Source of the DNA: Chloroflexota bacterium | GTDB taxonomy: Bacteria; Chloroflexota; Anaerolineae; UBA1429 | Assembly: GCA_012729455.1 (NCBI GenBank) | Contig: JAAYDC010000005.1 | Coordinates: 1 to 64,000, forward strand | Reading direction: 5' to 3' | Length of the DNA: 64,000 bases | Shown here: piece after piece, positions 1 to 64,000 of the stretch | Numbering within the stretch: the first letter of the stretch is position 1 | Layout: each line of letters opens with the position of its first letter | Notes under the pieces: generated by a model | Told to the model about the DNA's origin: nothing | The model's database searches: none | What the model saw: the letters and a program-made list of their open reading frames with translations, nothing else | Program-made: the position numbers and the translations under genes

Positions 1-228
1 CCGGCTTATGTGCGTTTTCATGGCCGTAACGCGGCCAAGTGGTTCCACCACGACGAACCCTACGAGCGCTACGACTATACCTACTCCGATGAAGAACCCG
101 AGCCCTGGAAGCAGAAAATCGAGACCCTCAACACGCAAACCAGGACGGTGCTCTTGTACGCCAATAACCATTGGAAGGGTCGGTCTATCAACACCGTGCG
201 CCAGCTCAAACTGCTGCTTGATCTCTAG
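1..228 (+). CDS. DUF72 (YecE-like) family protein, C-terminal part only
   Basis: The reading frame is open from the first base and ends at TAG 226-228, so this is the C-terminal end of a gene that starts before the window. The residues YVRFHGR near the start, the RYDY..YS segment and the later NNHWKGRSINTVRQLKLLL stretch are the typical C-terminal signature of DUF72 proteins, a TIM-barrel family of unknown biochemical role. About 75 residues are visible; full-length members are usually 240-300. Nothing in this fragment indicates a signal peptide or operon partner. The next gene begins 84 bp downstream after a small inverted repeat at 247-267. Confidence 0.75.
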   Translation, partial: PAYVRFHGRNAAKWFHHDEPYERYDYTYSDEEPEPWKQKIETLNTQTRTVLLYANNHWKGRSINTVRQLKLLLDL

Positions 229-312
229 CGCTGGTTACCGGAACAGGGTTGGGTTATACTCCCAACCAAGCTGAAGCGATTCGCATCCATCACAACAACA
301 AGGAGAGCCGCC

Positions 313-1737
313 ATGACCAAAGAACAGCAAGTTGTGCCACCCCTCTGGCCTGCCGAAGAAGAGCCCTATGATGGCTACCAGGTGACCCTTAACGGCGAGA
401 GCGCCTTTGTGCACCGCGCACGGGTATCGGCCTTTCCGCTTAACCAGGTATGGCCGGGCTACCAGCGTCCGCTCGAGCAGACCGAGCTGGCCGGCTTTGT
501 TACCTGGGATATGTCCGCCCCCACCACCGTGGTAGTGACCAGCCAAAAGCCGGTGCGTGAGGTGCGCGTGCGCCCGACGCATGATCAGGTTCAAGCTGCC
601 GTCGAGGGCAACACCATCACACTCACCATCGAGCAGCCCGGCCAATACACCGTCGAGGTGAATGGCACCCACAATGCCCTGCACCTCTTTGCCAACCCGC
701 CCGAGACGGATATCCCCGCGGCTGACGCGCCCGGCGTGCGCTTCTTTGGCCCGGGGGTGCACTGCCCGGGAGTGATCACCATGCAGGCTAATGAGACGGT
801 CTATCTGGCCGAGGGCGCGGTAGTGTACGGCGTGATCACCGCCACACATGCCGATAACATCACCATCCGCGGGCGCGGCATCCTGGATGGCAGCAGATTC
901 AACCGCCACGAGGTGCATGGGCTGATCAACCCGATGGGCTGCAACAATGTGCGCATCGAGGGCATTATCCTGCGCGACCCGAATGTGTGGACGGTCATCC
1001 CGGTGCGCTGCCAGAACGTGCACATCCGCAATGTCAAGCTGATCGGCCTGTGGCGCTATAACGCCGACGGCATCGATTTCGTCAACAGCCAGCACTGCTC
1101 GGTGGAAGATAGCTTCCTGCGCACCTTTGATGATTCGATCGTCTTCAAGGGCTTGCGCGGATGGGGCGGCATGCAATGCAATGCTGAACCGGTCACCGAT
1201 ATCCAGGTGCGCAACTGTGTGATCTGGTGCGACTGGGGGCGCGCGCTCGAGATCGGCGCCGAGACGATCGCCAGCGAGATCAGCCACCTGACCTTTACGG
1301 ATGTCGACGTGATCCACACCGTGCATGTGGCGCTGGACATCCAAAACACCGATCGCGGACACTGCCATTCGATGCTGTTCAAGGATATCCGCATCGAATT
1401 GGATGACGATTTCACCCATCCGCAGATGCAGGAATTTCAGGGCCAGGCCTATGACGCGCGGCCTGGCTGGATCCCGCCTATCATCGAGGTGCTGGTGTTT
1501 TCCGGCTTTTGGACCAAGGATACTCAGCGCGGCAAGGTCGATAACATCCGCTTTGAGGATATCAACGTGACTGCGTGGGGGGTGCCCGAGACACACCTGC
1601 GCGGCTGGGACGCCGAGCATGACGTGCGCAACATCCGCTTCAAGAACCTGGTGATCAATGGCGAGGTGATGCGCAGCCTGGAGCAAGCCAAAGTGGTGCA
1701 GAACGAGTTCGTCAGCGACGTGGAGATCGAGCTGTAA
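313..1737 (+). CDS. GH28-like right-handed beta-helix protein (polygalacturonase-like)
   Basis: A 474-residue protein with an N-terminal beta-sandwich-like region of about 150 residues and then a parallel beta-helix. The helix is shown by repeated short strands such as NVRIEGIILRD, NVHIRNVKLIG and NIRFEDINV. Within the helix, NADGID and FDDSIVFKG match the positions of the acidic residues of family 28 glycosidases, which cleave pectin-type polymers or their oligomers. The GHG and RIK motifs of classical polygalacturonases are not obvious, so the substrate is uncertain. There is no signal peptide, suggesting action on imported oligosaccharides. A ribosome-binding site (AAGGAG, 299-304) precedes ATG 313. 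The gene is convergent with marR, 16 bp away. Confidence 0.75.
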   Translation: MTKEQQVVPPLWPAEEEPYDGYQVTLNGESAFVHRARVSAFPLNQVWPGYQRPLEQTELAGFVTWDMSAPTTVVVTSQKPVREVRVRPTHDQVQAAVEGNTITLTIEQPGQYTVEVNGTHNALHLFANPPETDIPAADAPGVRFFGPGVHCPGVITMQANETVYLAEGAVVYGVITATHADNITIRGRGILDGSRFNRHEVHGLINPMGCNNVRIEGIILRDPNVWTVIPVRCQNVHIRNVKLIGLWRYNADGIDFVNSQHCSVEDSFLRTFDDSIVFKGLRGWGGMQCNAEPVTDIQVRNCVIWCDWGRALEIGAETIASEISHLTFTDVDVIHTVHVALDIQNTDRGHCHSMLFKDIRIELDDDFTHPQMQEFQGQAYDARPGWIPPIIEVLVFSGFWTKDTQRGKVDNIRFEDINVTAWGVPETHLRGWDAEHDVRNIRFKNLVINGEVMRSLEQAKVVQNEFVSDVEIEL

Positions 1738-1753
1738 GCAGTGTAAACGGCGG

Positions 1754-2260
1754 TTATGAGAACAGGCTGAGCTGCCCGCTTTCTGCTGCCGTGGTGGTTT
1801 TCTTCTGCGCCTGAGCCTCGTGGTCAGGCGCAGTTGTTGTGCGCGTAACGGGTAACCCCAGGGCACGCTCGAGCAGGGTGAGCAGCTGCTTTTGTTCAGG
1901 GGGTTTCAGTCGGTCCAGCAGGATCTGGGCGCGCGCGCGCGAGGCATCGCGAGCCAGCTCGCACAGTTGCTCTCCGGTGGCCGTCAGCTGCAGACGGATG
2001 GCGCGTTGGTCGGTTGTATCGCTCTGACGCTCGACCAGGCCGAGGGCTTCGAGGCGGCGAATGCCGACACTCACGGTGGGGGCGGAGAGCTCCAATTCCT
2101 GTGCTAGGCGCTGCAGGCGGGCTTGCGGGTTGCGCGCCAGGGCCAGCAGCATCTGCAGCTGGGCACGGCTGACCGGCAGGTGCTGGTCAGCGGCCGCACC
2201 CTCGAGGGCGCGCTGGAGCAAATCCAGATAGTCACTCAGCCGGGTAGCAGCTTCTGACAT
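1754..2260 (-). CDS. MarR-family transcriptional regulator
   Basis: A 168-residue protein with the winged helix-turn-helix typical of MarR. The recognition helix region reads ELSAPTVSVGIRRLEALGLV and is followed by the wing (ERQSDTTDQRAIRLQLTATG). MarR proteins bind DNA as dimers and usually repress their own or a divergent gene, with release by small phenolic or oxidant ligands. The gene is divergent from the ABC-F gene at 2382, and the 121-bp spacer holds one good promoter for each direction. Control of that ATPase and of itself is therefore plausible but inferred. The last 30 residues are a low-complexity tail (Ala/Thr/Gln/Lys) beyond the usual fold. Confidence 0.88.
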   Translation of the reverse strand: MSEAATRLSDYLDLLQRALEGAAADQHLPVSRAQLQMLLALARNPQARLQRLAQELELSAPTVSVGIRRLEALGLVERQSDTTDQRAIRLQLTATGEQLCELARDASRARAQILLDRLKPPEQKQLLTLLERALGLPVTRTTTAPDHEAQAQKKTTTAAESGQLSLFS

Positions 2261-2289
2261 GGCCTCTCACTGGTTAGTTTCAATAACAA

Positions 2290-2318
2290 ATATAATTCCA
2301 AGATAGACCAAATGTCAA
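2290..2318 (-). promoter_or_regulatory. sigma-70-like promoter for the MarR gene
   Basis: Read on the minus strand, TTGACA (2318-2313) is followed by a 17-bp spacer and TTATAT (2295-2290), about 30 bp ahead of the MarR start codon. The spacer and -10 lie in a very AT-rich patch shared with the divergent promoter region. It is a possible site for autoregulation. Confidence 0.7.
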
Positions 2319-2327
2319 GCCCTTGCC

Positions 2328-2355
2328 TTGGGCTCTGCCCCGAAAAGCCTATAAT
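2328..2355 (+). promoter_or_regulatory. candidate promoter for the ABC-F/coaE operon
   Basis: TTGGGC (2328-2333), a 16-bp spacer and a consensus TATAAT (2350-2355) lie 27 bp ahead of the ABC-F start codon. The -35 is imperfect, the -10 perfect. Confidence 0.6.
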
Positions 2356-2381
2356 AGGGTAAGGATTGAAGCAGAGGATAC

Positions 2382-4295
2382 ATGTCCATCCTGGTTGGCC
2401 GCCAACTCGATCGCTACTATGGAGCCCAAGACGTCTTTCGCGGCTTGGATTGTGTGCTTGCACGTCACGACAAGACCGGGCTGGTGGGCGCGAACGGCAG
2501 CGGCAAGACCACCCTGTTGCGCATCCTGCTGGGGATCGATCCGCCCGATGGCGGCAATGTGCATCGTGCGCGCGGGCTGCGGGTCGGGTATCTGCCGCAA
2601 AAACCCGTGCTGGATGGCTCGCGCACTCTGATGGCCGAGATGGAGCAGGTCTTTAACGAACTGATCCGCCAGCAGGCTGTCCTGCACGATCTGGCGGATG
2701 CCATGGCAGTGGCTGAGGATCCCACCGACTTGTTGGCGCAATACGCCGAAGCCGAGCAGCGCTTTGACGCCGAGGGCGGCTACAGCTATGACGCGCGCAT
2801 TAAACAGGTGCTGGGGGGCTTGGGTTTTGGTCCGCAGACCTACGACTGGCCTGTCAGCCATCTGAGCGGTGGCCAGGTAACGCGCGCGCTATTGGCTCGG
2901 TTATTGCTGGAGGATCCTGAGCTGCTGGTGCTGGATGAGCCCACCAACTATCTCGACCTGCAGGCGCTGGAGTGGCTGGAAAGTTACCTGGCGAGCTGGT
3001 CGGGCAGTTTGCTGGTGGTCTCGCACGACCGGTTTTTCCTCGACAAGGTAGTCAACCACATCTGGGAGATCGAGCGCGGAAGACTGACGGTTTACAACGG
3101 CAACTATAGCGCTTATCTGCTGCAGCGCACCGAGGCGCGCGAGCGCCAACTGCGCGAGTACCGTGCACAGCAGGAGATGATCGAGCGCACCGAAGAGTAT
3201 ATCCGCCGCAACAAAGCCGGGCAGCTCGCCAAGCAGGCGCGCGGACGCGAGACGCGTCTGGCGCGTGTCGAGCGCATCGAGGCGCCTACCCAGGAAGCGC
3301 GCGTGGGGCTGCGCCTGAGCACGCGCATCCGCTCGGGCGATCGCGTGCTGATGAGCGATGGCATCGTGGTGGGCTACCAGGACGAAGATGGCAGCACCAG
3401 CCGGCTGTTTTCCAGCGGTCCCTTTCTGGTGCAGCGCGGCTGGCGGATCGCCCTGTTGGGCCCAAATGGGGCCGGCAAGACTACCCTGCTGCGCACATTG
3501 CTGGGCCAACTTGAGCCGCTCGACGGGCATTTTTGCCTGGGGGCGTCTGTCAAGATCGGCTATCTGCCGCAGTCGCAAGCCTGGCTTGACCTGCCCACTC
3601 CTCTGCTCGATTACGTACTCGAGCAGAGTGACCTTTTGTATGGGGGCGCGCGCTCTTTGTTGGGGCGCTTTCTCTTTACCGAAGAAGACATGACCAAGCC
3701 GCTCTCGGCGCTTTCGGGCGGCGAGCGCTCGCGCCTGGCGCTGGCTCAGCTGACGCTGGAAGGTGCCAACCTGCTGATCCTGGATGAACCTACCACCCAC
3801 CTCGACTTGACGAGTCAGGAGGTGCTGCAGCAGGTGCTGATGGGCTTTGCCGGTACGATCCTGTTCGTCTCGCACGACCGTTATTTGGTAAACGCCCTCG
3901 CCAGCCACATCTGGTGGCTTGAGCAGGGCTCGATGATCCAGTTTGAGGGCGGCTATGACGCTTTTATGGCATACCGCGCGCGCGAAGAGCGCCCGGCTGC
4001 CCGCGGTGAAGGCACCGAATCTGCTGGACCGCGTGACGACCGCCTGGAAGCCAAGCGCCTGGAACGCCGCCTCGAGCGTTCCGCACGCGACCAGTCGGTG
4101 CGCATTGCCGCGCTGGAGAGCCGCATCACCGAGTTGGAGCGCAGCCTGGAAGAGCACAACGCCGCCATTACACGGGCGGGCGAGGCCCAGGATGTGGCGC
4201 GGGTGCAGCAGCTGGGCAGCGTCTATCAGGCACTGCAGGCTGAGCTGGCCGACACCCTGGAGGAGTGGGAAACCGCTGCTGGAGAGCTTTTATGA
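2382..4295 (+). CDS. ABC-F family ATPase (EttA/Uup/YheS-like)
   Basis: A 637-residue soluble protein with two ABC cassettes and no membrane segments. Cassette 1 has Walker A GANGSGKTT (about 36-44), signature LSGGQ and Walker B LVLDEPTNYLD. Cassette 2 has GPNGAGKTT, LSGGERSRLALAQ and LILDEPTTHLD. The inter-cassette linker is arginine-rich and helical, and the C-terminus (last about 90 residues) is a predicted coiled coil, as in Uup and related proteins. ABC-F proteins act on the ribosome as translation factors, and some protect it from antibiotics. The sequence alone does not decide which role applies. Its stop codon overlaps the start of coaE (ATGA), so the two are probably translationally coupled. 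It is divergent from marR. Confidence 0.92.
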   Translation: MSILVGRQLDRYYGAQDVFRGLDCVLARHDKTGLVGANGSGKTTLLRILLGIDPPDGGNVHRARGLRVGYLPQKPVLDGSRTLMAEMEQVFNELIRQQAVLHDLADAMAVAEDPTDLLAQYAEAEQRFDAEGGYSYDARIKQVLGGLGFGPQTYDWPVSHLSGGQVTRALLARLLLEDPELLVLDEPTNYLDLQALEWLESYLASWSGSLLVVSHDRFFLDKVVNHIWEIERGRLTVYNGNYSAYLLQRTEARERQLREYRAQQEMIERTEEYIRRNKAGQLAKQARGRETRLARVERIEAPTQEARVGLRLSTRIRSGDRVLMSDGIVVGYQDEDGSTSRLFSSGPFLVQRGWRIALLGPNGAGKTTLLRTLLGQLEPLDGHFCLGASVKIGYLPQSQAWLDLPTPLLDYVLEQSDLLYGGARSLLGRFLFTEEDMTKPLSALSGGERSRLALAQLTLEGANLLILDEPTTHLDLTSQEVLQQVLMGFAGTILFVSHDRYLVNALASHIWWLEQGSMIQFEGGYDAFMAYRAREERPAARGEGTESAGPRDDRLEAKRLERRLERSARDQSVRIAALESRITELERSLEEHNAAITRAGEAQDVARVQQLGSVYQALQAELADTLEEWETAAGELL

Positions 4296-4915
4296 AGCAT
4301 GTAATCGGACTGACGGGCAATATCGCCAGCGGCAAGAGCACGGTTGGCGCCATGCTGACTGAACATGGCGTATACCTGATCGATGCTGACAAGGTGGCAC
4401 ACCAGCTGATGCTGCCGGGCAAGGCAACCTATCATGCCGTGGTCGAGCATTTCGGGGCAGACATCCTGGCTGCCGACGACAGCATCGACCGCAAGCGCCT
4501 GGGAGCGATCGTCTTTGGCGACCCGTCCGCCCTGAGTGAACTCGAGCACCTCAGCCATCCGGCGGTGCTGGCCGAGATCGGCCGTCAGATCGAGGCGGGG
4601 CCATCGGGTTGGTATTGTGTTGAGGCGATCAAGCTGCTTGAGGCCAGCCTGGGGTGCAGCTGCGAGGCGATCTGGGTAGTAAGCTGCCACCCTCAGCAGC
4701 AGCTGGAGCGTCTGGCGACACGCGGCTTGAATGAACGGGAGAGTCTGGTGCGCATCAACGCCCAACCGGCGCTGCGCCACAAACTGAGTGCGGCACATGT
4801 CGTCATCGATAACTCGGGCGAACTTGCGGCGACCGCCCGGCAGGTGGAATATGCACTGGCATGTGCTGACCAGACGGCTTTTGGCAAGCCACAGCCGGCG
4901 GTGCCGCATGAGTAA
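4292..4915 (+). CDS. coaE: dephospho-CoA kinase
   Basis: Catalyses the last step of coenzyme A synthesis, phosphorylating the 3'-hydroxyl of dephospho-CoA. The 207-residue product starts MKHVIGLTGNIASGKSTV, with the P-loop at about residues 9-17. It contains the family DADKVAHQL motif and a lid-like region around TRGLNERESLVRINAQ. I chose ATG 4292 rather than the in-frame start 27 bp upstream. ATG 4292 overlaps the ABC-F stop as ATGA and places the P-loop at the normal distance from the N-terminus. Length is normal for the family. It overlaps the next small gene at 4908. Confidence 0.92.
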   Translation: MKHVIGLTGNIASGKSTVGAMLTEHGVYLIDADKVAHQLMLPGKATYHAVVEHFGADILAADDSIDRKRLGAIVFGDPSALSELEHLSHPAVLAEIGRQIEAGPSGWYCVEAIKLLEASLGCSCEAIWVVSCHPQQQLERLATRGLNERESLVRINAQPALRHKLSAAHVVIDNSGELAATARQVEYALACADQTAFGKPQPAVPHE

Positions 4916-5099
4916 CCTGCCGCAACGCCATCCTGGTAAACCGTTTTGGCTGCTCTGGTTGGTCCTGGGGGCTGGCATGGTTGTGGCAGTGCTGCTGCTC
5001 ACGCGTCAGGAGCCGTTGCTTGCCGGGCAGCGCGCTGCGTTGGCGGCTATATCGATCGGGTTGGCGGCGTTTTGCGCTTGGGTGATCACCTGGGATTAG
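4908..5099 (+). CDS. small two-helix membrane protein, unknown
   Basis: A 63-residue protein starting MSNLPQRHPGKPF. It has two hydrophobic segments of membrane-spanning length, at about residues 13-31 (WLLWLVLGAGMVVAVLLLT) and 41-60. The ATG lies inside the last codons of coaE in another frame, so expression is probably coupled to coaE. I do not recognise a family. The overlap and the clean hydrophobic pattern support it being real. Confidence 0.6.
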   Translation: MSNLPQRHPGKPFWLLWLVLGAGMVVAVLLLTRQEPLLAGQRAALAAISIGLAAFCAWVITWD

Positions 5100-5284
5100 C
5101 CCACTCTATGTGCTGAAACCGCATAGCACGGCGCTTGGCTATTTGCGGCAGGTGCGCTTTCGGTGTATACAAGACAAGGCGTTGATTCGGCCATGGGGGC
5201 GTGCCAGTTCGTCCGGGCAATAGCCTAGCCTCGCCGGAGCACTTGCGAGGTAGCGGCTGAGTAATCCAAACAAAAGGTCTGTAT

Positions 5285-6259
5285 ATGTCAAGAAAAACGT
5301 TTATCGGGCTGATGGCAGCCATCGCTGCCGCCGGTCTGGTATTGATCGTGCTGATATTGGTGCAGTCGCTGAGGTGGGACACACCCAACCATGTGGCCGC
5401 CGAGGTGACGGATGTGCCCGTCACGACAGAGGCTTCTGTCTCGCCGACAGATACGCCTGCCAGTACCGCTACACCGAGTATAACTGCCACAGCCACCAGG
5501 TTGCCGACCCCTTCACCCATGCCTACTCGCAGTCCAACACCCAAAGCCACTTATGTGGTCGCGATCGACCCGGGGCACGGGGGCGTCGACGAGGGCACCT
5601 ATCCGTATAATCCCGACGGCATCTACAACTACCACGAGTCTGAGGTGACGCTCAAGATCGCCCAGCGCCTGCGCCGACTGCTGGAGGCGGAGGGCATCGA
5701 GGTAGTGATGATTCGTGATGGTGACTATGGCCTCAACCCGGATTGGGAGGATGTGAACGGCGACGGCGTCCATGACATAGGCGACGAAGCACAGGCCAGG
5801 GTGGATGTTGCCAATGAGGCTGGTGCCGACTTGATGCTCTCGATTCACCTCAACGCGCGCACCTATGACGACGGTACCATCAACACCACCTATAATGGCG
5901 CTACCACCTATTACTGTAATGCGCGTCCGTTTTCTGATAAATCGCTGCGGTTGGCTGAGCTGGTGCATCAGGCGGTGTTGGAAGACCTGACTGCCAGCGG
6001 TTACGAGCCTTTTGACCAGGGTATCCTGGACGACCTGGAGATCAATGATGGCGGGCCGCAGCTGCACCTGATCGCCCTGGGGCCCGCTTCTGACCGCATC
6101 GCACGGCCCAGCCAGATGCCGGCTGTGCTTGATGAGCCGCTTTTTGCCACCAGTGATGTCGAAAATGCGCTTCTGGCGGATGAGGCGACCTATGACATCC
6201 TGGCAAAGGCTTATGCACGCGCGATTTTGCAGTATCTGAGCGAGCAGGAGACGCCCTGA
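5285..6259 (+). CDS. N-acetylmuramoyl-L-alanine amidase (Amidase_3), membrane-anchored
   Basis: A 324-residue zinc amidase that would cleave the bond between muramic acid and the stem peptide outside the cell. It has an N-terminal signal-anchor (about 7-28) and a Thr/Pro/Ser-rich linker (about 40-88). The catalytic domain carries zinc-ligand candidates H98 (DPGHGG), E118 (HESE) and H188 (SIHLNA), with a probable catalytic glutamate in VLDEPLF near the C-terminus. Between the second and third ligands is a calcium-loop-like stretch with D, N, D and E at alternating positions (about 153-168, DVNGDGVHDIGDE), resembling a dockerin/EF-hand loop. It heads a same-strand run of three envelope genes. 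ATG 5285 follows a weak ribosome-binding site. Confidence 0.88.
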   Translation: MSRKTFIGLMAAIAAAGLVLIVLILVQSLRWDTPNHVAAEVTDVPVTTEASVSPTDTPASTATPSITATATRLPTPSPMPTRSPTPKATYVVAIDPGHGGVDEGTYPYNPDGIYNYHESEVTLKIAQRLRRLLEAEGIEVVMIRDGDYGLNPDWEDVNGDGVHDIGDEAQARVDVANEAGADLMLSIHLNARTYDDGTINTTYNGATTYYCNARPFSDKSLRLAELVHQAVLEDLTASGYEPFDQGILDDLEINDGGPQLHLIALGPASDRIARPSQMPAVLDEPLFATSDVENALLADEATYDILAKAYARAILQYLSEQETP

Positions 6260-6299
6260 GGTGGTGCAGGGTAGTTGGCAATGACAGATAAGGATACCC

Positions 6300-7532
6300 A
6301 TGCACCGACTGGCTGGTAATGTGCGCGAGCTGATCCGGCGCTTTACCGGCTGGTTGGTCGGACAGCTGCGCTGGAGCGGCGTAGCAGCCGTCCTGCTGGT
6401 CGCGCTCATCGGTGTGATCCGGATTATCCAGGCGGATGTGAGCCCGGTCAGCAGTACCAGCGTTACCGTGCTGACCGAGCCGACCATAGTCCAGCTGCAA
6501 GGGTTCACTCGGCGAGTTAACCTACCACTCGTCTATAACCAGCGACCGCTGGTCTTTCCGCTGGTGTTCAACCAGCCAACGCCTACGCCGACTCCCACTC
6601 CGACGGCAACACCGCGTCCGCCCGGCGAGCCGCCGCCATATACGGAGTCGTTTTATCTGCACAATACCGACTATGACTACCACTACAATCTGGGGCGGCA
6701 GGTATCGGAGCAAGTGGCGGCCGGCCAGCGCGCCATCGTGATTCTGGATTATGGCCAGCCCTGGTCCGAGAACAACCAGTGGGGTACGGCGATCTTTGAC
6801 GCCAACTATTCGTTCCGCTCCACCGATCAGATCTTTGTGGCGATCCAGGCCTTTGTACGCGGTTTTATGTCCAAAAAGGCCCCCGGTTCACACCTGACGG
6901 TGGGGGTCGGCACGAGCAACTTTGTGCGTTCAGCCAACTATTACAACGAGCTGAACTATGTAAAACGCGAGCATGGGGTTGCCTGGGCGCAATTGGTCAA
7001 CCGCCTGAACACCTGGGTGGCTTCGCCGCCTACGTGGGAACCTTCCATCAAGATCGCCGGCGCGATCGACGCCGAGCCTGGCTGGAATCTCCCTGCCAAC
7101 ACGCGCGCCTGGGCGGATGGCTTTAACTCGGCCATCGCCAGCGGGGCGGTCTATTACAACTTTGGCAGCTGCGACAGCTGCCCCTTTGATGCCTGCCCAA
7201 GATGCCGCCCGCCGAATGGCTGGACTTATGAGGATATTTGGTACGTGTCGTGGGGGGTGCGCTGCGCTTATTCGATCCCCGAGATCTATCTGGTGAGGGG
7301 CGCCAATGCCCAGCAGTGGTACCGCGTTTCGCGTTATGCTGCCACTGCGCATGGCCAGGCAATCCGTTTTTCGGCGGTTATGACCCAATACGGATCTTGC
7401 CTGCAGTTGGGCTGCACCACCAATACGCCTTCGCAGGGTTGGCTGCAACTGTACGAGTTGATTAACGCAGACCCATTGACCGTCGGCGACATCCCATGGT
7501 CGACCGATATCAAGTGGGCCAAGTATCAGTAG
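6300..7532 (+). CDS. membrane-anchored extracellular protein with Thr-Pro linker, unknown domain
   Basis: A 410-residue protein. A basic N-terminus precedes one transmembrane segment (about 22-44). A linker containing PTPTPTPTPTATP (about residue 95-107) then separates the membrane from a globular domain of about 290 residues. That domain alternates hydrophobic strands with aromatic-rich segments (AIVILDYGQPW, HLTVGVGTSNF, SIKIAGAIDAEPGWN), which suggests a TIM-barrel-like or glycosidase-like fold. It has a cluster of cysteines (GSCDSCPFDACPRCRPPNGW) likely to form disulfides or bind metal. I do not recognise a named family. It sits between the amidase and another anchored protein, so a cell-surface or wall role is inferred. 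Confidence 0.7.
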   Translation: MHRLAGNVRELIRRFTGWLVGQLRWSGVAAVLLVALIGVIRIIQADVSPVSSTSVTVLTEPTIVQLQGFTRRVNLPLVYNQRPLVFPLVFNQPTPTPTPTPTATPRPPGEPPPYTESFYLHNTDYDYHYNLGRQVSEQVAAGQRAIVILDYGQPWSENNQWGTAIFDANYSFRSTDQIFVAIQAFVRGFMSKKAPGSHLTVGVGTSNFVRSANYYNELNYVKREHGVAWAQLVNRLNTWVASPPTWEPSIKIAGAIDAEPGWNLPANTRAWADGFNSAIASGAVYYNFGSCDSCPFDACPRCRPPNGWTYEDIWYVSWGVRCAYSIPEIYLVRGANAQQWYRVSRYAATAHGQAIRFSAVMTQYGSCLQLGCTTNTPSQGWLQLYELINADPLTVGDIPWSTDIKWAKYQ

Positions 7533-7541
7533 AACAGGGCT

Positions 7542-8186
7542 ATGACAAGATTCAAACCAAGTGCAGCGTCGGTCATATTAATGATCATCGCCGGAGTGGT
7601 GCTCTTTTTATTTGTCGCCGTGGCGCTGCCATTATGGATCCGTTCGCAGCGCGATGTAGAGCCTCAACTCGAGAGCACCCTCGCTCCCGACGATGAGGCG
7701 CGTAACGCCACCAAGATCGCCTATTCGGCGACTGCAGAGTTTGTGCCGACCGGCGGGGTCGAGGTGCAGGGCATCAAGCCGTTGACTGAGGGCGAGATCA
7801 GCATTACCCCTGAGCCCGACGGGTTGTTGCCGATCGCGGACGCTGTGCCGGCCGGCGATGGGGCGATCATCGAGCGCCAGCCTCCTTTCCCCGGGTCGAT
7901 GTACCGCATCACCAACGCCTGGTACGTAGATGCTGCAGATGGCAGCCAGCGCACCTTTGTGTGGGCGGGTGCGCGGGTGCTGGATGATGGTACCCTGGCG
8001 GGGCTGGTGATCGTGCAGGAATACGCCGCCGATAACCTCTCCGAGTCCGTTACCAGCGAATACGACGCGCCTTCCGGCACGGGTCTCCTCACTATCACTG
8101 GTGCTGAGGGACACGTCGTGGCGCTCAGCAGCGAGGAAGGCCGCCAGCTGCATTATGACGCCGCAGTGCGCAGCTTTACCGACTAG
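7542..8186 (+). CDS. membrane-anchored extracellular protein, unknown
   Basis: A 214-residue protein starting 9 bp after the preceding gene. One hydrophobic segment (about 9-31, VILMIIAGVVLFLFVAVALPLWI) follows a short basic N-terminus, with the remainder predicted outside. The C-terminal 100 residues look beta-rich (FVWAGARVLDDGTLAGLVIVQEY, GLLTITGAEGHVVAL). No family recognised. The spacing suggests co-transcription with the two upstream envelope genes. The end is convergent with the GH gene 40 bp downstream. Confidence 0.65.
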   Translation: MTRFKPSAASVILMIIAGVVLFLFVAVALPLWIRSQRDVEPQLESTLAPDDEARNATKIAYSATAEFVPTGGVEVQGIKPLTEGEISITPEPDGLLPIADAVPAGDGAIIERQPPFPGSMYRITNAWYVDAADGSQRTFVWAGARVLDDGTLAGLVIVQEYAADNLSESVTSEYDAPSGTGLLTITGAEGHVVALSSEEGRQLHYDAAVRSFTD

Positions 8187-8226
8187 GCATCCCGCCTACC
8201 ACGCTGCTATACGTGCTGGCAGACGC

Positions 8227-9966
8227 TTACAGGTAACGCACACGGTAGGCTTGCACGCGGATGACCCTTTCCGGGTTAAAGTGCTGTTGCACACTCAGTG
8301 TGATGCCTGCCTGGGCTTGCTCTGGCGTTAACTGGTAACGGCGTGCCACCCAGCTGGTGCCTGCCCAGATCGGCACGGCCGGCTCAGAAGCCAGCGGTTC
8401 GAGTGCGCCTGCACCCTCCTTTACGGTGATCACCAGTTCAGCGTGCGCCTGGCTGCAGGCCGGTCGTTCCCCCTTTTTGGTCATCTCGGCGCCAAAGCGC
8501 TCGGGGAGATACCCCCCAACGAGCCCCGCGCGCCCATGCTGCGGGTGCGCCAGGCTGGCCGCATACACTACCAGCTCCTCGCCGGGTTCCCACGCACCGC
8601 GATAGCTGCTTACCAGGCGTCCCTCCGGCTCTGCCTGCCACACCAACGGCAGCAGGTGCATGGCAGCCGGCTGAGGAGTACCCGTGCAAACCCCCAGCTC
8701 CGCCCCGGAGTCGGCCAGGGCGCCCAAACCCACCAGAGCCATCTGTTCGGGCAGGAGCTCAATCTGCAGCTGGTCTGGCGAGACGGCTAGCGGTACATCC
8801 AGCGTTTCATCCGCGCTCAGCACGCGCGCACGGCTCACGCCCGGCAGGCGCAAGCTGGTCTGCTGGCTGCTACAGGAGCCGTTCACCAGGTAAAGCAGGC
8901 CGTGCGCGCCGCCGCCCGTCAGAAAGCCGTGCCAGGGTGCGACACCCGGCTCCCCGCCAACGGGGATGGTGCATAAACCGCTGCGGTAGGCATCGAAATA
9001 GAGCGCTTGAGCATTCGCCATAAAGCGCACTTGTTCATCGCTGGCGAGGGCTGGGTCGCCGTAATAAATGACGCGCTGCGATCCGCGCGCCAATGTGCCC
9101 AGGTAGGTGCGCTGCAAGCCGCGGGCGCCCTGGTAAAACGAAGTGTTGGTGCTTCCCACCATGCAGCCGTGGTCATCGACGCGCTCGGGCGGAAAGCCGT
9201 CGCGCGCCATCAGCCAGGCTTTATGGTCTTGGAAGATATCGATCGAGCGCTTTAAGCTGGTGCGCGGCAGGTCGGAGGGGCGCGGGTCGCCGGAATAGAG
9301 ATAATCGCACACATCCAGCCAGGAGCGGTCAAAGCCGGCTTGCGACGGCGTGCCGATGGCAGTCGAGACAAAGCCCGGCCAACGCTCAAAGCCGTTGTAG
9401 GCGATCACTACCAGGTCGGGAAAGTCGCGACGGAGGCGCGTGAGGATTCCGCGTAATGCCTCGACCGAGCGGTTATAGTTTTCTGCGGGAGCCATCCGCG
9501 AGCCGGCTGCTGCCAGGTTAAAGTTGGCAAAGTCGAGTTTAAAGAGGCGTACCCCCCATTCCTGAAGGGCGTGGCGCCAGCCCGCCTCAAGTGCAGTGGC
9601 ATAAGGGCCCTCTGCCAGGCTGTAGCCGCGTCCGCTAGCGGATAAGCTCGCTTCCCAGGCACTTACCTTGAGCCAGCTGCTATTCACGTCGTACCACAAT
9701 CCGGGGGTCATCCCCAGCTCCGCCATACGCGCGCGTGCGCGCGCAAAGCCCTCCGGCCAGTTGGGCTGCTTGAAGGACGTGTAGGGCTGGGTTGGGTCGA
9801 ACCAGAAGGCATCCAACAGGTAATAGTCGTAATACAGCCCAAACTTGCTCTGCCAGCGCGCCAGCATATCCAGAGCGCGCAGCGTCATGGCCTCGTCGAG
9901 CTCGACAGCATCGCCCAGTTCGTCGTGCATTGACCAGTCACAATAGATCGCCAACGGTCGTTTCAT
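8227..9966 (-). CDS. clan GH-D glycoside hydrolase (alpha-galactosidase-like, GH36/GH27 type)
   Basis: A 579-residue cytoplasmic protein with an N-terminal TIM barrel and a C-terminal beta domain. FKLDFAN (D145) fits the nucleophile strand of clan GH-D retaining alpha-glycosidases. RSWLDVCD around residue 218 fits the acid/base segment, and an early DAFWFD motif matches the first catalytic strand. Family 36/27 enzymes remove terminal alpha-galactosyl groups. Sequence around the motifs differs enough that the sugar specificity is open. There is no signal peptide, so it probably acts on imported oligosaccharides. It follows the URO-D-family gene by 9 bp on the same strand and is probably its operon partner. 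Confidence 0.75.
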   Translation of the reverse strand: MKRPLAIYCDWSMHDELGDAVELDEAMTLRALDMLARWQSKFGLYYDYYLLDAFWFDPTQPYTSFKQPNWPEGFARARARMAELGMTPGLWYDVNSSWLKVSAWEASLSASGRGYSLAEGPYATALEAGWRHALQEWGVRLFKLDFANFNLAAAGSRMAPAENYNRSVEALRGILTRLRRDFPDLVVIAYNGFERWPGFVSTAIGTPSQAGFDRSWLDVCDYLYSGDPRPSDLPRTSLKRSIDIFQDHKAWLMARDGFPPERVDDHGCMVGSTNTSFYQGARGLQRTYLGTLARGSQRVIYYGDPALASDEQVRFMANAQALYFDAYRSGLCTIPVGGEPGVAPWHGFLTGGGAHGLLYLVNGSCSSQQTSLRLPGVSRARVLSADETLDVPLAVSPDQLQIELLPEQMALVGLGALADSGAELGVCTGTPQPAAMHLLPLVWQAEPEGRLVSSYRGAWEPGEELVVYAASLAHPQHGRAGLVGGYLPERFGAEMTKKGERPACSQAHAELVITVKEGAGALEPLASEPAVPIWAGTSWVARRYQLTPEQAQAGITLSVQQHFNPERVIRVQAYRVRYL

Positions 9967-9975
9967 CGCGCTCCT

Positions 9976-11013
9976 TTAGCTCAGGCAATAGTCTTCCATC
10001 GCCTCCATGCAGGCGGCGATCACATTCAGGGGGATGTCGTTGCCGTAAAACTGCGCCAGCAGCATCAGACCGCCCTCGGGCAGGGCCAGCTCGTCGACGG
10101 CTTGGCGCACCTGGGCGCGCATATCGGCCGGCTGCATGCTGGGAAAGCCCTGGCGGTCGAGGTCGAGATTGATGCAAAGCCGTCCGCGATACGCACGGCG
10201 GATACCTTCGAGGGTATTGGCACGCAGCTGCGGGTCGTGCAGCGAGACGCCGCACTCGATCAGGTCGTCGACGATCGAGAGCAGGTTGCCGTCGGACGAC
10301 AGGCTGACGTGCACCCCAGCCTGCCGGCAGGTCTGAAAGAGGGTCGCGAACATTGGCTTGATGGTGCGGCGAAAGTCATCCGGGTGGATCATCAGACCAC
10401 GCTGGGTGCCGATATCGGTGTGGTAATGCATCACATCAACCCCAGCCTCGAGCCATAAGCGCGTGAGGGTCAGTTCGTGCTCGGTAAGGATCTCCACCAG
10501 CCGATCGAGTTCGGGGCGCTGTTCGGCGAAATCGAGCATCAGGTTCTCAAAGCCGCGCAGGGCGTACAGGCGGTCGAACAGGCGCTCACCGTAGCCGTTA
10601 CGCAGTTCGCCGCGTTCGCGCTGGCCCGCCAGGCTGGCGCGCACCGAGGGCCAATCGATGGTGCCGCGTTCGGTATAGTGGTGCGGATCTGGCGGACGCC
10701 ACGTAGCCAGGTTGGCCCAATCGGCCAACGGGTACTCGACTACCTGTCCCTCAATGCCCTCCTGGACGTTGTGCCACAGACAGCCCCAGTTATCGCGATA
10801 GTATTCGCCCTCGTGGTAGGCTGCGGGCATCCAGTCATAGTCGCGTTGGCCCGTGACATAACCCGGAAAGAGGCGCGGATGCTCGGAAATGAGGGTTTCT
10901 AGGTCGGCGCGATAAAGTTTAAAGAGGATTGGCGCCAAGCCGACGTAGCAGGGGATCCACTCGGGGTAGCGAAACTCGACGGTGCGCAGCCAGTTTTCGC
11001 GCTCGGTTAGCAT
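9976..11013 (-). CDS. uroporphyrinogen decarboxylase-family protein (methyltransferase-like)
   Basis: A 345-residue TIM-barrel protein of the URO-D superfamily, which includes HemE and corrinoid methyltransferases such as MtaA/CmuA. Support comes from the C-terminal segments RLCINLDLDRQGFPSMQPADMRAQVRQAV and the DVMHYHTDIGTQRGLMIHPDDFRR region, typical of non-HemE members (H-x-D and the MISP-like strand). I placed the start at ATG 11013, preceded by GGGAGG at a 4-base distance, rather than an upstream TTG. It is unlikely to be HemE because the N-terminal arginine-rich motif is absent. Its partner appears to be the glycosidase 9 bp downstream, a pairing whose meaning is unknown. Confidence 0.75.
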   Translation of the reverse strand: MLTERENWLRTVEFRYPEWIPCYVGLAPILFKLYRADLETLISEHPRLFPGYVTGQRDYDWMPAAYHEGEYYRDNWGCLWHNVQEGIEGQVVEYPLADWANLATWRPPDPHHYTERGTIDWPSVRASLAGQRERGELRNGYGERLFDRLYALRGFENLMLDFAEQRPELDRLVEILTEHELTLTRLWLEAGVDVMHYHTDIGTQRGLMIHPDDFRRTIKPMFATLFQTCRQAGVHVSLSSDGNLLSIVDDLIECGVSLHDPQLRANTLEGIRRAYRGRLCINLDLDRQGFPSMQPADMRAQVRQAVDELALPEGGLMLLAQFYGNDIPLNVIAACMEAMEDYCLS

Positions 11014-11065
11014 GCGGCCTCCCGGATAGGACAAACAGCATGGTCACAAATCTCGAAAGCAGGGT

Positions 11066-11094
11066 TTGCCATGTGTTTGCCGATCTGTTATGAT
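11066..11094 (+). promoter_or_regulatory. sigma-70-like promoter for the C39-like gene
   Basis: TTGCCA (11066-11071), 17-bp spacer, TATGAT (11089-11094). It lies 86 bp before the start codon at 11181, in the divergent spacer with the URO-D-family gene. Confidence 0.6.
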
Positions 11095-11180
11095 AAAGTA
11101 AAAGAGAGCATAGCAGGCTGCCCGGCAACCGGCAAGCTTGCCGCACTCACGCGAGTGTGCAACCACGTTAAGGTCCAAGC

Positions 11181-12122
11181 ATGCTGGATTACATCGATAC
11201 CGACCGGCAAAAGAAACCAGCCAGCATCCTGCGCATCAGCGGGCTGATTGTGCTTCTTGCGGCAGTCGCTACATTTGGATATTACCTGTTCAGCTATGGC
11301 TTACCGGAGATGAAGAGCGCTTCGGCACAAGTCACAGCCCCCACCGCCATGCCGACGGTCCAACCGGCGCAGGCCGTCCAGGTTACTACGCGTCCGGTGG
11401 ATAGCACCGACCTGGTGCTGCCGACTAATGGCAGCTACCTGGCGACGGGCACTAACAATGCCACGCGCGCCTGGTTCCGTCGCGTGCCGGCCGAGGTGCT
11501 GCGCAACCACATTTATGCTTGGGGGCTCGAGCATCACACCGAGTATGCTCAAAAGTATTACCTCTCCTGCGAGGCGGCTGTGATCCGCATCGCGCTGGCA
11601 CCGCTTGGCATCCACCTGACAGAAGACCGCATCCTGAGCGAGATCCCCTTTAGTGACGATGACCCCGAACAGGGCATGGTGATCGGGGATATCGACGGCT
11701 ATACCCACTTCGATAACGGCGAAATCAACTGGGGCAACTATGGCGCACACGCTCCTGTGCTGGCCAAGATGTTCAAGTGGTATCTGGTCGAATATGGCAT
11801 GGACGATTTGGTATCGGTCGAGATTCAGGCCCTGGATGACTGGGAACTGCGCGACCTGATCCGCACCGACCCGGATGTGGTTGGCGTGGTCATTTGGGTG
11901 GCGCGCGGACCCGACGGCGGCCTGCCGCCCACCAACGAGATCGGCCAGGTGCTGGGCGAACACGTGCAGTGGGTCGCGCCTGTGCTGGATGAAGAAGGGC
12001 GCCTGCTGGTGTTTGACGTGTGGCCGTGGCCCAACCAGCCCTTCCATTATGAGACGACCCTCAACCGCCAGCTCTTCCAGAACCGTACTGTTATTCTGCG
12101 GCGCATCAACGCCGCCTCCTGA
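11181..12122 (+). CDS. membrane-anchored C39-like peptidase-fold protein
   Basis: A 313-residue protein with one N-terminal transmembrane segment (about 18-38), a short Thr/Pro/Gln linker, and an extracellular domain resembling the Peptidase_C39_2 papain-like fold. The motif SCEAAVIRIAL supplies a candidate catalytic cysteine. GEHVQWVAPV supplies the histidine and VFDVWPW the aspartate, in the order expected for the family. Such domains in Gram-positive and Chloroflexota surface proteins cleave peptides or amide bonds near the wall; the substrate here is unknown. It is a single gene with its own promoter, followed by topoisomerase IB on the same strand 100 bp later. Confidence 0.7.
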   Translation: MLDYIDTDRQKKPASILRISGLIVLLAAVATFGYYLFSYGLPEMKSASAQVTAPTAMPTVQPAQAVQVTTRPVDSTDLVLPTNGSYLATGTNNATRAWFRRVPAEVLRNHIYAWGLEHHTEYAQKYYLSCEAAVIRIALAPLGIHLTEDRILSEIPFSDDDPEQGMVIGDIDGYTHFDNGEINWGNYGAHAPVLAKMFKWYLVEYGMDDLVSVEIQALDDWELRDLIRTDPDVVGVVIWVARGPDGGLPPTNEIGQVLGEHVQWVAPVLDEEGRLLVFDVWPWPNQPFHYETTLNRQLFQNRTVILRRINAAS

Positions 12123-12153
12123 GCGCTGACCAAATCGCGCGAGCAGGGCGTAT

Positions 12154-12182
12154 TTGTCCGCACTGGCAGCCTGGGCTAGAAT
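12154..12182 (+). promoter_or_regulatory. sigma-70-like promoter for the topoisomerase gene
   Basis: TTGTCC (12154-12159), 17-bp spacer, TAGAAT (12177-12182), 40 bp before ATG 12222. Confidence 0.6.
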
Positions 12183-12221
12183 ATCCCGCTGCTTTCAGGA
12201 TATTACCCAAGGCTGAGTTAA

Positions 12222-14429
12222 ATGCACCAACTGATCCACAACGGTATTATAGTCCCACAGCCGCCCCAACCGCTGGGCCTGACACTCGGTGTGCGGGGCA
12301 CCCCCATGGCCCTCAACCCCCAACAGGAAGAGATGGCCATGGCGTGGGCGCAAAAAGTGGACACCCCTTATGTGGATGATCCGGTATTCCAGGCCAACTT
12401 TCTGAGCGATTTCCTGCCGATCCTGGGCATCGACGAGCCCCTCTCCATCAGCGACCTCGATTTCAGCGCCTATGTAGAGGTGCTGCGCAAGGAACAGGCG
12501 CGTAAAAAGCGCCAAAGCCCCGAAGAGCGCAAAGCGCAGGCGCAGGAGCGCAAGGCGGCGCGTGAAGAACTAAAGCAGGCCTATGGATATGCCATCGTCG
12601 ACGGTTTGCGGGTCGAGTTGGGCAACTATATGGCCGAACCGTCGGGGTTGTTTATGGGGCGCGGACAGCACCCCCTGCGCGGACGCTGGAAGCAGGGCGC
12701 GCAGCAATCTGATATCAGCCTGAACCTCAGCCCCGATGCGCCCATGCCCGAGGGCGACTGGAAGGAATGCGTGTGGGTGCCCGATTCGATGTGGGTGGCG
12801 CGTTGGCTGGACAAGCTCTCCAACAAGGTCAAGTACGTCTGGCTGGCTGATACCACACCCGTCAAGCAGGTGCACGAGGCGGCCAAATTCGACAAAGCCA
12901 CTCGTCTGCAGGATGCCATCGAGCGAGTGCGCGCCGCCATTCTGCAGGATATGGCCGACGAACGTCCACGCACGCGCATGATCGCCACCGCCTGCTACCT
13001 GATCGACGCGCTGTGTCTGCGTGTGGGTGACGAAAAGGATCCCGACGAGGCAGATACGGTGGGTGCCACCACATTGCGCCCCGAGCACTTACGATTTATG
13101 TCGGGCAGCGTGGTAGCGTTTCACTTTTTGGGCAAAGACTCCGTCGAGTGGCGCAAAAAGATCAAACTGCCCCCCTTGGTGCGCGCTAACCTCGAGCAGC
13201 TGGTGGCGGAGGCACGTCCCTCCAGCCAAGGCAACACGACCGCGCGTGATCTGCCGCAAATATTTCCCGATATTGGCAGCTCCAGCGTCAACCAGTATCT
13301 TTCGGCGATCATGCCCGGCCTTTCGGCCAAGGTGTTCCGTACCTTTCACGCTACCAACGCGGTATGGGATTCGCTGACGGCTTCGCAGGTCAAGGAACAG
13401 AGTCCCGAATATGCAAAATGGCAGGCCGTCTCGGAAGCCAACCTGCAGGCTGCTGTGCTATGTAACCATACCCGCAAGGCGGGCGTGAACTGGGCTACAG
13501 CGCGTAAGAGATACGACGAGCGTCTGGCCAAGGCTGAAGCGCGCCGAGAGACGGTGAGGACCGCGTTACAGGATGCCCGCCAGGAGCGCCAGGCTGCCAA
13601 ACAGATGCTCACGGCACAACCGGAGCCGGATGAAAAGGCGGCGGCGCGCCTCAGCAAATCCATCGATCGTCTGAGCAACAAGATCAACAAGCTCAGCGAG
13701 CGCAGCGCCAAGGCGGATTTGGCAGTTGGCAAGATTAAAGCGCAGATGGCGGTGGCGCAACAAAAACGTACATGGAACCTCTCCACCAGCCTGAAATCGT
13801 ATATCGATCCGCGCGTCTACCACCGCTGGGGTCAGCAGGTGGGCTATGACGTGCTAGCTAAATACTATCCCACCATCCTGCAGCGTAAATTCGCCTGGGT
13901 GAGGTTGGAAGGCGACCGCCTGACGCGCACTGCCAACGCAGTGGTGGTAGTACGCACTTGCCTGGCGCAGGATGTCGAAAAGCTGGTGAGCATCTTTGCC
14001 GAGGCTGGCAAGGGGCAGCCGGGCTGCCAGCTGCCGGCTACGGCTGAAGAGATCAGCGCAGCCTATCTGCCCTCCCTTGACAAGCCATGGTGCGAGGCCA
14101 TCATCGCCTGCGATGAGGCTGGCCGTGCGGTGGGCATGGCGGTGTTGGGCCCCGAGCGCCAGGAGGGTAAGCTGACGCTGGTGGGGCTCTTTGCGATACT
14201 GGCTCCCGGCGAGACGCGCGAGGAAGTCGCCGAAGCATTGGCGGTGGAACTGCAGAACCGTTTCCGCACTTACCAGGTGCATCACCCCAAGCAAGATTCC
14301 GAGCTGGATGCTAGCGACCTCAGCTGGGTGCCCTTTGCGCCAGAGGTGGCTGAGATCCTTGGGCTGACTGCCAATGACGATGATGCGCTCGATGAAACGG
14401 CAGTTGAAGAGCCCTCAGAGCTGGAATAA
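12222..14429 (+). CDS. eukaryote-type DNA topoisomerase IB with extra C-terminal domain
   Basis: A 735-residue enzyme that would relax supercoils through a 3'-phosphotyrosine intermediate. The N-terminus (LIHNGIIVP...EEMAMAWAQ...F..NFL.DF) aligns with the start of eukaryotic Top1 cores, which supports ATG 12222. All five catalytic residues are visible: R267 (LCLRVGDEK), K305 (FLGKDS), R373 (KVFRTFHAT), H416 (LCNHTR) and Y527 (SYIDPRV). Between H416 and Y527 lies a charged coiled-coil linker (about 425-510), as in eukaryotic and thaumarchaeal enzymes but absent from the short poxvirus-like bacterial type. Residues after about 560 form an added domain resembling a GNAT acetyltransferase fold (VVVVRTCLAQDVEKLVSIF, EAIIACDEAGRAVGMAVLG). 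The 3' end overlaps the convergent HAD gene by 15 bp. Confidence 0.9.
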   Translation: MHQLIHNGIIVPQPPQPLGLTLGVRGTPMALNPQQEEMAMAWAQKVDTPYVDDPVFQANFLSDFLPILGIDEPLSISDLDFSAYVEVLRKEQARKKRQSPEERKAQAQERKAAREELKQAYGYAIVDGLRVELGNYMAEPSGLFMGRGQHPLRGRWKQGAQQSDISLNLSPDAPMPEGDWKECVWVPDSMWVARWLDKLSNKVKYVWLADTTPVKQVHEAAKFDKATRLQDAIERVRAAILQDMADERPRTRMIATACYLIDALCLRVGDEKDPDEADTVGATTLRPEHLRFMSGSVVAFHFLGKDSVEWRKKIKLPPLVRANLEQLVAEARPSSQGNTTARDLPQIFPDIGSSSVNQYLSAIMPGLSAKVFRTFHATNAVWDSLTASQVKEQSPEYAKWQAVSEANLQAAVLCNHTRKAGVNWATARKRYDERLAKAEARRETVRTALQDARQERQAAKQMLTAQPEPDEKAAARLSKSIDRLSNKINKLSERSAKADLAVGKIKAQMAVAQQKRTWNLSTSLKSYIDPRVYHRWGQQVGYDVLAKYYPTILQRKFAWVRLEGDRLTRTANAVVVVRTCLAQDVEKLVSIFAEAGKGQPGCQLPATAEEISAAYLPSLDKPWCEAIIACDEAGRAVGMAVLGPERQEGKLTLVGLFAILAPGETREEVAEALAVELQNRFRTYQVHHPKQDSELDASDLSWVPFAPEVAEILGLTANDDDALDETAVEEPSELE

Positions 14430-15230
14430 GCCGAGGTATTCGGCCAGAGCTGGCCAGGCGCTGAAATCCGCCACGATCACCTGAGCACCGGCGGCGATCA
14501 GGCGTTCGCGCTTCCAGGTATCGATCCTCCCCGGCGAGCGCTCGTTGGTCGCAACTCCTACGGCAATCCCGCCCACCGCAGCGGTGTTCTCGATCTCGAC
14601 ATAACCGTCGCCAAAGGTTACCAGGCTCTCGCCGGCAAGTTGGTGCTGGCTGAGGATGTCGCCGATCACCTTTTCCTTGGAGTAGGCTTCTAGGTTATCG
14701 AGCGCCCCAAAGATGCCGCCTGCTATCCAGCGGTCCAGTCCCAACAAGGCTGCCTCTTCGCGCACGTTGGCAACGTCTGTACCGCTGGCGACGTAGCAGG
14801 TCACCTGTTGGCTCAGAGCCTGCAGAAAGGCCTCCGCGCCCGGTACGATATAGGTGCTGCGCGCAATGGCGTCGCTGCGCAGGCCATCCAGCCGGGCTGC
14901 GATGTGGCGATGCAGGCGCGCCAGGTACTCGGCCTTGTACTCGGCAGCTTTGAGGGGTATCCCGCCGCGCTCGCGCACCAGATCGGCCAGGCCCATCATC
15001 TGGTAGATGGTCTGGATACCGGTGGTGCGGTCGATGAAGGCTGTCACGAGCGCCTGCATCGCCTCGGCGGGCTCGTGCTGCGGGGTCTCCTGCAGCACCT
15101 CTAGCATCAGCGGGGCCATCACCTGCTGCCAGCCCTCGCGGATCAGCGATAGGGTGCCGTCGAAATCAAAGAGGGCGTGGCGGATATGGCCGCGCGCCAC
15201 ACGGGTATGGATGATTTCGTATGCTGACAT
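14415..15230 (-). CDS. HAD-family hydrolase
   Basis: A 271-residue haloacid-dehalogenase-type phosphatase. Motif I is FDFDGTL (nucleophile D22, D24), motif II lies near YVASGTD, and motifs III/IV are in SKEKVIGDIL and TFGDGYVEIENTAAVGG. A large helical cap is inserted between motifs I and II, as in phosphoglycolate-phosphatase-like members. The substrate cannot be read from sequence. I chose ATG 15230, which follows AGGTGG, over an upstream in-frame start. Its 3' end overlaps the topoisomerase gene by 15 bp, and upstream lies the terminator of the ABC ATPase gene. Confidence 0.8.
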   Translation of the reverse strand: MSAYEIIHTRVARGHIRHALFDFDGTLSLIREGWQQVMAPLMLEVLQETPQHEPAEAMQALVTAFIDRTTGIQTIYQMMGLADLVRERGGIPLKAAEYKAEYLARLHRHIAARLDGLRSDAIARSTYIVPGAEAFLQALSQQVTCYVASGTDVANVREEAALLGLDRWIAGGIFGALDNLEAYSKEKVIGDILSQHQLAGESLVTFGDGYVEIENTAAVGGIAVGVATNERSPGRIDTWKRERLIAAGAQVIVADFSAWPALAEYLGLFQL

Positions 15231-15245
15231 ACTGCCACCTAACAA

Positions 15246-15273
15246 CAAGGCCACATCCTGCGATGTGGCCTTG
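15246..15273 (-). terminator. rho-independent terminator after the ugpC-type gene
   Basis: A 12-bp perfect stem (15246-15257 with 15262-15273) and a 4-base loop. On the minus strand it is followed by TTGTTGTT. It lies directly after the ABC ATPase stop codon (15289) and before the HAD gene start. Confidence 0.75.
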
Positions 15274-15288
15274 TGTGATCAGAAACGC

Positions 15289-16392
15289 TTATCGGATTGC
15301 CAACTCGGTGTCGCGGTCAAACACGTGCATGTTATCGAGGTTAAAGAGCACCTCGACTTCCTGGCCGACGCGGGCTGTCGTGCGCGGGTCGACGCGGGCG
15401 ATAAAGTTCTTGTTGCCCGAGATCAGGTAAAGGTAAACCTCGTTACCCATGAGCTCGGTCACATCCACCTTGGCGGTAACCGAGGCGGGGCGGATGCCCG
15501 GAGGTGCAAAGTGCGCGTCGTGGATATCCTCGGGGCGCACACCCAGCACAACCTGTTTGCCGGTATGCGGTTCGAGGGCGTCAACATGCTGCGAGCCGGC
15601 TAACGGGATGCGGAACGAGCCGCCATCCAGGGCCAGATCTTCGCGGTTGCCCGTGACGGTGACATCGAAAAAGTTCATGGCCGGGCTGCCGATAAAGCCT
15701 GCCACAAAGATGTTGGCCGGACGCGTGTAAAGCGTATGCGGCGAATCGATCTGCTGCAGAATACCGTCGCGCATCACCGTGATGCGCGTGCCCATGGTCA
15801 TAGCCTCGACCTGGTCGTGCGTTACATAGATAAAGGTGGTCTCGAGGCGCTGATGCATACGCGAGAGCTCGGCGCGGGTAGCAACACGCAGCTTGGCGTC
15901 TAGGTTCGAGAGCGGCTCGTCCATCAGGAAGACGGACGGCTCGCGCACGATGGCGCGGCCAAGGGCCACACGCTGCCTCTGCCCACCAGAGAGCTGCTTG
16001 GGCTTGCGGTCGAGCAGTTCCTCGATGCCCAGCATGGCGGCGCCTTCGCGCACGCGGCGGGCCACTTCGGCCTTGGGCGTCTTGCGCAGCTTCAGGCCGA
16101 ACGCCATGTTATCGAACACGCTCATGTGCGGGTAAAGGGCATAGCTCTGGAACACCATGGCGATGTCGCGGTCTTTCGGGGCGACATCATTGACCAGGCG
16201 GTCGCCGATAAAGATGTTGCCTTCAGTGATCTCTTCCAGGCCGGCCAGCAGACGCAGGCTGGTGGTTTTACCACAACCGGAAGGGCCAACAAAGACGAGG
16301 AATTCCTTATCAGCGATGTCGATGGTGAGGTCGTTTACCGCGATGACATCACCAAAGCGCTTGGTGACATGGTCATAAGTTACTCCAGCCAT
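15289..16392 (-). CDS. ugpC: sugar ABC transporter ATP-binding protein (UgpC/MsmX/MalK type)
   Basis: A 367-residue ATPase of carbohydrate CUT1-type importers. The ABC domain has Walker A GPSGCGKTT (36-44), Q-loop FQSYALYPHM, signature LSGGQRQRVALGRA, Walker B VFLMDEPLSNLDAKLR and the H-loop THDQVEA. The last 130 residues are the TOBE/OB-type regulatory domain (VVLGVRPEDI, LMGNEVYLYL). No permeases or solute-binding protein are adjacent. As with MsmX in other bacteria, this may be a shared ATPase serving several sugar importers encoded elsewhere. A good AAGGAG site precedes ATG 16392, a consensus-like promoter lies upstream and a terminator follows, so it appears monocistronic. Confidence 0.92.
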   Translation of the reverse strand: MAGVTYDHVTKRFGDVIAVNDLTIDIADKEFLVFVGPSGCGKTTSLRLLAGLEEITEGNIFIGDRLVNDVAPKDRDIAMVFQSYALYPHMSVFDNMAFGLKLRKTPKAEVARRVREGAAMLGIEELLDRKPKQLSGGQRQRVALGRAIVREPSVFLMDEPLSNLDAKLRVATRAELSRMHQRLETTFIYVTHDQVEAMTMGTRITVMRDGILQQIDSPHTLYTRPANIFVAGFIGSPAMNFFDVTVTGNREDLALDGGSFRIPLAGSQHVDALEPHTGKQVVLGVRPEDIHDAHFAPPGIRPASVTAKVDVTELMGNEVYLYLISGNKNFIARVDPRTTARVGQEVEVLFNLDNMHVFDRDTELAIR

Positions 16393-16594
16393 TATTCTCC
16401 TTGTCTACGATGAAAAATGATGTTGTGTGGGCGGATCCAGGTGGGGCAGAACTGTTCGGTCGGCGCGGTTTTCCGGGCTTGAGCCAAAACCGTCCCCAGC
16501 TGTCTCCTCTGTGTAGTAGTACGCGCGGGGTTTATCTCGATGGCGCCTCCTTGCCAACTAGCGGCAGCCGCTGCATTGTGCTTACCGCGAAATG

Positions 16595-16623
16595 AGTATA
16601 ACATAGCAGGTACAGTACGTCAA
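16595..16623 (-). promoter_or_regulatory. sigma-70-like promoter for ugpC
   Basis: On the minus strand, TTGACG (16623-16618), 17-bp spacer, TATACT (16600-16595). This predicts a leader of about 195 bases ahead of the start at 16392. It lies close to the divergent GH51 start codon, so the two genes may share regulation. Confidence 0.65.
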
Positions 16624-16641
16624 TAGGTAAAGGAGTGCGCT

Positions 16642-18138
16642 ATGACTCAGCGTGTAACGGTAGTCCCGGCTGACCGGATTGGCACGATCAACCCCAACCT
16701 GTACGGCCATTTCAGCGAGCACCTCGGCACCTGTATCTACGAGGGCATCTGGGTGGGGGAGGATTCGGCTATTCCCAACCAGGCGGGCATCCGTCTGGAT
16801 GTGGTCAACGCCCTCAGGCGCATCCATCCGCCGGTGCTGCGCTGGCCGGGCGGTAACTTTGCCGACGACTATCACTGGCAAGATGGCATCGGTCCGCGCG
16901 ATCGTCGCCCCACCAGGCTGAACCTGTGGTGGGATGCCGTCGAACCCAACCAGTTCGGCACCCACGAGTTCATCACCTTTTGCCGTATGATCGGCGCACA
17001 ACCTTACCTGTGCGGCAACGTCGGTTCCGGGTCGCCGCGTGAGCTGCGCGAATGGGTCGAATACTGCAATTATGGCGGTGATACCACCCTGACGCGCACA
17101 CGTGCCGCTAATGGTTCGCCCGAGCCCTTTGGCGTACGCTACTGGGGGGTCGGCAACGAGAACTGGGCTGCGGGCGGATCGTTCGAGGGCGGAGATTATG
17201 CCGTCGAGTACAAGCGCTTTGCCACTTTTCTACAGGATATCGGCAAGGTACCGCTGACGCTGATTGCCTGCGGCGCCTATGGCTCCGATACCAGCTGGAC
17301 GCGCAGCTTTTTTGAAAAGTACACGCGCACGCCCTTTCCCGGGGTACCCCGGCTGCACGGATTTGGGGTGCACTATTACTGCGGCACCGCCGGCAACGCC
17401 ATCGAATACACTACCGACCAGTGGTACCAATTGCTGGCGGCCGGCGCCGAGATCGAAAAGGTGGTCACTATCCAGCGCGCGGCTATGGATGCCTACGACC
17501 CGCAGCGCAAGATCGGCTTGATCATTGACGAGTGGGGTGCCTGGCATCCTACCGATGAGGCTCACCATCGCGCGCACCTTTGGCAGCAGAACACGATGCG
17601 CGACGCGCTCATCGCTGCGCAGACGCTGGATACCTTTAACCGGCACGCCGACAAAGTCGTGATGTCCAACATCGCTCAGATGATCAACGTGCTGCAGTCT
17701 ATGATCTTGACAGATGGGCCGCGCATGCTTACTACGCCCACTTACCACGTCTATGACCTGTATCAGGCGCATCAGGGCGGACAGGCGCTGCGGCTGGTTT
17801 GCGAGGGCGACATGATCAGCTACTGCAACAAACAGGGCGAGGACGCCGAGTTGGCGCAGCTGAGCGGATCGGCATCGCTGAAGGGCGATATGCTCACCAT
17901 CAGCCTGGTGAACGCTTCCGCTGAGGCTGGCTGCACGGTGGCTCTCAATTGTGTGGGCGGAGAGCTGATAGTTGAGGGTGCTCAGGTGTTGGCGTCGGGT
18001 GATATCCACGCCTACAACAGCTTTGATGCGCCGGATGCCGTCAAACCGCGGGCTTTGGCTGTAACACCGGTGGGTGATGCGATCGAGCTCGAGCTGCCGG
18101 CCGCATCTGTCGCACGCATCCAGGCCAAACTCGCCTGA
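16642..18138 (+). CDS. alpha-L-arabinofuranosidase, GH51
   Basis: A 498-residue intracellular enzyme releasing terminal arabinofuranose from arabino-oligosaccharides. The TIM barrel carries the acid/base glutamate in YWGVGNENW (E173) and the nucleophile in IIDEWGAW (E297). Other family hallmarks are GTINPNLYGHFSEHLG at the N-terminus and the RWPGGNFADDYHW strand. The C-terminal beta-sandwich ends in ELPAASVARI, as in typical family members. There is no signal peptide, so substrates must be imported, plausibly through an importer energised by the adjacent divergent UgpC-type ATPase. AAAGGAG lies just before ATG 16642. An MFS carrier follows 23 bp later. Confidence 0.93.
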   Translation: MTQRVTVVPADRIGTINPNLYGHFSEHLGTCIYEGIWVGEDSAIPNQAGIRLDVVNALRRIHPPVLRWPGGNFADDYHWQDGIGPRDRRPTRLNLWWDAVEPNQFGTHEFITFCRMIGAQPYLCGNVGSGSPRELREWVEYCNYGGDTTLTRTRAANGSPEPFGVRYWGVGNENWAAGGSFEGGDYAVEYKRFATFLQDIGKVPLTLIACGAYGSDTSWTRSFFEKYTRTPFPGVPRLHGFGVHYYCGTAGNAIEYTTDQWYQLLAAGAEIEKVVTIQRAAMDAYDPQRKIGLIIDEWGAWHPTDEAHHRAHLWQQNTMRDALIAAQTLDTFNRHADKVVMSNIAQMINVLQSMILTDGPRMLTTPTYHVYDLYQAHQGGQALRLVCEGDMISYCNKQGEDAELAQLSGSASLKGDMLTISLVNASAEAGCTVALNCVGGELIVEGAQVLASGDIHAYNSFDAPDAVKPRALAVTPVGDAIELELPAASVARIQAKLA

Positions 18139-18161
18139 GCCACGCTCAAGGTCATAGTGGG

Positions 18162-19511
18162 GTGGTGACGAACTGGGAGCGCCTGAAACGGCGTGTGCGT
18201 GACGAGTTTGTACAACCGTATCCGATCGAAGGCGCCTCACCCGACCAGCGCCGCAATATGCGCTGGTTGTGGTGGGATAGCCTCTTTGCCTGTATCAGCG
18301 TCGCCTTCTATGGCGATTTTGTCAACCTCTTTTTACTCCAGCTGGGTGCTAAAGATTTTCAGATCGGCCTGATCTCGTCGGCTACTTCCGCTGCAATGCT
18401 GTTGGGGCCGCTGGTGGGGACGTGGCTGGTCGAGCGTACCCGCAAGCGCAAACTATGGGTGATGCTGGGCTCTGCCTGGGGATTTCGCATCATCTTTTTC
18501 ATACTGGCTGGTTTACCGTTCATCCTGAACGGCGCGCCCATGGTAACGATCTTTATCGTGCTGTATTCGTTGCAGTCGTTTGCGACCTCGCTGGGCATGC
18601 CGGCCTGGAACTCTCTCTTGGGCGATATCGTGCCGTTGTCGCTGCGCGGGCGCTTCCTGGGCGCCACACTGACGCTCTCGTTCATCGCGCGCCTGGGAGT
18701 GGTACCGCTGGCTGGCATTATCGTACAGTCGCTTGGGAGCGTCGGCGGCTATCAGATGGTGTGGCTGTTGGCTGGCCTGACGGGCATGGTCGCCACCTAC
18801 TTTTATGGGCGCATCAAGGAGCCCACCTCACTCGAGGTCGAGTCGCACGGCATCCGCGACGCACTTTTGGGCAGTTTTACAGTTTTGGGACGCGATCGGC
18901 GCTTTTTTTACTTTTGTTTGGTCAGTTTTGTGTGGAACTTTGGCATAATGCTGGCTGGACCATACTTTAACGTCCACCAGGTACAGACGCTGGGGTTTTC
19001 CGTCACGACCATCACCTACATCCTGACGATTGCAGCGGTGGTGGCAGCCATCCTGGTGCGCTTCGCCGGCGGTCTGGTCGATCGTTACGGGCCCGTTAAA
19101 CTGATGCTCGTCTCGATGGCGATGATCCCGATCATCCCGCTGATGTGGCTGGCGGGCCGTACGCCGGTACATATCGGAATCATCCAGTGCCTGGCCGAGT
19201 TTGCCTGGTCGGGCTCGCGCGTAGCAGCGACCCCCTTGCTGCTGCTGCTCTCACCCGTGGAACAGCGTTCGCGCTATTTCGCAGCCTATAACACGATGGT
19301 GAGCTTGGCGCTGGTGCTGGGGCCTTTGCCGGCTGGCTGGATATACTCGAATTATGGGTTTTCCATCAACCTGGTGGTTTCGGCGGCTGGACGCGGCCTA
19401 GCTGCGATCCTCTTCGGGGTGCTGGTGTGGCGCGGCGGGTTGGGGCAACTCGGCGCGCAGCCCGTTACCAAACCCGACGCCGTTGAGCCCGATGCAGTTG
19501 CTGAACTATAG
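18162..19511 (+). CDS. MFS transporter
   Basis: A 449-residue membrane protein with about ten to twelve hydrophobic helices. Charged loops include VERTRKRKLW after the second helix and the equivalent RFAGGLVDRYGPVK loop in the second half, the usual MFS A-motif positions. GTG 18162 (or the GTG three bases later) is the likely start, with a G-rich region before it. It follows the arabinofuranosidase by 23 bp, so it may carry pentoses or oligosaccharides, but the sequence does not fix the substrate. The end overlaps the convergent metallo-hydrolase gene by 6 bp. Confidence 0.85.
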   Translation: MVTNWERLKRRVRDEFVQPYPIEGASPDQRRNMRWLWWDSLFACISVAFYGDFVNLFLLQLGAKDFQIGLISSATSAAMLLGPLVGTWLVERTRKRKLWVMLGSAWGFRIIFFILAGLPFILNGAPMVTIFIVLYSLQSFATSLGMPAWNSLLGDIVPLSLRGRFLGATLTLSFIARLGVVPLAGIIVQSLGSVGGYQMVWLLAGLTGMVATYFYGRIKEPTSLEVESHGIRDALLGSFTVLGRDRRFFYFCLVSFVWNFGIMLAGPYFNVHQVQTLGFSVTTITYILTIAAVVAAILVRFAGGLVDRYGPVKLMLVSMAMIPIIPLMWLAGRTPVHIGIIQCLAEFAWSGSRVAATPLLLLLSPVEQRSRYFAAYNTMVSLALVLGPLPAGWIYSNYGFSINLVVSAAGRGLAAILFGVLVWRGGLGQLGAQPVTKPDAVEPDAVAEL

Positions 19512-20300
19512 CTCAATCACCTGTCCGTCGTAGGCACAGCGTACCTGTGGCGGCAGGCTGGGATCTATCAGCTGATAGTCGATGTCGTGCGTCATGTGGG
19601 TAAAGAGCGCCCAGCGCGGCGCTATCAGCTCGACATAACGCAGGCTTTCCTCCAGCGAAAGGTGGCTGGAGTGTGGGCGCGACCGCAGACAGTTAATGAT
19701 CAGCAGGTCCAGTCCCTTGAGCAATTGTAGCGACGCTGCACCGATGTGGTGCACATCGGGCAGGTAAGCCACCGATCCAAGCCGATAGCCCTGGCATCCC
19801 TGCAGGTTGCCATGCTCAACCGGGATGGGCACAACCGGGAAGCCCGCCAGCTCAAAGGGCGCTTCAACCAGGTGTGGTGTAAGGCGTGGAATACCGCCGC
19901 CGACGTATTCAGGCGGGCTGAAGACATATTGAAAGGTCTCGCGCAGCGCCCCCAGGGTTTCGCTGGAGCCATAAATCGGCAACGGCGGGTCACCAGGCCA
20001 GGTGTACGAGCGGATATCCGGCAGTCCGTAGATATGATCAGCATGGCCGTGGGTATAGAGCACCGCATCGATATGCGTCACCTCGGTAGCCAGCATCTGA
20101 GTTCTGAAATCCTGCGAAGTGTCGATCAGCAGGGTATGGCCGTCGTTAACCACCAAAATCGAGCTGCGCGTGCGGCGATGGCGCGGGTTATCCACTGCCT
20201 TTAAACAGACCTGCTGCGGGCAGTTGCGGTAGCCCTGCCGCATACAGTCGATGGTCGGCACGCCGTGCGAGGTGCCAGTCCCGAGCATGGTAATGCGCAT
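19506..20300 (-). CDS. PhnP-like metallo-beta-lactamase-fold hydrolase
   Basis: A 264-residue protein of the metallo-beta-lactamase superfamily, closest in pattern to PhnP-type cyclic phosphodiesterases. It begins MRITMLGTGTSHGVP and has the metal motif THGHADH (H84, H86, D88, H89). Further probable ligands are H163 in PVEHGN, D181 in YLPDVHH, and the C-terminal FTHMTHD. The cysteine-containing insert near residues 19-32 parallels the zinc-binding insert of PhnP. PhnP opens ribosyl cyclic phosphates in phosphonate use. No other phn genes are nearby, so a general housekeeping phosphodiesterase role is as likely. Confidence 0.8.
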   Translation of the reverse strand: MRITMLGTGTSHGVPTIDCMRQGYRNCPQQVCLKAVDNPRHRRTRSSILVVNDGHTLLIDTSQDFRTQMLATEVTHIDAVLYTHGHADHIYGLPDIRSYTWPGDPPLPIYGSSETLGALRETFQYVFSPPEYVGGGIPRLTPHLVEAPFELAGFPVVPIPVEHGNLQGCQGYRLGSVAYLPDVHHIGAASLQLLKGLDLLIINCLRSRPHSSHLSLEESLRYVELIAPRWALFTHMTHDIDYQLIDPSLPPQVRCAYDGQVIEL

Positions 20301-20359
20301 GGTTTGTTTTATCCCTGTCGATGTGATACAAAATACTCAAACGATAGTGGAGGCATATT

Positions 20360-20872
20360 GTGGAGTATAGTCAGGTCATCACCGAGCGCTATAGTGTACG
20401 CGCTTATAAAGATCGAGACATCGAACCCAACAAACTCGAGCGCATTTTGGAGGCCTTTACAGCGGCGCCTACGGCCGCCAACCGCCAGCCGATCGCGCTG
20501 ATCGTCGTCAAGACAGAGGGCCGCGAGCAGGAACTCAAGCGCATCTATCGCGCCGACTGGTTTGCCAGCCAGCCACCCTATGTGCTGGTGGGCTGCACCA
20601 TCCCTGAGAAGGCCTGGGTGCGTCAGGATGGCCACAACTATGCCGATGTCGACCTCGCGATTGCCTTTGACCATCTGGTGCTGGCCGCGACAGCCGAAGG
20701 CCTGGGTACCTGCTGGATCGGTGCCTTTGATAAAGAGGCCGCCAAAGAAGTGCTGGGCTTGCCCGAGGGCGTCGAAGCGCTGGTGATGACCCCGCTGGGT
20801 TACCCGGCGGATGCCAAGCGTCCGCGCCTGCGTAAAAAGGTCGAGCAGCTCGTTCACCGCGAACGCTGGTAG
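20360..20872 (+). CDS. nitroreductase-family flavoprotein
   Basis: A 170-residue NAD(P)H/FMN oxidoreductase of the nitroreductase fold. The N-terminal ITERYSVRAYKDRDI motif binds the FMN phosphate. AAPTAANRQP and the C-terminal GLGTCWIGAFD and VMTPLGYPAD motifs complete the flavin site. Length is normal for the short members. GTG 20360 is the start, with GGAGG 8 bases upstream. The natural substrate cannot be deduced. It ends 4 bp before the convergent selB gene. Confidence 0.9.
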   Translation: MEYSQVITERYSVRAYKDRDIEPNKLERILEAFTAAPTAANRQPIALIVVKTEGREQELKRIYRADWFASQPPYVLVGCTIPEKAWVRQDGHNYADVDLAIAFDHLVLAATAEGLGTCWIGAFDKEAAKEVLGLPEGVEALVMTPLGYPADAKRPRLRKKVEQLVHRERW

Positions 20873-20875
20873 CCC

Positions 20876-22777
20876 TTAACGCTGCCGCAGCACCCGCACA
20901 TCGCCGAGGCGTTTGGTGATGCCGCGGCTGTCGAGATCCTCCAGCAGTGCCAGCGCATATTTGCGGCTGGTCCCTAGGAGGTCGCGCGCCTCAGAAGCCG
21001 CCAGGTTGGTGTGCTCGCGCAGGTGGGCAACCAACCGTTCGGTCATCTCGTGGTAGCCCGCGGCGCTGAACAGCACATTATCGCCGATGCGCACCAGCTG
21101 GCCATCGTGGATCAGGTAAGCGAGCAGTTCGGGCGAGGCGATTGCTTCCATCTCACTGGTACTGGGCGGGGTGCTACCGGCAGCCTCAAAAGCCTGCATC
21201 ACCCGGCGGGCAACCATCTCGTTTACAGGAGAGAGGGTCGGGCGCCAACTACTCTGGCGCACCAGGTTGCTTTCCACCACGATCAGCCCCTGAGAAACGG
21301 CAAATTCCAGCACCTGGTTGCGGTAGGCGGCCGGCAGCTTGAGCCGGTTGGTGACCTCTTCGCGCGGCACGCCCCAGGAAAGCGGCGCGCTGCGTTCCTG
21401 CTCACTCAACAATGTCAAGAGGGAATCTGCCAGCTGGTGCCAGCCGCCGATGGTCATAAAAGGCTGGTTGGGGCGCACGACAGGCGTGTCGCCTCCGGCA
21501 AGCGCTACGACCTGACCATCGCTCACCAGACTGGCCAGGGTTTGCTCGATGTCGCCGGCATCTAACCCGCTTAGCTGAGAGAGCGTTTTGGCATCGCCGA
21601 TCCAGGCGCGCTGCAAAGCCTGCAGCAGCAGGTCTTCCGGCGTGCCGCGCAGCAGAGCCTCGAGATGGGCAATCACCTGAGCATCAAAACGCCGATAACG
21701 GCGCGCAGGGTGGGGCTGCACGATGCTGCCGCCCGCCAGGGTGCGGTTGTGAGCTGCCGAACGGAGGATGTAGCGGTCGGCGCGCATAAGCGCGACCGGA
21801 CGATCCAGCCGCAATTGGACCCAACCCTCACCGCCCGGCGGAATCACCTCATCGTTAAGCAACCTCACGTGGCAGGTAACCTGGCTGGTACCGCTGTGGA
21901 ACTCGAGCTCGTCGTTGTGCTCAAGCGGTGCCGGCGCATCGGCCAGCAACCTCAGGCGGGCATCCACCAGCTTGGTCGCTTTCAGCCAACCGGGCCTGGC
22001 AAGCACCTGGCCGCGGCTGATCTGGCTGGGCTCGAGGTTGGCCAGGTTAGCTGCCACACGCGTGCCGGGTAGGGCGGACTGCTCTTTGGTTTTGTGGGTT
22101 TGCAGGTTGCGGATGCGCGAACGCAGGGTACCGGGCACCAACTCGATCTCGTCACCGACTTGCAGGCGGCCATCGAGCAGGGTGCCGGTGACCACGGTGC
22201 CAAAACCAGTGATGCTAAAGGCACGATCGATCGGCAGCCGCGCGCGGCCTACATCAACACGCGGTTCGGTCATATCCAGCATACGGTCGAGCTCATTTTT
22301 TAGCGCGTCCAAGCCTGTGCCCTTGATAGCCGAGACGGGGATGATCTCTGCGTTGGCAAGGCTGGTCGGTTGGAGCGCCTCGCGCACCTCCTCCTGGACG
22401 AGGGCCAGCCAGTCGGGGTCGGCCACCAGGTCGGCTTTAGTGAGCGCTACCACCCCTTGGCGGATTTGCAGCAGATCCAGGATGGCGAGGTGCTCGCGCG
22501 TCTGCGGCATAACGGCCTCATCGGCGGCCACTACCAGCATGGCCAGGTCAATCCCGCCGATGCCCGCCAGCATGTTATGGATGAAATCCTCATGGCCGGG
22601 CACATCCACAATGCTGACTTGGCGTCCACTCGGGAGAGTGAACCAGGCAAAACCCAGGTCGAGCGTCATCTGGCGCTCTTGTTCTTCACGCAGGCGGTCG
22701 GGATTGATGCCCGTCAGCGCCTGCACCAGAGTCGATTTACCATGATCGACATGCCCGGCCGTGCCGATCACAAACAT
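20876..22777 (-). CDS. selB: selenocysteine-specific translation elongation factor SelB
   Basis: A 633-residue GTPase that delivers Sec-tRNA to UGA codons marked by a SECIS hairpin. The GTPase domain starts GTAGHVDHGKST and contains the SelB-characteristic ALTGINPDRLREEQERQMTLDLGFAW switch I, DVPGHEDF (G3) and TKADL (G4). EF-Tu-like domains II/III follow, then about 250 residues of winged-helix repeats that bind SECIS RNA, ending in LGTSRKYALALLEDLDSRGITKR. Length is normal. The start lies 2 bp after the stop of the coiled-coil gene, so it is the last gene of a three-gene unit. I see no selA, selD or tRNA-Sec in this window. Confidence 0.95.
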   Translation of the reverse strand: MFVIGTAGHVDHGKSTLVQALTGINPDRLREEQERQMTLDLGFAWFTLPSGRQVSIVDVPGHEDFIHNMLAGIGGIDLAMLVVAADEAVMPQTREHLAILDLLQIRQGVVALTKADLVADPDWLALVQEEVREALQPTSLANAEIIPVSAIKGTGLDALKNELDRMLDMTEPRVDVGRARLPIDRAFSITGFGTVVTGTLLDGRLQVGDEIELVPGTLRSRIRNLQTHKTKEQSALPGTRVAANLANLEPSQISRGQVLARPGWLKATKLVDARLRLLADAPAPLEHNDELEFHSGTSQVTCHVRLLNDEVIPPGGEGWVQLRLDRPVALMRADRYILRSAAHNRTLAGGSIVQPHPARRYRRFDAQVIAHLEALLRGTPEDLLLQALQRAWIGDAKTLSQLSGLDAGDIEQTLASLVSDGQVVALAGGDTPVVRPNQPFMTIGGWHQLADSLLTLLSEQERSAPLSWGVPREEVTNRLKLPAAYRNQVLEFAVSQGLIVVESNLVRQSSWRPTLSPVNEMVARRVMQAFEAAGSTPPSTSEMEAIASPELLAYLIHDGQLVRIGDNVLFSAAGYHEMTERLVAHLREHTNLAASEARDLLGTSRKYALALLEDLDSRGITKRLGDVRVLRQR

Positions 22778-22779
22778 GC

Positions 22780-24033
22780 TTAGCCGACCTCTTCACCCAG
22801 CATGCCGTGCATGTTGGCTACTAGCTCCTGAAAGACCTTGGCTTGCTGCTTCATCGAGAGCAGCTGGGCGCGCCGCACCTGGGTGAGCTCATTGGAAAAG
22901 TTGGCTTGTAACGACTTGATGTGTTCGATTATCTCGTTGGTATCATTCAGGGTATCTTGCTTGAACTGCTCAAGCTCGGTCAGGCGCTGACCGAGGGCCA
23001 CGTCGATCTCGTCCTGCGCTGCGCTGGCCTTTTCACGGCGGTCGCTTTCCTGCGCCCAACGGCGGTCCCACTCGGAGCGCCATTCGCGGAACTCGCGGCG
23101 TAGCTGTTCTTCGCCCAGACGTTGTGCCTGACGCAACTGGTCCTGCTGCTGGCTGACCTGCTGGGCGATCTCTTGCACATCGCGCAAGACACGCCGGTTG
23201 CGTTCATGCTGGTCGGTAAAGTAGCGCAGCTGTTCAGCCCACTGCTCTAGCTGGTGGGCAAAGCCCTCCAGCCGGCGCGATGACTCGGCGATCACCTGCG
23301 AGCGGTCACGGTCGTTGCGGCGCTGGGTCTCGAGCATCTCATCCTGCTTACGGTTGACCTCGGCACGTACCGTCTGCAACTCGTTAATCTGCTGCTCGAT
23401 ACGAGAAGTGCTGGTCTCTAGCAGCAGTGTGCGCGCCTGCAGCTCCTGGCGCAGCTTGTTGGCGGCTTCAAGGTCGCCTTCGAGTTGAGCAACCTGCACC
23501 ATCATCTGTTCGTTGTGGTCGGTGACCTGCTTGAACCTGTCTTCGCGCGAGGTGTCGCGCTTGACGAGTTCCTCAATCTGCTGGGTGGCGCGCATGATCA
23601 GCTCGTTGAGGCGACGATCCTCGGTCTGGCGGGCAGCTAGGCTCTGCTCGAGCGGCTCAAAGCGCAGCATCTCACCCTGCAGCTCCTGGATCACACGCAG
23701 ATCCTGCTCGCGTTCGGCCTGGCGGTTGCGGATAAAATCCGCCTCGCTCTTTTGGCGCTCCTGGCGGATTTCAGCCAGGCTCACGCTCATCTGGTCGCGC
23801 GTGTAGCGCAGTGACTCCTCGACCTCGGCGATATGCGTCAGCCCGGCCTGTGTCTTGGCCAGACGGTCTTCGAGCACGACGATACGCTGCACCTGGTCGG
23901 CTATGGTGATCTGCTGTTTATCGACCAGCTCCTGCAGCTCGCTGATGGTAGCACGCTGACGGCGCAGTTCCTCATCCAGCCAGCCGGTGTTGGGGTTGGT
24001 CGACTCAGTTGCCGAATTTAGTTGGTTAGTCAT
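22780..24033 (-). CDS. long coiled-coil protein, unknown
   Basis: A 417-residue protein that is almost entirely predicted coiled coil. It is rich in Glu, Gln, Arg and Leu with heptad-like spacing from about residue 25 to 400, and has no signal peptide or membrane helix. It resembles structural or scaffold proteins of the SMC-arm type rather than an enzyme. No motif reveals a function. I chose ATG 24033, preceded by GAGAGAGAAG, over an in-frame TTG 24 bases upstream. It lies 16 bp after the L,D-transpeptidase gene and 2 bp before selB, so the three are very likely co-transcribed. Confidence 0.75.
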   Translation of the reverse strand: MTNQLNSATESTNPNTGWLDEELRRQRATISELQELVDKQQITIADQVQRIVVLEDRLAKTQAGLTHIAEVEESLRYTRDQMSVSLAEIRQERQKSEADFIRNRQAEREQDLRVIQELQGEMLRFEPLEQSLAARQTEDRRLNELIMRATQQIEELVKRDTSREDRFKQVTDHNEQMMVQVAQLEGDLEAANKLRQELQARTLLLETSTSRIEQQINELQTVRAEVNRKQDEMLETQRRNDRDRSQVIAESSRRLEGFAHQLEQWAEQLRYFTDQHERNRRVLRDVQEIAQQVSQQQDQLRQAQRLGEEQLRREFREWRSEWDRRWAQESDRREKASAAQDEIDVALGQRLTELEQFKQDTLNDTNEIIEHIKSLQANFSNELTQVRRAQLLSMKQQAKVFQELVANMHGMLGEEVG

Positions 24034-24049
24034 ACTTCTCTCTCTGTTG

Positions 24050-25555
24050 TTATTCAAGGATTAACACTACGGTGCCGACGTCGACCCAGTCAAAAAGCCA
24101 GTTGGCATCCGGAGTATCCATCACGATGCAGCCATATGAGCAAGCACTGCCCAAAGAATTGGCCCACATAACCTGTCGATCGTTGCGAAAGGGCAGAGCG
24201 TGAAAGCCGTTTTCGATGCCGTTGATCGGATCGTCGTTGGTATAGTACAAGCCGATCCACCAGGGCATCTGCAGCCCCCCCCACTGCGAGGCCAGCGCCA
24301 TCGGCAGCTTGTCGAGCACCTCGAATCGGCCGGTACGGGTAGGAGAGCCAGGTTTACCGGCACACATCGGCATAGTGCGGATGACGGCGTGGTTCTCATA
24401 GGCCCGCACGAGATGCTCGCTTAGGGAGACCTCGACGCGCCGTGGCGGAGTGATGGCGTCGTTGACCTCGATCATCACCTGCTGGGCTGCCGCATAGCTT
24501 GGGTCGATCTCCAGGGCGGCCTGCAGGGCATCATGCGCCTGCGTCCAGCACATGTCGGCCTGTTCGAGCTTGGCAAGGCCGAGATAGCCCTCCACCAGCA
24601 TGGCATCCGCATCGCGGTAATTGCTGCTGATCTTGCGCACACGGCTGAGCGAATAAACCACTTCGCGCCAGTCTTGCAGCTCAAAGGCCTGTTTGCCGCG
24701 CAGGTAGAGCGCCAGAGCACGGCGAGCCTCGTGCACCTCTGCATTGCCAGCATCCAGGCGGATAGCCTCATCAAAGGAAGCCTGGGCTTCCTCGAGGCGG
24801 TTGGCCGCCAACGCCACCTGGCCACGGCCCAAATAGGCGCGCGCCAATGCCTGGCGCGCCGTCATGTCATCCGGCGCGGCGATGCGTGCCAGTTCGAGTT
24901 CGGCAATGGCGCTATCCCAATCCTGCCCGGCAAGCAGCGTCTCGGCGCGTGCCAGATGCTCCTGCAGAGCCTGCGCGGGATCTGGCTGGCTGTCACTGGC
25001 GGGTAAGCGCGTAGGCAGCACCAGGGCTTCGACGCGCGTTGGACGCGCGCTCGAAAACGCGCCAGATAACCACAGGATCAGCAGAATACTGGCAAGTGCG
25101 ATCAGGCTCACCGAGAGCGCTGTCAAGCGCCAGCCTTGCACAAAGTTGCGGGTCTTTTCGAATAAGCGTGCCAGGGCGGAGCCCACGCCGGCACTCGAGC
25201 GTTTAACAGCCTTGACCGGTTCGATGGCGCGTTTCATCACCATCTGCGGCGCCACACGCTGTTTGAGCGGCGGAGGGGGCGGCTCGTCGATGGCATCCAG
25301 AGCGGCACGCACACGCGTGCTGTTCGGAAAGTAACGCTGTGCCTCGCGAAGCAACCGGAGGGACTCTTTCTTGTCAGCAGCGATCCACGACATCCACAGC
25401 CAGGCGTCTTCCGTCTCGGGAGCGGCGTGGATCACCTGTTGAAAGGCGGCACGCGCGCTCTCGTGACGCCCGGCCTTTGCCAGGCGAATGCCTTCTTCAA
25501 GCAACGCCTGCGCGACGGCGGCGGAAGGGTTGGCTTTAGGCGGCAGAGATGACAC
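24050..25555 (-). CDS. TPR-containing membrane L,D-transpeptidase (YkuD domain)
   Basis: A 501-residue protein with an unusual layout. Cytoplasmic TPR-like helices come first (about 15-90), then a proline-rich hinge and one transmembrane helix (about 142-167). Extracellular TPR-like repeats follow (about 200-365), and a C-terminal YkuD domain carries the catalytic cysteine C476 in SACSYGCIVMD. YkuD enzymes form 3-3 peptidoglycan cross-links or attach proteins to the wall. The usual histidine in the SHGC motif is tyrosine here (SYGC), while YENHAVIRTMPMCAGKPGSPTRTG matches the domain's N-terminal strand. GTG 25555 follows GGGAGC. It is the first gene of the unit with the coiled-coil protein and selB. 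Confidence 0.82.
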   Translation of the reverse strand: MSSLPPKANPSAAVAQALLEEGIRLAKAGRHESARAAFQQVIHAAPETEDAWLWMSWIAADKKESLRLLREAQRYFPNSTRVRAALDAIDEPPPPPLKQRVAPQMVMKRAIEPVKAVKRSSAGVGSALARLFEKTRNFVQGWRLTALSVSLIALASILLILWLSGAFSSARPTRVEALVLPTRLPASDSQPDPAQALQEHLARAETLLAGQDWDSAIAELELARIAAPDDMTARQALARAYLGRGQVALAANRLEEAQASFDEAIRLDAGNAEVHEARRALALYLRGKQAFELQDWREVVYSLSRVRKISSNYRDADAMLVEGYLGLAKLEQADMCWTQAHDALQAALEIDPSYAAAQQVMIEVNDAITPPRRVEVSLSEHLVRAYENHAVIRTMPMCAGKPGSPTRTGRFEVLDKLPMALASQWGGLQMPWWIGLYYTNDDPINGIENGFHALPFRNDRQVMWANSLGSACSYGCIVMDTPDANWLFDWVDVGTVVLILE

Positions 25556-25584
25556 GCTGAGCTCCCATATAAGCTGATTAATCG

Positions 25585-25612
25585 ATTATAACGTATGACG
25601 CCGGAGGTGCAA
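25585..25612 (-). promoter_or_regulatory. promoter for the L,D-transpeptidase/coiled-coil/selB unit
   Basis: On the minus strand, TTGCAC (25612-25607), 16-bp spacer, consensus TATAAT (25590-25585), 30 bp before the GTG start at 25555. Confidence 0.65.
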
Positions 25613-25645
25613 GAAGCATTATCATCAGCTGGTGATAAGGATGGT

Positions 25646-25674
25646 TTGCCAAAGCTGCGGATGCCGCCTATAAT
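25646..25674 (+). promoter_or_regulatory. promoter for the small COX24-like gene
   Basis: TTGCCA (25646-25651), 17-bp spacer, consensus TATAAT (25669-25674), 43 bp ahead of ATG 25718. Confidence 0.75.
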
Positions 25675-25717
25675 AGCTCTCTGGCAACGTGGATATCCGT
25701 GGAGAGGAGGAACCTGA

Positions 25718-25810
25718 ATGGGCAGCGTTATCAAAAAGCGCCGCAAAAAGATTGCGCGCCACAAGTACCGCAAGAACCTGAAAAAGATGCGGTGGCAGCG
25801 TCGTAAGTAG
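25718..25810 (+). CDS. AURKAIP1/COX24-domain miniprotein (bS22/mS38-like ribosomal protein)
   Basis: A 30-residue, extremely basic protein beginning MGSVIKKRRKKIARHKYRKN, in which more than half the residues are Lys or Arg. This is the pattern of the AURKAIP1/COX24 domain, known as ribosomal protein mS38 in mitochondria and bS22 in mycobacterial small subunits, where it contacts 16S rRNA near the decoding region. GGAGAGGAGG sits directly upstream of the ATG, a consensus-like promoter lies 43 bp ahead and a hairpin follows. It therefore looks like a strongly expressed monocistronic gene, despite being below the usual size cutoff for gene callers. Function in this organism is inferred from the family. 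Confidence 0.85.
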   Translation: MGSVIKKRRKKIARHKYRKNLKKMRWQRRK

Positions 25811-25829
25811 GTTCCGGACCGCCTAGTGT

Positions 25830-25860
25830 ACAGGGCACCCCCGTGTGGGCGGTGCCCTGT
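25830..25860 (+). terminator. hairpin terminator after the miniprotein gene
   Basis: A 10-bp perfect stem (25830-25839 with 25851-25860) and an 11-base loop, followed only by a short T tract. It sits 20 bp after the stop codon and just before the convergent pseudogene end, so it may act in both directions. Confidence 0.55.
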
Positions 25861-25866
25861 TTGCGT

Positions 25867-27072
25867 TCAGCCGCGTGTAATCCAGGCATTCGCCAGCGCA
25901 CGCAGGTTCTCAGCGGGGATGAGGGCCTGGATATTGTGTGCCGCGCTGATCACCATCCCACCGCCATCGTCCAGCACGGCGATGTTTCCCGCCACGTTGG
26001 CTGCCACCTCGTCCGGCCTGCCAAAGGGCAGCACCTGCTGCGTATCGACCCCACCGCCCCAAAAGACCAGTTGGTCGCCCCACCGAGCCTTCAGATCGGC
26101 CGGATCCATCCCCGCGGCGCTGATCTGTACCGGGTTTATGATGTCAACGCCAGCCTCTACCATATCATCGAGGTAAGCGGTGATCGCCCCGCACGAATGA
26201 TAAAAGGTCTTCCAGTTGGTGTTAGCGTGCACCCAGTCGTTGATGCGTTTGTGGTAGGGCTTGTAGAGCGTGCGATAGGCATCCACCGAGATAAATGACC
26301 GATCCTGCACGCCAAAGTCAGTTCCGCTGATGAATATGATGTCGATGCGGTCGCCGACTGCCTCTTTGTAGAGTGCCAGGTTGCGCGGCGCGATCTCACA
26401 TTGGCGCTCAAAGATGCCGTGGATGTATTCCGGGTAAAGCGCTGTCGCCATATACCATTCGGCTACCGCGCGGATGCGCCACCGCCGGCGCGGGCACGTG
26501 GGCGATATCGCCAAAGCCCGCCCCCGGAAAGTTGCCAATAATGGCACGCGTGGTGCCCTCATAGAGCGTCCTGGCGCGACCTTCCAGTAGGCGCAGCTCA
26601 TCCTCACGGAAGACATGGTACATCTCATCGACCCACACTTCTGGATCGAGCGATTCGGGGGCATAAGGTGCCTGGCGTTCGATTGAATCGTGGTAAAAAC
26701 CGCCGGCGGGCATCACTGCCGAGGGAGTGGTGTGCGTTTGGTGTTGAACCCCCTGCCGACCATGATAGGGGTGCCATCGTTGAGGGTAAAGGGCCTCCAG
26801 TCGCTTGCCGGGAAGCCGAACATGGTTGAATCATCTCCCAAGCCGATCACATCCATATCCAGGGCATCCAGCAGGTCTTCTTCGACCTTGCCCAGCATCT
26901 GGTAGGGTTCGTGCACGTAAACCGGGTGTTTCTCGAGCCCCAGCATCTCACGCAGCCGGTAAAGGGCCGATGCCGAGATGCCAGTGACGGCGGTAGCGCC
27001 CAAATCGAGCGGAGTACGGTCAGGTTGCTGGTGATTAAGGGCTTTCTGCACACGTTCGCGAGAGGTCAGCAT
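25867..27072 (-). pseudogene. uroporphyrinogen decarboxylase-family gene with two frameshifts
   Basis: Three consecutive reading frames together spell one URO-D-superfamily protein of about 400 residues. Frame 1 runs from ATG 27072 (MLTSRERVQKALNHQQPDRTP) to GRGFNTKRTP near 26730. Frame 2 covers MPAGGFYHDSIERQ to GDIAHVPAPAVAHPRG near 26470. Frame 3 covers AVAEWYMATALYPEYIHGIFERQ to the end at 25867. The typical motifs (PLDLGATAVTGIS, the H-S-C-G region, FWGGGVDTQQVLPFGRPDEV) are otherwise well preserved, so the damage is recent or a sequencing artefact. A good ribosome-binding site (GGAGG) and promoter remain. Non-HemE members of this family work with corrinoid methyl transfer; the role here is unknown. 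Confidence 0.8.
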
Positions 27073-27103
27073 GCGGTTTCCTCCTGGATGCTGGATAATT
27101 ATC

Positions 27104-27132
27104 ATTCTAGCCCAGCCATTGACGCACTTCAA
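27104..27132 (-). promoter_or_regulatory. promoter of the URO-D pseudogene
   Basis: On the minus strand, TTGAAG (27132-27127), 17-bp spacer, TAGAAT (27109-27104), 32 bp before the start codon at 27072. Confidence 0.6.
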
Positions 27133-27215
27133 GGGCTGCCAAACTCTGTGCCCCACGAAATGAGCGAGTTTCTCTTGTTTGGCAGTAGTAGATAGGAGAA
27201 GCTTTGCCATTCAGC

Positions 27216-27244
27216 TTGACTCCAGCAGCTACCGGAAGTATGAT
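27216..27244 (+). promoter_or_regulatory. promoter of the inhibitor-like/subtilisin pair
   Basis: TTGACT (27216-27221), 17-bp spacer, TATGAT (27239-27244), 33 bp ahead of ATG 27277. Confidence 0.7.
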
Positions 27245-27276
27245 GGGATCGCTGGGTATGTTGAGGTACCACCGCG

Positions 27277-27537
27277 ATGACCAAAATTGCTGCTGATCTG
27301 CGCCAGGCGCTGCGCACCAATCCGGATGATTCATACGACCTGATTATCCGCGTCGAGGGCGACCTGGCTGAGCGCACCGCCGATCTGCGTGCCGCCGGTA
27401 TTGACGTCAAACGCCAGTTCAAGCTGACCAATTCGCTGCAGATTCGCTGCAGCGGTGCCGAAGCACTCAGGCTCACGCGCGCTGGATGGCTGGTGCGTGT
27501 CGACAGCAACAAACCCGTCAGAGCATTTGGGAGGTAG
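27277..27537 (+). CDS. small I9-propeptide-like protein coupled to a subtilisin
   Basis: An 86-residue soluble protein with no signal peptide. The pattern YDLIIRVEGDLAERTADLRAAG, then a strand (SLQIRCSGAEALRLTRAGWLVRVDSNKPV), fits the beta-alpha-beta-beta-alpha-beta ferredoxin-like fold of subtilisin propeptides (inhibitor family I9). Here it is encoded as a separate protein. Its TAG stop is one base before the TTG start of the subtilisin gene, and the ribosome-binding site of the protease lies inside its last codons. Co-translation and a chaperone or inhibitor role are therefore likely. Family assignment rests on pattern and context rather than strong identity. Confidence 0.6.
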   Translation: MTKIAADLRQALRTNPDDSYDLIIRVEGDLAERTADLRAAGIDVKRQFKLTNSLQIRCSGAEALRLTRAGWLVRVDSNKPVRAFGR

Positions 27538-27538
27538 C

Positions 27539-28798
27539 TTGGAGCCGCCCGAGAACAAGATTGTCAAGACCCTGATGCGCAGCATTGAGCGGGCGCCTGA
27601 CGAACATACTCAGATCCCGGTGATCCTGCACTACAGTGTTTCCCAGCGCGTGATGCGCTACACCGAGTATATGCCGGGTGTACGCTTTGGCCGGCGCTAT
27701 CGCCTCGGGCCCTTTAGCCAGCTGGATGCGACCCCGGAGGCGATCCGTATATTGGCTGCCAACCCGGATGTGGTGCGCATCTACCAGGATATGCCGGTGC
27801 ACGTCTTTGTCGACTATTCCGTGCCGCACATCCGCGTGCCGTATGTCTGGCAGCAGCACCTCTATGGAGATGGTGTCCGCATCGCCATCGTCGATACCGG
27901 CATCGACCAGTCGCACCCCGATTTCCAGGGGCGCATCCTCAACACACACGATATCACCGGCGAAACTGTGCAGGATGGCTGCGGTCACGGCACGCATTGT
28001 GCCGGCATTGCCGCCGGGTCGGGCGCTGCCAGCAAGGGCAAGTACCGCGGAGTGGCGCCTAGAGCGTCGCTGCTGATCGCCAAAGTGCTGCGCAACGACG
28101 GTAGCGGCATGATGTCGGACGTAATGGAAGGCGTCGAGTGGGCGGTGGATCAGGGCGCGCAGGTGATCAGCCTATCATTAGGCGAGGCGTGCTCGTCGGA
28201 TGGTAACGACCCGCTCAGTGAGCTGTGCGAGGCCGCCATCCAGCGCGGAGTCGTGATTGTCTCGGCAGCCGGCAACGAAGGTCCGATGAGCTACAGCATC
28301 GGCTCGCCGGCAGCAGCCCCAAGTATCATTACTGTGGGCGCCTCCAGCGATCTCGACCGCATCGCCGAGTTTTCGTCGCGCGGGCCGACTGCCGATGGCC
28401 GTGTCAAGCCTGATATCACATTTCCGGGCGTCGATATCATCTCGGCGCGCGCCCAAGGCACTTCGATGGGCACGCCGGTTAACGCTTACTATACCAGTGC
28501 CTCGGGCACTTCGATGGCCACACCGCATGCCGCCGGCCTGTGTGCCCTGATGCTGCAGGCTTCGCCAACGCTCAAGCCGTCCGAGATCAAAGAACGCCTG
28601 ATGTCGTCCGCACGTGATCTGAGTTTTGCCCCCAACGCGCAGGGCAAGGGACTGGTGGATGCCTGGGCAGCGGTCGGTCCGCTGGTGGGCAACCCAACCC
28701 CTTCGCCCATGCCCGAACCCGAGCTGCCCGAGCCTCCCGGCGAGGCCGTGCCCGGGATGGGGTGTATCCCAGGATTGATTAAGTACCTGCTGAAATAA
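27539..28798 (+). CDS. S8 subtilisin-like serine protease, intracellular (AprX-like)
   Basis: A 419-residue protease with the catalytic triad D119 (IAIVDTGID), H150 (GCGHGTHCAG) and S325 (SGTSMATPHAAG), plus the oxyanion asparagine in SAAGNEGP. An N-terminal region of about 85 residues resembles its own I9-type prodomain (VILHYSVSQRVMRYTEYMPGV...PDVVRIYQDMPV). There is no signal peptide or membrane helix, as in AprX-type intracellular subtilisins. The C-terminus is a proline-rich tail ending CIPGLIKYLLK. I chose TTG 27539 because GGGAGG (27529-27534) precedes it at a 4-base distance. The next in-frame alternatives would truncate the prodomain. A GTSMGTP stretch occurs just before the true active-site motif. 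Confidence 0.88.
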   Translation: MEPPENKIVKTLMRSIERAPDEHTQIPVILHYSVSQRVMRYTEYMPGVRFGRRYRLGPFSQLDATPEAIRILAANPDVVRIYQDMPVHVFVDYSVPHIRVPYVWQQHLYGDGVRIAIVDTGIDQSHPDFQGRILNTHDITGETVQDGCGHGTHCAGIAAGSGAASKGKYRGVAPRASLLIAKVLRNDGSGMMSDVMEGVEWAVDQGAQVISLSLGEACSSDGNDPLSELCEAAIQRGVVIVSAAGNEGPMSYSIGSPAAAPSIITVGASSDLDRIAEFSSRGPTADGRVKPDITFPGVDIISARAQGTSMGTPVNAYYTSASGTSMATPHAAGLCALMLQASPTLKPSEIKERLMSSARDLSFAPNAQGKGLVDAWAAVGPLVGNPTPSPMPEPELPEPPGEAVPGMGCIPGLIKYLLK

Positions 28799-28820
28799 CA
28801 CAGCACACGAAAGGAACCTA

Positions 28821-29291
28821 GTGGGCATCTTGCTAACTGGTGCTGACGTAATCGATATGGCGATCCAGACTGAGGTGAAGGGAGAGGCCTTCTACCGCGA
28901 GGCGATCCAGAGCGCCTCAACCCCTGAGGCGGTCGAACTGTTCACCTATCTGGCTGAAGAAGAAGCTCATCACAAGATCATCTTTGAGATCATGGGCAGT
29001 AGCATCGTCACTGCCGACCAGGAACTCGCTGAATGGCAGGAAGCGCTCGACTATATCAACGCTACGATCGAGCAGAGCCTCTACAGCGACGGCTCAGCCA
29101 TCCGCTCCATTCCCGAGGGAGCCACGGTAGCCGAGATGATTGATCGCGCCATCGCCTTTGAACAGGAGACGCTGCTCTTTTTCTACACCCTGCGCGACAT
29201 GGTGCAGCCCGCCAACCGCGACCTGGTCAGTCGGGTGGTGGCCGAAGAGCGCCTGCATGTGCGCCGACTGGCCGCCATGCGCACTCGCTGA
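28821..29291 (+). CDS. ferritin-like (rubrerythrin-type) diiron protein
   Basis: A 156-residue four-helix protein with paired carboxylate/histidine motifs of ferritin-like diiron carriers. These are TEVKGEAFYREA (helix 1), LAEEEAHHKIIFE (helix 2), FEQETLLFFYTLRD (helix 3) and VAEERLHVRRL (helix 4). Rubrerythrin-type domains detoxify peroxide or store iron in anaerobes. The rubredoxin tail of full rubrerythrins is missing, so its electron donor would be another protein. GTG 28821 follows AAGGAA. It is 22 bp after the protease and may share its transcript. Confidence 0.85.
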   Translation: MGILLTGADVIDMAIQTEVKGEAFYREAIQSASTPEAVELFTYLAEEEAHHKIIFEIMGSSIVTADQELAEWQEALDYINATIEQSLYSDGSAIRSIPEGATVAEMIDRAIAFEQETLLFFYTLRDMVQPANRDLVSRVVAEERLHVRRLAAMRTR

Positions 29292-29332
29292 ACTCATTAC
29301 GCTCCTTATGCCGGTGAAACAGGGCAGTGGGC

Positions 29333-30022
29333 ATGAACATACCTGAATCGCCGGTATTGCTATACCTGGTCGCGACCCCCATCGGCAACCTGGGCGATAT
29401 CTCGCTGCGGGCTATCGAAACGCTGCGTGAGGTCGATTGGGTTGCCAGCGAAGATACCCGTAAAACCGGCCACCTGCTCAAGCACTATGGCATCAGCAAG
29501 CCGCAGCTGGCCTTTCATGCCCACAACGAAGCGGCGGCAGCAGCGCGGGTGGTGGGGTTACTGCGGCAGGGGCTAAAGGTGGCGCTGGTGAGCAATGCCG
29601 GTACGCCGGGAATCTCGGACCCCGGCTACTCGCTGGTACGCGCCGCACATGCCGCTGGCATCGGCGTGACGATGGTGCCAGGCGCCAGCGCGCTGATCAT
29701 GGCACTGGTGCTTTCCGGGCTGCCCGCCCACAGCTTTACCTTTCGCGGATTCCCGCCCAACCGCTCCGCTGCACGCCGGCGCTTTTTCGCTGGCGACCTG
29801 AACAGCCTCTATACCCTGATCTATTACGAATCCTCACACCGCATCGCCGCGTCACTGCAGGATGCTGCCGCTGTGTTCGGCGCGCGTCCGGCGGCGCTGT
29901 GCAACGACCTGACCAAGTTCTACGAGCGCGTCGAGCGCGCTACCCTCGATGAGCTGGCAGCGGCGATTCAGCAAATATCCGCCAAGGGCGAATATGTGCT
30001 GCTGATCCAGGGCGCCGACTAG
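29333..30022 (+). CDS. rsmI: 16S rRNA (cytidine-1402-2'-O)-methyltransferase RsmI
   Basis: A 229-residue SAM-dependent tetrapyrrole-methylase-fold enzyme that methylates C1402 in the ribosomal decoding site. Diagnostic motifs are [67 protein letters not shown] and IYYESSHRI, then [16 protein letters not shown] and KGEYVLLI. The C-terminal helical domain found in longer RsmI proteins (about 275-290 residues) is absent. ATG 29333 is preferred over a GTG six bases earlier. The end overlaps the convergent amidohydrolase gene by 4 bp. Confidence 0.93.
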
Positions 30023-31314
30023 TCGGGCAAACCCAGCCGGAAGAATGCATTAGCGTTGCTATACATCCAGCCGTAAGCCACCTCTTTGGCCTCGTCCAGG
30101 CTCATGTACTCGTCTGCCACCATCTCCGCCAGCGCAATGGCGATGTTGTCGCGTGTGATGTCGGCATGCGCCCAGGCTGAAGCGATCCCGCCGCCGAAAT
30201 AATCCGACCCATAACCGTGCACCTTGGCGTGCGGCACCGACGAGAGCGCCTGCTTGAAAAGCTGTTGGCAATAGATCGGGTCGATGATGTTGGCCCAGCA
30301 AAAATCGAGCGTCACGTTGGGATAGTTTTTGCCCAGGTAAAGCAGCTCGCCGGCGTACGGCCAGTTGGCGTGGAACAGGTCAAAGCGTGTTTCCTGGTGC
30401 AGTTCAATCAGGCTGGTCAGCCAGATGGCGTTGGTCTTGACAATATCGTTGCGGATGCCGGCCATGTGGCCGGTGTGGATCTGCACGGGCAGGTCGAGGT
30501 CGCGCGCCATACGCATAAAGCAGTGGAAAAGATAGTCATCCAGGGGCTGCGAGCCCTCCGGATAGCTCAGCACGCGCCGCGGATCAGCCATGATCCAGTT
30601 AAAGGCAGCCTCGGCCTCGGCGCGCGTGGGGTTCTGGTAGGCCAGCGTGCGGGTGTAGGCGGATTGGTCTTTAAAGGCTACGGCGCCATAGTTCTTGAAA
30701 GCCGTAAAGAGCTCGCAGCAGCCCTCCAGGTATTCGTCGAGGGTCGTCACGTGGCGCCCGAGCGGTGCCATGACGCTCTGAACGGCGTTGAAGTCGCGTA
30801 CGCTATGCGGTGCCACCAGCGAGATGATCAACCGGCCGCGCGGCGAGAGCTGATAAGTGCCCGCCAGCACAGCGTTCGCATCCGCCCAGCAATCCTCCAG
30901 CCGGGCAGCGATTTTGGCTTCCTCCAGGATACCGTCGAACATCGCCGGGTCGCCGATATTCGGCAAGTTGGCCTGCACGTGTTCCAGCGCAGCCAGGCTC
31001 ATCTCGCTCTGCCCGAAAAAGTGCTGAAGCACGCGCCGTACCACCTGAGCATAGCCGGTGTGGCAGGTACGGCGCCAGATCGCCTCGAACTCGGGCCAGC
31101 GTTCTGCCAGGGGGCGTTTGGCATCCAGCACGGCGCGCACCGCTTTGGGCGAGCTGGCCGACTGCAGGTCAGACTCAAAATAGCCGCCCACCAGGAACTG
31201 GATGGCATCTTCGACCTTGGGGCCGACCACGCAGGAGTGGTCGTGGCAATCTACTAGGCTGATACCAGCCACATATTCGCGCAACTCGGGGTAATACACG
31301 CTGGATGATTTCAT
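30019..31314 (-). CDS. amidohydrolase-superfamily TIM-barrel protein
   Basis: A 431-residue protein of the amidohydrolase-2/uronate-isomerase-like superfamily. The first metal site is [10 protein letters not shown] (H-x-H variant as H-D-H). Later motifs are [12 protein letters not shown] (histidine ligand), [14 protein letters not shown] and the C-terminal aspartate region [12 protein letters not shown]. Such enzymes hydrolyse or decarboxylate small cyclic or aromatic compounds, and similar proteins occur near glucuronate metabolism. No specific substrate can be given. Start ATG 31314 has AGGAGG at the right distance, and the upstream in-frame extension lacks similarity. It overlaps rsmI tail to tail by 4 bp. 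Confidence 0.75.
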
Positions 31315-31337
31315 CGTGCCCTCCTGCCGGATTGTTC

Positions 31338-31366
31338 TTGAAGAGCGTCGGCGCTTGTGATATAGT
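31338..31366 (+). promoter_or_regulatory. promoter for the unknown gene at 31433
   Basis: TTGAAG (31338-31343), 17-bp spacer, TATAGT (31361-31366), 66 bp ahead of ATG 31433. The same AT-rich stretch probably contains the divergent amidohydrolase promoter. Confidence 0.65.
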
Positions 31367-31432
31367 AATAAAGTATATTGGATAATAGCCCCAACAACGG
31401 TATCTGGGCAAGGTGCTTGAAAGGAGATTGGC

Positions 31433-32257
31433 ATGGAATGGCAAATGGCGGATCTCAAAGCTTTTGCGTTGACCGAACAGCTGAGCATGGATCTGGCCGA
31501 GGGGCGTGCCTGGGGAATGAAGCTGGATTCATTCGGCACCCTGAGCAAGATGACCAGCCTCTTTCAGAAGCCGCGCGACGAAGACTTTCAGATGGCCTAC
31601 AAAGAGCTGCGCTATGAGCCGTTCTGGCATGTTACGGTGATGTTCAAGTCCGTTTATCAGCGCGAACGCCAGTATCGCATGGCCCCCAAGGGCGAAGAAG
31701 TGCGCACGGTCAAGATCCTGGGCGAGGAATTCCCCGTCGAGGCCGGCCAGGTGACCCTAAGCGGTATCGAACACTGCGAGGAACAGGGACGCAACGAGCT
31801 TTATGTGGATGGCATCACCGGCAAGCGCTCTGCCAACCTGGCTGCCTATACGCGCTATCCTGCCAAACTGATCGAGCCGGTGGATATTGCCAGCTTTGCG
31901 CCGGTGGGAGCGATCATCCAGGCGCCAGCCATCCACGCTTCGGCCCTGCTGCGCGAGGCGATCGGTGAGATGGTGCGCACCGTCGAAGCCGATGACATCC
32001 TCGGCGAGGGGGTCGGTATCGAGGCCCTGGAGCTCTATTTCCGCCCAATCTATGCCTTTCAGTTCCACTGGATCACCAAAGACAAGTACGGCGTGGTCGA
32101 GTGCGACGCCCTGACAGGTCAGTATCGTGTGGATGGCAAGGTGCTCAAAGATAGCCCCGTCGAGATTCCGGTGGCATCCGCCATCTTTGATGTGGACGCC
32201 GATAACCTCGATGTTCTCTTGCCCGGCGGGCACGTGACGGTGCCGGCAGCCAAGTAA
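31433..32257 (+). CDS. conserved-looking soluble protein, unknown function
   Basis: A 274-residue protein without signal peptide or membrane helix. The N-terminal half has a helical region and several aromatic strands (YEPFWHVTVMFKSVYQRERQY). The C-terminal part has YFRPIYAFQFHWITKDKYGVVECDALTGQYRVDGK, a strand-turn-strand pattern similar to domains in other bacteria that report YxPxxxxEF..K followed by a D-x-TG turn. I do not recognise a named family. AAAGGAG precedes the ATG, a good promoter lies upstream and a strong terminator follows, so this is a well-defined single-gene unit. Confidence 0.7.
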   Translation: MEWQMADLKAFALTEQLSMDLAEGRAWGMKLDSFGTLSKMTSLFQKPRDEDFQMAYKELRYEPFWHVTVMFKSVYQRERQYRMAPKGEEVRTVKILGEEFPVEAGQVTLSGIEHCEEQGRNELYVDGITGKRSANLAAYTRYPAKLIEPVDIASFAPVGAIIQAPAIHASALLREAIGEMVRTVEADDILGEGVGIEALELYFRPIYAFQFHWITKDKYGVVECDALTGQYRVDGKVLKDSPVEIPVASAIFDVDADNLDVLLPGGHVTVPAAK

Positions 32258-32268
32258 CGCCAGCACAC

Positions 32269-32300
32269 ACCAGCCAGACACATCGTCTGGCTGGTTTTTT
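32269..32300 (+). terminator. rho-independent terminator
   Basis: An 11-bp perfect stem (32269-32279 with 32285-32295), a 5-base loop and a run of T residues (32295-32300) immediately after. It ends the single-gene unit at 31433-32257. Confidence 0.9.
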
Positions 32301-32317
32301 ACATTTAGGAGGATAGC

Positions 32318-32989
32318 ATGGCGCAGACGGCACATCAGTTCAGCCACGAAATCAGGCGCACGGCTCACCTCGGATACCTGCTGCATGTACCGCCCAACCC
32401 CATCAGTGAGAGGCTGCCCCTGATATTGTTTCTGCACGGTGCCGGCGAACGCGGCAACGACCTGCAAAAAGTAAAGATCCACGGCATCCCCAAGGTGGTT
32501 GAAGCCAACCCTGCATTCCCGTTTATCACCATTTCACCGCAATGTCCGGAGGGCACCAGCTGGCCGCTCCTAGTCGATGAGCTGGCCGCGCTGGTGGGTG
32601 AGGTCGAGCGTGATCAGCCAGTGGATCCCTCACGGCGCTACCTGACGGGCCTTTCAATGGGCGGCTATGGCAGCTGGGCGCTGGGCAGTGCACGTCCGGA
32701 GATGTGGGCGGCGATGGTGCCGATTTGTGGCGGGGGATCGTGGTTATTCGGCTTCCCCGAACGGGTGGTCAGCCTAGCGGGTACGCCGGTGTGGGCTTTT
32801 CATGGCGCAAAGGATAACGTCGTGCCGCTCAGAGAGTCGAGCATTCTGGTCGAGAGGTTGCAAAAGGCGGGCGGCAATGCCAAACTGACGGTGTATCCCG
32901 AGGCTGACCACGACTCGTGGACCCAAACTTATGCCGACCCCGAGCTTTACCGTTGGCTGCTGGAGCAGCGCAAGGGCTGCGCAGTTTAG
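32318..32989 (+). CDS. alpha/beta-hydrolase (esterase/PHB-depolymerase-like)
   Basis: A 223-residue serine hydrolase with nucleophile elbow GLSMGGYGSW, oxyanion-hole strand ILFLHGAGERGND, an acid in VWAFHGAKDNVVP and histidine in YPEADHDSWTQTY. The SPQCPEG.SW segment is typical of predicted carbohydrate-ester or phospholipase-like esterases near polysaccharide genes. No signal peptide is visible, so it is cytoplasmic or exported by another route. GGAGG precedes ATG 32318. It overlaps folK tail to tail by 4 bp. Confidence 0.82.
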   Translation: MAQTAHQFSHEIRRTAHLGYLLHVPPNPISERLPLILFLHGAGERGNDLQKVKIHGIPKVVEANPAFPFITISPQCPEGTSWPLLVDELAALVGEVERDQPVDPSRRYLTGLSMGGYGSWALGSARPEMWAAMVPICGGGSWLFGFPERVVSLAGTPVWAFHGAKDNVVPLRESSILVERLQKAGGNAKLTVYPEADHDSWTQTYADPELYRWLLEQRKGCAV

Positions 32990-33489
32990 GAGTTGCGCGG
33001 TGGCAGACCCGGCGGGTAGAGGGCTACATCCGGCACGGGACCGAGGTCGTCTAGGTGTTCGCGCATCGTGCGGCCCGTCAGCGGATGGCTCAGGTCGGAC
33101 GCCAGATCAACCATCGGTACCAGCACACTGGCGCGCCACAGCATCCCGGGATGCGGGATCGTCAGCATGCCGGTGTGCATCGTCAGGTCGCCATATAGCA
33201 GGATATCCAGGTCGATAATGCGCGGTCCCCAGCGCACGCCCGGCTGGCGGCCCAGCTCCTGCTCCACGGCTTTGACGGCCTGCAGCAGCGCGTCGGGTGG
33301 GAGTTCTGTCTCAGCTTGACACACGCCGTTGATAAAGCGCGGTTGGTTGCCCACACCCCACGGCTCGGTCTCATACATCGGCGAGACCGCCGTTACAACG
33401 ATGCCATGCGCACCCATGCGCTCGAGCGATTCCTGGATTTGTTCGGCGCGTTGGCCGACATTGCTGCCCAAGCCAATGTAAACCCGCAT
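32986..33489 (-). CDS. folK: 2-amino-4-hydroxy-6-hydroxymethyldihydropteridine pyrophosphokinase
   Basis: A 167-residue enzyme that pyrophosphorylates the pterin before dihydropteroate synthase in folate synthesis. Motifs are VYIGLGSNVGQRAEQI, YETEPWGVGNQPRFIN, ELGRQPGVRWGPRIIDLDILLYG and IPHPGMLWRASVLVPM. Length is normal. It lies 14 bp downstream of folP on the same strand, forming a folate operon with the upstream metallo-hydrolase. Confidence 0.95.
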   Translation of the reverse strand: MRVYIGLGSNVGQRAEQIQESLERMGAHGIVVTAVSPMYETEPWGVGNQPRFINGVCQAETELPPDALLQAVKAVEQELGRQPGVRWGPRIIDLDILLYGDLTMHTGMLTIPHPGMLWRASVLVPMVDLASDLSHPLTGRTMREHLDDLGPVPDVALYPPGLPPRNS

Positions 33490-33503
33490 CTCGCCTCCTT
33501 GCG

Positions 33504-34766
33504 TTACCAGCGCACCAGTGCGTCGGTCATGCGTGTGATGCGCTTGATCTGTTCGACGTCGTGCACGCGCACAATGTCCGCCCCACGCAGGATGCCCGTG
33601 CAGACCGCCGCAGCGGTGCCCTGCAGGCGCTCCGACGGCGGCAGGTCCAGGGTATAGCCGATAAAGGCCTTGCGCGAAGCGGCCAGGAGGATTGGCAGCT
33701 TCAAGCTCTGCAGCTCGTCCAGGTGGTTGACCAGGTAGAGGTTTTGCTCACGCGCTTTGCCAAATCCGATGCCCGGGTCGATGATGATGCGTTCACGCGG
33801 GATACCGCTGTGCAGCGCGTACGCAACGTGTTCTTCCAGGCCGCTGCAGACCGCATCCACCATACGATCCAGCTGCACGGGCGTCATAGGTTCGTCGTTG
33901 CGATACTGCCCGCCCAGGCGCGTGCCGTCGCCGCTGGCAGCCTTGCTGACAAAACGGTGCATCAGAACCACCGGTGCCTCGCGCATGGCGACCATGTCGG
34001 CCATCTTTTCATCGCCCGTCAAGGCGGTGATGTCGTTGATCACATCAGCACCGGCATCCAGAGCGGCCTGCGCGACATCCGCCTTCCAGGTATCTACCGA
34101 GATCGGTATATCGCTGCGCGTGCGCAGTTCACGGATGATCGGCAGGATACGCGCGGCTTCTGTTTCGGCATCCACCGGCTGGTGCCCCGGGCGGGTCGAT
34201 TCGCCGCCGATATCGATGATGTCGGCACCCTGTTCGACCATCCGCAGGGCGTGGATCAGGGCTTCTTCCAGCACGTCACGCGGTTCGGCAGATGGCCGCA
34301 GTTCACCATCGCCTGAAAACGAGTCGGGCGTCATATTGAAGATGCCCATCACATAGGTGCGTTCACCCCAGCGCCACTCTTTGCCGCGCAGCATCATGGC
34401 GCTGGATTCCGGGGTGGCCTGGCTCGCCAGTGCTGCCTGGATGGCTTGCCCAGCCTGCTCAAGCTCGGGGACGGCTCTGCCGCGCAGGTGCTGCGCCAGG
34501 CTGTACAGCGTCGCATGTGAGCCGCGCAATAGCAGGTTCTGGCCGCTCAACTCGGGCGAAGCGGACGAGATATAGGCCTCGGCACCGCTGCTCGAGGCTG
34601 CCGACGCAACCGTCAGCGCCAGGTCACGCGTCAGCTCGCGACCGGCCAACTCGATCGGTGCGCGCTCCCAGACGGCTGTCGCCTGATCGGCGCTCAGCCC
34701 CAGGTTCACCCAACGGCTGTAACGCTCGCGCAGGCGGGAGGGGTGCAGGCGCCGCCAACTGCTCAT
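33504..34766 (-). CDS. folP: dihydropteroate synthase with N-terminal extension
   Basis: A 420-residue protein joining p-aminobenzoate to the pterin pyrophosphate. The C-terminal 285 residues are a standard DHPS TIM barrel: VMGIFNMTPDSFSGDG, IDIGGESTRPGHQPVD, ISVDTWKADVA, IIIDPGIGFGK, AASRKAFIG and the closing IVRVHDVEQIK. The first 130 or so residues are extra. They include MSSWRRLHPSRLRERYSRWVNLG and helical Ala/Ser-rich segments with no motif I recognise. A similar extension occurs in some archaeal and Chloroflexota DHPS proteins. The start ATG overlaps the stop of the metallo-hydrolase gene (4 bp), implying coupling. Confidence 0.92.
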   Translation of the reverse strand: MSSWRRLHPSRLRERYSRWVNLGLSADQATAVWERAPIELAGRELTRDLALTVASAASSSGAEAYISSASPELSGQNLLLRGSHATLYSLAQHLRGRAVPELEQAGQAIQAALASQATPESSAMMLRGKEWRWGERTYVMGIFNMTPDSFSGDGELRPSAEPRDVLEEALIHALRMVEQGADIIDIGGESTRPGHQPVDAETEAARILPIIRELRTRSDIPISVDTWKADVAQAALDAGADVINDITALTGDEKMADMVAMREAPVVLMHRFVSKAASGDGTRLGGQYRNDEPMTPVQLDRMVDAVCSGLEEHVAYALHSGIPRERIIIDPGIGFGKAREQNLYLVNHLDELQSLKLPILLAASRKAFIGYTLDLPPSERLQGTAAAVCTGILRGADIVRVHDVEQIKRITRMTDALVRW

Positions 34767-35413
34767 TGTTTCGGCTCCAGTAAAACCACGCGCACCTGTT
34801 CGGGCGGATCGCTGCCCAGCTCGCTGCGCGTGACGGTGAGGGTCTCGAGTTTCTCGGTGCTTTCGACCCCCAGCGCTTTGATAAAGCGTGTCGGAGTGTC
34901 GAGATCAAAAAACAGCCCAGGTATTTTATAGTGCATCGGGATGACGATGCGCGGCTCAAGCAGGCTGACGGTCTCGGCGGCGTCGGCGGCCGAGATAGTC
35001 GACCTGCCGCCCACCGGCAGCATCAGCACGTCAGCCCCCGTGAGGAGCTCGATCTGCTCCTGGTTGGGCAGGTTCCCGATATCCCCCAAGTGGCAGATAC
35101 TCAGGTTCTCCAACTCGATGCGATAGGCGGTGTTGCGTCCGCGTTCAGCGCCCTCTGATTTATCGTGAAAGGTAGAGATACCGATTACAAAAGCCCCCTG
35201 CACCTCATAGATACCCGGGCCGCTGACAATATAGGCGCCGGCGCGCAGGGCGGAGGTACAGCAGTGGTCGTCGTGGGCGTGGCTGACGGTGATGACGCTG
35301 GCGGCCTGGCGCGGCACACGCAGCCCACTCTCGGGGTTGTAAGGGTCGGTGATCACCGTTACCCCGCGGCTTTTGAGCCTGAAACACGACAGCCCGTACC
35401 AGGTTATTTCCAT
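34763..35413 (-). CDS. metal-dependent hydrolase, UPF0173-like metallo-beta-lactamase fold
   Basis: A 216-residue metallo-beta-lactamase-fold protein. It begins MEITWYGLSCFRLKSRG, has the metal motif SHAHDDH (residues 44-50) and ends with the MHYKIPGLFFD strand, the usual UPF0173 arrangement. Members are widespread with no settled substrate. I start it at ATG 35413 because family members begin directly with this strand; an in-frame ATG four codons upstream is also possible. It overlaps folP by 4 bp, so it is the first gene of a hydrolase-folP-folK operon. Confidence 0.82.
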   Translation of the reverse strand: MEITWYGLSCFRLKSRGVTVITDPYNPESGLRVPRQAASVITVSHAHDDHCCTSALRAGAYIVSGPGIYEVQGAFVIGISTFHDKSEGAERGRNTAYRIELENLSICHLGDIGNLPNQEQIELLTGADVLMLPVGGRSTISAADAAETVSLLEPRIVIPMHYKIPGLFFDLDTPTRFIKALGVESTEKLETLTVTRSELGSDPPEQVRVVLLEPKQ

Positions 35414-35516
35414 GCTTGTTCCCATACAGTCTGGATGACAACTCCAGTATATACACTGGCAGTGTTTGTGCCAGTTGGCACAACACAAAGCAAGGCAGCC
35501 CCGACGCGTTTAGTTC

Positions 35517-35544
35517 TTGACAGCGGATAAACTTCCGTTATTAT
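35517..35544 (+). promoter_or_regulatory. promoter for the lipoprotein gene
   Basis: Consensus TTGACA (35517-35522), 16-bp spacer, TATTAT (35539-35544), 49 bp before ATG 35594. Confidence 0.7.
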
Positions 35545-35593
35545 AGATGTATCGTCGGTGCTGGGTTAAATCTTTCCACCGGAGGCAACTTTT

Positions 35594-36067
35594 ATGTCCA
35601 AAGTCGGTCGCATGCTTGGGATCATTGTTCTAGTGTTCGCCGTCGTATTGACAGCAGTCGGTTGTGCCAAATCTGACCCCGAACGGGAAGAGACCAAACG
35701 CATTGCACACGAGTTCACCACAGCAGTCTTTGTAACGCGCGACGCAGATGCAGCCATGGCGCTCACCGTGCCTATCGAGGGCTTTGGATATGTGACCAAG
35801 GAGGCCGTTGAGAGCACCATTCTGAACGACCGCCAAAAGAAGTGCACCACAGCACCCGAGAGCGTCCAGGTGGGGGCTCCTGGAGCGAACCTGCGGGTTC
35901 CGCCCGTTACCGATGCCGACAAAGCCAAAGGGATCACCGAGCGTGTTTTGTGGATCGTTGGCTACGCTTACCGTTGCGGCAGCCAGACGCGTGATACCAC
36001 CCGCACCACCCAGGTGTTTCTCGAAAAAGTGAACGGCACCTGGGGCGTTTCCAAGTGCACTTTCTAA
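35594..36067 (+). CDS. small secreted lipoprotein, unknown
   Basis: A 157-residue protein with a classical lipoprotein signal, MSKVGRMLGIIVLVFAVVLTAVGC, where the lipobox (TAVGC) puts the lipidated cysteine at residue 24. The mature part starts with an acidic/basic helix (AKSDPEREETKRIAHEFTTAVF). It then resembles small extracellular domains that follow the NTF2-like pattern (ADAAMALTVPIEGFG), ending in a strand pair with two cysteines (YRCG, SKCTF) that may form a disulfide. No family assigned. A strong promoter and terminator bracket it, so it is monocistronic. Confidence 0.75.
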   Translation: MSKVGRMLGIIVLVFAVVLTAVGCAKSDPEREETKRIAHEFTTAVFVTRDADAAMALTVPIEGFGYVTKEAVESTILNDRQKKCTTAPESVQVGAPGANLRVPPVTDADKAKGITERVLWIVGYAYRCGSQTRDTTRTTQVFLEKVNGTWGVSKCTF

Positions 36068-36099
36068 CAGGCTGATTCAGCCTGCTCACGAGCCTGTAT

Positions 36100-36132
36100 A
36101 GAGCCGTGCCGCGTTGGCACGGCTCTTTCTTT
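36100..36132 (+). terminator. rho-independent terminator after the lipoprotein gene
   Basis: An 11-bp perfect stem (36100-36110 with 36116-36126), 5-base loop, then TTCTTT. It stands 33 bp after the lipoprotein stop and directly before the ribosome-binding site of the next operon. That operon's promoter must therefore lie upstream and partly read through, or overlap here. Confidence 0.88.
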
Positions 36133-36146
36133 AAGGAGTTACGACC

Positions 36147-38303
36147 ACGCCTTCCGCAAGCTTTACACGCGACCAGCTGGCCGTCATAGAGGCGGCTCGA
36201 GCGCACGACAGCCGTATCTGGCTGCACGGCTTGCCCGGCAGCGGTAAAACGGCCGTTCTGGTTGAGATCATGCGTGAGCGTGTGGCGGGTGGCACCCGTC
36301 CTGACCAGATAACTGTGCTGGTGAGCGACCGCACCCAGCGCCGAGTTTATGAGAGCGCCCTGGCACAAAGCGACCTTCAGGCTGCCGGCGGAGTCACTAT
36401 CACGACATTCTATGGGTTGTGTCAGCGTGCTGTGGCGCTCTATTGGCCGCTTATCGCCCCTAGCGCCGGCTTTGCGCAACCCGAACGCGAGCCCGTCTTC
36501 CTCACAGTCGAGACCACCCAGCACCACATGGCGCAGGTGGTGCAGCCGCTGATCGACGAGAGCGGTTATTTCAGCGAGCTACGGGTACGCCGCGAGCGCC
36601 TCTATACCCAGTTGATCGATAACCTCAACAAGAGCGCCTTGGTCGGTTTCCCTCCGCATGAGATCGCCGAGCGGCTTATTTTGGCTTGGGCTGGCTCGGA
36701 GCGCCGCTATGGCGCGTACCAACAGGCTCAGGAGTGTGCTCTGCGCTTTCGCGCCCACTGTCTGCGCGAGTCGCTCCTGGATCTTTCGCTTACAGTGCTG
36801 CTCTTTACCGAGTTTGTGCGCCATCTCAACACCTATACCGCCCAACAGGAGCAGCAGCTGCAGCACCTCCTGGTGGATAACCTGGAAGAGAATGTGCCGG
36901 TGGCGCTCGACTATATTGCCTGGCTGCTGCCGCGCTGTCAGAGCGCCGTCCTGGCCAGCGATGACCACGCCGGTTATCGTGTCTTTTTGGGAGCCGAACG
37001 CGAGGCTGCCATCGCCCTGGGGCAGAGCCTGCCGCGCACTTTCCAGTTGCCGCTGCTGCCAAACGTCAATCCGGCGATGATGGCCCTCGTCAACCGTGCC
37101 CGTGTCGCGCTTGACCTCGAATCTCTCGATGTAGCGCCCGCCGAACCGCGCACAGCCATCCTCGGGCGGATCTCGGAGCGTTACTGGGCTGGCATGATCA
37201 AACAGATAGCCCGTAGCGCCGCCCAGATCGTCGCTGAGGGCATGCCGGCCGGACAAATCGCCGTCATCGCCCCCTATGTGAACGAAGTGACGCGCTTTTC
37301 GCTTTCCGAAGAGCTGCTAAAGCAGGGCGTCGGGTTGCAGCTGCTGCGCCCGGCCGCGCTATTACGCGACGATGTGGTGGTGCGCGCCGCGCTGACCCTG
37401 GCGCGCCTGGCGAACCCAGACTGGTTCCGTGCCGGTTACCCGCTGCTGGGGCAGCTACCCATTAACGACCTTGCCGAAGCGCTGGCGGTGACAATCACCG
37501 GGCTCGATCCGTTGCGCGCTATGTTGCTGGCACAGGCAGCCTGGTCTGCCAAGGATACCGCTCTCATCGACCTGAGCAGTACACCGCCGCCTGCTGACGG
37601 TAAATCGCGCAGCCTGTGGGATCGCCTCGGCTACCAGGTGCGCGAGCGCTACGAACTGCTGCGCGCCTGGCTGGCACAAAGCGCTGCCCAGGAGCCGCAA
37701 CCGCTCGACCAATTCCTCAGTACGCTCTTTGGCGACGTGCTCTCGCTTAACGGCTTCGGCCTCTACCTGCGCACAGACCTGGCACGTAGTTATGGCCGGT
37801 TGGTCGAATCGGCGCTCAAGTTCCGCCAGGCACTCGCACCGCACCAGACCGGCCCCGCCGAAACTTCAGCGGTGGCAGCCGCTTATACCGCCTTTGTGCT
37901 GGGTGGCCTGGCCAGTGCCGAATACACCAGCGATCGGCCCGAGCCTAGCGATAACGCAGTGATCCTGGCACCGGCCTTTGCCTATCTGACACGCGGCTTG
38001 ATCTCGCGCTGCCAGTACTGGATCGACCTGCGCGCGGATGGCTGGTGGAACCGCCCCAACCAGCCGCTCACACACCCATTCGTGCTATCGCGCAATTGGG
38101 AACCCGGGCGCATCTGGTATAACGCCGATGAAGATCGCGTGCGCCACGAGAGCCTGGGGCGCGTGCTGACGGGCTTGGCGGCGCGCTGCAGCGATGGCGT
38201 CTACCTGGCCAGTAGCGAGTTGGCGATCTCGGGCGAAGAGCAAACCGGCATGCTCGAGCGTGTGCTGCAGGTGGCGCTGCTGGATACCGGGGGCCGGACA
38301 TGA
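36147..38303 (+). CDS. degenerate UvrD-like ATPase, first subunit of a split AddAB-like complex
   Basis: About 718 residues if initiated at ACG 36147. It has the overall UvrD/AddA-type superfamily 1 layout: Q-motif-like FTRDQLAVIE, Walker A GLPGSGKT (28-35), and a motif III-like segment (VLASDDHAGYRVFLGA). A later domain-2 segment (GQIAVIAPYVNEV) follows, with a motif VI-like region near the C-terminus. The Walker B/motif II position reads LLVDNLEEN (D244, N245) instead of the expected DExQD, so ATP hydrolysis or helicase activity may be lost, as in AddB-like partner subunits. No ATG, GTG or TTG precedes the P-loop in frame, yet AAGGAG (36133-36138) is ideally placed for an ACG start. The stop overlaps the next gene by 4 bp (ATGA). 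Confidence 0.78.
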   Translation, partial: TPSASFTRDQLAVIEAARAHDSRIWLHGLPGSGKTAVLVEIMRERVAGGTRPDQITVLVSDRTQRRVYESALAQSDLQAAGGVTITTFYGLCQRAVALYWPLIAPSAGFAQPEREPVFLTVETTQHHMAQVVQPLIDESGYFSELRVRRERLYTQLIDNLNKSALVGFPPHEIAERLILAWAGSERRYGAYQQAQECALRFRAHCLRESLLDLSLTVLLFTEFVRHLNTYTAQQEQQLQHLLVDNLEENVPVALDYIAWLLPRCQSAVLASDDHAGYRVFLGAEREAAIALGQSLPRTFQLPLLPNVNPAMMALVNRARVALDLESLDVAPAEPRTAILGRISERYWAGMIKQIARSAAQIVAEGMPAGQIAVIAPYVNEVTRFSLSEELLKQGVGLQLLRPAALLRDDVVVRAALTLARLANPDWFRAGYPLLGQLPINDLAEALAVTITGLDPLRAMLLAQAAWSAKDTALIDLSSTPPPADGKSRSLWDRLGYQVRERYELLRAWLAQSAAQEPQPLDQFLSTLFGDVLSLNGFGLYLRTDLARSYGRLVESALKFRQALAPHQTGPAETSAVAAAYTAFVLGGLASAEYTSDRPEPSDNAVILAPAFAYLTRGLISRCQYWIDLRADGWWNRPNQPLTHPFVLSRNWEPGRIWYNADEDRVRHESLGRVLTGLAARCSDGVYLASSELAISGEEQTGMLERVLQVALLDTGGRT

Positions 38304-40522
38304 CGGAATCCCTTTACGGCTACCGTCTGCGGCCCCATCAACAGGCGATTCTGGATTACCGTGGCGGTTTGATGGGTGTGGCAGCCGTGCCAGGCGCCGG
38401 CAAAACCCTTACTCTGGCGCTCTTGGCCGCACGCCTGATCGCCGAGGGGCACGTGCCCAGCCGTGGCCAGGTGCTGGTTGTTACCGTGTTGAACTCGGCG
38501 GTCGATAACATCTCGCGGCGTATCAAGGCAATCTTGCAAAGCCAGGGTTTACCGGCTGTTGGCTACCGCGTGTGTACGTTGCATCGGCTCGGTGCCGATA
38601 TCCTGCGCTACCGCAACGATGTGGCTGGCGTCGAGGATACCTTTGCGATCGTTGATGGCGCCGACAGCGAACGTTTGATGGGACACGCCGTCAATACCTG
38701 GATCTCGTCCCACCAGGCATTATGGGAGAGCTACCTCGCGCCGGAACAGCTTGGAAGCCAAAGCGTGCGCGAGAATTGGCGCAGAGTGACGATCAGGATC
38801 GGCACCAACGCCGTCAAAGCATGCAAGCACCTGCGCCTAACTCCAGAGCAAGCCGCCCTCACTGCCAAGCGGCGCGGGATCGATAACTCCTTTGCGTTGA
38901 TGGGAATCCAGCTGTATGCCCTCTACCAGAGCTACCTGGGGACGCAAAACGCGCTGGATTTCGACGACCTGATCTGGCGCGCCATCGATTCGCTCGATCA
39001 GGATGCCAGCCTGCTCGCCGGCTTGCGCGAAAGATGGCCTTTTATCCTCGAAGACGAGGCGCAGGACTCGAGCCCTCTGCAGGAAGACATCCTGAGACGC
39101 CTGAGCTGGCCGGGCGGTAATTGGGTGCGCATGGGCGATCCCAACCAGTCGATCAACTCTACCTTTACCAGCGCTGATCCGCGCTATTTCCGGCGCTTTT
39201 TGGCTGATCCCGAGGTGAGTGTGCGCACGATGCCCACCTCCGGGCGCAGCGCGCAGCCCGTCATCGATCTGGCTAACCGCTTGGTCGCGTGGGTAAGCAC
39301 CAGTTATCCGCTGGAAGATATCCGCCAGATGGCCTTTGAACCGCAGATGATCCAACCCACCGCCGAGGGCGACCCGCAACCCAATCCGCCTGCGGTAGGC
39401 GGCGTGGTGCGCCTGGCTGAGCCCTTGAACAACCAGGAGGACGAAGTCGCACAAACCGTCGAGTTGGCGGCTCGTTTTGTGCGGTACAACCAGCTCTACT
39501 CGCAGGCGATCCTGTGCCCCACCAATAAGCTTGGTGAGATGGTGATGCGAAAATTTGAGAAAAATCCCAAGCTGAACGTCGACGACCTGTTAAAGTCGAC
39601 ACCGCAGACCCGCCAGGTAGCCAGAGTGCTGCATACTGTGTTTCACTTTATCAGTAGTCCCAACCGATCCGGACAAACCAGGCTGTTCAAATGTTTGTTG
39701 AACAGCGGTGTGTTAGGGGCAGAGCTTGCGACGGTGCGTGAGCGCACGATTACCACCCTGCTCAACAGTGGTGATCCCGAAGAGGTCTTTTTCGCCGCGC
39801 AGATCGAAGCTTGGTACACGCGTCTGCCCGCCGATACCCAGCCGACGGAGGAGGAGCAAGCCCTGCTGGCGCGCTATATCGAGCTGGGATCGCGCTGGCT
39901 GCGTGCGAGTATTCTGCCGCCCGACCAGTTGCTGCTGACCATCGCGCAGGACCTCTTCAGTGCCGAAAACGAGCTGGCCATCGCCCAGCTGCTGGCTAAC
40001 CGCCTGCGCAGCCTGTGGCAGGCCAACCCTGCCTGGCGTATAGCAGAGTTCTCCAGTGAGTTATCGGGCATTGCCAACAACAAAAGCGGGCTGGGTGAAG
40101 TCGGTTATAGTGACATCGGCTACGAGCCGCAGCCTGGGCGCATCGCCGTTACCACCATGCACAAAGCCAAGGGTCTGGAGTGGGATGTGGTCTATCTGCT
40201 CAGCATTGACGACCTGGAATTCCCCGATCGTTACGAGAGCCGCTTTCGCTCCGAGCCCTACTTTATGCCCGGACGCATGCCCGATCAGGAGGCTGGCGAC
40301 ATCCTGGCACAGCTTACAGGGAGTGATCCGCTCGTGCAGGACCCTGCGGCGATTATTCGAGAGAGTCAGAGCGCCAACATCGCCGAGCGGCTGCGCCTGC
40401 TGTACGTCGCCATCACGCGTGCGCAGCGCCACCTCTGGCTCTCATACACCCACAACAACCAGCGCACGCCGGTGGGCGCGCCCGCGGCACTGCTGGCCTT
40501 ATTCAACAAGGATACCCCATGA
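38300..40522 (+). CDS. UvrD/PcrA-type superfamily 1 helicase, second subunit
   Basis: A 740-residue helicase with all core motifs intact. They are Q-motif RPHQQAILDY, Walker A VPGAGKT (30-36), motif Ia VVTVLNSAVDN, motif II EDEAQDSS (DEAQD 252-256), motif III MGDPNQSINSTF, motif V TTMHKAKGLEWDVVYL and motif VI RLLYVAITRAQ. It ends soon after motif VI, so it carries no C-terminal nuclease domain of the AddA type. Its start overlaps the previous stop and its stop overlaps the next start, both as ATGA. It is the likely motor of a complex with the flanking degenerate ATPase and iron-sulfur nuclease. Confidence 0.9.
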   Translation: MTESLYGYRLRPHQQAILDYRGGLMGVAAVPGAGKTLTLALLAARLIAEGHVPSRGQVLVVTVLNSAVDNISRRIKAILQSQGLPAVGYRVCTLHRLGADILRYRNDVAGVEDTFAIVDGADSERLMGHAVNTWISSHQALWESYLAPEQLGSQSVRENWRRVTIRIGTNAVKACKHLRLTPEQAALTAKRRGIDNSFALMGIQLYALYQSYLGTQNALDFDDLIWRAIDSLDQDASLLAGLRERWPFILEDEAQDSSPLQEDILRRLSWPGGNWVRMGDPNQSINSTFTSADPRYFRRFLADPEVSVRTMPTSGRSAQPVIDLANRLVAWVSTSYPLEDIRQMAFEPQMIQPTAEGDPQPNPPAVGGVVRLAEPLNNQEDEVAQTVELAARFVRYNQLYSQAILCPTNKLGEMVMRKFEKNPKLNVDDLLKSTPQTRQVARVLHTVFHFISSPNRSGQTRLFKCLLNSGVLGAELATVRERTITTLLNSGDPEEVFFAAQIEAWYTRLPADTQPTEEEQALLARYIELGSRWLRASILPPDQLLLTIAQDLFSAENELAIAQLLANRLRSLWQANPAWRIAEFSSELSGIANNKSGLGEVGYSDIGYEPQPGRIAVTTMHKAKGLEWDVVYLLSIDDLEFPDRYESRFRSEPYFMPGRMPDQEAGDILAQLTGSDPLVQDPAAIIRESQSANIAERLRLLYVAITRAQRHLWLSYTHNNQRTPVGAPAALLALFNKDTP

Positions 40523-41346
40523 AGCGCCTGCCGCCGGAATTCCTGTTCAGCCAGCACAGCCTGAGCACCTACCAGCGTTGCCCGCGTCGCTTTTGGCTGC
40601 GCTATGTAGAGGACCAGCCCTGGCCCCTGCCGGAACGCGGTCTGCCGCCCGATTACCAGCTCGCGCTGCAGCGCGGAGTGACGCTGCACCGCTGGATCGA
40701 GCGCGTGCTGCGGGGCGTGCCGCCTGAGCGTATCGTACCGACCGGCGATGACCCGCGGCTTGCAGAGTGGTGGCAGGCCTGGCTGGGGTTCGACTGGGGC
40801 ACGCTCCCCGATGAGTTGCGCGTGCCAGAGCTGCCGTTGGTGTGCCGCTTTGGCGAACAGCGCCTGTATGCGCGCTACGACCTGGTAGCCCTTGAGCGCG
40901 GCGGCCGCGCGGTGGTGGTGGATTGGAAGACGCTCCAGCATGTTCCGCGCCCCGCAGCACTGCGCACCCGTCTCCAGACGCGCATTTATCTGTGCGTGCT
41001 GACCGAGCTGGGCGGTCTCGTCACCGGCGGGACGCCGGTTGACCCGCAGCAGCTCGAAATGCTCTACTGGTTCGCGAATTTCCCTGAATCTACCGCCACG
41101 GTAGGATATTCGCCGCATGCTTACGCCGCTGATAAAGCCGAACTTACCGAGCTGATGGCGCGCATCGCCAGTGCCGACGAGGCCCATTTTGTGCGCACCG
41201 ACGAACTGGCATTATGCGCCAGCTGCAACTATCGAACTTTGTGTGAGCGCGTTGTCGACCCGACTGACGCCGCCGCCACCAGCTGGCTGGACGAAGATGC
41301 CGACTTTCAGATCGACCTGGCCAGCGTCCCGCTCATCGACTGGTAG
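40519..41346 (+). CDS. PD-(D/E)XK nuclease with iron-sulfur cysteine pattern (AddB/Cas4-like)
   Basis: A 275-residue RecB-family nuclease. Active-site residues are H57 (GVTLHRW), D121 (YARYDLV), D135 and K137 (VVVDWKT). One cysteine near the start (C21, YQRCPRRFW) and three at the end (C233, C236, C242; spacing C-x2-C-x5-C) match the iron staple of AddB and Cas4, which holds the fold around a 4Fe-4S cluster. The ATG overlaps the helicase stop (ATGA). It would supply the cutting activity for the two upstream helicase-like proteins. The last 135 bp overlap antisense to the downstream glycosidase gene. Confidence 0.88.
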   Translation: MKRLPPEFLFSQHSLSTYQRCPRRFWLRYVEDQPWPLPERGLPPDYQLALQRGVTLHRWIERVLRGVPPERIVPTGDDPRLAEWWQAWLGFDWGTLPDELRVPELPLVCRFGEQRLYARYDLVALERGGRAVVVDWKTLQHVPRPAALRTRLQTRIYLCVLTELGGLVTGGTPVDPQQLEMLYWFANFPESTATVGYSPHAYAADKAELTELMARIASADEAHFVRTDELALCASCNYRTLCERVVDPTDAAATSWLDEDADFQIDLASVPLIDW

Positions 41347-42819
41347 TGAGTGCGGCTGGTGCTTGCGCACAATGCGCAGCACAATGTCGTGCTCGAATTC
41401 GGGCACTGCCAGGTCGACAGGAGTCTCGCCGGCTGTGATCCACACCCCCGGAGAGCTCATGCCCGTGACGGGCGAGTAGCAAAACACGCGATAGTCGCCG
41501 GGTTCGAGCGGCAGCCTGACGCTGCCTGATATGGGCGAGCCCACCCCCGCGTCACGCTCGCGCGCATCCGCCAGGTAAATCACCAGGTCGCTCCCGGCGA
41601 TACCATAGCAGAGCGTCAGAGTATGCTCGGGCTGTTCCAGGAGCAGCTGCTCGATCGGACGGGAGTTTACCAGGTCGAGGCAATGCATAAAGCGCGACAG
41701 GTTACCAAACCAGGTGCGCAGGTAGCGGCTCGATTCGGGCGTGCCGGTTTCCAGGTAGGGCTGGATCGAGAAATCGATCATGTCATAGTGCCCGCCCGAA
41801 AGCAGGGTCACCCAGGCGCGCTTACGGTGGATCGTCCAGCCCATCAGGTCGCGAAAGCGCGAAGCGCAGTTGTCTTCGTCATAGTTGAGCGGCTTGGGCT
41901 CGTTATAGGTCGCCAGGGCATAGTCGCGTACGGCTGCCAGGTTCATCTCAGCCGACATAAAGTTGCCCTGGTGATATTCGATGCCGTCATAGATCGTGCC
42001 CGGCAGGGGATGCATGTTGACGACATCAAAGCCCATCTGCCGAAAGGACTTGTCCGAGGTCTGCCGGAAGGGGTCATAGGTAAAGGCTTCCTGCCCGGCG
42101 ATGAGGTGCTTGTTGGGCAGAGCGCTTTCAGTCTCACGTATGACCTCGATGATGCGCGTTTGCCAGGTATCCACTTCGTCAGGGGTGGGGTAGCTGGCGT
42201 GCTGCCGGAACCCGCCCGGTTCGTTGCATACCTCGATGATCACATTGTCGTAGCGGTTGACCTCTTGCACGATCTTGGCCACGTGCTTGAGCTGATACTC
42301 GACCAGCCTGGGGTGGCGCAGGCTCATGTATTCCGGCCAGGGGATCTGCGGCAGGCCGTTGATGTTGTTCTGGTGGTAGAGCGGGTTGAGCGACCAGCCG
42401 CTTTCGAGATAGGTGTTGGATAAGAGCGTCACCTCAACGATGATGCCATATTCGCTGGCCAGCCCCAGAAAGGTGTGCAGGCGTTGAAAAAACTCGGGGT
42501 TCCAGCGGTCGAGGTCGTACCGGGGGAGCCTGTCAGCTGCCAGACCCTCGCAGCCACGGTAAAAGGGCGAGATATAGTCGGTGCTCTCGGGCTTGCAAGT
42601 CGAGACAGGGTTAATCGAACCTTGCTGCTCACGAAAGAGCATAAACAGGCGTGTCAGGGTCATGTTGTTGGCGGCGGCATCTGCCAGGTAGCGCGCGATG
42701 TTGAAAGGCCGGTTCAGTACCGCGCCGTAATGCTCGGTAGCCGTCAGCAGCACGAGCGGTTTGCCGCGAAATAAAAACAACTTGGGGTTATTGGGGTGAA
42801 TAGAGATCGGTGTGTTCAT
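41212..42819 (-). CDS. GH5-like/DUF4038-like glycoside hydrolase
   Basis: A 535-residue TIM-barrel glycosidase with clan GH-A features: acid/base E200 in VIIEVCNEPGG and probable nucleophile E315 in LNYDEDN. The N-terminal strand HPNNPKLFLFRGKPLVLLTATEHYG resembles DUF4038-type putative glycosidases. A C-terminal beta domain (residues about 420-490) follows. No signal peptide. The last 45 residues (after HDIVLRIVRK) come from sequence antisense to the nuclease gene and have no domain character, suggesting that the original stop codon was lost and the frame reads through. The M55 peptidase gene lies 13 bp upstream. Confidence 0.75.
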   Translation of the reverse strand: MNTPISIHPNNPKLFLFRGKPLVLLTATEHYGAVLNRPFNIARYLADAAANNMTLTRLFMLFREQQGSINPVSTCKPESTDYISPFYRGCEGLAADRLPRYDLDRWNPEFFQRLHTFLGLASEYGIIVEVTLLSNTYLESGWSLNPLYHQNNINGLPQIPWPEYMSLRHPRLVEYQLKHVAKIVQEVNRYDNVIIEVCNEPGGFRQHASYPTPDEVDTWQTRIIEVIRETESALPNKHLIAGQEAFTYDPFRQTSDKSFRQMGFDVVNMHPLPGTIYDGIEYHQGNFMSAEMNLAAVRDYALATYNEPKPLNYDEDNCASRFRDLMGWTIHRKRAWVTLLSGGHYDMIDFSIQPYLETGTPESSRYLRTWFGNLSRFMHCLDLVNSRPIEQLLLEQPEHTLTLCYGIAGSDLVIYLADARERDAGVGSPISGSVRLPLEPGDYRVFCYSPVTGMSSPGVWITAGETPVDLAVPEFEHDIVLRIVRKHQPHSLPVDERDAGQVDLKVGIFVQPAGGGGVSRVDNALTQSSIVAAGA

Positions 42820-42832
42820 GTTATGCTCCTTA

Positions 42833-43609
42833 CTATATCCACAGGTCGGCCAGCGAGTCGGACGTCTTTACATAATTTTGTAAGTCCAGCTGGGTAAAGC
42901 TTCGTCCCAGCAGGTGAACCGGTTCCATCTTTAACGAGACGCGTATTTCCTGGGTGTAGGGCCCTTCTCCCAAACGCATGGGAGAGACCGAGCCATAGCC
43001 ACGGGTGGCCGCGGCGGCGTTCTCGCGGATCAGGGCGCAGGCGTCCGGAGGGGCCAGGTGGCGTGCCAGCTGTGGCCCCAAGCCCACTTTGACGGGCGCG
43101 CCATAGATATTCGGCACCAGAGCGCGCGCTTCGGCCACGGCCGCCTCATCGCCGCTGATAAACGCCGTCGGGATATCATAGCTGCCCGCCAGGGCGGCCC
43201 GGCAGCCGAATTCGCCCATCTCGAGGCCGTTGATCGCAAAACGCTCGATGGTAGAGGATGAATAGGTGTGTGCCAGCACCCCGCGCGCGGTGCCCGCCTT
43301 GGAATGCTGCCCGACAAAAAAGAGCGCATCCCAGCCCTCGCCAAACAGCTCGGGCAGCGGTACCGACACGGCATTAAGCAGTTCACAACCGCTTGGCACC
43401 TGCTCGAAATCGATCGAGCCGGAGCCATGGGCATCCCAGATGCAGATGTGCGCGTCCGCCGCCACCTCGCGGATGCCGTCCAGGCAGGCCAGCAACTCGG
43501 CGGTCGCTAGGCGCACCGCCTGCAGGTACCATGGCGAGTTGCGGTCGCCCTGTTCCCAGCGCCACACACCGCTGGTGCCTTCTATATCGGTGATGATAAA
43601 GATGCGCAT
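42833..43609 (-). CDS. M55-family D-aminopeptidase (DppA-like)
   Basis: A 258-residue zinc peptidase of family M55, which releases N-terminal D-amino acids from peptides, for example recycled wall peptides. Ligand motifs are ITDIEGTSGV (D and E), DAHGSGS, FVGQHSKAGTARGVLAHTYSS and NGLEMGEFG. SGDEAAVAEA completes the signature. Length is close to that of DppA. Start ATG 43609 is preceded by GAGGAGG. It lies 13 bp upstream of the glycosidase gene on the same strand, probably co-transcribed. Confidence 0.88.
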   Translation of the reverse strand: MRIFIITDIEGTSGVWRWEQGDRNSPWYLQAVRLATAELLACLDGIREVAADAHICIWDAHGSGSIDFEQVPSGCELLNAVSVPLPELFGEGWDALFFVGQHSKAGTARGVLAHTYSSSTIERFAINGLEMGEFGCRAALAGSYDIPTAFISGDEAAVAEARALVPNIYGAPVKVGLGPQLARHLAPPDACALIRENAAAATRGYGSVSPMRLGEGPYTQEIRVSLKMEPVHLLGRSFTQLDLQNYVKTSDSLADLWI

Positions 43610-43669
43610 CGCCAACCTCCTCGGGGTGTTGGTCTCATCTTACGAGATGCACCCCATCTGCACAAGCAG

Positions 43670-43698
43670 TTGACGGCAGCCTCGCTTGCGTCTAGAGT
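43670..43698 (+). promoter_or_regulatory. promoter for the aldolase gene
   Basis: TTGACG (43670-43675), 17-bp spacer, TAGAGT (43693-43698), 26 bp ahead of ATG 43725. Confidence 0.65.
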
Positions 43699-43724
43699 AG
43701 CCGCAAACGAGCAAGGAGCGCCAA

Positions 43725-44489
43725 ATGGTTAAGAACGCCTTGAAGGAAAAGTTGCAGAACGGCCAGGTGGTCTACGGACCCTTTATGAACTGCAGTTATG
43801 GGTCTTTTATCGAGATAGTCGGCATGACCGGCTTTGATTATGCCATCATCGACATGGAGCACGGCCCCCTCGAGGTCGAAACCGCCGAGGATCTGTGCCG
43901 TGCTGGGCAGTGTGGTGGACTTGCGCCGATCGTGCGCGTGCGCAAAAACGACGCCCCGCAGATCCAGCGCGCCCTGGATATCGGCTCAGCCGGTGTGCAG
44001 GTGCCGCAGATCGAGACGCGCGCCGATGCCGAGGCTGTCGTGCGGGCCGCTAAATACCAGCCTCTGGGCATGCGCGGTATCTCGTTCTATACCCGTGCCG
44101 GCGATTATGTGGTGCATGGTCAGCAGGGCATCACCGACCGCCTCAACAAAGAACAGATTGTTATCATCCACATCGAGGGGCAGCGCGGTCTCGCCAACCT
44201 GGAAGAGATCGTCACGGTACCCAACATCGACGTGATCTTTTTAGGGCCCTACGATCTGTCGCAGTCTTTTGGCATTCCCGGGCAAGTCAATGACCCACGC
44301 GTGGTGCAGGGCATGGAAAAGGCCGTAAAGGCGATCCGCGCAGCCGGTAAGTTCGCCGGAACCTTTGCGGGCAACCCCGAGGCGGCCAAGCGCTGGGTGG
44401 GCGCGGGCGTGCAGTATATCTCGCTGGGTGTCGACGTGGGCATCTTTGCGGATGCCTGCCGCAACCTGTTGCAGCAAGCCAAAGGATAA
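43725..44489 (+). CDS. HpcH/HpaI-family aldolase
   Basis: A 254-residue class II metal-dependent aldolase of the HpcH/HpaI family, which cleaves 2-keto-3-deoxy or 4-hydroxy-2-oxo acids to pyruvate plus an aldehyde. Motifs are DYAIIDMEHGPLEVETAEDLCRAG, VRVRKNDAPQIQRALDIGSAGVQVPQIET, IIHIEGQRGLANLEEI (metal glutamate), DVIFLGPYDLSQSFG (aspartate) and GVQYISLGVDVGIF. In a carbohydrate region it could act on a sugar-acid breakdown product. AAGGAG precedes the ATG. A glycosidase-like gene follows 17 bp later. Confidence 0.9.
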   Translation: MVKNALKEKLQNGQVVYGPFMNCSYGSFIEIVGMTGFDYAIIDMEHGPLEVETAEDLCRAGQCGGLAPIVRVRKNDAPQIQRALDIGSAGVQVPQIETRADAEAVVRAAKYQPLGMRGISFYTRAGDYVVHGQQGITDRLNKEQIVIIHIEGQRGLANLEEIVTVPNIDVIFLGPYDLSQSFGIPGQVNDPRVVQGMEKAVKAIRAAGKFAGTFAGNPEAAKRWVGAGVQYISLGVDVGIFADACRNLLQQAKG

Positions 44490-44506
44490 TCCGAAAGGAG
44501 CGTAAA

Positions 44507-46468
44507 ATGCCTGGCAGATGGTATGGTGATGACATCTGGTATGGCCTGCATTATGACCTGCACGCCAACCCCAATGATACCGACCTGGGCGCGCATGACG
44601 ATCCGCGCGAACTGGCGGCAACCCTGCGCCTGATGAATCCGCAATGGGTGCAGACCGACTGCAAGGGCGGCGCCGGGCTCACCAGCTGGCGCAGCCAGGT
44701 CAAGAGCGCCTCTGTGGCACCCGGCTTGGTGGGCGATGCGCTGCGTACCTGGCGCGACGCTACCCGCCAGCTTGGCACTCCGCTGCATGCCCACTACATG
44801 TCGCTGTGGGATGGCGCCGCCTGGGAACAGCACTCCGAGTGGCGCGCCGACCTGAGGCTGGTGGATGGCGAGACCAAGCGTCTGTGCCCTCGCAGCGGCT
44901 ATGTCGATGAGCTGGTGATCCCGCAGATGCTCGAAGCCATTGAAATGTACGGCGTCGACGGCTTTTGGGTGGATGGCGAAAGCTGGGCCTTTCAGTTTTG
45001 CTACTGCGATGCCTGCACCAAAGCTTATTTCGAGGCCACTGGCAACAAACCGACCGTGGATGTGAACGACCCCAGCTGGCCTGCCTGGGTTAACTTTCAG
45101 CATGATAGTGTAGTGGCGTTCACCAACCATTACATCGAAGCGGTGCATGCCGTGTACCCCGAGGTGCTCTTTACCTGCGACTATGCCGGGTCGCTGCGCG
45201 ATCCGGGTGAGCCGCGTTTAAAGACCGACTGGCTTTCCTCTGACGTCTGGCGCGATCTTGACGATGTGCGCCAGGAAGCGCGCTTTATGAGCACGCGCGA
45301 TATGCCGTGGGATGTGATGATCTGGGCATTTGACCGCCAGCCGTTTTTACGGGCTGATCATAGCAAGCCCAACCCCTACAACTGGCGCACCCTCGGTGAG
45401 CTGCAGCGCCAGGGCGTGCAGACCATCTGCCAAAACGGCAACCTGCAGGTCTATGAGAACCCCTCGCCGCTGCGCGATGCGCGCCTGGTTCCATGGCGTA
45501 TGGGGCTGCTCGGTCAGCTGGGCGAATTCCTTGCCCCGCGGCGCGCCATGGTGGTAGGCAGCGATCCGGTGCGTCAGGCGGTGGTGCTCAACTCGGAAGT
45601 TCACCTGCGCTCGCAGCCCGTCAAGGACCTCTTTAGCTACGACATTAGCCCGTTGCGCGGGGCGCTCTATAACCTGCTGGATCAGTCGTTGTGCACCGAC
45701 ATCCTCGACGAGTGGGCGCTGATCCCGATCATTGACCAGTATCAGCTGGTGGTGGTGCCTGAGCAGGTGCGCCTTTCGGATGCCATGGCCGACGCCCTGC
45801 GCGCCTATGTGCGCTACGGCGGGAGGCTGCTGGTGAGCGGGGCTGGCATGGTCGAGCGCCTTGGCGCTGACTTTTTAGGGGTTGAGGCATACGGCCAGGT
45901 CGATGACAAGGTCTACTACCTGGCGGCTGGCGGTCAGAGCATCGCCGTGTGGAGCGCCAGCTGGCGCCATGTGAAAGCGACGACTGCGCGCACCCTTTCG
46001 CCTTTACTCGAGAGCCCCTTGCTGGATGACCGCGCAACACCGTATGCGGCTGCCACTGTGCAGGGGTATGGCGCCGGCAAGGTCGCCTATGTGCCGGGCG
46101 ACCTGTTTAAACTCTATGATAGCGACCGTCGCCCGATGCTGCGCAGCGTGGTGGGCGAGATTATCAGCGCGCTGGCGCCGCGCCTGGATGTGGTGGTTGA
46201 CGCTCCCGCCAGTATCGATGTGGTGCTGCGCAAAAAAGAGGGCGCGCTGCAGATCCACCTGCTCAACAAGGTCGAGCAGCCCAGCGGAGCCGTCGCTGTG
46301 CGCCTGCGCATGCCGCAACCGGCCGAGGTTGAGTGTGCCTTTGAGAAGGCCGGCATACACTGGTGCTGGGATGCGGGCGAGCTGGCTATTGAGCTCGAGC
46401 GCGTGGCGGTGCATCTGGCGCTGGTTATCACGCCGCAATGCTGCTGCGAAGGTGGCTACGGGCACTGA
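44507..46468 (+). CDS. large glycosidase-like protein with GATase-like domain
   Basis: A 653-residue cytoplasmic protein. An N-terminal TIM-barrel region resembles alpha-fucosidase/beta-galactosidase-like folds (WYGLHYDLHANPNDTDLGAHDD, YGVDGFWVDGESWAF with acidic residues, FTCDYAGSLRD). A Rossmann-like class-I GATase-type domain of the kind found in trimerisation regions of GH42 enzymes follows (IIDQYQLVVVPEQVRLSDAMADALRAYVRYGGRLLVSG). A C-terminal beta domain closes the protein. Candidate catalytic acids are in VDGESW, but I cannot assign a family. AAAGGAG precedes the ATG. It follows the aldolase by 17 bp and is closed by a strong terminator. Confidence 0.7.
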   Translation: MPGRWYGDDIWYGLHYDLHANPNDTDLGAHDDPRELAATLRLMNPQWVQTDCKGGAGLTSWRSQVKSASVAPGLVGDALRTWRDATRQLGTPLHAHYMSLWDGAAWEQHSEWRADLRLVDGETKRLCPRSGYVDELVIPQMLEAIEMYGVDGFWVDGESWAFQFCYCDACTKAYFEATGNKPTVDVNDPSWPAWVNFQHDSVVAFTNHYIEAVHAVYPEVLFTCDYAGSLRDPGEPRLKTDWLSSDVWRDLDDVRQEARFMSTRDMPWDVMIWAFDRQPFLRADHSKPNPYNWRTLGELQRQGVQTICQNGNLQVYENPSPLRDARLVPWRMGLLGQLGEFLAPRRAMVVGSDPVRQAVVLNSEVHLRSQPVKDLFSYDISPLRGALYNLLDQSLCTDILDEWALIPIIDQYQLVVVPEQVRLSDAMADALRAYVRYGGRLLVSGAGMVERLGADFLGVEAYGQVDDKVYYLAAGGQSIAVWSASWRHVKATTARTLSPLLESPLLDDRATPYAAATVQGYGAGKVAYVPGDLFKLYDSDRRPMLRSVVGEIISALAPRLDVVVDAPASIDVVLRKKEGALQIHLLNKVEQPSGAVAVRLRMPQPAEVECAFEKAGIHWCWDAGELAIELERVAVHLALVITPQCCCEGGYGH

Positions 46469-46486
46469 GCCTGGTCAGGGTTCAAC

Positions 46487-46523
46487 AAACGCCGGCGTGG
46501 ATTATTCTACGCCGGCGTTTTTA
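46487..46523 (+). terminator. strong, probably bidirectional terminator
   Basis: A 12-bp perfect stem (46487-46498 with 46509-46520) and a 10-base loop, with A residues on the left arm and T residues after the right arm. It can therefore serve both the plus-strand gene ending at 46468 and the minus-strand gene whose intact end should be near 46589. Confidence 0.88.
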
Positions 46524-47610
46524 GCACTGCATCAGCTAGGCAACGGCGGGTGAGCCGGTCATTTCGGCGACTTGTTAAAAAAGGCACGCTAGTCTTCAGT
46601 ATTAATGCCCCAGGTTGACGGGCACCGTCTGGTAGCGCTGAGAGCGCCTCATAGGTGTCTTCGCGCGCGTGCGTGGTCCAGTCCATGCGGTCGCGATAGT
46701 GGCTGCCGTATCCCTGGCAGTAAAAGCCCCACGAGCAGCCTTCGACGACGGCTGCCTCGAGGTTGTTGATAAAGATCGAGTCTTCGTTAACCACGATCGG
46801 CTTGGGATGGCGCCGGTATATGTCGGTATGCTTGAGCGCGTGCAGTTTTTGTGCCAGCTGAGTGGCATCCAGGCCGTTACCATGCGGCAGGTGAAAATCC
46901 TCGGCTGCCTGCCAGGCCGGGGTCGGCAGGGTCGGCCCGCCGATGGTCGAGACCGATGCCAACAGCCTGCGCCCGCGCGAGGTGACGCTGTTGGCCACCT
47001 CGATCAGATGATGCACGTTGTTGGGCTGCAGCAGGGTGGGACCTTCAGGCCAGGTGTTGGCGTCATTGACGATATCCAGCAGGATGTTGCGGTAGCCGGT
47101 ATCCAGAAGCCACTGGGTGGCGTTGAGTGTGGCGCGCTCGATGGCGCGGTTGCCCTCCATGCGCGCAGCCTGGCGCCAGTAGAAATAGTTGACGATTACC
47201 ACCATGCCGGCGGCATTAGCGGCTGCCAGCACGCGTTGCATGCGCCGCTGGTAGGCATCCACCAGCTCTCCCTGTGGGGTAAAGGCGGAATTGACATAAT
47301 TTTTATAGACGCGGTCAGTAAAGACCGCGCCGCCCTGTAAGCCTACCGTTACGGCCAGCAGGCCATGCCGGCAGTAGAGCGGCAGGGCAGCACAAAAGTC
47401 GTCGGTGTTGCGTTCGGGATCCCACTGGCCGCTATCGGGGTAAGCCCAACTGGTGCGCGTGCCGGGGTTGGTGTCATCATAGATGGCCTGCACCATACGG
47501 CTGCTGAGCAGCAAGCCATCCATGGGGTGGCCGCGCCAGGTTATGCCCTCATAAGTCGGGCGGCCGTTTATAAGGAACTTAATCCCATCGATCTCGACGA
47601 TCGTTGCCAT
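46507..47610 (-). CDS. TIM-barrel glycosidase-like gene with frameshifted 3' end
   Basis: About 367 residues as read. The body looks intact: FLINGRPTYEGITWRGHPMDG, YRNILLDIVNDANTWPEGP and PKPIVVNEDSIF, where the last could carry a nucleophile glutamate. The usual acid/base position is N-D rather than N-E (IVNDAN). After YEALS the conceptual translation becomes low-quality. Two neighbouring frames instead read GYQTVPVNLG and then INTED with a stop at 46591-46589. Two extra bases would explain this, one near 46630 and one in the GGGG run near 46610. The apparent stop at 46507 lies inside the terminator stem, also suggesting it is not real. Start ATG 47610 follows GGAGG. Confidence 0.65.
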   Translation of the reverse strand: MATIVEIDGIKFLINGRPTYEGITWRGHPMDGLLLSSRMVQAIYDDTNPGTRTSWAYPDSGQWDPERNTDDFCAALPLYCRHGLLAVTVGLQGGAVFTDRVYKNYVNSAFTPQGELVDAYQRRMQRVLAAANAAGMVVIVNYFYWRQAARMEGNRAIERATLNATQWLLDTGYRNILLDIVNDANTWPEGPTLLQPNNVHHLIEVANSVTSRGRRLLASVSTIGGPTLPTPAWQAAEDFHLPHGNGLDATQLAQKLHALKHTDIYRRHPKPIVVNEDSIFINNLEAAVVEGCSWGFYCQGYGSHYRDRMDWTTHAREDTYEALSALPDGARQPGALILKTSVPFLTSRRNDRLTRRCLADAVLKTPA

Positions 47611-47646
47611 CCACAACCTCCTTGTTGTTGATGAGGTGCAACGGTC

Positions 47647-48978
47647 TTAACGCGATTCAAACAGCACCGTGGCGTAGGGCGCCAATGTCAGCGTGATCTC
47701 GCTGAGGCCCCTGAACTGGGCGGCCTGCTCCAGATTGTGGGTTTCGTCCAGCACCAGTTGGGTGGTGAGGTTGTCACACCCCAAACCCTCGAAGCGGATC
47801 TCGACCTCTTTGGGTTCGTCGCTGGTGTTGACGAGCAGACTGGCCTGTCGGCCGTCACCGCTGGCAGCGCAGGTGTAGAGCTCATCATCCTCGGCGCTTG
47901 CGGCAACCGCCTGGCCCAACGTATAGAGCACGTTGAACGCCTTCAGGCTGTAGTAAGCCTTGAACGGCTGGAGCTTGACCGGATCCCACAGACCGCCATA
48001 GGTCGTGTTAATTTGTCCGTCGTAATACATCAGCATATCGACGGCATCGTTCTGCATGGCACAGATCATCCCCAGGATATTGGCACTGTCGCGCAGGGTG
48101 CCGCGATACTGGATGCCCGGGTTCCATTCGTTGAGGATGCTTTCGGTGTGCGGGAAGCCATGCTCATCAAGCGTCTGGCGCACAAAGGCGGCGTACTGGC
48201 GCGTCTCGGTGATGTTGCCATAGCTGTGCCACGAGAAAAAGTCGAGCGGACTGGCGTGCGCCGGCGACTTGATATAATCCAAAAACTCGTGAAAGTAGTC
48301 GACAAAATACTGGGTGCGGGCTGAGATGGGGCTCTCGCCCAGTCCCTTCTTGAGCACGGCGTAAAAACCGCAGCTGGCATATCCACCCACTTTGATGTTG
48401 GGGAAGCGCGCCTTCAGGTGGTTGGCAGTGGTCTCGTAGAGCGCAAAATACTGCTCTTTGGTGCCTTTCCACATCGGGTTTTCGTCCACGTTCGGCGAGT
48501 TTTCGGGTTCGTTCCAGATCTCCCAATAGGTGATGCCGTGCTCGAACCCATCCGCCCAGCCCTCGTTATAGTGGCGGATAATGCCCTCGCAGATGTGCGC
48601 CCACTTTAGGTTATCCTTGGGCGGGAAGATGTGGTAGGCCTTGATGCGGTTCGAGTTCTCGATCGAGGCGCCTAGGCGGTAAAATGGTTGGGTGCCGTTC
48701 TTGATCAGGGTCGACAGCAACCAGTCGGTAAAGGCAAAGTCGTAAGCGGCGGGGTCGTCGGGATCAGCATCGAAATCGCGAAAGATGCATTCGATATCCA
48801 CAAATACCGAGCTGCCAAACGGGTAACCTGTGTCGTGCAAGCGGGCATAGGGGATGCCGGCTTCTTTGAGCTTGGGGAAGAGGATCTCCTGCGTCTCCCA
48901 GATAGGGCCGTTGTTGATGCAATGCATCGGCTTGACCGGACCGGTAACCTTGCGATAGTCGATTGTAACGCGGCTCAT
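47647..48978 (-). CDS. GH39-like glycoside hydrolase (beta-xylosidase-type)
   Basis: A 443-residue clan GH-A enzyme with acid/base E157 in TYWEIWNEPEN and nucleophile E284 in ESILNEWNPG. Additional family-like features are PYARLHDTGYPFG near the N-terminus, LDFFSWHSYGN, and a C-terminal beta-sandwich (ASLLVNTSDEPKEVEIRFEG...APYATVLFE). Family 39 enzymes hydrolyse beta-xylosides or iduronides; specificity is not resolved. No signal peptide. Start ATG 48978 has GAGGTG upstream, while the longer in-frame version lacks one. It precedes the frame-damaged gene by 36 bp on the same strand. Confidence 0.82.
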   Translation of the reverse strand: MSRVTIDYRKVTGPVKPMHCINNGPIWETQEILFPKLKEAGIPYARLHDTGYPFGSSVFVDIECIFRDFDADPDDPAAYDFAFTDWLLSTLIKNGTQPFYRLGASIENSNRIKAYHIFPPKDNLKWAHICEGIIRHYNEGWADGFEHGITYWEIWNEPENSPNVDENPMWKGTKEQYFALYETTANHLKARFPNIKVGGYASCGFYAVLKKGLGESPISARTQYFVDYFHEFLDYIKSPAHASPLDFFSWHSYGNITETRQYAAFVRQTLDEHGFPHTESILNEWNPGIQYRGTLRDSANILGMICAMQNDAVDMLMYYDGQINTTYGGLWDPVKLQPFKAYYSLKAFNVLYTLGQAVAASAEDDELYTCAASGDGRQASLLVNTSDEPKEVEIRFEGLGCDNLTTQLVLDETHNLEQAAQFRGLSEITLTLAPYATVLFESR

Positions 48979-49110
48979 TGTTGGCACCTCACTGTGATGT
49001 GGGATCATTGTATCCGACCATGCACCCAGTCGCAATGTGCCAACTGCGTAGGAGGTAGGTAGCTTGGACTTGAACCAGATGGCTGTGTCCTACTATGGTG
49101 GGTAAAAGCA

Positions 49111-49138
49111 TTGACGAGATCATACAAGCTGTTATAAT
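49111..49138 (+). promoter_or_regulatory. strong promoter with a long leader
   Basis: TTGACG (49111-49116), 16-bp spacer, consensus TATAAT (49133-49138). The next supported start codon on this strand is GTG 49418, giving a leader of about 270 bases. Confidence 0.65.
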
Positions 49139-49145
49139 CGGTTAG

Positions 49146-49405
49146 GGAGTTTGCTGATGGAACGGATAGGGCTAACTATCCACTATGTCCATTCCTGGAC
49201 GTGATGTGATATCAGTTTTGATGTTTGTAAGCCGTTTTAAACCTTGGTTGTTAAAGATAAGCATTAACATATCTGTTAAAGACACTGGATATTCCGTTAT
49301 TTAGTTATTTACAATTGTCTGCGTCTCTATATATACGTGGTTTCAATCCTGCTAGCTGGTCATGGGGGAAAGCGGTCAGCTGCTGAGACGTATAATGCAC
49401 CTGCT
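49146..49405 (+). other. AT-rich non-coding leader upstream of lipoprotein operon
   Basis: About 260 bp without a convincing gene, notably richer in A/T than its surroundings, especially 49201-49335 (runs such as GTTTTAAACC and GTTATTTAGTTATTTAC). I found no tRNA, clear riboswitch core or strong rho-independent hairpin. It could be a structured 5' leader or an AT-rich regulatory zone. A very weak second promoter-like patch (TATATATACG, 49328-49337) lies near its end. Confidence 0.4.
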
Positions 49406-49417
49406 GGGAGGTTGAAT

Positions 49418-50389
49418 GTGACACGCACCAAAGCAATCCTGCTCCTCATCGCCCTTGTCGTGCTCACGGCTGGGTGCTCCATGATCCTGCCAAAACCCGA
49501 GCTAACGCCTACAGCGGTGCGACCCGTCAAGCCGACCGCGGTCACCAATCCGTTTGTTGGCTATTGGCAGGTTGAGGAAATCAGCAGCGAGGAAGGCACC
49601 TTGAGCGCCGATGAGATGGCGGAACTGGGTATGCCGGTCATGGTGCTGGATGTGCGTGATGACCAGACTGCCTATGCGCTCGCTGATGACGGATCCAGCG
49701 AACAGGCAACCTGGGAGCAGGTAAACGCTACCACTTGGACGCTCATGACGTCTTCGGGCGACCTCGAGGCGCGCCTGCATGGCAACCAGCTCGAGCTCTT
49801 TGATGACAATGATGGCAGTACGACGCTCTTGGTACGCATTGCCAAGCTGCCCTTTGAGGCTGACAGTGGAGATACCGCGCCGCGCCCGACTGCAGGTGAT
49901 GGAGAGCGATGGAATGGCTTGTGGTACGGTTTTATCGCCACCAGGCCCGCTGACAGCTATTTGGATAGTGACGAGAGGATCTTTGATGTATTCGTGGTTA
50001 TCGAGATCAACGGCTTGCCCACCGACCGCATGTTAGTCTACCGAGAAAATGCTAATGAGCCGTTCATCGAAGCCTATGTCAAGGGCGACGACGAACACCT
50101 TGAGGTTGAGGAAGGCATGCTGTGGGATATGCCCATCAACCCAAAATTCTGGTATTTAATGCCATTACCGACCAACGAGGACAATCGGCTGGTGGTGTTC
50201 GATACCTACATCGACCCAACCGACGATACCAACCAAATCGACCTGTTTCTTTATCTGCGGCCGTTCGGAGAGGTATGGAGCGAAGAGATCGAAGATGATG
50301 AATATCTGCCGCCCAGCTATGACCTATACACCGACGCACTGGCTGAGGGGTACCTGACCCTGGAGGGGCCTCCGTTCACGCTCAAATAA
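49418..50389 (+). CDS. secreted lipoprotein, unknown
   Basis: A 323-residue lipoprotein. The signal MTRTKAILLLIALVVLTAGC has a lipobox (LTAGC) with the lipidated cysteine at residue 20, followed by a Pro/Thr linker (PKPELTPTAVRPVKPTAV). The mature protein appears to contain two similar-sized beta domains. The first (NPFVGYWQVEEISSEEG...LYALADD-type strands) resembles small lipocalin-like extracellular domains. The second begins RWNGLWYGFI. It is very acidic. I chose GTG 49418 because GGGAGG (49406-49411) lies 6 bases upstream and the signal peptide then begins correctly. Confidence 0.75.
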   Translation: MTRTKAILLLIALVVLTAGCSMILPKPELTPTAVRPVKPTAVTNPFVGYWQVEEISSEEGTLSADEMAELGMPVMVLDVRDDQTAYALADDGSSEQATWEQVNATTWTLMTSSGDLEARLHGNQLELFDDNDGSTTLLVRIAKLPFEADSGDTAPRPTAGDGERWNGLWYGFIATRPADSYLDSDERIFDVFVVIEINGLPTDRMLVYRENANEPFIEAYVKGDDEHLEVEEGMLWDMPINPKFWYLMPLPTNEDNRLVVFDTYIDPTDDTNQIDLFLYLRPFGEVWSEEIEDDEYLPPSYDLYTDALAEGYLTLEGPPFTLK

Positions 50390-50393
50390 GGCG

Positions 50394-50732
50394 ATGCTTG
50401 AAGCCCGTGACAAGTCGGTTGAGCTGAGCCTGGTGATGGAGACCGACCCGGACGCTTGGGAGATCAAGACAGTGTATTATAACAGCCTGAAGGATCAGGA
50501 CGACTATATCTCGTACGAGATGGCCATAGGAGGTTACCCGGCACGCATAGTCATCTTTGACGGTGACTGGGAGGGGCCCTTGATGGATGTATACATTGAC
50601 CTTATGGATGCCAGATTAGAGGGCAACTATGGCGTCTCTATAAAGGTGCGTTCGTCTGAAAGCCTCGAGCGTGTCTGTTCTGATGATGTATTGCAGATCA
50701 TCGAGAGCCTGACAATCGTACCAGCAGACTAG
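50394..50732 (+). CDS. small acidic protein, unknown, possibly a truncated paralogue
   Basis: A 112-residue protein starting 4 bp after the lipoprotein stop, with a weak TAAGG ahead of the ATG. There is no signal peptide. It looks like the C-terminal domain of a longer extracellular protein (DDYISYEMAIGGYPARIVIFDGDWEGPLM, then ESLERVCSDDVLQIIESLTIVPAD) that has lost its export signal. It may instead be a genuine cytoplasmic protein. No frame upstream supplies a missing N-terminus. Confidence 0.5.
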   Translation: MLEARDKSVELSLVMETDPDAWEIKTVYYNSLKDQDDYISYEMAIGGYPARIVIFDGDWEGPLMDVYIDLMDARLEGNYGVSIKVRSSESLERVCSDDVLQIIESLTIVPAD

Positions 50733-50749
50733 TTCATGAGGAGTCTAAC

Positions 50750-51259
50750 ATGGCAAACCGTTCGTGGCAGGTCACATTTACCAGCCTTCCGCAGAACCTG
50801 GCCGAGTTGCAGCAGCTGCTCGAAGCCAGCCTGAGCGAAGCGTACTACGCGGCTGCTCTGGCTGTGGCAGCTTTCTGCCGTTATCCAGACAGCCGGGAGG
50901 ATGCTCTGGCGATGCTGGACTATCTGAATGGCCCCAAACCGCTCAGCAACTATGACAAACAGTTCATCGCTGATCGGTTGACCGGCAAAGAGTATGTACC
51001 GCGCTCATACCTCGTAGGGGCAACACCTACCAACAACTACCAACCCAGCGAGCCGCTACGGGTGGTGGTGGAAGATAACCCCTACAGCTATGATAATCAG
51101 GAGCAGGGCTATATAAAGCTCTACCTGCGTTCAGGCGGGGCCGATAGCCCTCGTCCTGTCACACTGCGCCTGCAGCCCTCCAGTGGACGCTGGTTTTTGT
51201 GGGAGCAGTTGCTCCTGGCCGATATTCGCAAACCGGTGCAGGAAGATCCCTGGGCATAG
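50750..51259 (+). CDS. DUF6935-like protein
   Basis: A 169-residue soluble protein whose pattern matches a small uncharacterised family I believe to be DUF6935: LPQNLAELQQLLE, then LNGPKPLSNYDKQFIADRL, SYLVGATPTNNYQPSEP, YIKLYLRSGGADSPRPVTLR and the closing DIRKPVQEDPWA. Members are found in Firmicutes and Chloroflexota and have no known role. GAGGAG precedes ATG 50750. It is the last gene before a terminator and probably belongs with the two preceding genes. Confidence 0.65.
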   Translation: MANRSWQVTFTSLPQNLAELQQLLEASLSEAYYAAALAVAAFCRYPDSREDALAMLDYLNGPKPLSNYDKQFIADRLTGKEYVPRSYLVGATPTNNYQPSEPLRVVVEDNPYSYDNQEQGYIKLYLRSGGADSPRPVTLRLQPSSGRWFLWEQLLLADIRKPVQEDPWA

Positions 51260-51270
51260 GCGTACATGCA

Positions 51271-51296
51271 AAGTCCGCAGGTAACCCTGCGGGCTT
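51271..51296 (+). terminator. terminator after the DUF6935-like gene
   Basis: An 11-bp stem with one G-T pair (51271-51281 with 51286-51296), a 4-base loop, and a short T-containing tail. It begins 12 bp after the stop codon. Confidence 0.75.
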
Positions 51297-51455
51297 GTGT
51301 CTGGCGCACGGCTGTAGCCGCTTTGGGGCGGCCTGCCTTGTTGCTCAATTCGTTGATAGAGGGGAAGCGCGCTGAGTGGTTACATTTTTCCAGCGCGCAT
51401 CCCTGAGCATGTTGCGCAATCGAGGTGCTGACCTATCGTTCCATGGGTAAAGCAA

Positions 51456-51481
51456 GAGCCCGCAGATCACTCTGCGGGCTC
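51456..51481 (-). terminator. terminator downstream of tRNA-Asp
   Basis: An 11-bp perfect stem (51456-51466 with 51471-51481), 4-base loop. On the minus strand it is followed by TTGCTTT. It begins 4 bases after the tRNA 3' end. Its core (CCCGCAG/CTGCGGG) is nearly the same as that of the terminator at 51271. Confidence 0.8.
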
Positions 51482-51484
51482 ATT

Positions 51485-51561
51485 TGGCGGAAGCGACGGG
51501 ATTCGGACCCGCGATCTTCGGCTTGACAGGCCGACGTGTTAGGCCACTACACCACGCCTCC
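51485..51561 (-). tRNA. tRNA-Asp (GTC)
   Basis: On the minus strand the sequence folds as a full 77-base tRNA including encoded CCA. The acceptor GGAGGCG pairs with CGCTTCC (one G-T), discriminator base G. The D-arm region is GTGTAGTGG, the anticodon loop CTGTCAA gives anticodon GTC, and the T-arm is GCGGGTCCGAATCCCGT. A GTC anticodon with discriminator G identifies tRNA-Asp. G34 is the position modified to queuosine in most bacteria. It has its own promoter and terminator. Confidence 0.95.
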
Positions 51562-51572
51562 ACACTGGGGGC

Positions 51573-51601
51573 ATGATACCATCCTCTGCCCTAGTTGTCA
51601 A
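51573..51601 (-). promoter_or_regulatory. promoter of tRNA-Asp
   Basis: On the minus strand, consensus TTGACA (51601-51596), 17-bp spacer, TATCAT (51578-51573), 12 bp before the tRNA. The -35 overlaps the last codons of the upstream epimerase gene. Confidence 0.8.
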
Positions 51602-52583
51602 ACGGTTCAACCATCCCCTGGCGCGCAAACCAGTAAAGCGTGTCGACGATCGTCTCTTCAAACGAGCGTGACTGAAAGCCCAGCTTTTGGGTGGCATAGG
51701 CGTGTGAGATCTTACGGTTGGAGCGCAGCGCCTCCAGCGAGACCTCGGTAAGTACGGCGCGCTTGTGTTTGAGCTTGGCCCAGGCGGTAGTAAAGGGGGC
51801 TGCCAGCCCCGCCAGCCACATCGGCAGCTCGACAGTGGGGGTGGGCACACCAGTAGTGGATTGCACCAGCTCGGCGATATAGCGTATGCTGTGCCAGTGC
51901 CCCGAAAGCAAAAAGATGTCGCCGGTATCGGCCAGTGTGGCGGCGGCGATGGCACCCTGCGCCACATCGCGTACATCGACCCAGTCAAAGCCGGCTCGCA
52001 CCAGAGCCGGCATGCGCCGGTTGCACAGATCCAGCAGCACCTGACCAAAGTACGAGGGGCGGTAGTCGTGCGGTCCGATCACGCCCGTCGGGTTGACGAT
52101 CACGCAATCCTGGCCGCGCGCCACGGCTTCCTTGACGATACGCTCGCCATCGGCCTTGCTGAGGTCATAGGGCGGACGCCGGGGGTCCTCAACCAAAGGA
52201 CGCGACTCATCCAGAGTTTTTTCAAAGGGCTCCTGCTGGATGGCGTGGATCGACGAAAAATGCACCAGCCGGCGGATTCCCGCCCGAGCGCTGGCCTCGA
52301 CCACGTTGCGCACTCCGCCCACGTTAACGGCATTCAGCTGTTCTTTTTCGCTACGCAGGATCGAGATAAAACCGGCGCAGTTAAACACCACTTCGATGCC
52401 ATCCATCGCCTTGACCAGAGAATCCAGGTGGCGGACATCGCCGCGCACGCGCTCGATCGGTAACCCCTCCAGGCCCAGGTCGCTGAGATGAATCAGCACG
52501 CGCACCTGATGGCCTTCATCCAGCAGATGGCGCACGAGGTTACAGCCCAAGTGTCCCGAAGCCCCTGTGACCAAGACGCGCAT
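51591..52583 (-). CDS. NAD(P)-dependent epimerase/dehydratase (extended SDR)
   Basis: A 330-residue extended short-chain dehydrogenase. The cofactor loop is TGASGHLGCNLVRHLL, the downstream DVRH and NCAGF motifs are in place, and the active-site pair is YDLSKADGE (Tyr-x3-Lys). The C-terminal half carries substrate-binding helices. Family relatives act on nucleotide sugars, hopanoid precursors (HpnA-like) or dihydroflavonol-type ketones, and I cannot choose among them. GGGAGG precedes ATG 52583. It is transcribed toward the tRNA gene and divergent from the queuosine-mannosyltransferase homologue. Confidence 0.85.
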   Translation of the reverse strand: MRVLVTGASGHLGCNLVRHLLDEGHQVRVLIHLSDLGLEGLPIERVRGDVRHLDSLVKAMDGIEVVFNCAGFISILRSEKEQLNAVNVGGVRNVVEASARAGIRRLVHFSSIHAIQQEPFEKTLDESRPLVEDPRRPPYDLSKADGERIVKEAVARGQDCVIVNPTGVIGPHDYRPSYFGQVLLDLCNRRMPALVRAGFDWVDVRDVAQGAIAAATLADTGDIFLLSGHWHSIRYIAELVQSTTGVPTPTVELPMWLAGLAAPFTTAWAKLKHKRAVLTEVSLEALRSNRKISHAYATQKLGFQSRSFEETIVDTLYWFARQGMVEPFDN

Positions 52584-52629
52584 GAGTTCCTCCCATTCAA
52601 ACTGGGTCAGTTTAGCCTGTTAAAAACGC

Positions 52630-52658
52630 TTGTCAACCGGTGTTGGTATAGATATGAT
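52630..52658 (+). promoter_or_regulatory. promoter for the glycosyltransferase gene
   Basis: TTGTCA (52630-52635), 17-bp spacer, TATGAT (52653-52658), 21 bp before ATG 52680. Confidence 0.7.
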
Positions 52659-52679
52659 ACGATTGATAGGGGGCTTGGG

Positions 52680-53780
52680 ATGCGAATCTGCCTGCTCGAA
52701 CCTTACGATACCGGCTCACACGGTGACTGGCTGCGCGGCTATGCGGCTTATAGTCGCCACGAGGTCATCCCGCTTACGCTGGATGGCCGCTTTTGGAAGT
52801 GGCGCATGCACGGAGGGGCTGTCACCCTGGCGCGCCGCTATCTGGATCAGGACATCTCTGCCGATCTGCTGTTGGCCAGCGATATGCTCGACCTCTCGAC
52901 CTTTCGCGCCCTTACTCGCCGGCGCACCGCGCACCTGCCGGCGGTGCTCTATATGCACGAAAACCAGCTGACCTACCCCATGCGCCCAGGCGAAAAGCGC
53001 GACCTGCATTACGGGTTTATCAATTATGCCTCCATGCTCTCTTCCGAGCTGGTGTGCTTTAACTCGGATTTCCACCGCGCCTCCTGGTTCGACGAGCTGC
53101 CGCGTTTGCTCAAGCACTTTCCGGATTACAACGAGCTGCCCAGCGTCGACCTCTTGCAGGTGCGTTCGATGACGCTGCCGCTGGGGCTCGATCTGGAGCC
53201 TTTGGATGCCTACCGTCTGCGCGGGGAGCGCAAGGGGCCGGCGTGCATCCTGTGGAACCACCGTTGGGAGTATGACAAGGCACCTGAGCTCTTTCTGCAA
53301 GCCCTGTACCGCCTGCAGGAGCGGGGCTATGACTTTACCCTGGCGCTCCTCGGTGAGGCTTTTGTCTCAATCCCGCCAGAGTTTACCGAGGCGCAGGCAC
53401 GCCTGGGCAAGCGCATCGTCCAGTTTGGCTACCTGGATGCGCGTGCCGACTATGCCCGCTGGCTGTGGCAGAGCGATATCGTCGTCAGTACTGCCCTGCA
53501 CGACTTTTTTGGTGCGGCGATCGTCGAAGCGCTCTATTGCGGATGTCTGCCGGTATTGCCCGACCGTCTGAGCTATCCGCAGTTTATCCCCGCCGAGATG
53601 GCAGGACGCTGCCTGTACGATTCGCCGGAGGGCCTGGTCGATCTGCTGGCGGCTGCCATCGACAACCTGGCTCAGACACGCGCGACTTCGCTGCGTGAGG
53701 TTGCGGCACAATACGACTGGTCGATCATGGCGCCGCGCTATGATGCGGTGTTTGAGGCATTACTCGCGAGGGAGGCTTGA
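52680..53780 (+). CDS. tRNA-queuosine alpha-mannosyltransferase homologue (formerly DUF3524)
   Basis: A 366-residue GT-B glycosyltransferase. The N-terminal half (LLEPYDTGSHGDWLRGY, TLDGRFWKWRMHGGAVTLAR, YMHENQLTYPM, FINYASMLSSELVCFNSDFHR) is the characteristic DUF3524 domain. The second half is a glycosyltransferase group 1 domain (ILWNHRWEYDKAPELFLQAL, VSTALHDFFGAAIVEAL). The animal member (QTMAN, GTDC1) adds mannose to queuosine in tRNA-Asp, and a tRNA-Asp gene lies 1.1 kb away. A tRNA-modifying role is therefore plausible but not proven. ATG 52680 is preferred over a longer upstream frame because the domain starts exactly there. The stop overlaps the next gene by one base. Confidence 0.82.
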   Translation: MRICLLEPYDTGSHGDWLRGYAAYSRHEVIPLTLDGRFWKWRMHGGAVTLARRYLDQDISADLLLASDMLDLSTFRALTRRRTAHLPAVLYMHENQLTYPMRPGEKRDLHYGFINYASMLSSELVCFNSDFHRASWFDELPRLLKHFPDYNELPSVDLLQVRSMTLPLGLDLEPLDAYRLRGERKGPACILWNHRWEYDKAPELFLQALYRLQERGYDFTLALLGEAFVSIPPEFTEAQARLGKRIVQFGYLDARADYARWLWQSDIVVSTALHDFFGAAIVEALYCGCLPVLPDRLSYPQFIPAEMAGRCLYDSPEGLVDLLAAAIDNLAQTRATSLREVAAQYDWSIMAPRYDAVFEALLAREA

Positions 53781-54784
53781 TGAAGAGTTCTGAAGTACGC
53801 GGCTTTAACTATTACGGCTCATGGGGCTCCAGCTTGCAGGAGCTGTGGTTGCATTTTGATTATGGCAAGCTGGCGGTCGAGGTAGCTCAGGGCAAGATCT
53901 TCTTCCCTGGCTGGAATATGGTGCGCTGGTGGCTCTCGCACGAGGCGTTTATGCGTATGCCCGGGCGTTTCCTGGCCAACTTTGAGGCCGGTCTGAACGT
54001 CTTTGACCATTACCAGATCCGCGTGATACCGGTGCTCTTTAACCGACTGCACGACCCGAGCCTCGACCTGGGCGGCATCTACCTCGAGCAGATCATACCC
54101 GACCAAAGCAGGTATGGCGCCATCAAGCGCTCGTTCGATCCGGAAATCTCCGTCGAGCGCGGCGCCGTCGGCATCGAAGGCATCATGCGCCGTTACCTCT
54201 CCGAGGTGATCGGCCAGCATCGTCGCGACTCGCGCATCTATGCCTGGGACCTGTGCAATACCCCTTTCGGGCCATATATCGACGACTATGACTCGCCTTT
54301 GCTGCAGGGAGAGATGGCCTGGCTGAGCTGGCTGGCCGATTTTGTGCGCCGCCTGGACGCCGAACAACCTCTCACCATCAGCAACGAGCTCGATCCTCAG
54401 GCTCTGCGTCTTACGAGTTCCCTGTGCGATCTGCTCGCTTTTCAACCCTACTATCAGCATGGCCAGCCCGGCGCCAGCCAGGCGCGCTTTGAGATGACCG
54501 TGGACGAGTGCCTGCAGGTCGCCAACGACTCCGGCAAAGAGCTGCTCGCCACCGAGACGGTGTGGGGGTCGCTGGTGGATGGCGCTCATGTCGCCATCAT
54601 GCAGTATACCCTGCAGTGCCTGAAAGACCGCGGCATCGGCTGGATCACCCAATCGCTCTACCATTCACCGGTGGCAAACCAGCATCTGCCCAGCTATGGG
54701 CCGGTGGGAGTGGCTGGCTATCAGGCGTTTATTAACCCGGATAACCGTCTGCGAGACGGTCATGACGCCTGGAACCGCATCTAG
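53780..54784 (+). CDS. GH5-like TIM-barrel protein lacking the acid/base glutamate
   Basis: A 334-residue clan GH-A-like protein beginning MKSSEVRGFNYYGSWG. Strand 4 reads YAWDLCNTPFG, where the family acid/base glutamate of the N-E-P motif is replaced by threonine (T161). The nucleophile position is kept (E259 in LLATETVWGS). It may be a binding protein, use a different catalytic strategy, or be inactive. ATG 53780 follows GGGAGG at 4 bases and overlaps the stop of the glycosyltransferase by one base, so the two are co-translated. Confidence 0.72.
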   Translation: MKSSEVRGFNYYGSWGSSLQELWLHFDYGKLAVEVAQGKIFFPGWNMVRWWLSHEAFMRMPGRFLANFEAGLNVFDHYQIRVIPVLFNRLHDPSLDLGGIYLEQIIPDQSRYGAIKRSFDPEISVERGAVGIEGIMRRYLSEVIGQHRRDSRIYAWDLCNTPFGPYIDDYDSPLLQGEMAWLSWLADFVRRLDAEQPLTISNELDPQALRLTSSLCDLLAFQPYYQHGQPGASQARFEMTVDECLQVANDSGKELLATETVWGSLVDGAHVAIMQYTLQCLKDRGIGWITQSLYHSPVANQHLPSYGPVGVAGYQAFINPDNRLRDGHDAWNRI

Positions 54785-54803
54785 CACCTTTGGAGGTATC
54801 CGC

Positions 54804-55943
54804 ATGTCCGACCGCATTCAAGTCGCCGCCTATTACTTTCCGCAATACCACGCTGATCCGCGTAACGACCGCTGGCACGGTGCTGGCTGGACGGAGTGGG
54901 ACCTTGTTAGCCGCGCCGAACCGCGCTTCGACGGGCACGATCAGCCAAAGGTGCCCTTATGGGGCATGGGCGACGAGGCCGACCCTGCAGAGCAGGAGCG
55001 CAAGATCGATGCAGCGGCTGACCATGGCTTGGATGCCTGGATCTGGGATTGGTACTGGTACGAGGAGGGGCCCTTTCTCAACCGCGCCCTCGAGGAGGGC
55101 TACCTGCGCGCATCCAACCGCGCGCGGCTGCCCTTTAGCCTCATGTGGGCCAACCACGACTGGCTCAACATCCATCCGGCCAAGGCGTTTGGCCAGGCGC
55201 CCTTGCTGGAGCCCGGGCAGATCTCTATGCCGGCTCTGCAAGCGGCGCTCGACTATATCACCGAGCAATACTTTAGCCAGGATACCTACTGGCACGTCGA
55301 TGGTGAGCTCTACTTTTCGATTTACGAGGTTATGAGCCTGGTCAATACCTGCGGGGGCTTGGCTGCCACCCGCCGGGTGCTGGATGCCTGGCGCGAGCGT
55401 GTCTGCGGCCTTGGCCTGGGCGACATCCACCTCAATATCGTGGTGTGGGGCATGAAAATCCTGCAAAACGAGACAAAAATCGAGGATGTGAACCAAGTGG
55501 TCGACCAATTGGGAGCCGATAGCGTCACCTCGTATGTGTGGATCCATCATCAAGCCCTGGATAGCTTCCCAACCACCTCATACAGCGACATCGCCGAGCG
55601 CTCAGTACAGGACTGGGCCGATTTTACCTCGTGCTATCAGGTGCCCTACTTTCCCAACGTCACCATGGGGTGGGATTCGAGCCCGCGCACCTTGCCCAGC
55701 GACCGCTTTGAACTGCGCGGCTACCCCTTTATGGCTTTGCTGGAGGGCAACACCCCGCAGGCTTTTGAATCAGCGCTGCGGCGTGCTAGGGAGTTTCTGG
55801 AAAAGAGCGGCACGAAACCAGCGATCCTGACCTTGAACGCCTGGAACGAGTGGACAGAGGGCTCTTACCTTGAGCCCGATACACGCCATGGGATGGGCTA
55901 TCTGGAGGCGATCCAACGCGTCTTTAGGGGGGGTAGCAAATAA
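54804..55943 (+). CDS. GH99-like/WbsX-family glycosyl hydrolase-like protein
   Basis: A 379-residue protein of the WbsX (GH99-like) family. Hallmarks are VAAYYFPQYHADPRN at the N-terminus, GWTEWDLV, HGLDAWIWDWYWYEEGPFLN, FSLMWANHDW, the PYFPNVTMGWDSSPR region, and the closing LNAWNEWTEGSYLEPDTRHGMGYLEAI. Such proteins occur in surface-polysaccharide and glycan-degradation loci; family 99 acts on alpha-mannosidic linkages by an endo mode. Start ATG 54804 follows GGAGG. It comes 19 bp after the preceding gene and is part of the same run. Confidence 0.85.
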   Translation: MSDRIQVAAYYFPQYHADPRNDRWHGAGWTEWDLVSRAEPRFDGHDQPKVPLWGMGDEADPAEQERKIDAAADHGLDAWIWDWYWYEEGPFLNRALEEGYLRASNRARLPFSLMWANHDWLNIHPAKAFGQAPLLEPGQISMPALQAALDYITEQYFSQDTYWHVDGELYFSIYEVMSLVNTCGGLAATRRVLDAWRERVCGLGLGDIHLNIVVWGMKILQNETKIEDVNQVVDQLGADSVTSYVWIHHQALDSFPTTSYSDIAERSVQDWADFTSCYQVPYFPNVTMGWDSSPRTLPSDRFELRGYPFMALLEGNTPQAFESALRRAREFLEKSGTKPAILTLNAWNEWTEGSYLEPDTRHGMGYLEAIQRVFRGGSK

Positions 55944-55972
55944 CTGGCTGCACAGTCTATACGGAGGGTAGC

Positions 55973-57343
55973 ATGCATATCTGGATGGACGTGATGCGCG
56001 AGCTTGAGCTGGTGCTGGATGACTATCCCAGCATCTTTGATGCCTGGGAAGAGGGTGGGGTGACGGGTCTGGTGGTGGGACCGCTCTCTTTCGAGGCCGC
56101 TCGCCTCTTGCCGATCAGCGGGACGCGCTATGTAGAGGGTGCCATGCCGCCCACCACCGTGTACGACCCAGACCCAGCCGTCTATCAGCGCTTTGGAGTC
56201 AAGGCCCCCCCAGCGCCGACTAACAAACTGCCCGAACGGCGCCAAGCCCTCGAACGCATGTTGATCAATGCTAAAGATCGCGGTTGGACGGTGCTCATCT
56301 TTCAGGCTGGCACCGGTGCGGGCCCCGGCGGCAGCGGTCCTCTGATCACCGACCCGCTCAGCCAGGCCGCCATGACGGCGCGCATGGTCGACACCCTGGC
56401 GCACTTTCCAATGGTGGATGGCGCGGTCATGGATGGCCCCGAATGGGGTTATGAGATCGACGAGAGCTTTTACAATCGCCGTTCGCTGATCTTTGACAAC
56501 CTGCCGCCCGAGGTGGCGCCCTCCTGCCGAGCGTTGGGCTATGACTATGATGCCCTGGTAGCTGCCAAAGATCGCCTGTACCAGCGCTTGCATGCCCTTA
56601 CTCCGCAGCGGGTGGCATCGGCGGCAGCTGGCGGTATGTTCGGGATGCCAGCCCTGTTAGGGCATGACCGTGACTTTGAGGATTGGTGTTCGTATCGCAT
56701 CGATTCGCTCACCCACTTTTACAGGGTGGTGCGCGAGGGGATTGCTTCCGAGCTGCCCAAGGCCATTGTGGGCTGCGGACCGCGCACCGCCTCGTTCGCG
56801 CCGTTGTGCGGCTATGACATGACCAGGCTGGCCGAGTTCATGGATATCCTGCTGCCCAAGCACTATTTCTGGCATCGCGGCTTTGACGGGCTGATCGGCA
56901 CGGTGGGACGCTATGTGGGGGTGCTCACCAGCTGGAACCCCTCGCTGAGCGACGCCGAGGCCTTTGACGTGGTCGAGTCACTCTTTGGTCTGCGCCTGCC
57001 GGGCGTGAGCAAGCGTGAGGACCTGGAATCGGCGCTGACTGCTGATTTCATGGAAGTAGTGGTCAAGCGCGAGACGCGCATGGCGCTGGCGGCGGTGGAT
57101 GATCCGGCGCGCATCGTTCCCTGGATGGATGCCGGGCGCATGCCGCACGATGGCGACCCGATCACCCCCGGCATGCTTTCGCAGATCCTGACAGCTGCCT
57201 CAGAAGTGGGCCTGCAGCACTGCCTCTACCATCACGCCGGCAACCTGACGGCCGGCGAATGGGCAGTGATCAGCGCCATGTGCGGGCAGCCCTGGGACGA
57301 GCGCTCCAGCCCCTATACGCCGGCTGATCAGATGGTGCTCTAA
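55973..57343 (+). CDS. uncharacterised TIM-barrel-like protein in the glycosidase run
   Basis: A 456-residue cytoplasmic protein with alternating strands and helices, such as MVDGAVMDGPEWGYEID, KAIVGCGPRTASFAPLCGYDM and FMDILLPKHYFWHRGFDGL. This suggests a TIM barrel of glycosidase type. MDGPEWGYE could hold catalytic acids. A WMDAGRMPHDGDPITPGML segment near the end resembles barrels with a substrate-loop histidine. I do not recognise a family. GGAGG precedes ATG 55973. It follows the WbsX-like gene by 29 bp and overlaps fusA tail to tail by 4 bp. Confidence 0.6.
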   Translation: MHIWMDVMRELELVLDDYPSIFDAWEEGGVTGLVVGPLSFEAARLLPISGTRYVEGAMPPTTVYDPDPAVYQRFGVKAPPAPTNKLPERRQALERMLINAKDRGWTVLIFQAGTGAGPGGSGPLITDPLSQAAMTARMVDTLAHFPMVDGAVMDGPEWGYEIDESFYNRRSLIFDNLPPEVAPSCRALGYDYDALVAAKDRLYQRLHALTPQRVASAAAGGMFGMPALLGHDRDFEDWCSYRIDSLTHFYRVVREGIASELPKAIVGCGPRTASFAPLCGYDMTRLAEFMDILLPKHYFWHRGFDGLIGTVGRYVGVLTSWNPSLSDAEAFDVVESLFGLRLPGVSKREDLESALTADFMEVVVKRETRMALAAVDDPARIVPWMDAGRMPHDGDPITPGMLSQILTAASEVGLQHCLYHHAGNLTAGEWAVISAMCGQPWDERSSPYTPADQMVL

Positions 57344-59400
57344 GCCGAACGCTTTTCCAGTGCCAAGCGGGTTTCTTCCGAGACCTGCTGGTAGTGCGAA
57401 AACTGCATGGTAAAGTTTCCGCGCCCCTGAGTAGCAGAACGCAGCGAAGTGGCATAGCCAAACATTTTGGCCAGCGGTATATTGGCCAGGATACTCTGCT
57501 GGCCGGCGCTGCGCAGCTCAATGCCCTGGATGACGGCCGCGCGCGACGACAGGTCATTGATCATGTCGCCGGTGTATTCCTGTGGGGCAGTTGCCTCAAC
57601 TGACATGACCGGCTCCAGCAGAATCGGCGCACCGCGGCTCATTGCTGCGCGAAACGCCAGCATGCCGGCTGCTTCAAAGGCGCGCTCAGACGAATCCACC
57701 TCGTGGAACTTGCCGTCCACCAACGTGGCTTTAACATCCACCACCGGCTGCTTGGCCACCACACCGGCCTTCATGGCCTCGATGATGCCAGCCTCGACCG
57801 CCGGGATGAACTCTTTGGGGATCGCGCCGCCGGTGATCTTGTTCTCAAAGACAAACCCGCTGTTGCGCGGTAGCGGCTCGAGCTCGATCTCGGCTACCGC
57901 GAACTGCCCATGTCCGCCGGTTTGCTTGACGTGCCGGCCTTCTGCGCGCGCGCTGCGCGTGATCGACTCGCAATAAGCCACCTTGGGCTCACCGGCTGCC
58001 ACTTCCACACGGAACTCGCGCCGCAGGCGGTCGATGACCACGTCCAGATGCAGCTCGCCCATACCGGAGAGGATCGTCTCCTCGGTGCGTTCATCGGTGC
58101 GCACCAGCAGGGTGGGGTCCTCCTCAGACAGGCGCTGCAAGGCCAACGAGAGGCGATCCTGGTCGGCGCGCTTGGCGGGCGCGATGGCGATGTTGATGAC
58201 CGGCGTGGGGAAGCCGATTTCCTCCAGCACCACCGGGTGCGACGTCGCACAGATCGTCTGGCCCGTGCGCGCGTTCTTGAGCCCCAGGATCGCACCGATA
58301 TCGCCGGCACCGATCTCTACGATATCCTCGCGGTGGTCGGCGTGCATGCGTACCAACCGGCCGATGCGTTCGGAACGGTTGACCGAGGCATTCAGCACGG
58401 TATCACCGCTGCGCAGTACGCCCGAATAAACCCGGAAAAACGCCAGGCGGCCGACATAGGGGTCGGTGCTGATCTTGAAAATCAGCGCCGTAAAGGGTTC
58501 GTCCATGCTGGTATGGCAGACCACTTCGGTCTCTTCCCAGGGTACTTTGCCAACGATGGGCGGGATGTCCAGTGGCGAGGGCAGGTAAGCAATGACGGCA
58601 TCCAGCAGGGGGATGATGGCGATGCCGCGAAAGGCCGAGCCGCACAGTACCGGTGTGGCTTGGTTGCTGAGCGTGGCACGCCTGAGAGCCTGACGGATCG
58701 TTTCCGGGGCGATCTTTTCGCCCTCGAGGTAGAGCGTAGCAATCTCGTCGTCGGCATCCGCCAGCGCCTCGATCATGCGCTCGCGGCGCGCGCGCGCTTC
58801 GTCGCGCAACTCGGCAGGGATCTCTTGCTGTACTGACTGGTTACCCTGGTCGATGAGCGCGCGCATCTCGATCAGGTCGATCATACCGCGCAGGTTGGAT
58901 TCGCTGCCGATCGGCATCTGCAGCACGATGGGATGTGCCTTCAACCGGTCGCGAATCATCCCGACGGTGTTATCCAGGCTGGCTCCCATGCGGTCAAGCT
59001 TGTTGACAAAGCAGATACGCGGTACGCCGTAACGGTTGGCCTGGTGCCAGACCGTCTCGGATTGCGGTTCGACGCCCGAGACGCCGTCAAACACCACCAC
59101 GCCGCCATCCAGCACACGCAGCGAGCGCTGCACCTCGGCGGTGAAATCGATGTGACCGGGTGTGTCGATCAGGTTGATCTGGTGATCCTTCCAGGCGCAG
59201 GTGATCGCCGCCGATTGAATAGTGATGCCGCGTTCGCGTTCCTGGGGCATAAAGTCAGTAACGGTATTGCCGGCATCTACGCTGCCTGAGCGGTGCAGCA
59301 TACCGGTCTGGAAGAGGATCCGCTCGGTCGTGCTGGTCTTGCCCGCATCGATGTGAGCAATGATGCCGATATTGCGCATCTGATTCAGTTTCGTAAACAT
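57340..59400 (-). CDS. fusA: elongation factor G
   Basis: A 686-residue translational GTPase that drives ribosomal translocation. The five-domain layout is intact: G1 AHIDAGKT (16-23), switch I with ERGITIQSAA, G3 DTPGHIDF, G4 NKLDRMG, domain II (FRVYSGVLRSGDTV), domain IV (HVKQTGGHGQFAVAEIELEP...AVEAGIIEAMKAGV) and domain V (LLEPVMSVEATAPQEYTGDMINDLSSR). It is encoded alone, away from rpsL/rpsG/tuf, so it may be an additional EF-G. Start ATG 59400 is 6 bases after GGAGG. The first six codons of the longer frame overlap a leader with a terminator-like hairpin. Confidence 0.95.
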   Translation of the reverse strand: MFTKLNQMRNIGIIAHIDAGKTSTTERILFQTGMLHRSGSVDAGNTVTDFMPQERERGITIQSAAITCAWKDHQINLIDTPGHIDFTAEVQRSLRVLDGGVVVFDGVSGVEPQSETVWHQANRYGVPRICFVNKLDRMGASLDNTVGMIRDRLKAHPIVLQMPIGSESNLRGMIDLIEMRALIDQGNQSVQQEIPAELRDEARARRERMIEALADADDEIATLYLEGEKIAPETIRQALRRATLSNQATPVLCGSAFRGIAIIPLLDAVIAYLPSPLDIPPIVGKVPWEETEVVCHTSMDEPFTALIFKISTDPYVGRLAFFRVYSGVLRSGDTVLNASVNRSERIGRLVRMHADHREDIVEIGAGDIGAILGLKNARTGQTICATSHPVVLEEIGFPTPVINIAIAPAKRADQDRLSLALQRLSEEDPTLLVRTDERTEETILSGMGELHLDVVIDRLRREFRVEVAAGEPKVAYCESITRSARAEGRHVKQTGGHGQFAVAEIELEPLPRNSGFVFENKITGGAIPKEFIPAVEAGIIEAMKAGVVAKQPVVDVKATLVDGKFHEVDSSERAFEAAGMLAFRAAMSRGAPILLEPVMSVEATAPQEYTGDMINDLSSRAAVIQGIELRSAGQQSILANIPLAKMFGYATSLRSATQGRGNFTMQFSHYQQVSEETRLALEKRSA

Positions 59401-59416
59401 CGTACCTCCGAGGCAC

Positions 59417-59452
59417 AAAAAAACGGCGACGCTCTCGGGAGCGTGATCGCCG
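59417..59452 (-). promoter_or_regulatory. terminator-like hairpin in the fusA leader (attenuator candidate)
   Basis: On the minus strand, a GC-rich stem forms from 59452-59447 with 59429-59424 (CGGCGA pairing) plus 59443-59439 with 59434-59430, closed by a 4-base loop with a 3-base bulge. It is followed at once by seven T residues (59423-59417). This is a rho-independent terminator shape located after the fusA promoter and 17 bp before its start codon. No minus-strand gene lies upstream for it to terminate, so premature termination of fusA transcription is the likely purpose. Confidence 0.7.
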
Positions 59453-59489
59453 CATGAATCGTCCGGTGATTAGCGGTCAGAACCAGCTT

Positions 59490-59518
59490 ATTATAGGCAC
59501 GCAGCAGTAGAAGTCCAA
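59490..59518 (-). promoter_or_regulatory. fusA promoter
   Basis: On the minus strand, TTGGAC (59518-59513), 17-bp spacer, consensus TATAAT (59495-59490). Initiation near 59483 would give a leader of about 83 bases containing the hairpin. Confidence 0.75.
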
Positions 59519-59683
59519 AAGTTCCCCGTGGATAACCTGTGGATAACTGGCTGGCAAGCCGGAGACCGGGAGTCAGTGAAATTGCAAGAATAATTGCAAT
59601 TATAGTAGCCAAAAGGCCTGAAAGAAGCTCACTGCAACGGTCATGCTATATAACACAATAGGTGGGCATAAATGCTTTAATGG

Positions 59684-59699
59684 ACACTGTATATAGTAT
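59684..59699 (+). promoter_or_regulatory. NrdR box-like site upstream of nrdD
   Basis: ACACTGTATATAGTAT agrees closely with the NrdR consensus (acaCwAtATaTwGtgt). A weaker half-box (CTATATA, 59646-59652) lies 41 bp upstream, about four helical turns, where the second box of a NrdR pair could sit. NrdR normally represses ribonucleotide reductase genes. Confidence 0.7.
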
Positions 59700-59703
59700 T
59701 ATC

Positions 59704-59722
59704 TCGAGTTTTTAAAACTCGA
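59704..59722. promoter_or_regulatory. perfect 19-bp inverted repeat between NrdR box and -35
   Basis: TCGAGTTTT and AAAACTCGA are exact 9-bp inverted repeats around a single central T, ending 11 bp before the nrdD -35 hexamer. Shape and position fit a dimeric regulator operator. The regulator is not identified. Confidence 0.6.
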
Positions 59723-59733
59723 CGCAAAAACTA

Positions 59734-59762
59734 TTGCATTTATTTGAGAGGTGTGTTATAGT
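59734..59762 (+). promoter_or_regulatory. nrdD promoter with extended -10
   Basis: TTGCAT (59734-59739), 17-bp spacer, TATAGT (59757-59762), with TG one base upstream of the -10 (59754-59755), an extended -10 element. The start codon of nrdD is at 59868. Confidence 0.7.
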
Positions 59763-59779
59763 GGCTCGTGTGGCCGGAT

Positions 59780-59843
59780 AACAACGACGAATCTGGCCGC
59801 TTTTTCACCTTTACTGAGAGGTAACATCAAGTCAGTCGTTGTT
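59780..59843 (+). other. long-range stem in the nrdD leader RNA
   Basis: AACAACGAC (59780-59788) is exactly complementary to GTCGTTGTT (59835-59843), which could close a loop in the 5' leader about 25 bases before the ATG. No known riboswitch core was recognised inside. Confidence 0.4.
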
Positions 59844-59867
59844 AAACAGTGTTTACGGAGGATCGCT

Positions 59868-61997
59868 ATGTTAGAGTCTACCCCACGTCTAGTTCGTAAG
59901 CGCGATGGCCGCGTTGTGTCGTTTGATCAGACCAAGATCACCAACGCGGTGTTCAAGGCCGCGCAGGCGGTGGGTGGGGAAGACTATGACCGCGCCGTCT
60001 TTATCTCAAACCACATCGTGGACGAGCTCGGCAAGCTATACGGGCGCGAGGGCATCCCCGGTGTTGAAGATATCCAGGACATGGTCGAGCGCATGCTCAT
60101 CAAGCATGGGCATGCCCGCACGGCCAAGGCTTATATCCTTTACCGTGACCTGCACAACAAGCTGCGCGATATCCGCGCGCTGATCGACGCCAACGAGCTG
60201 GTGGATGGCTACCTCGACCACCTCGACTGGCGCGTGAACGAAAACTCCAACATGGGCTTTTCGCTGCAGGGCCTCAATAACCACATCTTTACGGCGGTCA
60301 ACAGCGCCTATTGGCTCAACCGCCTTTACCCGCCGCACATCCGCGACGCGCACATCAATGGCGACCTGCACCTGCACGATCTGTACATCCTGGCTGTCTA
60401 TTGCTGCGGCTGGGACCTGCGCGACCTCTTGTTGCGCGGTTTCGGCGGAGTGACGGGCAAGGTCGACTGCAAACCGCCCAAGCATTTTCGCTCGGCGCTG
60501 GGGCAGATCGTCAACTTTTTCTATACCATCCAGGGCGAATCGGCCGGCGCTGTGGCCTTTTCATGCTTTGACACTTACCTGGCGCCCTTTATCAGATACG
60601 ACAACCTCTCTCCCAAAGATGTGCGGCAGGCGCTGCAGGAGTTTATCTTTAACATGAACGTGCCCACCCGCGTGGGCTTTCAGACGCCCTTTACCAACCT
60701 GACGATGGATCTGACGGTGCCCTCGACCTTGGCCAACGAGCACGTCATCATCGGGGGCGAGCTGCAGGAAGCCACCTATGGCGAATTCCAGGCCGAGATG
60801 GACCTCTTTAACCGCACCTTTGCCGAGTTAATGCTGGAGGGCGACGCCAAGGGGCGCGTCTTTACCTTCCCGATCCCGACCTATAACATCACGCGCGACT
60901 TTGACTGGGATAACCACAATATCGACGCTGTCTGGCAGATGACGGCCAAGTACGGCATTCCCTACTTTGCCAACTTTGTGAACTCGGATATGGACCCGGA
61001 AGATGTGCGTTCGATGTGCTGCCGTCTGCGCCTTGATAACCGCGAGCTGCGCAGCCGCGGTGGCGGCCTGTTCGGGGCCAATCCGCTCACCGGCAGCGTC
61101 GGTGTGGTGACGCTCAACCTGACGCGCATCGGCTACCTGGCTAACTCAGAAGAGGACTTTTTCCGGCGCGTTTCCGACCTGATGGATATTGCCAAAGAGA
61201 GCTTGGTGATCAAGCGCGGAGTGATTGAGCGCTTTACCGAGGGCGGCTTGTATCCCTACTCGCGTCATTACCTGTCGGATATCCGCCAGCGAATGGGCAA
61301 GTACTGGACGAACCACTTTAGCACCATCGGCCTTAACGGCATGAACGAGGCTCTGCTCAACTTTATGGGTGTTGATCTGACGACTGCGCGCGGCCAGGCT
61401 TTTACCGCCAAGCTGCTCGATTTCATGCGCGACCGGCTGCTGACCTATCAGGCTGAGACCGGCGACATGTTTAACCTCGAAGCCACGCCGGCTGAGGGCA
61501 CCAGCTATCGCTTTGCGCTCCTGGACCGTGCGCGCTATCCGGATATCATTTCAGCCACCACCGGCACGCCCGGCGCTGAGCCCTATTATACCAACTCGAC
61601 CCAACTGCCAGTGGACGCCACCGACGACATCTTTGAGGCGCTCGAGTGGCAGGATGAACTGCAGACCAAATACACCGGCGGTACGGTGGTGCACGTCTTC
61701 CTGGGTGAAAAACTGCCCTCGATCGAATCCACCAAGGCGCTGGTCAAGTCGATCGCCAACGGCTACAAGCTGCCCTACTTTACGCTCACGCCCACCTTTT
61801 CGGTCTGCCCGACTCACGGCTACCTGGCAGGCGAACACTTTACCTGCCCGGTGTGCCAGCCCGAGGAATCCTGCGAGGTTTACTCGCGGGTAGTGGGCTA
61901 TCTACGGCCCGTCAAGCAATGGAACCGCGGCAAGGTCGCAGAGTTTGAGCAGCGCCGCACCTTTGAGGTGGCTTCGGAGCCATCCGAACAGGCGTGA
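59868..61997 (+). CDS. nrdD: anaerobic (class III) ribonucleoside-triphosphate reductase
   Basis: A 709-residue glycyl-radical enzyme making deoxyribonucleotides without oxygen. The N-terminal ATP-cone (about 1-95, LVRKRDGRVVSFDQTKITNAVFKA) gives allosteric control. The barrel has NMGFSLQGLNNHIF, LHLHDLYILAVYCCGWDLRDLL and FTNLTMDLTVPS. The C-terminus holds the zinc site cysteines (SVCPTHGYLAGEHFTCPVC and a later SCEV). The glycyl-radical loop is YSRVVGYLRPVKQWNRGK. CGGAGG precedes ATG 59868. A NrdR box and extended -10 promoter lie upstream. nrdG overlaps its stop by 4 bp. Confidence 0.95.
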   Translation: MLESTPRLVRKRDGRVVSFDQTKITNAVFKAAQAVGGEDYDRAVFISNHIVDELGKLYGREGIPGVEDIQDMVERMLIKHGHARTAKAYILYRDLHNKLRDIRALIDANELVDGYLDHLDWRVNENSNMGFSLQGLNNHIFTAVNSAYWLNRLYPPHIRDAHINGDLHLHDLYILAVYCCGWDLRDLLLRGFGGVTGKVDCKPPKHFRSALGQIVNFFYTIQGESAGAVAFSCFDTYLAPFIRYDNLSPKDVRQALQEFIFNMNVPTRVGFQTPFTNLTMDLTVPSTLANEHVIIGGELQEATYGEFQAEMDLFNRTFAELMLEGDAKGRVFTFPIPTYNITRDFDWDNHNIDAVWQMTAKYGIPYFANFVNSDMDPEDVRSMCCRLRLDNRELRSRGGGLFGANPLTGSVGVVTLNLTRIGYLANSEEDFFRRVSDLMDIAKESLVIKRGVIERFTEGGLYPYSRHYLSDIRQRMGKYWTNHFSTIGLNGMNEALLNFMGVDLTTARGQAFTAKLLDFMRDRLLTYQAETGDMFNLEATPAEGTSYRFALLDRARYPDIISATTGTPGAEPYYTNSTQLPVDATDDIFEALEWQDELQTKYTGGTVVHVFLGEKLPSIESTKALVKSIANGYKLPYFTLTPTFSVCPTHGYLAGEHFTCPVCQPEESCEVYSRVVGYLRPVKQWNRGKVAEFEQRRTFEVASEPSEQA

Positions 61998-62698
61998 AGA
62001 TCGCCGGTATACAGCGCGTCAGCCTGCTGGATTATCCCGGTCGGGTTGCAGCCACCCTCTTTGTGGCTGGTTGCAACCTGAACTGCGGTTTTTGTTACAA
62101 CCGTTGGATGATCGACGCCGACGCCGTGACAGAAAGCCTCACTGTCGCCAGCCTGTTGAGCTGGCTGGCGACTCGCCGTGACAAGCTCCAGGGAATTTGC
62201 ATTACCGGCGGCGAACCGCTGATGCATCCTCAGCTGCCTGACCTGATCGGAGCAATCCGCGCGCTGGGCTTTGATATCAAGCTGGATACCAACGGCACCT
62301 GGCCAAAGCGCCTGCAGAACCTGATCCAGGCCAAACAGCTCAACTATATTGCCCTCGACCTCAAAGCCCCTCTTGATGCGCGTTATGCCCAGGTTTCCGG
62401 CGGATATGACGTCAGCGCCAAGGTGATCCACACCCTCGCGGTGCTGCGTGCCAGCGGTGTGCCCTACGAATTGCGCACCACGGTATGCCCAGGTCTGGGG
62501 AAGGCCGAACTGGGAGCGATCGCCGAGGCGGTGCAGCCCGAAGAACGCTGGTATCTACAGCCCTTTCGTGCCGTAGAGGGGGTCATCCCAGAATGGCGCG
62601 AGCGCGAGGCGCTCTCGGATGGGGCGCTGCTGACGGTGGCTGAATTATTTCGCGGCTACCTGCCGTTGATCGAGGTGCGCGGGGTTGAGGCTGGCTAG
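61994..62698 (+). CDS. nrdG: anaerobic ribonucleotide reductase activating protein
   Basis: A 234-residue radical-SAM activase that installs the glycyl radical on NrdD. The 4Fe-4S motif is CNLNCGFC (C27, C31, C34). ITGGEPLMHP is the SAM-binding GGE motif, and LDTNGTWP and IALDLKAPLDARY follow in order. Start is GTG 61994, overlapping the nrdD stop as GTGA, so translation is coupled. The end overlaps the convergent transporter gene by 4 bp. Confidence 0.93.
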   Translation: MKIAGIQRVSLLDYPGRVAATLFVAGCNLNCGFCYNRWMIDADAVTESLTVASLLSWLATRRDKLQGICITGGEPLMHPQLPDLIGAIRALGFDIKLDTNGTWPKRLQNLIQAKQLNYIALDLKAPLDARYAQVSGGYDVSAKVIHTLAVLRASGVPYELRTTVCPGLGKAELGAIAEAVQPEERWYLQPFRAVEGVIPEWREREALSDGALLTVAELFRGYLPLIEVRGVEAG

Positions 62699-64000
62699 AT
62701 CGTGTCGTTTGTGTTTTGGCGTGCCTTGAGCTGCGCGCGGAGTTTTTGGTGCTCTTCGCGGCTGATCGGGTAGAGTGCCGCAAAAATTATCCCGCACAAC
62801 AGGAGCAAAGCCGGTCCCAAGCCGGTGAATAGGCGGATCGCCAGAAGAGCATTGGCCGGCTGCATGGGTTGGTTAGCGACATACCCGCTCCACTCCAACA
62901 CCACGCCGATCAGCAGGAGCACTACCCCGCTGATCGCTTTTTGTGCCATCATCACGATCGAATAATAAGCTCCCTCACGGCGTTGGCCGGTGCGTAGCTC
63001 GTCCCACTCGATGGCATCCGGGATGATCGACCATGGCAGCACATGAGCGGCCGAAACACCAATCCCCGCTAAAAACGCCATCATGATAAAGGTGAGCACC
63101 GGCGTATCCGTTGGCAGTATCATGATCCACAGCTGCACCAGCATCCAGAAGCCAATGCCGATGATATACGCGAGGCGCTTGTTCTTGCGCTTGGAAAACA
63201 TCGTCCAGAAGGGTAAAAACAGCAGGGCAGTCGCAAAGAGCGTGCCGAACACCAGGTTGCTGATCTCCGGGCGCCGCAGATAGTAACGCAGGTAGTAGAG
63301 CATTACCCCCGAAAGCACGTCCACGGCGCACCAGGTGAACAGGTGGATGCCCATGCTCACTAAAAAGGGGCGGTTGGAGAACACAGCGGAAAACGAGCTC
63401 AGCAGCTTGGGGTGCTTTTCAATGGGGATATCACTGCGTTCGCGTGTGCCGAAAAAGGTCACCAGCAGTAAAAAGATGCCCACCACCGCAAACACCACGC
63501 CGGTTTTAAAGATAGAGTCAGCGTGCTCGGGAGTGTAGGTGGGCACCAACACGGTCGGCAGAGTGAACGCTACCAGGCTCCCAAAGATCGAAAAGCCCAT
63601 ACGAAAGGCCGTCAGGGTGGTTCGCTCGTCATAATCGTGCGTGAGCTCGGGAGTCAGCGCAAAGTAGGGCATATAGGTGAGGGTGGCAGCCGTGTCGTAT
63701 GCCACCAGCACGGCAGCGTAAAAGACGGCTTTGAGGGTCGGGTTGGCGATCGGCGCGTTCCACCAGAGGAGCACAAAGAGCACCCCAAAGGGGATGGCGC
63801 CATACAGAAGAAATGGCCTGCGCCGGCCGAAACGCGTATGTGTCGAATCTGACAGGTGCCCGACGATCGGGTCGTTGATCCAATCCCACTGGCGCGAAAT
63901 AAAGATCACGAGGCCGGCCAATGCTGGACGCAAGCCGACCACATCGGTCAAAAAGATCAGCAGGTAAACACTCACCATCGTAGAGGTGGTGCTAAAGCTA
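62695..64000 (-). CDS. GPH/MFS_2-family sugar symporter, N-terminus beyond the window
   Basis: At least 434 residues of a 12-helix glycoside-pentoside-hexuronide:cation symporter. The reading frame stays open to the window edge, with SFSTTSTMVSVYLLIFLTDVVGL, so the true start lies outside. Family features are the RQWDWINDPIVGHLSDSTHTRFGRRRPFLLYGAIPFG loop, the YMPYFALTPELTHDYDERT loop and the PWSIIPDAIEWDELRTGQRREGAYYS loop. Members import glycosides or uronides with sodium or protons, in keeping with the many intracellular glycosidases here. It is convergent with nrdG (4-bp overlap). Confidence 0.88.
   Translation of the reverse strand, partial: SFSTTSTMVSVYLLIFLTDVVGLRPALAGLVIFISRQWDWINDPIVGHLSDSTHTRFGRRRPFLLYGAIPFGVLFVLLWWNAPIANPTLKAVFYAAVLVAYDTAATLTYMPYFALTPELTHDYDERTTLTAFRMGFSIFGSLVAFTLPTVLVPTYTPEHADSIFKTGVVFAVVGIFLLLVTFFGTRERSDIPIEKHPKLLSSFSAVFSNRPFLVSMGIHLFTWCAVDVLSGVMLYYLRYYLRRPEISNLVFGTLFATALLFLPFWTMFSKRKNKRLAYIIGIGFWMLVQLWIMILPTDTPVLTFIMMAFLAGIGVSAAHVLPWSIIPDAIEWDELRTGQRREGAYYSIVMMAQKAISGVVLLLIGVVLEWSGYVANQPMQPANALLAIRLFTGLGPALLLLCGIIFAALYPISREEHQKLRAQLKARQNTNDTI

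Follow-up and report, generated by a model that had tools for sequence, protein, structure and literature searches.

Introduction

In the DNA-end resection machines described elsewhere, the motor, dead-motor and iron-sulfur nuclease parts are fused into two proteins. In RecBCD, AddAB and AdnAB a covalent link ties the nuclease to the motor or the pseudo-motor, which makes it difficult to study how the nuclease is regulated. The domain layout of AdnAB, the system of mycobacteria and streptomycetes, is established (PMC13309787), and AddB is known to carry an inactivated helicase domain with a second ATP site and a latch (PMC4824097). In Clostridiales, unfused UvrD and Cas4-like genes share a predicted operon whose context is not one of defence (PMC5704561). 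This is the nearest published arrangement that we found; the literature searched, in which subscription papers were largely lacking, yielded no description of the three-gene locus reported here.

The locus is a trio of genes (A, B and C, 36141-41346, all on the plus strand) in a 64,000-nucleotide stretch of an Anaerolineae (Chloroflexota) genome, which we call the window. It is best read as an undescribed three-subunit variant of the AddAB/AdnAB/RecBCD class, a vertically inherited piece of repair machinery. We put at roughly 65% the probability that A, B and C form one heterotrimeric, ATP-driven complex that resects or degrades DNA ends.

Layout of the locus

36100..36126, plus strand: terminator-like hairpin of 12 bp with a T-rich tail, 5' of gene A (consensus match only)
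36133..36138, plus strand: AAGGAG ribosome-binding site of gene A (read from the sequence)
36141..38303, plus strand: gene A, a frame of 720 codons for a UvrD-fold pseudo-helicase, starting at a non-canonical codon (ACG 36141 or 36147)
38300..38303, plus strand: ATGA overlap of the A stop and the B ATG
38300..40522, plus strand: gene B, intact UvrD/PcrA-type SF1A helicase, 740 aa, without a nuclease domain
40519..40522, plus strand: ATGA overlap of the B stop and the C ATG
40519..41346, plus strand: gene C, 275-aa stand-alone PD-(D/E)XK nuclease with a predicted four-cysteine iron-sulfur site

Both ATGA overlaps by which a preliminary description of this DNA had linked the genes are in place, at 38300-38303 and 40519-40522. 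The start that it gave for gene A, 36133, has to be abandoned: this position belongs to the AAGGAG ribosome-binding site, which follows so closely on an in-frame TAA stop (36132-36134) that the two overlap. The gene A frame holds no ATG, GTG or TTG upstream of the TTG at 36231, itself within Walker A. The start must therefore be non-canonical, at one of the ACG codons that lie 2 and 8 nt past AAGGAG (36141 and 36147), or else the start base is wrong in the assembly. Most gene A orthologues start with ATG.

The terminator-like hairpin stops 6 nt short of AAGGAG, too close for a promoter to fit into the gap, and no promoter-like site was found between the hairpin and the gene. Attenuation, read-through or a promoter further upstream therefore has to be invoked.

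Two orthologues are broken. An internal stop divides gene A of one relative (G037, L108 6451-7526) into two frames. At another locus (L177, 10090-12421) gene B is likewise in two frames; both cases reflect either sequencing errors or decay.

The three proteins

We aligned each protein with orthologues from relatives (28 sequences for A in alignment A1, 22 for B in A3, 28 for C in A2). The motifs discussed below are the following.

36228..36251, plus strand: Walker A of A, GLPGSGKT, residues 30-37, kept in all untruncated orthologues
36876..36890, plus strand: degenerate motif II of A, DNLEE, residues 246-250, with N in place of the catalytic Glu of DEAQD
38384..38407, plus strand: Walker A of B, AVPGAGKT
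39053..39067, plus strand: motif II of B, DEAQD, residues 252-256, invariant in 22 orthologues
40406..40423, plus strand: motif VI of B, VAITRA, residues 703-708, including Arg707
40579..40581, plus strand: C21 of the predicted iron-sulfur staple of C
40879..40929, plus strand: nuclease core of C, D121 to D135-W-K137
41215..41244, plus strand: C233-x2-C236-x5-C242 of the predicted iron-sulfur staple of C

Protein A matches the Pfam UvrD N-terminal domain weakly (7e-8), and the domain search gave no ADDB_N match. Profile comparison shows its kinship to B along some 400 columns (E 3.5e-11), and in the profile alignment the DNLEE of A pairs with the DEAQD of B. Across the 28 orthologues this motif reads DNxEE with N247, E249 and E250 invariant, so the catalytic Glu has been lost in every A; the Gln of motif III is also gone. 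Together with the retained P-loop, these losses predict a protein that binds ATP but does not hydrolyse it. The C-terminal halves of A and B are not alignable by profile, and motifs V and VI of A were therefore not mapped onto B.

Protein B has the full SF1A motif set, invariant in its 22 orthologues. It matches the UvrD N (6.5e-40) and UvrD C domains of Pfam and no others, and the domain search found no nuclease domain in it. By profile, its nearest relatives are PcrA, UvrD and Rep, with AddA and AdnB further away.

Protein C matches PDDEXK_1 (Pfam, E 4.9e-28) and carries an intact RecB-type nuclease core; the residues H57, D121, D135-W-K137, Q153 and Y157 are present. C233, C236 and C242 are invariant in its 28 orthologues and C21 is present in all rows that extend that far. 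These cysteines make up an AddAB-type staple pattern, one Cys plus C-x2-C-x5-C flanking the nuclease, and hence a predicted iron-sulfur site. Against the Cas4 model TIGR00372 the protein scores 20.9 bits, under the curated cut-off of 65. The initial assignments of all three genes, as a UvrD-like protein with Walker A and a broken motif II, an intact UvrD helicase without nuclease and a stand-alone PD-(D/E)XK nuclease with C21 and C233-x2-C236-x5-C242, are confirmed.

Fold relatives

The AlphaFold models of A and C are confident (pLDDT 90 and 89, respectively). Model A resembles UvrD-type helicases as a group, with Z reaching 30; it matches AdnB 22-795 (Z 26, 632 aa), AdnA 14-712 (Z 23, 576 aa), AddA (Z 22) and AddB 2-696 (Z 21, 599 aa). 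The best match of model C is the AdnA nuclease, residues 784-1039 (Z 17.3, 222 aa, 3.0 A), and the second is the AddB nuclease, 778-1135 (Z 14.8). The Argonaute-associated Cas4-like ACE1 scores 14.5, and Cas4 and ExoV score near 10. Since A falls on AdnA 14-712 or AddB 2-696 and C on 784-1039 or 778-1135, the two proteins correspond to consecutive, non-overlapping halves. As judged from these models, the closest fold relative of the A and C pair is AdnA, not AddB. This amends the original idea of an AddAB-type machine divided over three chains, which folds, motifs, linkage and co-occurrence otherwise support.

At the sequence level, the A profile matches AdnA at 228-473 (1.3e-6) and ranks UvrD and AdnA ahead of AddB. 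The C profile matches the AdnB nuclease (2e-7) and, over 230 columns, the nuclease of the AddB encoded in the same genome. We also considered A as a fragment of AddB by sequence and rejected it, the profile similarity being confined to the P-loop region and ADDB_N being unmatched. For this reason we do not claim that A descends from AddB; it is best called a UvrD-fold pseudo-helicase in an AdnA/AddB-like role, rather than a proven AddB descendant.

Comparison with described systems

The trio resembles AdnAB in that AdnA, whose motor-like and nuclease folds are both found in the A and C models, is the best fold match of A and C together, and in its active UvrD-type motor partner. However, AdnA and AdnB each fuse a UvrD-like motor to a RecB-like nuclease, whereas A and C are separate and B has no nuclease, which leaves the trio with one nuclease against two in AdnAB. 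With AddAB/RexAB it shares an active motor, a pseudo-helicase that keeps its P-loop and a C...C-x2-C-x5-C nuclease, the halves of AddB being matched by A and C. It differs from AddAB/RexAB in having no fused chains, no AddA nuclease and no ADDB_N match: AddA joins a helicase and a C-terminal nuclease in one chain, which B does not, and AddB unites a helicase-like part, with ADDB_N, and an Fe-S nuclease that are separate open reading frames here. AddAB is further marked by its recognition of Chi and by its latch, and the AddAB/AdnAB/RecBCD class as a whole by processive, ATP-dependent unwinding and degradation that start at DNA ends. Like RecBCD, the trio has three chains and one nuclease; unlike RecBCD, it has neither RecC nor RecD, and its nuclease is not fused to a motor. 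The Clostridiales operon (PMC5704561) likewise has separate UvrD and PF12705-type nuclease genes, but only two genes are named there, whereas the trio has a third, the conserved pseudo-helicase A. As for Gabija, neither A, B nor C matches GajA, the OLD-family nuclease.

Co-occurrence, linkage and taxon range

Of 60 relatives, 30 carry A, 32 carry B and 28 carry C, and every genome with C also has A and B, so that 28 hold all three (Fisher p about 1e-14, without correction for phylogeny). The genes adjoin, with overlaps, in the order A-B-C in 18 of the 30 carriers, in two cases across contig breaks; in 6 carriers only A and B adjoin, and in another 6 A is unlinked. Loss of linkage does not entail loss of the genes. 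In a single-contig genome (G041) they lie at 3.468, 3.480 and 3.598 Mb, scattered and all retained, and such co-retention without linkage is also seen in G017, G035, G049 and G051. The distances of A, B and C intercorrelate (r 0.90-0.95), and inheritance of the trio looks vertical. With hundreds of orthologues and a near-perfect co-occurrence of three genes, chance is not a credible explanation, and the check for conserved three-gene synteny gave a strong answer.

A is confined to Anaerolineae. In a separate sample of 151 genomes from the phylum it was found in 16, all of this class, the one other match being short and at P-loop level; C was found in 15 of the 16, plus one stray partial match within a 1173-codon frame of another class. 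A scan of named-species genomes gave over 570 relatives, and the 80 that were kept are labelled Chloroflexota/Anaerolineae or bear no taxon name, bar one Gemmatimonadetes metagenome bin. Anaerolinea thermolimosa IMO-1 is among them and has the trio. A-B-C is contiguous in 27 of these 80 loci, and many of the others end at contig borders. The Gemmatimonadetes-labelled gene A (L128 7974-10079, isolate J002) probably comes from a bin with the wrong label, or else from a transfer.

Long open frames in G034, G044, G016 and G012 were considered as A-B or A-C fusions and rejected; they are GC-rich read-through upstream of A.

Canonical end-resection enzymes in trio genomes

The source genome encodes a canonical AddB-AddA operon on contig 20 (L010 1304-7635), in which an AddB of 1017 aa (ADDB_N plus nuclease) adjoins an AddA of 1102 aa (helicase plus nuclease). 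Two RecBCD-class systems coexist in this genome, and given its AddAB the trio is not the sole end-resector there. AddAB is in fact found in 14 of the 30 carriers (13 by AddB search, plus a divergent one in G051) versus 5 of 30 non-carriers (Fisher p 0.025). We therefore rejected the trio as a general replacement of AddAB; given their co-occurrence, its task might be more specialised than double-strand break (DSB) resection.

In the other 16 carriers (G005, G008, G009, G017, G019, G027, G029, G034, G035, G037, G042, G044, G045, G049, G054 and G056) we found no AddB, AddA, other AdnAB-size nuclease-bearing frame or RecC, a count to be read with the facts that several are draft genomes and that some RecB nucleases escape the PF12705 model. 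RecC (PF04257) is absent from the trio carriers and was found only in G050, which lacks the trio and, RecC notwithstanding, gives no PF12705 hit. Anaerolinea thermolimosa IMO-1 (G204), also a trio carrier, yielded no full-length match to AddB. The suggestion that the trio is the main end-resection complex of its lineage thus fails for the source genome but is plausible for the 16 carriers in which no AddAB, RecBCD or AdnAB was found. The preliminary description had named AddAB in the same genome, together with absence of linkage, as evidence against its reading; AddAB is there, but linkage and co-occurrence of the trio are strong.

About 25 of the 60 relatives have neither trio nor AddAB, and one of those (G050) is the genome with RecC.

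A proposed three-chain machine and its alternatives

AddAB and AdnAB both work with an active motor, an ATP-binding inactive motor and an Fe-S nuclease, and this leads to the three-chain end-resection reading. In such a machine B would be the only motor; it would start at a DNA end and unwind the duplex 3'-5'. A, the presumed hydrolysis-dead UvrD-fold partner still able to bind ATP, would take the role of AddB or AdnA: it would dock B, separate and guide the strands and possibly gate the nuclease. C, as the single iron-sulfur nuclease, would cut the emerging strand or strands. The complex would thereby leave 3' single-stranded tails on which recombination can act, or it would degrade linear DNA.

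More tentatively, with somewhat less than even odds, we envision a fourth architecture found in Anaerolineae only: a heterotrimer whose nuclease can detach and whose pseudo-helicase is locked in the ATP-bound state by the class-wide Glu-to-Asn change, acting as the sole RecBCD-class enzyme in about half of the carriers. Regulation could then consist in docking and undocking of the nuclease. In a natural three-chain version the nuclease could be supplied, left out or swapped; such a version would explain how broken DNA is resected in a large, mostly uncultured class without AddAB or RecBCD, and would extend the textbook set of three architectures by a fourth.

The trio could instead serve replication or fork repair rather than DSB resection, B acting like PcrA at stalled forks while A tethers and C trims flaps or gaps. 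This would suit the PcrA/UvrD/Rep kinship of B, the presence in 14 carriers of an AddAB that already serves DSB ends, and the end trimming by stand-alone PD-(D/E)XK nucleases known elsewhere (Cas4, ExoV). We nevertheless hold it unlikely, since an active motor together with an Fe-S nuclease and a dead motor that binds ATP is the signature of AddAB/AdnAB, and a separate PcrA-like UvrD of 872 aa is encoded on contig C30.

Slightly less probable still is a dedicated anti-phage or anti-plasmid helicase-nuclease, in which A would sense DNA ends and foreign linear DNA would be destroyed. Phage DNA is among the substrates that RecBCD-class enzymes degrade, B scores on GajB about as on PcrA (generic UvrD scoring), and the trio is patchy within a family and stands alongside AddAB in 14 of 30 carriers. 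Yet the ten flanking genes in the window gave no PADLOC hit, the trio is flanked by folate, amidohydrolase (metal-hydrolase), peptidase and glycosidase genes, and no relatives were found in viral contigs. Moreover, the distances of A, B and C follow one another and taxonomy, and retention despite scattering is unusual for mobile defence cassettes. The flanking gene types, the missing PADLOC hits and the vertical-looking inheritance make defence less likely, and the defence system entertained earlier found no support.

That the three are loosely related proteins sharing an operon without a stable complex, B and C as in the Clostridiales unfused UvrD/Cas4-like operons (PMC5704561) and A regulatory, is improbable, because A and C jointly reproduce AdnA/AddB and the genes are co-retained without linkage in five genomes.

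Neighbouring genes

Conserved-neighbour clustering was dominated by antisense shadow ORFs, and the real neighbours of the trio, all lineage-limited, are a GreA-like gene, a D-aminopeptidase and an ABC transporter only. The GreA-like gene lies near A in eight loci (L129, L135, L139, L151, L162, L166, L167 and L184). The D-aminopeptidase (Peptidase_M55, 42833-43615) is two genes downstream of the trio in the window and recurs near it in several genomes of the same family.
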